Shown here piece by piece: positions 1-25,271 of a stretch of DNA of 25,271 nucleotides (the stretch's first letter is position 1; each line of letters starts with the position of its first letter). The stretch covers positions 1-25,271 of IMG/VR virus record IMGVR_UViG_3300028802_000054; one strand, written 5' to 3'. A program made the position numbers and the translations under genes. Below the pieces are notes generated by a model that worked only from the letters and a program-made list of their open reading frames with translations, was not told the DNA's origin and did no database searches. Source of the stretch: a virus.

Positions 1-880
1 CGATCGGGAACACGGTCGAGCCGTCAAAGGCAGCGAGCCCGTCCTCCGACAGATAATACACCACCGGCACGGTCGCCCCGGCTTGGGTGCGGGCAAAGGA
101 CTGCACAATCGACAGCGGCGCGATGCAGCCGGAAGCCCCACTCTGCACCCTAAAACTAAATATTAATGGCGGACCAGCGTAGTTTCCTACATTAATTCCC
201 CTCTCCATGAAGATAATAACATCTGCCCCTTGACTAAAACCAGAGACTAAGCCCGTAACGTTACCTAAGTCGGTCTGTTGGAGGTCTTGATAGTCACTTT
301 GAACTTGAATCGCCGTTGTAGAACCTGGACTTGGCCACGAGCTAGGATCATTGATGCTACTCCACCACACACGGAACGGCACCGCGCCCGAGACCGGATC
401 AGTAGTGGCACCCACCATCAAAAAGTCTTTTACGGTTGCCGCATACTTTGCGATCGGCGCGGCCGCCGAGAGCAGCGAGAAATGCGTATCGGCCGGCAAC
501 AGCAGAGTCTGGATCGGGTCGACGCCGTTGGTGGCAATCACCCGCGTGCCGTAACTGGTCATCGACCAGTGGCCGCCGTCCGGCGTGTTGTAGGCACCGC
601 CGACAGTGCGCGACACGTCGCCGAGCACGAGCGAGCCTGGCGGCATGCGGTAGAGTTTCTGCCGGTCGCCGGCAAAGGTGGAGATCGTCTCGTCAGGCGC
701 CTTGAGGCTGTAGGCGCCCTGGCACCGCTCGGCCAAGGTATTGCTGGATAGCGGCACCGCGCTCGGCATCGGGCCATAGCTCTTCAGCGTCAGCGGCACG
801 CAATTCTTTATCAGCGGCGAGCCCTGGCTGCCGAAATCGGCCTGGTCGGGCAGCCACTCGGGCCACGGCGCAACGGTCAT
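1..880 (-). CDS. Phage tail hub/nozzle-like protein (beta-propeller type), 3' end outside window
   Basis: The reading frame opens with ATG at 880 and stays open to the left edge (293 codons seen), so the C-terminus is missing. I see the pattern of a phage virion family that I know from short-tailed phages: an N-terminal FGSQGSPLIKNCVP segment, a GDRQKLYRM turn, W-S-M-T-S-Y-G-T-R-VIATNG, then VWWSSINDPSSW, a QSDYQDL segment and YYLSEDGLAAFDGSTVFPI at the left edge. In related phages this protein is part of the tail hub or nozzle and has a propeller fold. The start overlaps the stop of the upstream tailspike gene by ATGA. A P22 gp10-like stabilisation protein is the main alternative. The family assignment is from memory of sequence patterns, not a search. 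Confidence 0.6.
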   Translation of the reverse strand, partial: MTVAPWPEWLPDQADFGSQGSPLIKNCVPLTLKSYGPMPSAVPLSSNTLAERCQGAYSLKAPDETISTFAGDRQKLYRMPPGSLVLGDVSRTVGGAYNTPDGGHWSMTSYGTRVIATNGVDPIQTLLLPADTHFSLLSAAAPIAKYAATVKDFLMVGATTDPVSGAVPFRVWWSSINDPSSWPSPGSTTAIQVQSDYQDLQQTDLGNVTGLVSGFSQGADVIIFMERGINVGNYAGPPLIFSFRVQSGASGCIAPLSIVQSFARTQAGATVPVVYYLSEDGLAAFDGSTVFPI

Positions 881-2142
881 GGCAATGTGCCGCCGCAGAG
901 GGGCGAGTATTTGCCCAGCACGTTAGCCCAGCTTGGCCATAGATGGGCGGCCGAGAAGATGTTGGTCGTCGCCACCTCGCACTCGATACCCCAGGCGGCG
1001 TTGCCGGCTAGGGTCGCCGCGGTGTCGAGCGATACCAGGGCGGTGGCGTCGCCGATCTTTAGCCCCGAGCCTTGGTTACTGATCAGATTCGACGAGCCGG
1101 CGACCTTCACCGTGCCGTTGCTCCAGGCTTTAACATAAAGCCCGGCCGCGCCAACGGTAGGACCGGCGCCGCCGGCCCAGCCGGCCCAAACCAAGTCTTT
1201 GATGCCATTACCCGATGACACAGTGTCATTGATGTAGGCGTTGTGTGTTAGGCAAGTGTCAAACACCGCCTGGTCCGACACGAATATCTGCAGGTTGGTC
1301 GTTGCGGTCAGCGAGTTGTCGACCAACAATCCGTATTTGCCGACGTTGATGCACTCGACGCTGGAGTAACCGAGATAAAGGCCGCCAAAGCCGCCGGCCA
1401 GATGGATGCCGGCATTGCCCTGGTTGACGTTGATAAAGTTGTTGATGCGAAGCTCGACACCCTGATTGATCAACACCGCGTCGTGCGTCACGTAGGGCAT
1501 CGAGTGATCGAGGATATCCCAGGCGGTATTCTCAAAGCGGATGCCGTCATAGAGTGTCGGCGTCGGGTGCGGCGGGCCGCCGTCGTTGAGCTTGCCGCCC
1601 TGCCCGGTGGTGAACTGGACAAACCGGCTGTAATCGACATCGTAGAAGTGCGCCGCGGCGCCGCCGGTCATCACCGTGGTGCTGTAGATGCCCCAGCCCT
1701 GCCACAGCACTTCGGTCGCGCTCGACAGTTTGACGATGTCGACGGTGGTCGATGCACCGCTGTAGACGATGCGCGAGGCGTTCATCCCGGCGCCGAGGAG
1801 GCTCCAGTTTTTGCCGCCGCTCCAGATCAGCGGCGCCGTGATTTTGTACGACCCCGGCGGCAGATAGCCCGAGCGGCCCTCGGCGGCGGCAACCCAGGTG
1901 CCCCACGCCTGTAAGGGACCGGTATCGTCGGCAACCCCATCACCAACCGCGCCGAATTGCTGCGGCGTGACGGCGGCGCCGATCATCTCCAGCGGCATCG
2001 GCACCGCCGGCTTGCTGGCGCTGCGATCCGGGTTGCCGAGTACGGTGCCGGGTTTGATGTTGCCGAAATTCTGCGCCGAGGCCGGCAGTGCAAAGAATAA
2101 CAGCAGCGGGAGCAGACGGCGCATCACGTGATTGGCGGTCAT
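877..2142 (-). CDS. Tailspike-like beta-helix protein with signal peptide (pectate-lyase superfamily)
   Basis: 421 residues from ATG 2142, chosen because it overlaps the upstream stop (TGA 2141-2139) as ATGA; a longer open frame to 2220 has no support. Residues 8-23 form a basic-hydrophobic signal peptide (MRRLLPLLLFFALP then ASA|Q). Residues 26-55 hold a PGTVLGNP linker seen in tail fibres. From about residue 60 (TPQQFGAVGDGVADDT) begins a pectate-lyase-type right-handed parallel beta-helix, followed by many turn repeats rich in G, N and V. The expected role is host surface polysaccharide binding or cleavage as a tailspike or depolymerase. The oddity is the export signal, since virion proteins are normally assembled in the cytoplasm. 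No catalytic residues can be assigned by eye. Confidence 0.75.
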   Translation of the reverse strand: MTANHVMRRLLPLLLFFALPASAQNFGNIKPGTVLGNPDRSASKPAVPMPLEMIGAAVTPQQFGAVGDGVADDTGPLQAWGTWVAAAEGRSGYLPPGSYKITAPLIWSGGKNWSLLGAGMNASRIVYSGASTTVDIVKLSSATEVLWQGWGIYSTTVMTGGAAAHFYDVDYSRFVQFTTGQGGKLNDGGPPHPTPTLYDGIRFENTAWDILDHSMPYVTHDAVLINQGVELRINNFINVNQGNAGIHLAGGFGGLYLGYSSVECINVGKYGLLVDNSLTATTNLQIFVSDQAVFDTCLTHNAYINDTVSSGNGIKDLVWAGWAGGAGPTVGAAGLYVKAWSNGTVKVAGSSNLISNQGSGLKIGDATALVSLDTAATLAGNAAWGIECEVATTNIFSAAHLWPSWANVLGKYSPLCGGTLP

Positions 2143-3854
2143 GGCTGGGGAGAAATCGCGATCGTCGGCGTGGCCGAATGGGTCACGACCACGCTCTGAT
2201 GCGGCGACAGAGAGACGCAACTGTTTGTCCCCGTCGCCATTGTTGTGCCCCCGACCGCAACATTAGAAACCGTGCCGCCGGTCAGGCAGACATACTCCCG
2301 CGTATTGCCGGCCGAATACGTGTACGGCGAGGCGCTTGCCGGACCACTCGCGGAGGCCAGGCTGAATCCGGGATTGCCCTCGATCCTGGCAACGACGCCC
2401 GCGCCGTAGATGATTGTATTGATATTTCCCTGGCTCAGATCGACGCCTTGGATAAGCACCCCGGTATTCGGGCCGGTCAAAATTATGCCGTTGTTGTAGG
2501 TCGTGACGAAACCGTCGCAAAAGCCGCCGATCTTGCCGCCTCGTATCCGCAGGTTGGTGACGTTGGCTGCGGCGACGATCCCATGGTGACCGGCGGCGAC
2601 CGAGTTGCCGCAGACAAACGACGTATCGAAATCGATATCGGTACCGGCATTCAGATCAACGCCATCCAAATTGTTTTGGTAAACCCGCGCCCCGATAAAG
2701 TGGAAGCCGTGAAAAACCGCCGCGCCGGCCGTGTTGGAAATCGTCAGACCCGGTCCCGCGGTGCTCGACGACATCCAGCAGCCGATGCACATGAGGCTTT
2801 TGACTTGTGCGTCCGACCGGCCGGTATCGATCTCGAAGGCCACACTTGTATCCGTGTCGCCGAGCACCGTATTGGAGAAGAACGTCCACCACACCGTCTG
2901 CTGCACAACCCCGGTGCCGCCGGGCTTTATCACCGTGCCCTTGTTAAAAAATATGACGTTGGTATTCGTTACCTGCATACCGCCGGAATCTTCGATCAAC
3001 ACTCCGGTACCGCCGGGACCGGCTTGGTTTCCGGCAAGTGTGGAGCTGGTTAGTCGAAAGTCGGATGTCTGACCCGAGTTAGTCTGGTGCCCAACCCGGA
3101 CCCCATAGCAGGCGGCCCCAACCGTCCCATTAATAAGGATACGGTTGGCACTGTGGTCTACGCCGTTGATGTCGAGCCCGACGCAGGTCCCGCCGATCGT
3201 AATGTGTTCAAGTGTGATGCTGCTGGTACCCGGGGCTATCAATATGCCGGTGCCGCTGGCTGCGCCCGCGTTACTGATCCAAAAGCTACGAAACAGCGAG
3301 TTGTTACAGCCGGGGGCGAGCGTCAGCACCGTCTGGTTGGGCGCTCTGGTAATAAACCCGCCGCCGCCGGACGCGCCGATCATTTGCATCCGGTGGTTAC
3401 AGGTCAGCCCGTCTACGGCGTAAGTACCCGGGCCGAGCAGCACGGTCGCGTTGGTGGCGGCGTCGATCGCGGCTTGCACCGCATTCGTGTCATTTCCCGA
3501 ACCGTTGCCCTTTGCGCCAAACTGCATCGGGCTGATGCCCGTCGGTTCCCACTGCGCCAGCCAACATTTATTGTCCAGCGACTTGACCTGGCTACCGCCG
3601 TCGCCGTTGCCGGCGTTCAAGGAGCAGGCCGCGTTGGAAGCCTTAAACATGAGCGGCGAACCGGTGTCGCCGGGCGCGGCGAACCCCAGCCGCATCACAT
3701 ACGGCGCCGCGGTGGAGGGAATATTCCGCAGCGTGGTGTTGTTGTCCGTCGTCGCCACGGTGTCGGGGCTGTAGGCGGCCTGTACCGGGCCGAGCATCAG
3801 GAATAGAGCCGGGACGAGCCAGCGCATTGCCCGGTTCATAGCTTGCCGGCGCAT
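2139..3854 (-). CDS. Tailspike-like beta-helix protein with signal peptide
   Basis: 571 residues from ATG 3854, which overlaps the adaptor gene stop as ATGA. An N-terminal segment MNRAMRWLVPALFLMLGP then VQA|A looks like a Sec signal peptide (residues 6-26). A head-binding-like region covers about 27-105, and the motif SPMQFGAKGNGSGNDT (about 108-123) starts a pectate-lyase_3-type beta-helix with LLGPGTYAVDG, consistent with phage depolymerase tailspikes. The C-terminal ~100 residues (YVCLTGGTVSNVAVGG and on) look like a trimerisation or capping module. It is followed by a second, shorter tailspike-like gene, so the phage may carry two receptor-binding proteins. Secretion as a free depolymerase is an alternative to virion attachment. 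Confidence 0.75.
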   Translation of the reverse strand: MRRQAMNRAMRWLVPALFLMLGPVQAAYSPDTVATTDNNTTLRNIPSTAAPYVMRLGFAAPGDTGSPLMFKASNAACSLNAGNGDGGSQVKSLDNKCWLAQWEPTGISPMQFGAKGNGSGNDTNAVQAAIDAATNATVLLGPGTYAVDGLTCNHRMQMIGASGGGGFITRAPNQTVLTLAPGCNNSLFRSFWISNAGAASGTGILIAPGTSSITLEHITIGGTCVGLDINGVDHSANRILINGTVGAACYGVRVGHQTNSGQTSDFRLTSSTLAGNQAGPGGTGVLIEDSGGMQVTNTNVIFFNKGTVIKPGGTGVVQQTVWWTFFSNTVLGDTDTSVAFEIDTGRSDAQVKSLMCIGCWMSSSTAGPGLTISNTAGAAVFHGFHFIGARVYQNNLDGVDLNAGTDIDFDTSFVCGNSVAAGHHGIVAAANVTNLRIRGGKIGGFCDGFVTTYNNGIILTGPNTGVLIQGVDLSQGNINTIIYGAGVVARIEGNPGFSLASASGPASASPYTYSAGNTREYVCLTGGTVSNVAVGGTTMATGTNSCVSLSPHQSVVVTHSATPTIAISPQP

Positions 3855-4792
3855 CAGCGCACGCTCCAATTGCTGCCGCTCCAGTACAGTTCGGCCGCGC
3901 CGTAATCGGAAAAGATCGCGTAACTGGCGGCGCCGTCGATCGGCCCGGTGATGATGATGGCATAGGTCGAGGCGTTGCCGAGCACGTCCTTGAAGCGCAG
4001 GGTTTGCCCCACGGTGGGGCTCGGCGGCATCGTGATGGTGATCGGCCCGCCGGTGCTGTTGCGAATATTGATGTCGCCGCTAAACCCGGTCGGCAGCGGC
4101 CCGGAGACGATAACGTCGAGATACGGCGGCACCACCGGCGCCGTCACCGTCCAGGCGCCGCCGGGGCCACCGGCCCCCGACATGCCGGCGGGGGCGGTAA
4201 TGCCGTCGACCTTGATGGTCAGACCACCAGGCCAACGCGCCTTACGGTCGGCCTGCTCGATGCTGGCAAGGGCCGCTGCCGCCGCCTGCGTCCACAAGGC
4301 GACGCGCTCGTCATGGCCGATGAATGCCTCGGCGGCGACGAGTGTGGAATAAAGGTAGACATCCGGGTGATCGATCAGGAGCCAGTTAGTCGGCGCTGTG
4401 TCGCTCAAGGGCGGCAATCCCGACTGATACAGCAGCTCCAGCGTCACGGAGCCGCTCGGCGCCGGGCCGAGGCGCAGCTCATTGCCGTGCAAGGTGTAGT
4501 GATATGGCGGGCCGCTGCCGCCGGGCAGTTGATCCGGCGGCACATAGGTGACAAGCACGCCGTTACTGGTGACGAGGCGGATCTGGCGGCAGCCGGCCGG
4601 CAAGGCCACCGCTGCCGCCGTCACCACCGTCGAGGCGCGCTGCTCTGCCTCGCCGACCCTGAGCCGGCGGCGCAGTTCGCTCTCTGCCAGCACGATCATT
4701 TCCGGCACGGTTGGCGCCACTAGCAGATCACCCGGCCGCGCTAGCCAGTTGAGCACGGAGGATTGCAGGTCGGCGTAACTCGCCAGCGACAT
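3854..4792 (-). CDS. Head-tail adaptor protein (SU10-type) with C-terminal appended module
   Basis: 312 residues from ATG 4792 (ATGA overlap with the upstream stop, with GGGGA about 9 nt before); a GTG at 4807 is possible but less likely. Residues 1-200 match the all-helical phage adaptor family: SLASYADLQSSVLNWLAR, EMIVLAESELRRRLRV, a beta strand pair around LPAGCRQIRLV and LLYQSGLPPLSDTAPTNWLL, then a helix with AAEAFIGHDERVALW. It should dock under the portal and connect head to tail. A proline/glycine-rich linker (about 205-235) leads to a 74-residue module (about 239-312) that is homologous to most of the neighbouring upstream gene. The module is not part of adaptors that I know, so this is a fusion or a recent duplication. 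Confidence 0.75.
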   Translation of the reverse strand: MSLASYADLQSSVLNWLARPGDLLVAPTVPEMIVLAESELRRRLRVGEAEQRASTVVTAAAVALPAGCRQIRLVTSNGVLVTYVPPDQLPGGSGPPYHYTLHGNELRLGPAPSGSVTLELLYQSGLPPLSDTAPTNWLLIDHPDVYLYSTLVAAEAFIGHDERVALWTQAAAAALASIEQADRKARWPGGLTIKVDGITAPAGMSGAGGPGGAWTVTAPVVPPYLDVIVSGPLPTGFSGDINIRNSTGGPITITMPPSPTVGQTLRFKDVLGNASTYAIIITGPIDGAASYAIFSDYGAAELYWSGSNWSVR

Positions 4793-5097
4793 CAGCGCGT
4801 TCCCCACTGCGTGCCCATCCAGTACAGCTCGATCGAGGCGTAATCGCTGGCCAGCGTGTAGCTGGGCCAGCTATCGATCGTGCCGAGGATGGTGATGTTC
4901 GACGTGCCGGCGTTGCCGCCGACATCCTTAAATTTGAGGGCCTGCCCCCGGATCGGCGCGGCCGGCAAGGCGATCGCGATTGGCCCGCCGGTGAGATTGT
5001 GGATGTTGATATCGCCGGCCGTGCCCGCCGCCAGGACCGCCGAGGCGGTCACGTCGGTGGCGCCGGTCTCGCCGTCGGCAATGATTGCCCAGGACAT
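4792..5097 (-). CDS. Small structural-region protein, stand-alone copy of the adaptor C-terminal module
   Basis: 101 residues. ATG 5097 is preferred because it overlaps the previous stop as TAATG; an upstream GTG (5133) would add 12 residues. The first ~27 residues are a short lead (MSWAIIADGETGATD), and residues 28-101 align end to end with the C-terminal module of the adaptor encoded next: GDINI-N-TGGPI, KDVGGNA, SDY and ELYW are shared, 42 of 74 positions identical by my count. The pattern of strands ending in LYW-G--W suggests a small beta fold of the kind found at the tip of tail fibres. Function unknown; it is likely a virion or neck decoration subunit. Confidence 0.65.
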   Translation of the reverse strand: MSWAIIADGETGATDVTASAVLAAGTAGDINIHNLTGGPIAIALPAAPIRGQALKFKDVGGNAGTSNITILGTIDSWPSYTLASDYASIELYWMGTQWGTR

Positions 5098-5435
5098 TAG
5101 AGTCTGAACGATCCGGTACGGAGATAGCGCCACTCGCTGGAATTGAGCAGCCGCAAGACCGCCTGGCCGTGCTCGGCCTTCATCGCGTCAATGCCGTAGA
5201 GTTGCCGCCACAAATTTACCACCTCGATCGGAATGCGGGCTGCCAGGCGCATGTCGCGCTCCGGGCCGACCCAGCCGGTGAAATTGTCGGCCGTCTGCAG
5301 CCGCTTGTTGGTCTCGATGATCGGCCCGACATCCGCGCGCCGGTGGATGGTGGATATGCCGGTCAGCTCGTCGTGCTCGAATGTCTCGACCGCCCCGGTC
5401 AGCGGATCGTGATCGAAGTAGTATTGGTGCGCCAT
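5097..5435 (-). CDS. Conserved phage protein of the neck region, function unknown
   Basis: 112 residues from ATG 5435 (a TTG at 5447 lies inside the terminator arm and is unlikely). The sequence opens with HQYYFDHDPLTGAVETFEHD, then IHRRADVGPIIETNKRLQ, and ends with IPIEVVNLWRQLYGIDA and LLNSSEWRYLRTGSFRL. I recognise this as a recurring small protein beside adaptor genes in podovirus-like phages, with no assigned function. Its stop overlaps the start of the next gene (TAATG). It begins only 10 bp after a strong intrinsic terminator, so its transcription must depend on read-through, antitermination or a promoter that I cannot see. Shine-Dalgarno match is weak. Confidence 0.65.
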   Translation of the reverse strand: MAHQYYFDHDPLTGAVETFEHDELTGISTIHRRADVGPIIETNKRLQTADNFTGWVGPERDMRLAARIPIEVVNLWRQLYGIDAMKAEHGQAVLRLLNSSEWRYLRTGSFRL

Positions 5436-5445
5436 GGCAGTGCCC

Positions 5446-5475
5446 AAAGAAAAAGGCGGCCATGACAGCCGCCTT
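5446..5475 (-). terminator. Strong intrinsic terminator between capsid and neck genes
   Basis: On the minus strand AAGGCGGC, loop TGTCATG, GCCGCCTT form a perfect 8-bp stem (plus-strand 5453-5460 and 5468-5475), followed at once by TTTCTTT (5452-5446). This is a textbook Rho-independent terminator for leftward transcription. It lies after the capsid and endonuclease genes and directly before the neck gene starting at 5435. Confidence 0.85.
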
Positions 5476-5572
5476 GCTATGTCGCTAAAAGCGAAACGCC
5501 TGTCAGGAGTGGCCTGCCGGGCGCCTCGATGGAGGAGAGCGATGCTGAGACATCGCGTGCCTCGCCTACATT

Positions 5573-5767
5573 CTACGACATCATCAGTGAGTCCGCTAAT
5601 GCACGTTTCGCTGCCGGGGCGAGTCGGCCAATCAATTCCAGCGCCTCACCCGGTGTCAACGCATAGCGGACGCAGCCCTCATCCTCAGCCCACATTTCGA
5701 CATAAACCAGCCTGTCATGAGCAACCACCGAAAATGTTGGCGGCCGCAGCCGCTTAGCCTCGGTCAT
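5573..5767 (-). CDS. Small hypothetical protein
   Basis: 64 residues from ATG 5767, which overlaps the endonuclease stop as ATGA; ATG 5779 would add four residues. The sequence is compact and soluble-looking ([29 protein letters not shown], then a helix [20 protein letters not shown]). I do not recognise the family. It is between the endonuclease and the terminator, so it may be the original downstream neighbour of the capsid gene before the endonuclease arrived. The 97 bp from here to the terminator hold no gene. Confidence 0.6.
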
Positions 5768-6570
5768 ATCGACCGCCATTTTTTGCCGGTGCGAACGGCA
5801 GAAATTTCCGTCTCCGAAACTCCAAGCATCTGAGAAAGCACACGCCGGTTTGCTGAACTAGCGCGGATGAAGCGCACGTCGTCCTCAGTTAACGTGGCCC
5901 GGGGCCTTCTCACTTTCTCTTCATCACCCAAAGACCGCCAATGGCTTCCGGCCCGAAGGCTGCTGATATAGGTCGGCGCCAAGCCAAACTTATCGGCGAG
6001 CACACTACGCTTCTCTGCGCTCGCCCGGATAAACCGGACATCTTCCTCGGTCAGCTTAGCCCGGCCGTTTCGCGCTCCTTGCCGATTGTCGAGCCGAACA
6101 TTTTGCATCTGCTGCGACCACGTCGCCCAGCGTACATTTCCCGGTTCGTAGTCGCCGTCATTATCGATTCTATCTAGTGATAATCCGGCCTCCGGCGGAT
6201 CGCCGACATCGGCATAAAACGCCTCAAAACTGTTCAGCCAGCGGCTGCAAACCGTAATCCCGCGACCGCCATAATCTTTCCACGCAGGATTATTTGGATT
6301 TCCGCACCGCTGCTTCATGTTTAACCAACGGTGATAGACGGTAGTGTCCATGGCGCCCGCTTGCCCATGCGTGCGCTTGGCCGCGCTGACCATCGCGCCA
6401 GTAGCACACCCACAACTTTTCTTCTTGCCGCGCTGCAGCATATTGCCGTTGGTGACGACATCGCTTGCCCCACAATCGCAAGCGCAACGCCACAAAACAC
6501 GGTTTTTGGCAGAGCCGGCGCGCTCTACCACCAACAGCATGCCAAACCGCTGGCCGACCAAATTGTGCAT
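5764..6570 (-). CDS. HNH homing endonuclease with zinc ribbon and tandem DNA-binding repeats
   Basis: 268 residues from ATG 6570, chosen over an upstream in-frame codon (6618) because GGGGAGA lies 8 nt before and the family starts with [12 protein letters not shown] CxCxCG...CGC zinc ribbon covers residues 29-55. The nuclease core follows: [11 protein letters not shown] (79-89), WKDYGGRGI (97-105) and [19 protein letters not shown] (132-150), the H/D-N-N pattern of phage-borne HNH enzymes. The C-terminus has two 44-residue repeats (171-214 and 225-268; 24 identical positions), each (K/T)[11 protein letters not shown]...W-RS, likely helix-turn-helix modules for site recognition. It sits between the capsid gene and its small neighbour as a mobile insertion would. 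Confidence 0.85.
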
Positions 6571-6578
6571 GGAAGTCT

Positions 6579-6615
6579 CCCCGCGACGATACCTTGACAC
6601 GATACCGTCGCGGGG
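6579..6615 (-). promoter_or_regulatory. RNA hairpin covering the ribosome binding site of the HNH gene
   Basis: In the minus-strand RNA, CCCCGCGACGGUAU pairs with GUAUCGUCGCGGGG across a short loop. Two plus-strand mismatches (6589/6605 and 6592/6602) become G-U pairs only in the minus RNA, so the stem is intact in that transcript. The last four bases of the 3' arm, GGGG, are part of the GGGGAGA Shine-Dalgarno of the endonuclease. It lies 29 bp downstream of the capsid stop. There is no U-run, so a translation-blocking role is more likely than termination. Confidence 0.7.
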
Positions 6616-6643
6616 CAAGTCTGTCTAATGGTTTCCTAATAGT

Positions 6644-7612
6644 CTATGGTGCGGTCAGGTCTGCGATGAGGGCAGAGCTGGCCTCGTTCTTCGCCGCCAG
6701 GGTGTACTCACCGATCAGCATCCGCTTCTCGGCGTCGCCGGTCTTGGCCAGCGGCATCTGCGTAATCGGCCGCAGCCAGTCAACGGACCAGTACGACCAA
6801 TTCAACAGGAACACGTCACGCACCCGCTGGAAGCGGTTGGGGATGATCCTAACCGTATGAAAATCCCCAACATAAACGTCCACAGTGGCGACAGTTTCCT
6901 GCTTCATCACGTCCACCATTTTCGTGGCGCCGCCGGTGAAAGCAGAGATCGCCTGCTTGTTACTGGCGCCGGCCATGATCACATCGAGGTCTTCGCTGCT
7001 GTTGGTGTAGACCGACTTCATCGCCGCCTTCAGCATGACCTCGGTGATGGCAACCGGTGTGGTGCCGTCCGTGCGTCCGTTGCTGCCGTCGCCGACCGGG
7101 TTGGACCCGCCCGCGACCACATTAGCGACGTTGGTCTTGAGCCAAGCCAGGATGCCGGCGCATAACGGCGCTGTAGCCGCCGCGCCAACTACTTTTGCTT
7201 GGTTTGACAGTAATATACCTTCGATATCGATCTTGAGCTCTTTAGCGCGTTTCGTCATCTGATATGCGAGTTCAGTACGCCGGCCAGCTTTATTGACGGC
7301 GTCGAGTGTGCCGGAAATAATAACCTCCTTCCGGCTTATTTGAGTCCTATTCCCGAGGCGCGCCGTCACACTCGCTGCCGAAAATGTGGCTATATCGTCT
7401 CCCTGGAATTGGGCGTTGTTTAGATTTATGGCAGCTAGACTGTCAGTTTGCCATTCATGAAGAACAGCATCAGCTGTACCACGCCCAACATTACTTGTGA
7501 ACGGAGTATCCGAAGGCGAGAGCAAATAAATCATATCGCTCAAGTCTTCCCTAAGCCCCTGCATTCCTGGACTTCCAGAAAATGTAGTTGCCGTTCCTGT
7601 TATTATCGCCAT
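6644..7612 (-). CDS. Major capsid protein (SU10 major head protein family, DUF5309)
   Basis: 322 residues, ATG 7612, GGAG about 10 nt upstream, stop TAG. The N-terminus (GLREDLSDMIYLLSPSDTPFTSNVGRG) is characteristic of this HK97-fold capsid family, followed by LHEWQTDSL, the GNRTQISRKEVIISGTLDAV segment and the C-terminal DVFLLNWSYWSVDWLRPITQMPLAKTGDAEKRMLIGEYTL domain. Several hundred copies would form the head shell. It is directly downstream of the scaffold gene, as usual. Base composition in the first third is visibly less GC-rich than in the neighbouring genes, which could mean stronger expression-related codon choice or recombination. Confidence 0.9.
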   Translation of the reverse strand: MAIITGTATTFSGSPGMQGLREDLSDMIYLLSPSDTPFTSNVGRGTADAVLHEWQTDSLAAINLNNAQFQGDDIATFSAASVTARLGNRTQISRKEVIISGTLDAVNKAGRRTELAYQMTKRAKELKIDIEGILLSNQAKVVGAAATAPLCAGILAWLKTNVANVVAGGSNPVGDGSNGRTDGTTPVAITEVMLKAAMKSVYTNSSEDLDVIMAGASNKQAISAFTGGATKMVDVMKQETVATVDVYVGDFHTVRIIPNRFQRVRDVFLLNWSYWSVDWLRPITQMPLAKTGDAEKRMLIGEYTLAAKNEASSALIADLTAP

Positions 7613-7682
7613 GATTACTTAGCTCCACTGAGTTGATTACTTGATAGGGTGTGGAGCCGGTGGTCGCGATTCCGCGATCCGG

Positions 7683-8750
7683 TCAGAGTATTTCCATCAG
7701 GTAGGAGATCGCGTCCCGTTCAGATCCAGACTTACGTAGCTGGCCCATCTTCGCCGCCCGCACCTGCGCCGCTCGCGTGTCCGACCGCTGCCTGCCGGCA
7801 CCGGGCGGTTGCACGTTGGGAGCGGCGCCGTTTGTGCGCTTGGCTTCGGCCTGCTGGCGGGCTTCTCTCTGCTGGCTGGCCCGCATCGCCTCGTTGACGA
7901 CGAGCAGGACCCGGTGATCAATCACCTGGCCGATCTCGGTGTCATTGAAGCCGCGCTGCTGCAGCCACGCCCGCATGTCGCCGGCGAGTTTCGGCCCCTT
8001 GGTTTCGTCACCGAAATCGGGGAGCTTCTCGACCAGCCGGCCCATCTCGGCCTGCCGCAGCGCCGCTAATTGCTGCGCCTGGGCCTGCTGAGACTGCTCA
8101 CTGACACGCTGCAGCTCCTGCTGAATGCCGCCGATCCGGCCGCGCAGCGCGTCGCGCTCCGCTGTCAGTCGGACGTATTCGGCAGGCTGCTCGGAGGCCA
8201 GCCGCTGCCAATCGATCTGGGCAAACTTCTGCGCTTCCGGAGCAGCGACAAAGAGGAGCTGCTCAAGGTTCTTGGCGTAGGATTGACGCTCGTTCTGGAT
8301 CTCGCCAAACGTCGCTTCGAGCGCCTGGCGGTGTTGCGCGATCTCCTGGGTCTTCTGCGTAAAGGCGCGGTCTCTCTCGCTTTCCCGGCGGGCAATGACT
8401 GCCTGGGCTTCGGGAGGGAGCGAATTGAAAACCTCCTTGTCGGCATTAGACCAACTCCGAGGCGGCTCGACCGCGGCGGGCTCGGTGTCGGCTTCGCCGT
8501 CCGGCTCGTCGGGTAGATCGGCTTCCTCGGTATCGTCGGGGGCCGGGTCTTCCGGTCCGACAGCCGGGTCATCCCCGGGTTCCGGCGCGGCGGGCGCCTC
8601 TTGCGGCTCCCGCGGCGGTGTCTGTTGCGCGCGCTGCCGGCGCGGCGGCTCAAGGAGGCCCTCGATCCCGGCCATCACCTCGGCTTCGCTCATGCTGGTC
8701 GGAGGCGCAGAGGCGCCGTCGCTGCCAGCCTGCTGGCGCGTTTCACTCAT
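7683..8750 (-). CDS. Capsid scaffolding protein
   Basis: 355 residues from ATG 8750 with AAGGT upstream. The first ~125 residues are acidic, proline- and alanine-rich and probably disordered (PEPGDDPAVGPEDPAPDDTEE). The middle (about 125-250) is a long charged coiled coil rich in Q, E and R, containing a YAKNLEQLLFVAAPEAQ break. Then comes GDETKGPKLAGDMRAWLQQRGFNDTEIGQVID and a basic C-terminus (RAAKMGQLRKSGSERDAISYLMEIL) of the kind that binds coat protein. Position immediately before the capsid gene and this composition support a scaffold; no protease domain is visible. A 70-bp gap to the capsid gene contains a small GC-rich inverted repeat (7663-7679) but no gene. Confidence 0.8.
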   Translation of the reverse strand: MSETRQQAGSDGASAPPTSMSEAEVMAGIEGLLEPPRRQRAQQTPPREPQEAPAAPEPGDDPAVGPEDPAPDDTEEADLPDEPDGEADTEPAAVEPPRSWSNADKEVFNSLPPEAQAVIARRESERDRAFTQKTQEIAQHRQALEATFGEIQNERQSYAKNLEQLLFVAAPEAQKFAQIDWQRLASEQPAEYVRLTAERDALRGRIGGIQQELQRVSEQSQQAQAQQLAALRQAEMGRLVEKLPDFGDETKGPKLAGDMRAWLQQRGFNDTEIGQVIDHRVLLVVNEAMRASQQREARQQAEAKRTNGAAPNVQPPGAGRQRSDTRAAQVRAAKMGQLRKSGSERDAISYLMEIL

Positions 8751-8778
8751 GCTCGATTACCTTGTGATTTCAGTGAGT

Positions 8779-8852
8779 TGCCGGAACTCGTGCCGAAATT
8801 AATGATTTCCTGCCGGAATTATCCGGTTTCGTTGCCGGAATTGCCGGTTAAG
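8779..8852. repeat. Array of TGCCGGAATT-like decamers
   Basis: Six related decamers occur head to tail: TGCCGGAACT (8779), TGCCGAAATT (8791), TGCCGGAATT (8811), a degenerate ATCCGGTTTC (8821), TGCCGGAATT (8833) and TGCCGGTTAA (8843). Start-to-start spacing is 12, 20, 10, 12 and 10 bp, close to the helical repeat. The array fills the 97 bp between the upstream small gene stop (8848) and the scaffold start. Binding site array for an unknown protein is an inference. Confidence 0.6.
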
Positions 8853-9063
8853 GCCGCAATCGCTCCAGCGCGCGGACATACTTGTCGCGCCCGCCATGCC
8901 GCCAATCGACGGCAGCCGCCGCCATCACCGCGATCTCCAGATCGCGCCGGGTGAAACGCACGATACGGCTGCCGTCCGGCGCCAGCTCGCCCCGCTCGAT
9001 CTGGTCGAGCAATAGCCGCAGCGCCGTCTTCAGCAATTCGCGATTGGTGGGCAGGCCGGGCAA
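8848..9063 (-). CDS. Small hypothetical protein with TTG start
   Basis: 71 residues from TTG 9063, which directly follows the TAA of the upstream membrane gene. The protein is helical: PTNRELLKTALRLLLDQIERGELA, then IVRFTRRDLEIAVMAAAAVDW and a basic end. I do not recognise the family. The tight packing with the neighbours and absence of any other in-frame ATG support the TTG start. Its last codons run into the decamer repeat array. Confidence 0.55.
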   Translation of the reverse strand: MPGLPTNRELLKTALRLLLDQIERGELAPDGSRIVRFTRRDLEIAVMAAAAVDWRHGGRDKYVRALERLRP

Positions 9064-9216
9064 TTAGCGCAACCCCGGCATGAAGATGTAGACGCCGAGC
9101 AGCACCACGCAGATCCAGGCGATCCATGGTTGAAACGTCACATACGGAGCGGCCGGCGGGGTCAGCGCCAGAAACCACAGAAACATCGCCACGACATAGA
9201 GCACCAAAATGATCAT
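9064..9216 (-). CDS. Small two-helix membrane protein (50 aa)
   Basis: ATG 9216 overlaps the upstream stop as ATGA; stop TAA at 9066-9064. The 50 residues contain two strongly hydrophobic segments, IILVLYVVAMFLWFLAL (2-18) and WIAWICVVLLGVYIF (31-45), separated by a short Pro-rich turn (TPPAAPYV), ending in PGLR. It is a membrane protein of holin-like size, but nothing else ties it to lysis. A second small membrane gene is located upstream of the large terminase. Confidence 0.6.
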   Translation of the reverse strand: MIILVLYVVAMFLWFLALTPPAAPYVTFQPWIAWICVVLLGVYIFMPGLR

Positions 9217-9548
9217 GCCGCGTCCCTTTCCTGCATCCGCGCCCGCGCCTCGATGCCGCGCGCCGTGCCGAGCATGATCCGCAATTCCGCCTTGAATTGC
9301 TCCACTGCCCAGTGCAGCCGGTACGCGGCTTCTCTCGCGTCGGCGTCGCCGACTTTGCTGTCGCGCCAGGTATCGACCAGCCGCTGCTGCACCCGATCGA
9401 GCGCCAGCACCAGGGTGGGGTCGTCGAGCAACCGTCGCGCCGCCTCACCGAGCTGCATCGGGTCGCTCGGCGCCGGCTCGATCGATCGCCACGGCGGCCG
9501 CGGCAATTTGCGCTCGGCCCACCAGTAGGCGAACGGGGTCCAGATCAA
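9213..9548 (-). CDS. Conserved small phage protein between portal and scaffold
   Basis: 111 residues from TTG 9548 (an in-frame TAA lies two codons upstream; the first internal ATG is residue 31). The C-terminal half, LALDRVQQRLVDTWRDSKVGDADAREAAYRLHWAVEQFKAELRIML, resembles a helical family that is frequent in phages just upstream of scaffold genes, but I know no function. Its stop overlaps the next start as ATGA. A tight hairpin (TCGGCC AAA GGCCGA, 9568-9582) lies in the 97-bp gap before it, which otherwise holds no gene. Confidence 0.55.
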   Translation of the reverse strand: MIWTPFAYWWAERKLPRPPWRSIEPAPSDPMQLGEAARRLLDDPTLVLALDRVQQRLVDTWRDSKVGDADAREAAYRLHWAVEQFKAELRIMLGTARGIEARARMQERDAA

Positions 9549-9645
9549 GGATTAACCAGGGCGTAGGTCGGCCAAAGGCCGATCGACATTCACGACCGAA
9601 GCCGGCCTCGGCGGGTTGCCTTGCGGCACCAGGCGCGCCGGAGGC

Positions 9646-10395
9646 TCAGGCTGCCGCGAGATCGCCTTGCCGGCGGCGGCGCTTGGACCACCAGCCGGCA
9701 AGGCCGCCGATCGACAGCATGCTGCCGAGCATCAGGAACGAGCCGGGCTCGGTGACGTCCTGCTGGGTCACGATCGGCACGATGTAGAAGCTCTCGCCGC
9801 CGTCGGTGGCGTGGTCCCACGAAGCCTGGAACAGCAGCCGGTCGTTGATGCCGATGCTCGAAAGATCGAAGCCGCTGATCAGGTAGTCGGCGCTGCCGTT
9901 GCCGTTGCGGATATTCGGCAGGACGATCGGCCCGGTCAGGTCGAAGATGATCCGCGAGCCAATCAGGTTGTCGAGGTCGATCAGGCGGAACTCGGTCAAT
10001 GTCTCCATGTTGCCGCCGGGTTTGCCGGTCGCGGTATTGATGTCGACGGCGACCCCGAAGCTGAAGTTGAGATCGCCGAGGGCCTGCAAGAAGGTGCGAA
10101 GCTGGCCGCCGGTATAGGGCGTGACGGTGACATCGTCGCCGTTGGCGAAGGCGCCGGTGATGTTCGAGCTGAACAGGTTGAAGCTTGAATCGTTACCCGT
10201 GCTGTCGAAATTGTTGAAGCCGAACCCGACCGGGTTCTGCACGTTGGTGGCGCAGATCACGCATGGCGCGCTGATCGATTGCGGCACCACCTGGGCATCG
10301 GGCAGAACGCCGATGGTCAGATTGTTGAGCGCGTCGGCATGGGCCGGCCCCGCGCACAAGGCCAGCAAGGCTGCCGCCGCAAGGTACTTCTTCAT
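9646..10395 (-). CDS. Secreted PEP-CTERM-type protein inside the virion operon
   Basis: 249 residues from ATG 10395, which overlaps the upstream stop as ATGA and has a strong GGAGGAG 6 nt before. Residues 1-21 are a Sec signal peptide (MKKYLAAAALLALCAGP, AHA|D). The middle is a beta-rich, Asn/Gly/Asp-rich extracellular-type domain with one CxxC (PCVICA). The tail has the tripartite exosortase signal: TEPGS (215-219), a hydrophobic segment FLMLGSMLSIGGLAGWW, and RRRRQ. Such proteins are anchored or released at the cell surface by exosortase and belong to bacterial exopolysaccharide systems. It has E-P-G-S where the consensus is P-E-P. Its place between portal-associated and scaffold-associated genes suggests a captured host gene (moron). 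Confidence 0.8.
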   Translation of the reverse strand: MKKYLAAAALLALCAGPAHADALNNLTIGVLPDAQVVPQSISAPCVICATNVQNPVGFGFNNFDSTGNDSSFNLFSSNITGAFANGDDVTVTPYTGGQLRTFLQALGDLNFSFGVAVDINTATGKPGGNMETLTEFRLIDLDNLIGSRIIFDLTGPIVLPNIRNGNGSADYLISGFDLSSIGINDRLLFQASWDHATDGGESFYIVPIVTQQDVTEPGSFLMLGSMLSIGGLAGWWSKRRRRQGDLAAA

Positions 10396-10595
10396 TGTTT
10401 CTCCTCCGAAAAAATGCGCTCGAACGCTACCGAAAGCGTAAAAGAACCGCTCCTGATCATCTCCACGATAACCCAGTTCGGCTCGGTGGGATGCGGGATT
10501 ATCGAGCGGATCGCGTGCCAGGCGATGGCAATCTGCTTCGGCGCCTTGCCGCCAGCGGTAATCGGGTAGGCGACCAAAAACCCCTCAAGCGCCAT
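10392..10595 (-). CDS. Small hypothetical phage protein
   Basis: 67 residues from ATG 10595, overlapping the upstream stop as TAATG; longer upstream frames to 10760 are shadows of the preceding gene. The sequence (MALEGFLVAYPITAGGKAP, then EPNWVIVEMIRSGSFTLSVAFERIF) looks like a small beta-rich domain. I do not recognise it. Its end is coupled by ATGA to the PEP-CTERM-type gene. Confidence 0.6.
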   Translation of the reverse strand: MALEGFLVAYPITAGGKAPKQIAIAWHAIRSIIPHPTEPNWVIVEMIRSGSFTLSVAFERIFSEEKQ

Positions 10596-10873
10596 TACGC
10601 GACCCGCTCGATCCGGTAGGTGTTGCCGGTCTGCCGGGTAATGCGCGAGCCGCCCCGGCGCAGGCCGAGAATATAGATGCTGCAGATGTTGCGGACATAG
10701 AGCGGGCCGCCATCCGCGCGGCCACCCCACAAATACTCGATTTGCATGTCCTTGCAGCATGTCTGCCCGAGCCGTAGCTCGAACAGCGCCCGCAGCATCG
10801 GCCGCTTGCGGCGGCCGCCGAGCGCCTTCAGCAGCGCCGCCGTGCCGATGCGGTGCAGTTCGCCGTCAGTCAT
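10595..10873 (-). CDS. Small hypothetical phage protein downstream of portal
   Basis: 92 residues from ATG 10873, with GGCGGG immediately upstream, 12 bp after the portal stop. The N-terminus is helical (GELHRIGTAALLKALGG) and the rest is basic with strands (YLWGGRADGGPLYVRNICSIYILGLRR). Two adjacent Cys (TCCKD) and a later Cys are present but no metal-binding pattern is clear. Family not recognised; location suggests a head or packaging accessory. Confidence 0.6.
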   Translation of the reverse strand: MTDGELHRIGTAALLKALGGRRKRPMLRALFELRLGQTCCKDMQIEYLWGGRADGGPLYVRNICSIYILGLRRGGSRITRQTGNTYRIERVA

Positions 10874-10885
10874 CCCGCCCGGCGA

Positions 10886-13216
10886 TCACAATCCCGGCGC
10901 CCCGCCATTGCCGATCGGCCCCGGCCCGCCCTGCCCGGCGGCATAAGCCCCGGCGGCGAATTTCAGCTCGACCTCGCGCTGTTTCACCGCGGCCTCGGCC
11001 TCGACCTTGGCCCGCGCGATCACTAGATCGTGCTGCGCCTGCTGCTGCTCGAGCTGCTGCTGGTGCTGCGCCTTCTGCTCCTCCAGCATCATCTGATGCT
11101 GCTGCTTCTGCTGCGCTAATTGCGCGTCGAGCTGCGCCTGCTGCTGTTGGCGTCCGGCATCGGCCTGCGCCTTCATCTGCGCCGCCTGCAACGCCGCCTG
11201 TGCTTTCATCTGCGTCGCCTGGACCTGCGCCTGCGCCACGATCAGCGCCGGATTTGGCGGCGGCTGCTCGGGCTGCTGCGGTGCCGCGCCAGGCGGCGGC
11301 GGCTGCGATGGGTCGGCGAAGAACGACTGCTTGAACCCGGCGTTTTCCTGCAATGCCTTCAGCGCATCGTACACATTCTGCGTGTAAACCAGCGGCCCCT
11401 TCGGCCCGCCCTGCTGCTGCACCACCGCATTCTGCAACTGCACCACCGTCATCAGATGCTGCAGCACCTGGTCCCTATTCCCCGTCCCGAGCCCGACGCT
11501 CACCGTAACCGGCATCGCCTCGCGCCACTCGCGCGGGTCGATCCGCAGCCAGCCGCCAGTCACCCGGATGATCCGCTCCTGCTGCTGGTGCCGCCGCACC
11601 AGGCCGAGAATGCCGCGCATCAATTGCTCAACGCCGTGCGCGAAGATCCGGGCAAACAGCTCGACCCGCTGCGCCTGCGCACCCTGCGCCATCGCCAGGC
11701 CGGCGGCTGTCGTATTCGACAAGGCGTCGGGCGAAATCGCGTTATTCTGCCGCGCGACCCCGGTGCGGATTTCCTGCGTCTCGTCGATGTACTGCACCAG
11801 CGGAAAGCTCTTGTCCGCGGTGTACGGGATCATCATCGGCTGAATACCGCCAAGGCGGCGCGACCGAACGACGCCACCCGGCCGCAAATCCAGCAGGTCG
11901 TCGTAAGTGTTTTCGTTGACGCTGTCGTCGGCGACCTCGACCCGCGGCCAATTGCTCAGGTACGCATTATCGACCATCTGCCGCACGATCGACGACTTGA
12001 TCTCCTGCAGATCGGCCGTCAGATCCGCCAGCGACAACCCCACCAGCCGGTGACTTTGCGGGATCGGCGTGATACTGACAAACGGCACCTCGTCGACGCA
12101 CTCGATGCACGGCTCGCCGTCGCGGGTGAGAATGATCAACCCGTCTCCCGCCGTCATCACCTGGTACAGCTCGGTGGTGCTGCCGTCCTTCGACAACTGG
12201 ACGTAACATTCCTCGACCCAGATATGCCGCGCCGGGGTCTTCGCATCCTCCTGGTACGGCGGCAGATCGTCAGCGCGAAACCGCTCGACCCGCTCGATAT
12301 TCATTTCCATGTCGTCGTGCAGCGGCACTAAATCGAGCGTGTCCTCGTCGTAGCCCTGCTCGACCAGGTCGCTGTAGGTCCACCGCCGCCGGTGCGCCAA
12401 AAACGGAATGTCGCCGCGCTTGGCCCGCCGCGAAAACAGGATCTCCTCCGGCGCGACGTTCTCGATGCGGATACGCGGAAACTCCCGGGTAAACCGCAGC
12501 GTGACATCGATCAGCTCGATTTCGGGCGCGGGCAGCGCCGGAGGCGGCGGCATGCCGGGAGCCATCGGCGCCTGCGACTGCTGCGCCGGAACCGGAAACG
12601 GCAGATCCAGGCCGAAACTGTCGCGCGGCTGCTTGTACCGCCGCTGCTTCACGATCTCGACTTGCGTGTCGCCCAGCAACGCATCCAATTGCGGCTGCAG
12701 CAAGCCGGTATAGCTCTGCGTCTCGACCTCGCGCTGCGTGTCGGCCCAGTACTTGACCCAGCCGAGCCGCTCCAGCAGCGCATCCTTGAACCAGTCGTGC
12801 AAAATCATGAAGCCGGGATTTTCGCGCTCGAATATGTGATTGACGTACTCCGTCGCCTGCTTTGCCGCCTGCTCCATCCCCGGCCGCGGCGGCTCCACGA
12901 TGCAGACCCGGTCGCTCGCGGTGAATATCCGCATCAAGGCCGGCAATACCCATTCCACAGCTTCGAGGACACTTCGCATCACGACATTGCTGCGATCGGT
13001 GCCGACCGGCCCCGGCAACTCGCCCTCGTAATATTGCAACGCCCGCAGCCGGTCCTGACTCAGACTGCCGCCGTCCTGACCCAGCGCCTCGTCCAGCTCG
13101 CGCTGCACGATGGCCTTCACCTCGTCCTCGTCCCAGCCGTCTCCCTTGGCGCCCGCGCCGCCCCCGATCCCCTGCGGGATCTTGCCGGGCCGCTCGGAAC
13201 CGTACGGGCTGCCCAT
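10886..13216 (-). CDS. Portal protein (P22/SU10 type)
   Basis: 776 residues from ATG 13216, supported by ATGA overlap with the upstream 60-residue gene; a TTG/GTG at 13252/13249 is less likely. The N-terminal wing and stem region includes LRALQYYEGELPGPVGTDRSNVV, EWVLPALMRIFTASDRV and NHIFERENPGFMILHDWFKDALL, all typical of podovirus portals. The C-terminal third includes NTTAAGLAMAQGAQAQRVELFARIFAHGVEQLM. After a Pro-rich break (QPPPPGAAPQQPEQPPPN) follows a ~110-residue Gln/Ala coiled coil (barrel-like extension). Twelve copies form the DNA entry ring at one head vertex. Confidence 0.9.
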   Translation of the reverse strand: MGSPYGSERPGKIPQGIGGGAGAKGDGWDEDEVKAIVQRELDEALGQDGGSLSQDRLRALQYYEGELPGPVGTDRSNVVMRSVLEAVEWVLPALMRIFTASDRVCIVEPPRPGMEQAAKQATEYVNHIFERENPGFMILHDWFKDALLERLGWVKYWADTQREVETQSYTGLLQPQLDALLGDTQVEIVKQRRYKQPRDSFGLDLPFPVPAQQSQAPMAPGMPPPPALPAPEIELIDVTLRFTREFPRIRIENVAPEEILFSRRAKRGDIPFLAHRRRWTYSDLVEQGYDEDTLDLVPLHDDMEMNIERVERFRADDLPPYQEDAKTPARHIWVEECYVQLSKDGSTTELYQVMTAGDGLIILTRDGEPCIECVDEVPFVSITPIPQSHRLVGLSLADLTADLQEIKSSIVRQMVDNAYLSNWPRVEVADDSVNENTYDDLLDLRPGGVVRSRRLGGIQPMMIPYTADKSFPLVQYIDETQEIRTGVARQNNAISPDALSNTTAAGLAMAQGAQAQRVELFARIFAHGVEQLMRGILGLVRRHQQQERIIRVTGGWLRIDPREWREAMPVTVSVGLGTGNRDQVLQHLMTVVQLQNAVVQQQGGPKGPLVYTQNVYDALKALQENAGFKQSFFADPSQPPPPGAAPQQPEQPPPNPALIVAQAQVQATQMKAQAALQAAQMKAQADAGRQQQQAQLDAQLAQQKQQHQMMLEEQKAQHQQQLEQQQAQHDLVIARAKVEAEAAVKQREVELKFAAGAYAAGQGGPGPIGNGGAPGL

Positions 13217-13398
13217 CAGCCGGTCCGACCCGCGAGCGAACCGACCCACCAATACGGCATGCCTTTAAGATCAAGTATGGTCGGATATTCCTGCACCCGC
13301 ATCGCCGCCAGGTAATTGCAATCAGGCCGGTGATCGGACCCGGCCGGCGCCGTGCAGCACATGCAGGCTGGCGGCCGCGGTAACCCCGGCGGGATCAT
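13216..13398 (-). CDS. Small Cys-rich protein upstream of portal
   Basis: 60 residues. ATG 13398 overlaps the upstream stop (ATGA) and its stop overlaps the portal start (ATGA), so the gene is bracketed by coupling signals. A CMCC...H..DC cluster (residues 12-27) could bind zinc; the remainder (NYLAAMRVQEYPTILDLKGMPYWW) is not recognised. Such small genes are common between terminase and portal in these phages; I know no role. Confidence 0.55.
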   Translation of the reverse strand: MIPPGLPRPPACMCCTAPAGSDHRPDCNYLAAMRVQEYPTILDLKGMPYWWVGSLAGRTG

Positions 13399-13679
13399 CA
13401 GCCGCCCTTCGGCTCGCGCGCCGCTACTTCCTTCGGCTCGGCCTTCTCAGCCTCCCGCGGGTTGCCCTCCTTCGGCCACGGCGGGCGCACATGATTGACC
13501 GCCGGCTTGCCCTTCACCGGCTTGAAAAGATCCATTACCGCCATCATTCCACCTCCCCTCGGCTGCGCCGAGCCCGCCGCGTCGCAGCATGACGTGATGC
13601 CGTTGCCTCCACATTCCGGGCACGGATGCCGCAGAAACCGGCCGACCCAACCTTTGCCCCGGCACGCCTCGCAGATCAC
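13398..13679 (-). CDS. Small protein with DnaJ-type zinc-binding motifs
   Basis: 93 residues from GTG 13679, overlapping the upstream stop as GTGA. Two CxxCxGxG motifs, CEACRGKG (3-10) and CPECGGNG (20-27), make a single DnaJ-type zinc centre, with a further CC at 31-32. The rest is basic and Pro/Lys/Glu-rich (VRPPWPKEGNPREAEKAEPKE) and probably disordered. No J domain is present, so it is not a chaperone by itself. It could recruit or mimic host DnaJ, or simply be a zinc-stabilised DNA or protein binder. Confidence 0.6.
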   Translation of the reverse strand: MICEACRGKGWVGRFLRHPCPECGGNGITSCCDAAGSAQPRGGGMMAVMDLFKPVKGKPAVNHVRPPWPKEGNPREAEKAEPKEVAAREPKGG

Positions 13680-13891
13680 CCCCGGTCGCGCCGCTTCGCC
13701 AGCAACGCCGCCCGAGCCTCCCGGTCCGCACCGTGATCCGGCTCCGACCCGTACAGCTCGGGCGACACATCCTTGCCCAACACCGCCTCGCGCAATACCG
13801 CAACCTCCGCCGCCAGCGCAACCAGGCCGCGCTCGAATCCCGCCACCCGCTCCGCCAGCGCCTCAAACATCCGCGCGTCGCTGCTGCTCAT
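13676..13891 (-). CDS. Small coiled-coil protein after large terminase
   Basis: 71 residues from ATG 13891 with AGAGGAT about 5 nt upstream. Residues 5-40 form a heptad-rich helix (ARMFEALAERVAGFERGLVALAAEVAVLREAVLG), followed by a polar end with SPELYGSEPDHG. Unrecognised. It is the first gene of the coupled group that leads into the portal. Confidence 0.55.
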   Translation of the reverse strand: MSSSDARMFEALAERVAGFERGLVALAAEVAVLREAVLGKDVSPELYGSEPDHGADREARAALLAKRRDRG

Positions 13892-14063
13892 CCGCTATCC
13901 TCTACATCCTGCTGGCGGGCAGAGCCTCGGAGCCGTCGCCGACGGACGGCTCATGTTTGCTAGCTTGGCTCTGGGCAATGCCTCGGCCGCCCCGCCGGCA
14001 GCCAGCATGGCTAGACTATGCCAAGCCCAAACGCGCGTCGCTGCCGCCGATCAACTCTGTAAC
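13892..14063. other. Non-coding gap with duplicated terminase 3' end
   Basis: No gene of credible length is visible. A 15-bp sequence, TAGACTATRCCAAGC, occurs at 14065-14079 (the last codons and stop of the large terminase) and again at 14012-14026. An 8-bp perfect stem, GAGCCGTC/GACGGCTC with a 7-nt loop, lies at 13930-13952 but has no following U-run on either strand. Confidence 0.5.
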
Positions 14064-15362
14064 TTAGACTATACCAAGCGCCGGATATTTGAGCGGCTTA
14101 GGTCTTCCGCGCGGCGCCTCGTACGCCACGCACATTAAGCCAAATGCATCTGCCGAATGACTTGACCAATCATGTTCAGGACCTAAACCGACATCTCTAA
14201 CATCTTCACTTTTTCTTTCGTGGTACCAAGCTAATGCTTCCCGGCCAGATTCCGTCGTCTCTTCATTAAACCATATCGAGGGGAAAAGCCTTCTGGCCGC
14301 CTCTATCCGCGCCCTGGCCGCGCCTCTCCCCTGGTTGGGTATCACCTCGACGCTGAAACCCGCCTGACGGAAGGCGCTTTCAAAGGAAACTTCGAACACC
14401 CTGTCATGAGTCGCGCCATCATGGGGGAGGTATATATTGGCCTTGCCCCATCCCTTCTCTCTCAACCACGCAACATGAACAGCAAGAGGCTCTCCAACAC
14501 TTTCGTAATAGTCAAGGACGCGAATTTCGCCCCGTCCAACGTATTGGCAAACCCATTGGGCATACGCATCGCTGCGAGCGCCGGTACCCCCTATGTCCAC
14601 GTAAACCCTTACAGGCAATAGCGGATCCTTGGCGACGTGGCCAATGCGGCCTTCTTCTTTGGCCTCGTTCAATAAACCGGCATAGTAGGCACCGACATGC
14701 CCGGTCGCGAACTCCCCCAGCCACACATGCCCGTACTGGGCCGGCCGCAGCCGAGCGTCCTCGGAACGTATGGCCTCCAACACGCTCGGAAACCACGGGT
14801 TGTCCTTGTACGTCAACCCGACAATCTTGCTGTTGTCGGGAGGGTTTTCCCGAAAGCGTTGATGCGTCGCGCTGGCTCTGCGTTCAGGATTCCAGGTTAC
14901 CCAGATCTCGGCGCCCTCCTCACGCACCGTCGGAATCGTCTTCTGCCAGGCGATCTCCGATACCTGCTCAGCTTCATCGACCCATAAAAGACGAATACGA
15001 GCAGTAGACTTAACAGACTCGATATTCCGCCGCAGCCCGACGAACGAGAAGTCGATGCGGCCATCCCTGGTCCTTATGTACTTCTCACCCACCTCGTAGT
15101 GAGCCGCCAGCCAGGGTTCTGATTCGATCGCCAGCTTGATCTCCGCCATGCTGCTTTCATCGAGGCTGTTCTGAAACTCCCGGCCGCAGACAATGACGCC
15201 CGATTGGCCCGCCATGCTGCACCGTAAGCCGTGCACCGCCGCCATTTTTGCGAAGGATCTCGATTTTGCCGAACCCCTTCCTCCGAAAGCCCCCCGATAG
15301 AGCGCCTCCCCCGAGAAGACCGGGATCAACTTCTCCGGCAGCTCGATCGACTGCGCACTCAT
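14064..15362 (-). CDS. terL: Terminase large subunit (PBSX/Terminase_3 type)
   Basis: 432 residues from ATG 15362, overlapping the upstream stop as ATGA; a start at 15383 is less likely. The ATPase half has Walker A GGRGSAKS (27-34), Walker B RLLWVDEAE (124-132) and coupling motif TWNP (156-159). The RNase-H-like nuclease half has acidic candidates D256 (YVDIGG), D315 (LPHDGATHD) and D405 (HSADAFGL). It pumps DNA into the procapsid through the portal and cuts the concatemer. Length is usual for this family. The 3' end is duplicated just downstream. Confidence 0.92.
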   Translation of the reverse strand: MSAQSIELPEKLIPVFSGEALYRGAFGGRGSAKSRSFAKMAAVHGLRCSMAGQSGVIVCGREFQNSLDESSMAEIKLAIESEPWLAAHYEVGEKYIRTRDGRIDFSFVGLRRNIESVKSTARIRLLWVDEAEQVSEIAWQKTIPTVREEGAEIWVTWNPERRASATHQRFRENPPDNSKIVGLTYKDNPWFPSVLEAIRSEDARLRPAQYGHVWLGEFATGHVGAYYAGLLNEAKEEGRIGHVAKDPLLPVRVYVDIGGTGARSDAYAQWVCQYVGRGEIRVLDYYESVGEPLAVHVAWLREKGWGKANIYLPHDGATHDRVFEVSFESAFRQAGFSVEVIPNQGRGAARARIEAARRLFPSIWFNEETTESGREALAWYHERKSEDVRDVGLGPEHDWSSHSADAFGLMCVAYEAPRGRPKPLKYPALGIV

Positions 15363-15616
15363 CCTGGCTGCGACGCCTTGCAAATGTGATCCCGCTGCCG
15401 GCGTACCTGCCCCGTGCCGCGATTGTCCCGCCGAAAGGCAACCGAAACCTCACCAGTCGAATCGACGTAAAACGCCACGCGATGCACCAAGCCACAGTCG
15501 CAGCAGGCAATCCGATAATGCTGCACGCCAAACTCGTCCATCCAGGGAGTCACCCACTCGCTCCAGCCCGTCTTCCCGTCCACCGTAACCGACAGATCCT
15601 GATAAACAACACGCAT
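15359..15616 (-). CDS. Small CCxC-containing phage protein
   Basis: 85 residues, ATG 15616. The centre is HYRIACCDCGLVHRVAFYVD (33-52), where CCxC and a following His resemble half of a zinc ribbon; the C-terminus is basic (VAFRRDNRGTGQVRRQRDHICKA). I have seen comparable small proteins next to terminase genes in rhizobial prophages, without function. It is coupled to the large terminase by ATGA. Confidence 0.65.
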   Translation of the reverse strand: MRVVYQDLSVTVDGKTGWSEWVTPWMDEFGVQHYRIACCDCGLVHRVAFYVDSTGEVSVAFRRDNRGTGQVRRQRDHICKASQPG

Positions 15617-15617
15617 G

Positions 15618-15776
15618 CTACGGACGCCACCCCAACACCAACGCTACCACCGCTATCACCACCAACCCGCCCCGGTAGTCCAATGGCGTCACCATGTCCA
15701 ATAGCACCGCTACCGACACCACTATCGCTATCGTCAGAAAACCGTGGTGACGATACTGCCGCCAACTTACCCACAT
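15618..15776 (-). CDS. Small two-helix membrane protein (52 aa)
   Basis: ATG 15776, stop TAG at 15620-15618, two bases from the next gene start. Basic N-terminus (WVSWRQYRHHG), then FLTIAIVVSVAVLLDMV and GGLVVIAVVALVLGW, two transmembrane segments separated by TPLDYR. Size and topology fit a holin or a phage membrane protein of unknown role. Shine-Dalgarno is weak (AAGGG about 17 nt upstream). Confidence 0.5.
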   Translation of the reverse strand: MWVSWRQYRHHGFLTIAIVVSVAVLLDMVTPLDYRGGLVVIAVVALVLGWRP

Positions 15777-15789
15777 GACGGTGACAGTG

Positions 15790-15812
15790 ACCCTTCGACA
15801 AGCTCAGGATAA
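15790..15812. repeat. Dispersed genomic repeat, CCTGAGCTTGTCGAAGG type
   Basis: The minus strand reads TTATCCTGAGCTTGTCGAAG, one of the most widespread short intergenic repeats in bacterial genomes as I remember it. When falsely translated it gives the peptide PELVEG, and that peptide does appear in a spurious frame here. It lies in a gene-free stretch upstream of the membrane gene. Confidence 0.6.
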
Positions 15813-15815
15813 ACT

Positions 15816-15833
15816 AGTGACACTCGTGTCACT
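15816..15833. promoter_or_regulatory. Perfect palindrome, possible operator
   Basis: AGTGACAC TC GTGTCACT is an 18-bp perfect inverted repeat. Further GTGAC steps flank it (around 15777-15790 and 15837-15842). It is upstream of the membrane gene and large terminase in a 187-bp gene-free stretch (15777-15963), which also contains an A8 run at 15864-15871 and no recognisable promoter. Confidence 0.45.
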
Positions 15834-15963
15834 GGTGGTGACGGAAACTTGGGCGGAATTTCAGAAAAAAAATATGCGGTGACGCGCAGCAAGCACGGGT
15901 GCGGTGTGGGGCCGTCAGCCACCGATATGGAACCAATCCTGTCAGGGGCTGGCCCGGCCCCGT

Positions 15964-16098
15964 TCACCTGCCCCGCGGGCTCTGCCTGGGGTTGGCCGCC
16001 TTCACCGAGGGGGAGCGGTGTGTCGGCGGCTTCACTGGCTGCGGCGCCTTGGTGCTGGTCGGCTTGCGTGGTGCCTCGACAATCGGGTTCTGCTTCAT
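15964..16098 (-). CDS. Small basic proline-rich protein (44 aa)
   Basis: ATG 16098, AGAAGG about 9 nt upstream, stop TGA at 15966-15964. The peptide (MKQNPIVEAPRKPTSTKAP, then QPVKPPTHRSPSVKAAN and a basic end) is strongly cationic and disordered. Codon choice on this strand looks like the neighbours, while the three overlapping plus-strand frames give Cys/Trp-rich nonsense. Function unknown. The 131 bp upstream of it up to the small terminase stop have no other gene. Confidence 0.4.
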   Translation of the reverse strand: MKQNPIVEAPRKPTSTKAPQPVKPPTHRSPSVKAANPRQSPRGR

Positions 16099-16211
16099 CG
16101 GTCGTTGCCTTCTAGTTACGCGCGCGAGGGGCTGCTGCTACCCCATTTGCTACCCCAGCGCCGCTTGTGAACGAAAACCCTAGCGTTTCCGCCATATTTG
16201 TTTGAGAGAGC

Positions 16212-16230
16212 AACCGCTATGTAAGCGGTT
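16212..16230 (-). terminator. Possible terminator hairpin after small terminase
   Basis: AACCGCT, loop ATGTA, AGCGGTT form a 7-bp perfect stem that begins at the stop codon of the small terminase in the minus direction. The following bases are GCTCTCTC rather than a U-run, so intrinsic termination would be weak; it could also protect the mRNA end. Confidence 0.4.
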
Positions 16231-16787
16231 TACTCCTCTTCGTCCGGCTTCGGTAGCCGCTTGGGCGCCACCGGGACGAGCTGGATCATCGTCACAATCG
16301 GCCGATCCGGGTCGCCAGTCAGCTCCTGGGTGACCTTGTCACCGAACTGGCGCGGCAACAACTTGGATAACAACCACTTCCTGTTGTCACACATCAACCT
16401 GTTGCGCTGAACCAGGGCGTTATCCGGCAAGCCGTTGATAAGTATATCAGAATCGCCGATCTCGATGATTTCTTCAGCCATCAGCTCGTGCCGATAACTC
16501 CGCGCTCGCGCGTATTCAACACCAAAGCCGAGCGGGTCTTTCCTTGCCCATTTGCGCACTGCGCTAGGGGCGGGCATACCGGGGGATGAGCAGATAGCAT
16601 CAAGGCTTTCGCCATCACTGAGGCGATCGAGGATGATATCGGCCAGGGTTTCGCTATAGACGGGTTGGGAGCCATTACGACCGCCGCGTACGGCGCCTTT
16701 TGGCGTTCCTCCGCGAGGAAGGCTGGTAGATTTAGCGGTGGATTGCACAGCCTGCTTCCATTGCGGAGAGTTTGTGGCGTAAGTCAA
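16230..16787 (-). CDS. terS: Terminase small subunit (Sf6 gp1-like)
   Basis: 185 residues from TTG 16787, the only plausible early start in frame (first GTG at residue 14). After a basic linker, ETLADIILDRLSDGESLDAICSSPGMPAPSAVRKWARKD (46-85) is a helix-turn-helix DNA-binding domain. It continues with EYARARSYRHELMAEEIIEI and QRNRLMCDNRKWLLSKLLPRQFGDK, the oligomerisation region of the Sf6-type small terminase family. It recognises the packaging site and hands DNA to the large subunit. Unusually it is separated from the large terminase by about 870 bp with three or four small genes. Confidence 0.85.
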   Translation of the reverse strand: MTYATNSPQWKQAVQSTAKSTSLPRGGTPKGAVRGGRNGSQPVYSETLADIILDRLSDGESLDAICSSPGMPAPSAVRKWARKDPLGFGVEYARARSYRHELMAEEIIEIGDSDILINGLPDNALVQRNRLMCDNRKWLLSKLLPRQFGDKVTQELTGDPDRPIVTMIQLVPVAPKRLPKPDEEE

Positions 16788-16800
16788 GGCTTTTTCTCAT

Positions 16801-17076
16801 TTATGCACCGTCTCCCTCGAAGCCAAGTGGCAGTTGGGTTGTGCCGTTAACCGCGAAGATTGGCAATTCGGCTTGGAGTTGATCGAGCTTACGATCGGCG
16901 ATTTCGACCAGGCTTCGGAACGGCGAGCGGAAGCGTTGGATGTTTGGCAGCAATTGATTGTAGTTGACCCATCGGGCGGCATGGTATCCGAACATCCAGA
17001 ACTTGTAGCCGCGCAGGCCTTCCCACGCTTTCACTTCGGCGTCGCGCATAGCGGCGAGGATAACGTCGTCGGTCAC
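16801..17076 (-). CDS. Small hypothetical protein upstream of small terminase
   Basis: 91 residues from GTG 17076 (AGGA about 9 nt upstream), 4 bp after the previous stop and 13 bp before the small terminase. It has a short N-terminal helix (TDDVILAAMRDAEVKAWEGLR), aromatic patch YKFWMFGYHAARWVNYNQLL, and a helix SLVEIADRKLDQLQAEL. Family not recognised. Confidence 0.6.
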   Translation of the reverse strand: MTDDVILAAMRDAEVKAWEGLRGYKFWMFGYHAARWVNYNQLLPNIQRFRSPFRSLVEIADRKLDQLQAELPIFAVNGTTQLPLGFEGDGA

Positions 17077-17080
17077 GGTG

Positions 17081-17584
17081 TCACATCCTGAAATGGTTTT
17101 GGAGAGTCCCGAGCGTGCTCAGGAGCACGCCTTTGACGACGTGCGGATGGACGGCTTCACCGCACCACGCTCGTCGCAGGGCGAAGTCGCGCATGCTGCA
17201 ATCGTTACCGAGCACATGCCAGGCGCAGGCTCCTGCGGGTGAGGCGAGGCCGCCGAGGGCGTCTATGGCTCTGTCCAGGCTTGTCTTGGCCCACAGCGAG
17301 CCCATGGGCTGTGCGAGCGTCCTGTGGCCGCTGACGTGGGTGCGAGACGGGTCTGTGGCGTGCAATGGGTCGCTGGCGGCTGCTCGGAAGAGCGTGTGGA
17401 ATTGCTCGCCGGCGGCGCGTTGGGCGGCGGTGATGGAGCCGTTGCGTTCGAGGCGTTGGAGCAATCCTTCGGCTCTCCAGGGCACGCCGATGCGTCCGGC
17501 GGTATCGGCGATCTGGAGGCGATCGCGGGTGATTCGGCTGTGCTGGCGGCGTTCTGTGGATGGGGCGAGGGGAGTTGCATTCAT
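17081..17584 (-). CDS. DUF6456-like helical protein
   Basis: 167 residues from ATG 17584, 4 bp after the replication gene stop; the open frame further upstream overlaps that gene and is rejected. The pattern LLQRLERNGSITAAQRAAGEQFHTLFRAAASDPL, then ALGGLASPAGACAWHVLG, RDFALRRAWCGEAVHPHVVKGVLLSTLGTLQNHF matches what I remember of the alphaproteobacterial DUF6456 family found in phages. Function is not established. The place between replication and packaging genes is where lambda-like phages keep late regulators, so a regulatory role is possible but unproven. Confidence 0.65.
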   Translation of the reverse strand: MNATPLAPSTERRQHSRITRDRLQIADTAGRIGVPWRAEGLLQRLERNGSITAAQRAAGEQFHTLFRAAASDPLHATDPSRTHVSGHRTLAQPMGSLWAKTSLDRAIDALGGLASPAGACAWHVLGNDCSMRDFALRRAWCGEAVHPHVVKGVLLSTLGTLQNHFRM

Positions 17585-17588
17585 GGGC

Positions 17589-18641
17589 TTACTCTGCGGC
17601 TGCGAGGGCTGATGCGGCTTGCCGGAAGGCGTATTCGTCGGCGTTTGGGTTTGGGCCTGGGTCGTGTCCGAGGGCGTCACGGGTTTTGCGTCGAGAGGGA
17701 GTGGCGTCGTTCCAGCCTTGGGCTTTCCTGAGCTTATCGAGACGATTGAGCCACCAACGATCGCCATGTTTTGGGTTTGGATCGGCGCCGCAGAGTCCGC
17801 CGATGGCGATTGAAAGTTGGGGCTCGGCGAGGGTGTCCCGGCAGAAGCGAAGCAGCTTTTGCTGGAGCCGGTTTCGCTTCACCTCGGCGGTGTCCAGAGC
17901 GCCGTCAGGCGCAGAGGGAGCGGAGCGACCGACAGAAACCCGATTACCAATTGAATTTAAAGCCTTTTCTTCACTTAATCGGGACATAGTACCGTGTCCC
18001 GCTTCAGTCTCACTTTCGGCGGTTGAGGTGGCAAGGGTGCTTGACACGGCGTCGGCCTCGCACGAGCAGGCGCTCGCGCGCGCGGTTAAAGGCTTAGTAA
18101 GGGAAGTAAGGTTTTTAAATTTATGGGTAGTTGTGTTTCTAAGGGGCGCTACGCGCTCTAAGCTTCTTACCTTTCTTGGTACTTCTGTACTTATGTCTAA
18201 GGTCTGGATTTTCGTTGGCGTTTCGTTGACGGTTTCGTTGGCCTCCCGTTGCTCTCCCGTTGCAACGCCCGTTGACGTTTCGTTGGCCTTCCCGTTGGCA
18301 CGTTTGTTGGCTCTAGCCTGGGCGCTAGCACGTCCAGCGGCTTGTCTTTGCTCGATAATCGCGTGCGCGCGGTCTAGCTCGTGGTCGACTCTTTTGTGCC
18401 GCCAAACGCCGCCTTCTATGCGGAAGAAACCGTGCAATTTCTGGCGGAGTTTTTGCCAACCTTTTTTGGTCGATTTTGTGATCGTTGCCAGCACCTCGTC
18501 GTCGTCGGGGGGCGGGCCGTTGACCCAGTAATCCATGATGATGAGCAAGTATGCGCCATGCTGCCCGGCGTTTAGCCGCTGCGTGTCGCGCAGATAATCT
18601 TCGACGTAGATCGGCATCCAACTGTCGCTTGGCTTCGTCAT
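17589..18641 (-). CDS. DUF1376 phage replication-type protein with embedded iterons
   Basis: 350 residues from ATG 18641, AAGGTG upstream inside the previous stop. Residues 8-100 are a DUF1376 domain (WMPIYVEDYLRDTQRLNAGQHGAYLLIIMDYW, LATITKSTKKGWQKLRQKL, VWRHKRVDHELDRA), a winged-helix-like domain common in phage replication initiators. The middle (100-255) is polar and low complexity and is encoded by DNA with the iteron array and an AT-rich block. The C-terminus (RLQQKLLRFCRDTLAEP, then GDRWWLNRLDKLRKAQGW) is a second small helical domain. No helicase-loader motif is seen. The architecture parallels lambda O, where ori lies within the initiator gene. Confidence 0.75.
   Translation of the reverse strand: MTKPSDSWMPIYVEDYLRDTQRLNAGQHGAYLLIIMDYWVNGPPPDDDEVLATITKSTKKGWQKLRQKLHGFFRIEGGVWRHKRVDHELDRAHAIIEQRQAAGRASAQARANKRANGKANETSTGVATGEQREANETVNETPTKIQTLDISTEVPRKVRSLERVAPLRNTTTHKFKNLTSLTKPLTARASACSCEADAVSSTLATSTAESETEAGHGTMSRLSEEKALNSIGNRVSVGRSAPSAPDGALDTAEVKRNRLQQKLLRFCRDTLAEPQLSIAIGGLCGADPNPKHGDRWWLNRLDKLRKAQGWNDATPSRRKTRDALGHDPGPNPNADEYAFRQAASALAAAE
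18095..18312. other. Putative phage replication origin: AT-rich block plus nine iterons
   Basis: CGTTG (last copy TGTTG) starts at 18213, 18224, 18236, 18247, 18258, 18270, 18281, 18293 and 18305, that is every 11-12 bp. On the minus strand the unit is about GCCAACGAAAC. The spacing is not a multiple of three, so it is not explained by protein repeats. The adjacent 18095-18212 is conspicuously AT-rich for this genome (for example TTTTTAAATTTA), as expected for an unwinding element. It lies inside the DUF1376 gene. Confidence 0.65.
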
Positions 18642-18647
18642 CGCACC

Positions 18648-18851
18648 TTATCCGACGCGTTGGAGTGAGAGGACTTCGCGCCCGGCGAGCCAGCCGAGCA
18701 TAAAGGTGCGGACGGTGTGCCAGGAGGGGCCGCGGCGGTTGCCGGCGGGCTCGTTGCCGAGGGCCTGCCAGATGACGGCGGCGGGGATGCGGCGGCGGCG
18801 CCACAGCGTGATGGTTTCGTGGACATCGGCGTGGAGCTGGGCGGTGCTCAC
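18648..18851 (-). CDS. Small hypothetical protein
   Basis: 67 residues from GTG 18851, overlapping the upstream stop as GTGA; its TAA lies within the Shine-Dalgarno of the DUF1376 gene. The sequence (VHETITLWRRRRIPAAVIWQALGNEP, then SWHTVRTFMLGWLAGREVLSL) is basic and could be a small helix-turn-helix, but I do not recognise it. Confidence 0.6.
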   Translation of the reverse strand: MSTAQLHADVHETITLWRRRRIPAAVIWQALGNEPAGNRRGPSWHTVRTFMLGWLAGREVLSLQRVG

Positions 18852-19096
18852 GGTGCGGCTCCGGCTTTGCGCATGGCGGCGCGCATGGCGGGCATGCGGG
18901 CTTCCCAGCGGGCGCGCATGTCGCGGCCGGGCGCCGGCGGCTTGTCCCAGCGATTGTGCCTGTCGGGGCCTGGGATATAGCGGGCGACGCCGGATTTGCT
19001 GCGGCCGAGGCTGGCGGCGATGGCGGTGAGGCTGCAGCCGGCGGCGTGCATGGCGTGGACGGTGTCGATCTCGCTGGGGCCGAAGGCGGGCTTCAT
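18848..19096 (-). CDS. Small helix-turn-helix DNA-binding protein
   Basis: 82 residues from ATG 19096 (ATGA overlap with rusA). PSEIDTVHAMHAAGCSLTAIAASLGRSKSGVARYI (7-41) is a clear resolvase/Hin-type helix-turn-helix: helix, GCSLTAIA turn, recognition helix RSKSGVARY. The C-terminal half is basic (RDMRARWEARMPAMRAAMRK). Probable local regulator or DNA-binding accessory of replication; target unknown. Confidence 0.7.
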   Translation of the reverse strand: MKPAFGPSEIDTVHAMHAAGCSLTAIAASLGRSKSGVARYIPGPDRHNRWDKPPAPGRDMRARWEARMPAMRAAMRKAGAAP

Positions 19097-19566
19097 GCGG
19101 CGGCCTCCAGCGGCAATGTCGGCTGTAGTGTCGCTCTGCCGATAGCGGGACGTACTGTCACTACCAGTTTGGGCTGCAAGCCGTAGACTTTCTGCATGAC
19201 GACCCGCACCACGAGCGAGTCGTCGCGGAAGACCACACCGTTGAATGCATCGGCTGTCAGCTTGTAAAGATTGTCTAAATCTGGCCTCGTCGCCGGCAGT
19301 ACGAGGCCAAGGACGGCGGCGGCGCGTTTCTTTTTGCTCCAACTTGCCGGGATTGGCAGCTCCGCCAGCAGCTCGACCAACACCGGCTCGTCGAGCACGG
19401 CGGCGCCCATCTGGAGCATGGTGTTGGCGGCTTCGATGCGGAGCGCGGCCATGGCGTTGCGCTGCGGCGCCGGGACGAAGTGGGCGCCGGTGCGGGCGGC
19501 GATGCGCATGCGGGCGAAAGCGACGGGCTCGCCGAGCAGCGACACTGTGATCGGCTGGGCGGTCAT
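19093..19566 (-). CDS. rusA: RusA-family Holliday junction resolvase
   Basis: 157 residues from ATG 19566 (ATGA overlap). It has the RusA core: an early beta strand (ITVSLLGEPVAFARMR), and RPDLDNLYKLTADAFNGVVFRDDSLVV (94-120), in which D96, D98, K102 and D115/D116 correspond to the conserved acidic and lysine residues of RusA (D70, D72, K76, D91 in E. coli). It resolves four-way junctions arising during recombination or replication, and debranches DNA before packaging. Size is slightly above the family norm owing to a hydrophobic C-terminal tail. Confidence 0.9.
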   Translation of the reverse strand: MTAQPITVSLLGEPVAFARMRIAARTGAHFVPAPQRNAMAALRIEAANTMLQMGAAVLDEPVLVELLAELPIPASWSKKKRAAAVLGLVLPATRPDLDNLYKLTADAFNGVVFRDDSLVVRVVMQKVYGLQPKLVVTVRPAIGRATLQPTLPLEAAA

Positions 19567-20339
19567 GCTGACTTCGCCAGCAATTGGTCAAACAATCCCG
19601 GCTGCCGGTCTGCGACATCCGGCCGTGCGTGGATTGCGCCGCTGAACACCGAAATGATCAGCCAGGAATTGCGGTAGCGATTGAAATTGCCGCACAGCAA
19701 TGGCGGTGCCGTGCTTAAATTCAGCGCCTCGTCGAGTTCACGCATGCGATCTGGGGTTTTCCGCATAAACTCATAACAACCCCAATCCCGCAGCATCAGG
19801 TCGTGGTCGCCATCGTTGTCGCTGAACTGCAGGCGCGGATGGTGGTTAAATCTTGCGGCAACCGTTTGATCTGTGCGCGCAAACCCAAACATGTCGGGCG
19901 TTGGTGCCATAGCCGCATGCTCGGGGCTTTCAAAGCGGAGTGAGGGCACATCTTCAGGGAAAAGCACGCAGAGCGAACGGCGTTCTTCATTGGCCTGGCG
20001 CAATGAGCTGACCGCCATAGCGGTCAGGATTTCGCGCTGCTGCTGCGGATGAGTTTTCTGATATTGCAGCTCGATCAACTGGTTGATGCGCGCATGCGCG
20101 GCTGGCGAGCGATCGCCTTTAATCTTCCAGCTTTCGCTTCGGCTGTCGACGGGATTGCGTTCGAGGGGGATGCGCGAAATGGACCAGCGCGAAGGACAGC
20201 CGCTCCATGCCATTGGATAAATCCGCATTGGCATTTTCAGTTCAGGGCTGTAGCCTGCGGTGCAGACGAAGACGCGGCCATCGCTGGTGTGCTCTTCCGG
20301 CACGGTCTTTCCGAGCATAACGAAATCATCGACGATCAT
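19563..20339 (-). CDS. Unknown protein with LGKTVPEE/VCTAG N-terminus
   Basis: 258 residues from ATG 20339, two bases after the upstream TGA; the longer frame to 20462 is a shadow. The N-terminus (FVMLGKTVPEEHTSDGRVF, VCTAGY, MRIYPMAWSG, then RSESWKI) matches an uncharacterised family I recall from bacteria and phages with the pattern KT.P..S..G..VCTAG...W.RIYP..; C-terminal LRDWGCYEFMRK and LCGNFNRYRNSWLIISVFSG fit the same family's end. No catalytic motif is obvious. It is tightly coupled with the DUF3102-DUF4326 gene upstream and rusA downstream. Confidence 0.65.
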   Translation of the reverse strand: MIVDDFVMLGKTVPEEHTSDGRVFVCTAGYSPELKMPMRIYPMAWSGCPSRWSISRIPLERNPVDSRSESWKIKGDRSPAAHARINQLIELQYQKTHPQQQREILTAMAVSSLRQANEERRSLCVLFPEDVPSLRFESPEHAAMAPTPDMFGFARTDQTVAARFNHHPRLQFSDNDGDHDLMLRDWGCYEFMRKTPDRMRELDEALNLSTAPPLLCGNFNRYRNSWLIISVFSGAIHARPDVADRQPGLFDQLLAKSA

Positions 20340-20341
20340 CG

Positions 20342-21133
20342 TCAGCCGTCCCGATGGGATAGTTCTTCGGCTATCTCTGCCGGATCTTGGCCAGTTTCTC
20401 CATGCTCGTTGACGACGCTGGCGATAACGTGGCCGTGACAGTCTTCGGGATGACACCAGCACCCGAGGACTTTGCCGCGGAGTTGCGGGATGCGTTCCAG
20501 TAACCCTGACTTATGGGGCAGATAGAATTTCTCGAATTTGCCGATGACTTCCCATCGCTCGCCATCGGCCGGCATCTCGAATGGGTTGCCCCAGTCGGTG
20601 GCACGATCGATGCGGACGAAGCGACCTTGTTCATGCGGCAATGTTTCAGTGCAGGTGCCGTCGTCGGCGTATCGCGCCCAGGCGATCAGGACATCGTCGC
20701 TACGCATATTGGCGACGACGCATTCGCCACGCTCAGCGCGCGCTTTTCGGTCGAGTTGATCTTCGGTCCATTCCGCCTGTATTTCGTCTTCTGGCGGCGA
20801 TGTGCCTTCGTCGCCTTCGGGGGCGATTGAATCGACCGCTTCCTGTAGCCCCGAATTTACAACGGTTGTAAATTTGTCGTCTGGTAACTTGGCGATACGC
20901 ATGTAAAGCGCCGCTGTGGACGTGGGCACGCCAACTTCCTTGAGCCACAGAAGCCACTTGCCACGCCCAGCTAATTTTTTTGCCTCGATCAGGCGAATAC
21001 CTGCGTCCCTGGCGCGTTCAACTGCGGTTTTGTGCGCTTTGGTGGCGGCGTCGTGAGCGGCGCGGATTTCGCCCGCGAGAATGGCGAGCCGGTTGCTGCC
21101 ATGAGGTAGCGAGACAACATTGCGCTCACTCAC
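20342..21133 (-). CDS. DUF3102-DUF4326 fusion protein
   Basis: 263 residues from GTG 21133 (GTGA overlap). Residues 12-95 match DUF3102: an amphipathic helix, then GIRLIEAKKLAGRGKWLLWLKEVGVPTSTAALYMRIA, a probable DNA-binding helix-turn-helix. After an acidic linker (103-135), residues 138-243 match DUF4326: ANMRSDD, RIDRATDWGNPFEMP, LLERIPQLRGKVLGCWCHPEDCHGHVIASV, with conserved C225, C227, C232 and H233. DUF4326 has no established reaction that I can name. The fusion suggests that the DUF4326 activity is delivered to DNA or to replication complexes; this is inference. Confidence 0.8.
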   Translation of the reverse strand: MSERNVVSLPHGSNRLAILAGEIRAAHDAATKAHKTAVERARDAGIRLIEAKKLAGRGKWLLWLKEVGVPTSTAALYMRIAKLPDDKFTTVVNSGLQEAVDSIAPEGDEGTSPPEDEIQAEWTEDQLDRKARAERGECVVANMRSDDVLIAWARYADDGTCTETLPHEQGRFVRIDRATDWGNPFEMPADGERWEVIGKFEKFYLPHKSGLLERIPQLRGKVLGCWCHPEDCHGHVIASVVNEHGETGQDPAEIAEELSHRDG

Positions 21134-21375
21134 AGCGGCGCCTCACGGTAGCCGCCGGCAGCGCGGCGAGGGGGAAGGCTGCGGCCGGAGGTGGCCACCG
21201 CCGCGCTGCCGGCGCCGGCCGTCGCCATGCCGGTAGCGCGGCCGGATGCGTATGCTATGAAGGGCGCGCCGAGGGCTACGGGGCCGACGTGATGGGGAAC
21301 GGACCCAGATACCCAGCCGTCATCTACGGTGATCTCATGCGGGTTCGAGTCCCGCCGCCGGCCCTGCCTCGGCAT
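21130..21375 (-). CDS. Small hypothetical protein overlying a tRNA-like sequence
   Basis: 81 residues from ATG 21375 (ATGA overlap), stop overlapping the next start as GTGA. The sequence is low-complexity Gly/Ala/Ser/Arg (GSVPHHVGPVALGAPFIAYASG, AGAGSAAVATSGRS) and I do not recognise it. The N-terminal RRRDSNPHE is the peptide produced when the reverse strand of a tRNA T-arm is translated. The coupling on both sides supports translation, but the composition is weak evidence for a folded protein. Confidence 0.4.
   Translation of the reverse strand: MPRQGRRRDSNPHEITVDDGWVSGSVPHHVGPVALGAPFIAYASGRATGMATAGAGSAAVATSGRSLPPRRAAGGYREAPL
21283..21363 (+). other. tRNA-like element (T-arm and acceptor), degenerate
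   Basis: GCGGG TTCGAGT CCCGC (21339-21355) is a perfect tRNA T-arm. The following CGCCGGC (21356-21362) pairs at 6 of 7 positions with GCCGACG (21283-21289). TGG/CCA around GGAACGGAC gives a 3-bp D-arm like those of Leu/Ser tRNAs. I cannot build a proper anticodon arm and there is no CCA, so it is not a functional tRNA as read. Confidence 0.35.
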
Positions 21376-21467
21376 CACCGCACCCACCGGCGGATGCTGT
21401 AGCCGCAGAGGATGGCGGCCGGGATGGCGGCGGCGAGGTAGGCGGCGATGATGGTGGCGGCGGTCAT
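21375..21467 (-). CDS. Very small membrane protein (30 aa)
   Basis: ATG 21467 and stop TGA 21377-21375, both in ATGA overlaps with neighbours. One hydrophobic helix, TIIAAYLAAAIPAAILCGY, ends in a basic tail (SIRRWVR), so it would insert with the C-terminus inside. Function unknown. Confidence 0.45.
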   Translation of the reverse strand: MTAATIIAAYLAAAIPAAILCGYSIRRWVR

Positions 21468-21568
21468 GCGGCGGGCGGCCAGGCTTGCGGCTCTCCCACC
21501 GCTTCCCAAAACATCGGGCGCGCAACGGCGGCCTCTACGAACTCACTAATGCTGCGAGCGAATTTCAT
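21464..21568 (-). CDS. Very small hypothetical protein (34 aa)
   Basis: ATG 21568 to TGA 21466-21464, with ATGA overlaps on both sides. Soluble helical start (KFARSISEFVEAAVARPMFWEAV) and Pro/Ala end. Too short to place in a family; supported only by coupling signals. Confidence 0.4.
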   Translation of the reverse strand: MKFARSISEFVEAAVARPMFWEAVGEPQAWPPAA

Positions 21569-21975
21569 TTGTTTTCTTCCGCCGTCTCAATTGGATTTGG
21601 CGGTAGTGGGCCCGGCACCAGGCGAGCCAGACGCGGATGAGCTGCCAGAAAGTCCGCGCGCTGTTTCTCATAGTCCGCCCTGGCTTGGATGAGATCGATC
21701 GCGGCCTGCACGTAGGCCCTTATCTGATCGGCCTCGTGTGCCTGGACTGAGCGAGCCTCGCCGTAAAACAGCGACCTCACCCGGCCGTAGGGGAGGCGCA
21801 GGAGGTTTGCCGCGAACCGCAGAGCTTCCTTTCTGCTGGTTGTGGCTGCGAGTGCGGCCATATCGGCGACGTGCCGCCGCATTTCCTCGCGCACTGCTGC
21901 GGCGGTGAAATCCGAGCGCGGCGACGATATTTCCGACACCTCGGACGGTTTCGCGCGGAGCGTGGCGGCGGTCAT
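21565..21975 (-). CDS. Early phage protein with HTH-like segment
   Basis: 136 residues from ATG 21975 (ATGA overlap). Two long helices frame the segment KEALRFAANLLRLPYGRVRSLFYGEARSVQAHEADQIRAYV (about 49-90), which has the rhythm of a helix-turn-helix with Y-G-x-A-R after the recognition helix. The C-terminus is helical then Pro-rich. It is the second gene of the leftward early operon, the place of transcription regulators in lambdoid phages. Family not recognised with certainty. Confidence 0.6.
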   Translation of the reverse strand: MTAATLRAKPSEVSEISSPRSDFTAAAVREEMRRHVADMAALAATTSRKEALRFAANLLRLPYGRVRSLFYGEARSVQAHEADQIRAYVQAAIDLIQARADYEKQRADFLAAHPRLARLVPGPLPPNPIETAEENK

Positions 21976-22175
21976 GCGGCGGCACCCCGCGCTTCGAACA
22001 GTTGCTCGGGAGCCTCGATGCCTCGTTGGCGAGCGGCGGCGGCAAAACGCAGGTAGAGACGGGGAGGTAATCTGTCGAATTTCCGCCAGTTGCTGACGGC
22101 GGTTTTGCCCACGCCAGCTATCGCGGCGACTTCGGATGCGCCGCCGAGAGCGTCGATGAACTCGCTGGCTGTCAT
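21972..22175 (-). CDS. Cro-like (YdaS-type) helix-turn-helix regulator
   Basis: 67 residues from ATG 22175; in-frame ATG 22190 and TTG 22214 fall in the promoter. TASEFIDALGGASEVAAIAGVGKTAVSNWRKFDRLPPRLYLRFAAAAR (2-49) is a compact helix-turn-helix with the VSNWRK recognition helix of YdaS/Cro-type proteins. It is the first gene transcribed leftward from a promoter that contains two repressor operators, facing the divergent XRE repressor, so it probably acts as Cro. The predicted transcript start is only 4-6 nt before ATG, giving an almost leaderless message. Confidence 0.75.
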   Translation of the reverse strand: MTASEFIDALGGASEVAAIAGVGKTAVSNWRKFDRLPPRLYLRFAAAARQRGIEAPEQLFEARGAAA

Positions 22176-22185
22176 GGCGATTGCC

Positions 22186-22214
22186 AGCATATTCAACGCG
22201 GCTGAAGCTTTCAA
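22186..22214 (-). promoter_or_regulatory. Leftward early promoter
   Basis: On the minus strand TTGAAA (22214-22209), 17-bp spacer, TATGCT (22191-22186). It matches sigma-70 consensus at 5/6 and 4/6. Operator O1 fills the spacer and O2 covers the -35, so repressor binding would block it. Confidence 0.7.
22192..22206. promoter_or_regulatory. Repressor operator O1
   Basis: TTCAA CGCGG CTGAA, an imperfect 15-bp palindrome. It sits exactly between the -10 and -35 of the leftward promoter, 18 bp from O2. Confidence 0.7.
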
Positions 22215-22224
22215 GGAGGTTGAA
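22210..22224. promoter_or_regulatory. Repressor operator O2
   Basis: TTCAA GGAGG TTGAA, a perfect 15-bp palindrome. It overlaps the leftward -35 and also contains the AAGGAGGT Shine-Dalgarno (22213-22220) of the rightward leader frame. Confidence 0.7.
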
Positions 22225-22227
22225 CCC

Positions 22228-22263
22228 TTGAATTACGCGGGAGCGCAGAATGCCTCACGCTAG
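22228..22263 (+). CDS. Possible 11-codon leader peptide of the repressor
   Basis: TTG 22228 lies 7 nt after a perfect AAGGAGGT. The frame reads LNYAGAQNASR and stops at TAG 22261-22263. The repressor GTG follows 5 nt later in another frame. I see no slippery sequence, so termination-reinitiation is the likely link. Confidence 0.4.
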   Translation: MNYAGAQNASR

Positions 22264-22268
22264 GAGGC

Positions 22269-22604
22269 GTGAACACGGGCCGTTCAAACGTCGATATTGC
22301 CTGGCGGCTTAAGGCCACATTGTTGGCGCTTAGGATTAGCCAAGCTGAGCTTGGAAGGCGGTGTGGCTTCCCGCCGCCGCGAGTGAACAATTGGTTTCAA
22401 GCTAAGGCGCGCCCCGATATAGAAGCGGCGAACGAAATCTGCGATCGCTTGCCAATAACACTCGATTGGATCTATCGGGGCGACGCCACGAAACTCTCAG
22501 GCGATCTCCAAGAGAAACTAGTTGCCGTGAGTAAAATAATCCCTGCGGCTGGGCGGGATCGTAAGGACGCAAGCAGACCCAAGCCGCAGGCGCGGCTGGC
22601 GTAA
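22269..22604 (+). CDS. XRE-family phage repressor without protease domain
   Basis: 111 residues from GTG 22269; upstream in-frame codons offer no other start. AGGAGG lies only 1 nt before the GTG, unusually close. Residues 9-72 are an XRE helix-turn-helix (IAWRLKATLLALRISQAELGRRCGFPPPRVNNWFQ, then the typical ANEICDRLPITLDWIYRGD end). The rest is a short basic tail. There is no LexA/S24 peptidase region, so RecA-dependent self-cleavage is not expected and induction must use another route. Four matching palindromes surround the gene. It could alternatively be the Cro partner, with the opposite small protein as repressor. Confidence 0.8.
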   Translation: MNTGRSNVDIAWRLKATLLALRISQAELGRRCGFPPPRVNNWFQAKARPDIEAANEICDRLPITLDWIYRGDATKLSGDLQEKLVAVSKIIPAAGRDRKDASRPKPQARLA

Positions 22605-22632
22605 GCGACCAAACCAGCCCTGACGGCCACTA

Positions 22633-22647
22633 TTCAACTTGACTGAA
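22633..22647. promoter_or_regulatory. Repressor operator O3
   Basis: TTCAA CTTGA CTGAA, same pattern as O1. It lies just upstream of the rightward promoter, 31 bp (three helical turns) from O4. The 28 bp between the repressor stop and O3 contain nothing recognisable. Confidence 0.65.
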
Positions 22648-22656
22648 CTTTAGCTG

Positions 22657-22686
22657 TTGCCCCTTCAAACAGATTGAAGGTAATAT
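22657..22686 (+). promoter_or_regulatory. Rightward early promoter
   Basis: TTGCCC (22657-22662), 18-bp spacer, TAATAT (22681-22686). The spacer is filled by operator O4. The first gene starts at 22711 after AAGGGGAG (22698-22705). Confidence 0.65.
22664..22678. promoter_or_regulatory. Repressor operator O4
   Basis: TTCAA ACAGA TTGAA, extended to CCTTCAA-N5-TTGAAGG (22662-22680), the most symmetrical of the four. It occupies the space between -35 and -10 of the rightward promoter. Confidence 0.7.
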
Positions 22687-22710
22687 CCTCCCCACACAAG
22701 GGGAGCCGCC

Positions 22711-22806
22711 GTGTCCATCGAAACCTTCGCCCGCGACGCTATCGGCCTACTCGCCTGCACGCTCTGCGCGCTAGTGACGGTGGCGTGGCTGGCGGTACTG
22801 CTGTGA
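22711..22806 (+). CDS. Very small membrane protein (31 aa)
   Basis: GTG 22711 with AAGGGGAG 5 nt upstream; stop TGA overlaps the next GTG. A short amphipathic start (SIETFARD) leads into one hydrophobic helix, IGLLACTLCALVTVAWLAVLL. First gene of the rightward operon; function unknown. Confidence 0.55.
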   Translation: MSIETFARDAIGLLACTLCALVTVAWLAVLL

Positions 22807-22991
22807 GCGAGTGTCGATGGAGCGGCTGGCCGGGCGCCTGGTGCCTCGATTGCGGGCGGGAAGATCCTCGCGAGACCGCACTGGCCGCTGGGGAATGGCC
22901 CATCGTCGTGCCGGTCGAGAGCCTTGAGTGTGACGAGCCGCACAGCAATCGCTGCAATCCCTACGTTTCGATGCGCGGAGAGGAGTCGTGA
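22803..22991 (+). CDS. Small Cys-rich protein, probable zinc binder
   Basis: 62 residues from GTG 22803 (GTGA overlap); the longer frame from 22674 crosses the promoter and is rejected. CRWSGWPGAWCLDCGRED contains CxxC with an upstream Cys, and further Cys/His follow (LECDEPHSNRCNP), enough for a treble-clef or ribbon zinc site. I know no function. Confidence 0.6.
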   Translation: MSECRWSGWPGAWCLDCGREDPRETALAAGEWPIVVPVESLECDEPHSNRCNPYVSMRGEES

Positions 22992-23200
22992 GCCGGCCGT
23001 CCCTCGATCAGTTGCTCTACCGGGTGTTTTGCGAAGCCCAGGCCCTGCTGCGGGAGGCTGAGCGGCTCGATGCCGGCCGGCTGCCGCGGATTGCCGAGCG
23101 GCTGATGCCGCTGTCCCGGGCGGTGGAGGCGGTGGAGGACCACGAGCAGCGGGCGGTGGAGGCCGAGGACCGGGCGGCGGCGCGGATGGGGTGGCTGTGA
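22988..23200 (+). CDS. Small helical protein A of a tandem cluster
   Basis: 70 residues from GTG 22988 (GTGA overlap). Entirely helical and charged: SLDQLLYRVFCEAQALLREAERL, then AVEAVEDHEQRAVEAEDRAAARMGWL. Its last eight codons, including ARMGWL, are duplicated at the end of the next gene as a 23-bp exact repeat. Unrecognised. Confidence 0.55.
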   Translation: MSRPSLDQLLYRVFCEAQALLREAERLDAGRLPRIAERLMPLSRAVEAVEDHEQRAVEAEDRAAARMGWL

Positions 23201-23391
23201 ACGAGCGCGACATGCCGAGCGAGCAGCTGCCGCGGCACGAGCTGGCGGCGATCGCCGACGAGATCGTGGCCGGCGTCAAGCAATATAACGGCAGCCCCCT
23301 GGCAGCAGGCGACGCCAGGACGCTGCGCAATCGGATCTTGGCGGCTCTGGTCTACGTGCGGCACGAGGCGGCGCGGATGGGGTGGCTGTAG
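23197..23391 (+). CDS. Small helical protein B of a tandem cluster
   Basis: 64 residues from GTG 23197 (GTGA overlap), preferred over GTG 23191. Pattern ELAAIADEIVAGVKQYNG, LRNRILAALVYVRHEAARMGWL. It resembles the next protein (L-x-x-IA/LAYxVV ... LR-x-IVLNALxxVxxEAxR) and shares its exact C-terminus with the preceding one. Family not recognised. Confidence 0.55.
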   Translation: MNERDMPSEQLPRHELAAIADEIVAGVKQYNGSPLAAGDARTLRNRILAALVYVRHEAARMGWL

Positions 23392-23585
23392 TGGCCGGGG
23401 ATGACTATTGCCCCCCCCACTTGGTGCGGCTTGCCTACCAAGTCGTCGATGATCTCTTGGCTGCGCGGCGGGACGACCTGGGCTCGCTGCGGCTCATCGT
23501 GTTGAATGCGCTGCTCACCGTTCATGAAGAAGCATCGCGCGCCTGGCTCGGCAGCGCCCTGACGCGGGGGCGCGGCGATGCCTGA
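23391..23585 (+). CDS. Small helical protein C of a tandem cluster
   Basis: 64 residues from GTG 23391, overlapping the previous TAG as TAGTG. HLVRLAYQVVDDLLAARRDD, LGSLRLIVLNALLTVHEEASRAWLG aligns with protein B over about 45 residues. The C-terminal tail (ALTRGRGDA) differs. Likely a tandem paralogue; no known function. Confidence 0.55.
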   Translation: MAGDDYCPPHLVRLAYQVVDDLLAARRDDLGSLRLIVLNALLTVHEEASRAWLGSALTRGRGDA

Positions 23586-23808
23586 TCATAAGGCCGAGCT
23601 TGCCGCCATCCACGACGTGGTGGCGGCGATGCTACCGATCCTAGCCGGGCACAGCCCCGCCGTGCAGGGCGCGGCACTGGCTGAGTGCCTGGCGATGTGG
23701 CTGGCCGGGCATACGCAGACAATGCGCACCGAGATGCTGACCGGGCACCTCGTGTTGGTGCGTGATCTTGTCGCGTTCTATGCCAAAAAATTGGCAAACA
23801 TGGAATGA
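23578..23808 (+). CDS. Small helical protein D
   Basis: 76 residues from ATG 23578, overlapping the preceding gene by 8 bp. Two or three helices: AELAAIHDVVAAMLPILAGH, VQGAALAECLAMWLAGH, TEMLTGHLVLVRDLVAFYAKKL. The QGAALAECLAMWLAGH motif looks like a conserved family in rhizobial prophages, without a name that I can recall. Coupled by ATGA to the next gene. Confidence 0.6.
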   Translation: MPDHKAELAAIHDVVAAMLPILAGHSPAVQGAALAECLAMWLAGHTQTMRTEMLTGHLVLVRDLVAFYAKKLANME

Positions 23809-24080
23809 GCGGCGCCCTCGCCGCCGGCCTCTTACTGTTGGCGGCCGACACGGTCGAGCCGCAGGTGCTGTCGATCGAGTGGCCGGACGGCAGCTCGGAG
23901 GTGGTGGCGGCGACAAATGCCGGCATCTGCGCCATTGCGGTGTCGGCGCTGCTGAGCGGGTTGTGGCGCCCGCTGGGGCGGCCCGAGCCGCCGCTGAGCG
24001 CGAGCTGTGCGGCGGGCAATGCCTTTGCCGCCGATGCGTTTTGCATTCGAGGCCATGACCGGGGCTGCGGGAGGCGGTGA
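23805..24080 (+). CDS. Small membrane-associated hypothetical protein
   Basis: 91 residues from ATG 23805 (ATGA overlap). Hydrophobic start GALAAGLLLLAADTV, a beta-like section VLSIEWPDGSSEVVAA, a second hydrophobic stretch GICAIAVSALLSGLW, then a Cys-containing tail (SCAAGNAF, FCIRGHDRGCGRR). Not recognised. The alternative frame 23762-24058 is a shadow. Confidence 0.5.
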   Translation: MSGALAAGLLLLAADTVEPQVLSIEWPDGSSEVVAATNAGICAIAVSALLSGLWRPLGRPEPPLSASCAAGNAFAADAFCIRGHDRGCGRR

Positions 24081-24364
24081 CCATGCAGGAGAGCCTCGAT
24101 CGGTTTTACTTCCGCACCGGCCCATGCTGCGCCGGCTGCGACTGGTGGCGGGCGATCTCACCGGTTGTCGGCGACTGTACAAGGTCGGCGCCGGTAAGCG
24201 GGGACCATAGGTGGCAGATGGTCGGCATACGGTCCTGCTCCCTGCCAACGGCTTCTGGACACGTCGTTACTACACGGGATCACGTTTGCGGCGAGTTCAG
24301 GGACGATTTCGATTGGTCCACTCTGCCGCTGGTGTATCGAGCCAGGATCGGAGCCCCGCTATGA
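24077..24364 (+). CDS. Small Cys-rich phage protein ending in HVCGEF-DDFDW
   Basis: 95 residues from GTG 24077 (GTGA overlap) or 93 from ATG 24083. CCAGCDWW (17-24), GDCTRSAP, RSCSLP and the near-C-terminal TTRDHVCGEFRDDFDWSTLP carry at least six Cys plus His residues. It resembles a small family I have seen in phages (CxxCxW ... DHxCGEFxDDFDW). Zinc or iron-sulfur binding is inferred from the spacing; function unknown. Confidence 0.6.
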   Translation: MTMQESLDRFYFRTGPCCAGCDWWRAISPVVGDCTRSAPVSGDHRWQMVGIRSCSLPTASGHVVTTRDHVCGEFRDDFDWSTLPLVYRARIGAPL

Positions 24365-24495
24365 GCGCCATATCGTTTAGCAATTGCGTTTTCGAGCAGC
24401 CGATACGCCGCCGCCGCTGCCGGTCGTTGTTTGTCCCGGCCGGGATCATGCTTTGGGTTGCGGTCGGCTGGGTGCTGGCGGCCCTGGCGCTATGA
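24361..24495 (+). CDS. Small membrane protein (44 aa)
   Basis: ATG 24361 and stop TGA 24493-24495, both in ATGA overlaps. A basic block RRRRCR follows a short polar start, then the hydrophobic helix GIMLWVAVGWVLAALAL ends the protein: a C-tail anchored type with N-terminus inside. Function unknown. Confidence 0.5.
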   Translation: MSAISFSNCVFEQPIRRRRCRSLFVPAGIMLWVAVGWVLAALAL

Positions 24496-25271
24496 GCGAG
24501 TGGCAGCAATTCTGCGACGCGATGGAGCGCGAGGTTTTCGACAACCTGACGCGCGGCGAGTGGCTGGATCTGCGGCTGCGGGACGTGACGGCCAGCTCGA
24601 TCGGCGCATTGTTTAACCTGCACCCATTCGTGTCGCCAGAGCAGCTCGTCGCTGAGAAGCGCGGCCTCGGCGGGGTCATGCCGACCAGCTCGATGCGGGC
24701 CGGCAATATCCTTGAGGGTGGATTCCCGGCGGCGGTGAAGCTCGATGAGAAGCCGTGGGATTTGATCAAGGCGACGACCTATGAGCGGCTGCCGCAGCAC
24801 CGGCTCGGCGCAACGCCGGACTTTTGGATTCCGCCGGACGGGCTGCTGCAAGCGAAAACCGCATCGCGCGAGCAATTCGAGGCATGGCATGGCGTCGCCC
24901 CGCTGGCTTACTCGCTCCAGACCCTGACCGAGCTGCTCGTTACCGGGCGCCGCTGGGGCGTGCTGGCGGTCATGATCCGCGGCGGCAGCTATCCTATCCA
25001 TTATTTCAATGTGCCCCGCCACGAGGCGGCGGAGCGGCGCATATTGGATGCTGTCGCGGCTTGGTGGCGGGCGTTTGATGCCGGCGAGTTCCCGGCGGCG
25101 GTGCCGAGCGCAGAGATCGCCGAGATGCTCGACGACGGCAGCCACAAGGATCTGTCGAGCGACAACTATTTATCTGCGTCGCTGCCCGAGCGTGAAGCGA
25201 TGAAGGCTGAAATATCAATTCGCGAAAAGCGCATTAAGGAAATCGACGAGGCGCTAAAGGCGGCGCTGGGC
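24492..25271 (+). CDS. YqaJ/lambda-exonuclease-like recombination nuclease, 3' end outside window
   Basis: 260 codons seen from ATG 24492 (ATGA overlap), open at the right edge. RLRDVTASSIGALFNLHPFVSPEQLVAEKRGL (28-59) is the DNA-binding start of the YqaJ-like family. ILEGGF places E75, GATPDFWI gives D110, and LLQAKTASREQF gives Q120 and K122, then AYSLQTLTELLVTGRRWGVLAV. The PD-(D/E)xK core therefore has Q where the family usually has E. Such Q-x-K cores are known in other members of this nuclease fold. It should degrade 5' strands for single-strand annealing, probably with a RecT-like partner beyond the window. The C-terminus is a coiled coil (EREAMKAEISIREKRIKEI). Confidence 0.8.
   Translation, partial: MSEWQQFCDAMEREVFDNLTRGEWLDLRLRDVTASSIGALFNLHPFVSPEQLVAEKRGLGGVMPTSSMRAGNILEGGFPAAVKLDEKPWDLIKATTYERLPQHRLGATPDFWIPPDGLLQAKTASREQFEAWHGVAPLAYSLQTLTELLVTGRRWGVLAVMIRGGSYPIHYFNVPRHEAAERRILDAVAAWWRAFDAGEFPAAVPSAEIAEMLDDGSHKDLSSDNYLSASLPEREAMKAEISIREKRIKEIDEALKAALG

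Follow-up and report, generated by a model that had tools for sequence, protein, structure and literature searches.

A 249-residue protein encoded in a 25,271-nucleotide IMG/VR virus record (hereafter the window, meaning the whole stretch of DNA analyzed) is read here, with a probability of roughly 0.7, as phage-borne cargo that would be exported by Sec, processed by a host exosortase and displayed on the surface of infected cells or lysogens. That the phage encodes a sorted protein is highly probable, sorting by a host exosortase through tails matched to the host is probable, and receptor masking or exclusion is put forward tentatively as the benefit. Whereas an earlier note on this DNA saw one odd gene, the comparisons made here reveal a family that is widespread among phages and whose tails can be exchanged. 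It is rather likely that this large, phage-specific family exploits the exosortases of its hosts: unrelated phages would have a conserved effector body in common, recombination would replace its tail with one suited to the exosortase class of the given host, and the host surface would be redecorated.

The gene and its surroundings

In the window, an SU10-like head module runs leftwards and comprises genes for an Sf6-type small terminase, the large terminase (TerL), the portal, a scaffold and the major capsid protein (MCP). The gene under study lies in this phage fragment between the genes for the portal and the scaffold (Table 1). The open reading frame proposed in the earlier note was borne out, on the minus strand, which that note had not given; the plus frame is interrupted. 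The description of the gene as embedded in the virion operon also held, as phage head genes adjoin it, including those for an SU10 portal (618 bits), an SU10 MCP (300 bits), the scaffold and TerL. The strong Shine-Dalgarno sequence is present. As to the proposed ATGA coupling with a phage gene, the overlap is real, whereas no homologue was found for the upstream ORF and the coupling is unproven. A scan of the gene region for promoters and terminators yielded nothing useful.

The protein has MKKYLAAAALLALCAGPAHA as its N-terminal and VTEPGSFLMLGSMLSIGGLAGWWSKRRRRQGDLAAA as its C-terminal sequence. Its layout, MKKYLAAAALLALCAGPAHA/DALNN...QDVTEPGSFLMLGSMLSIGGLAGWWSKRRRRQGDLAAA, comprises a Sec-like N-terminus, the motif TEPGS, an uncharged helix and RRRR. 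Residues A18 and A20 of the signal segment are nearly invariant across the family. A lipoprotein was rejected on account of the AxA-type site and of the lack, by inspection, of a conserved N-terminal Cys or lipobox. Searches of the window protein gave no useful match in PHROGs or Pfam, PF07589 included.

Table 1. Location of the putative surface protein gene, its parts and its neighbours in the window.
Feature	Positions	Strand	Basis
Gene for phage-borne surface protein resembling exosortase substrates, 249 aa	9646..10395 (10395→9646)	-	putative
Shine-Dalgarno GGAGGAG, 5 nt before ATG	10401..10407	-	sequence
ATGA overlap with stop of small upstream ORF	10392..10395	-	sequence
N-terminal signal peptide-like segment, residues 1-20, AHA/DA	10336..10395	-	
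Conserved body, residues 21-213, predicted beta-sandwich; motifs PCxIC, GFG[YF]NNF, DGGESFY	9757..10335	-	
Exchangeable C-terminal sorting-type tail, residues 214-249: VTEPGS, hydrophobic helix, KRRRR	9649..9756	-	
Non-coding 3' stretch, co-inherited with the tail; L050, L168 and L171 have nearly the same sequence	9549..9645	-	
Small upstream ORF of uncertain coding status, without homologue in the searches; 67 aa from ATG at 10595	10392..10595 (or 10760)	-	
Small 92-aa ORF following the portal gene, without homologue in the searches; probably belongs to cargo insert	10595..10873	-	
SU10-type portal protein, one border of cargo site	10886..13252	-	
Conserved small gene (phrog_8161), other cargo-site border	9213..9548	-	
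Head scaffolding protein	7683..8750	-	
SU10-type major capsid protein	6644..7612	-	
HTH_3 (CI/Cro-type) regulator, divergent to Cro-like ORF 21972-22214	22269..22604	+	

The HTH_3 regulator hints at a temperate phage; no integrase was found within the 25 kb of the window. The window portal is less than 40% identical to those of isolate phages, TerL is nearest to those of Microcystis and Sulfitobacter/Paracoccus phages (59-67%), and no tRNA marker of the host was found. Elsewhere in the window, the SU10 adaptor ORF (3854-4807) and the next small ORF (4792-5133) have a common C-terminal module, a doubled match also seen in several relatives, and a single phage ORF (20342-21133) contains DUF3102-like and DUF4326 domains. 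Pectate-lyase-like tailspike-type proteins are encoded at 877-2220 and 2139-3869, and in the related contigs L021, L033 and L041. All five start with Sec-like signal peptides, which is unusual for virion proteins, and they may be exported glycan-active enzymes.

Spread of the family among phages

Scans of viral contigs returned 10, 55, at least 137 (80 kept) and 14 loci, in overlapping sets, and 100 distinct full-length proteins were read out of 142 loci on metagenomic contigs that include some near-duplicates. Over 100 viral contigs contain the family, and it was found here in viral contigs only. No relative was detected in 84,980 cellular species genomes using patterns of the window branch only, which do not cover the L050 branch and may let distant relatives escape. 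Limited searches of INPHARED isolate phages and PLSDB plasmids likewise detected none, and short tail queries against plasmids and phages gave no match.

The carrier phages are diverse, and many of these soil phages are unrelated. The portal of L009 is nearest to those of Myxococcus and Stenotrophomonas phages (34-40%). In L009 the gene follows that for the major capsid protein; it is located between the TerL and portal genes in L006, between the tail fibre and TerL genes in L008, directly after the endolysin gene in L001 and L005, and beside an integrase gene in L001-L004. At the locus of the window, where the earlier note had proposed to look in related phages, the gene is present in L050, L168, L171 and L180. 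This, together with the more than 100 viral contigs and a body dN/dS of about 0.02-0.1 (close pairs), agrees with the view of that note that the gene is part of the phage, and marks it as a stable phage gene whose bodies are under purifying selection.

Locations between the portal and scaffold genes (window), after the MCP gene (L009) or between the TerL and portal genes (L006) would suit a virion component, such as a head or tail decoration. This reading was rejected as very improbable: the protein carries a Sec signal and a sorting tail, its placement varies among phages and is often beside an integrase, and close relatives with all the head genes lack the gene at the site. A host gene picked up by chance, with no function for the phage, would account for the resemblance of the tail to host sorting signals. 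It was rejected too, and is hardly credible in view of the more than 100 viral contigs, purifying selection, repeated tail exchange and the failure to find a cellular relative in the genomes searched. No exosortase is encoded on any of the 47 phage contigs examined, and therefore any sorting would need that of the host.

The sorting-type tail

The window tail scored 12.7 bits against TIGR02595 (cut-off 16), TEP replacing PEP, and being below the cut-off the window protein itself is not filed under this model. L168, in which the portal and the next gene are 88% and 94% identical to those of the window, has at the same locus a tail (VPEPGSLWMMGSMLSIGGFAGWWRNRRRGHGDFAAA) that is 72% identical to that of the window and reaches 20.0 bits with TIGR02595, above the cut-off. 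The window tail is a close variant of the L168 signal. Members scoring above the cut-offs of curated sorting models were L005, L009, L135, L136, L155, L157, L163, L165 and L168; TIGR02595 gave 25.0 bits for L005, 26.2 for L009, 25.9 for L135, 25.5 for L155, 20.1 for L157 and 20.6 for L163, PEPxxWA-CTERM gave 39.7 bits for L136 (cut-off 35), and PF07589 gave 31.3 bits for L155 (cut-off 20.7). Because relatives pass curated models, the window tail was accepted as sorting-type although sub-threshold. The exosortase-type tail described in the earlier note was therefore sustained in part. TEPGS, the helix and RRRR are present, and in the suggested searches with PEP-CTERM HMMs several family members, the syntenic tail homologue among them, passed, whereas the window protein failed the curated thresholds. 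A tail without a match to any sorting-signal model, which that note would have taken as a refutation, is the case at these thresholds for this one protein and not for the family.

A tail made of signature, helix and basic cluster is kept in all 100 distinct full-length members, 99 by rule and L163 through its match to TIGR02595. Only 12 of 5000 shuffled sequences conformed to the rule, compared with 99 of 100 relatives, so the pattern is not due to chance. The Sec signal attributed to the window protein was confirmed as a Sec-like N-terminus, and 98 of the 100 distinct members have one according to a simple hydrophobicity rule. The two that fail this rule are L050, in which a signal is present from an upstream ATG, and L137, which was read from a late start.

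Exchange of tails between conserved bodies

Four tail classes, assigned by patterns, were distinguished: PEP, PEPxxWA, VPLPA-like and PGPxxGAGxPG. On a tree of the bodies of 100 proteins, for which branch support was not tested, plain parsimony counted at least 19 changes of tail class, as against 41 or more in shuffles. Tail class follows lineage, yet it is often replaced, independently of the body. Thus, L099 and L104 share 95% of body amino acids and 44% of the tail, with flanks at background, and L138 and L141 share 79% of the body and 24% of the tail. The window body is 79% identical in amino acids to that of L001, from an unrelated phage, with tails that are 37-38% identical. With L050, identity is about 40% in the body and 75% in the tail (dS 1.18 and 0.32, respectively), and the alignment delimits the DNA common to both from the sorting tail to about 100 bases past the stop. 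With a body similar to that of an unrelated phage and tail DNA in common with L050, the window gene therefore joins a foreign body to the resident tail of its clade.

None of the curated sorting models recognized the PGPxxGAGxPG tail in those members that were scanned. Its shape and its exchange with recognized tails make it a candidate for an unmodelled exosortase signal.

On six contigs (L005, L117, L125, L155, L172 and L230) a second, non-family gene also encodes a signal plus a tail, and its tail class is the same as that of the family member in 6/6 cases, the class of the second L172 tail (VPGPIVGSGLPG) having been assigned by eye. A common class within a contig is what a requirement set by the host would be expected to produce. 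In L005 (7285-8004), L155 (3225-4004) and L230 (3102-3887) the second gene, of PEP-CTERM type (PF07589, 27.9-31.3 bits; cut-off 20.7), immediately precedes the family member, and the pair possibly constitutes a two-gene cargo unit. The second proteins of L117 (6859-7533), L125 (3718-4353) and L172 (6963-7655) are further phage proteins with a PGPxxGAGxPG-type tail; none of the three matched a Pfam model, and that of L117, the sole one scanned against NCBIfam, had no match there.

The tail might alternatively be a generic C-terminal membrane anchor that escapes exosortase processing and leaves the protein in the inner membrane, facing the periplasm, to act there in superinfection immunity at DNA entry or in lysis. 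Any signal combined with a C-terminal helix and a basic end would anchor a protein, the window tail lies below curated thresholds, and the gene directly follows that of the endolysin in two contigs (L001 and L005). However, a generic anchor would not have to retain a P-x-P/PEP-type signature throughout the family or pass curated sorting models, nor would it have to switch between recognizable sorting classes or match the class of a second gene in six of six contigs. We consider this alternative unlikely and favor sorting by the host exosortase.

A cargo site between conserved phage genes

The site between the portal gene and position 9548 is empty in L015, L034 and L055, close relatives from the clade of the window that keep all head genes, and it holds different cargo in other relatives, such as ADP-ribosyltransferase-like genes. 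The latter were observed in L050 (2512-3492; 26.8 bits with ART-PolyVal PF18760, cut-off 31.2) and also in L029, L030, L051 and L060. A tyrosine integrase was found in 9 of 48 records, and seven of these nine have the family gene at a distance of no more than 2 kb from it (P about 3e-5 under a uniform-placement model). This proximity and the empty sites place the gene, in related phages, in a cargo or lysogenic-conversion position, in agreement with the lysogen-linked role envisaged in the earlier note. The window gene is located among late head genes and adjoins no integrase.

Group I introns (Rfam RF00028, 58-92 bits) were observed in relatives, inside the SU10-like major capsid gene or at its edges, at varied sites and sometimes two per gene (L015 9066-9309; L021 1993-2225; L035 28-294 and 915-1210; L042 1020-1269 and 2078-2299; L050 8264-8477; L052 9702-9956; L060 5753-5974). 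Portal and TerL matches are also broken in some relatives; the MCP gene of the window is uninterrupted.

Predicted structure of the body

The body was predicted to fold as a beta-sandwich (AlphaFold2, pLDDT 78, pTM 0.73). Fold searches with two models gave no match at E <= 0.001, and the best sub-threshold matches were a mixture of jelly-roll, lectin and neuropilin-type folds. The beta domain proposed in the earlier note hence stands as a predicted sandwich, with no significant fold match.

A sorted protein could mainly serve the lysogen, changing its adhesion, flocculation or exopolysaccharide binding and leaving other phages unblocked. Activated-sludge bacteria require PEP-CTERM proteins to form flocs and bind EPS (PMC9850573), and the gene is near an integrase in temperate relatives. 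By contrast, in the window and its clade it lies among late head genes, and no polymer-binding fold was recognized in the fold searches of the body. On balance, a main role of this kind is doubtful.

Proposed mechanism and implications

Judging from its signal, the protein would be exported by Sec, and its C-terminal helix would then retain it in the inner membrane. The class of the tail suggests that a host exosortase would recognize the P-x-P/EPGS motif and process the protein, and that the beta-sandwich body would then be passed to the cell surface or the exopolysaccharide layer. Comparison of relatives shows that the tail is a module of its own, which is replaced on a body that is retained, presumably because exosortases differ between hosts. 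Once at the surface, the body would most likely mask or alter the phage receptor, leading to superinfection exclusion in the lysogen or the late-infected cell, and it would also prevent virions, once released, from adhering to debris. The most likely benefit would be receptor masking or superinfection exclusion, a change in lysogen adhesion or polymer binding being nearly as likely. Points against the main reading are the sub-threshold window tail, with its TEP, the failure of curated models to recognize the PGPxxGAGxPG class in the members scanned, the location of the window gene among late head genes and away from an integrase, and a body without a fold match, which hence offers nothing direct for receptor masking.

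In titles and abstracts of the open-access papers searched, a scope from which preprints and subscription journals mostly fall out, no phage-borne PEP-CTERM protein or phage use of exosortases was found; a PEP-CTERM-related term in PMC12642866 refers to host genes. Priority for phage exosortase use is not certain. If the proposed mechanism is correct, phages infecting soil bacteria that produce exopolysaccharide rely on a poorly understood host sorting system, and their tails are a natural record of which exosortase pairs with which signal. The function of exosortase substrates at the surface, and their say in phage attachment, would become testable, and tail class could predict the hosts of uncultured phages.

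Comparison with known systems

Phage T5 produces Llp, a receptor-masking surface protein that is a lipoprotein. The likeness lies in the proposed role only, that of a phage-made envelope protein that would block a receptor; the family has no conserved lipobox and is likened to Llp by role, not by sequence.

Phage lysogenic-conversion (moron) genes (see PMC7067206) are inserted between conserved phage genes, are absent from close relatives and often adjoin an integrase. Insertion between conserved genes and absence from close relatives were both observed here, as was integrase proximity in relatives. The family, as putative conversion cargo, differs in its exosortase-type tail, which takes the place of a lipobox or a plain membrane helix.

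L135 resembles the flocculation-associated protein PepA (NF033554) in its tail and, weakly, in its body (E = 1.1e-9), but with 38.5 bits against a cut-off of 80 it is not a member. Overexpression of PepA in Aquincola increased bound polymers and restored flocs (PMC9850573). VPLPA-CTERM (TIGR03370) matched 14 of 45 members below E = 1 (best 4.2e-5), although members scored individually reached 15-22 bits, under the cut-off of 25.35 bits, so that this is a resemblance only.

The closest parallel is offered by PEP-CTERM/exosortase (EpsH/Xrt) sorting, in which PEP-CTERM proteins are linked to exopolysaccharide loci (Haft et al. 2006, PMC1569441). The family differs from it in being encoded by phages without an exosortase, in combining one body with at least four tail classes, and in having, in the window, a copy below the cut-off. 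It resembles it in the combination of an N-terminal signal with a C-terminal motif, helix and basic cluster, in tails that are short, separable and of lineage-specific forms, and in that several relatives pass the cut-offs of TIGR02595, PF07589 or PEPxxWA-CTERM. With formal matches in these members, the family as a whole probably works like PEP-CTERM proteins.
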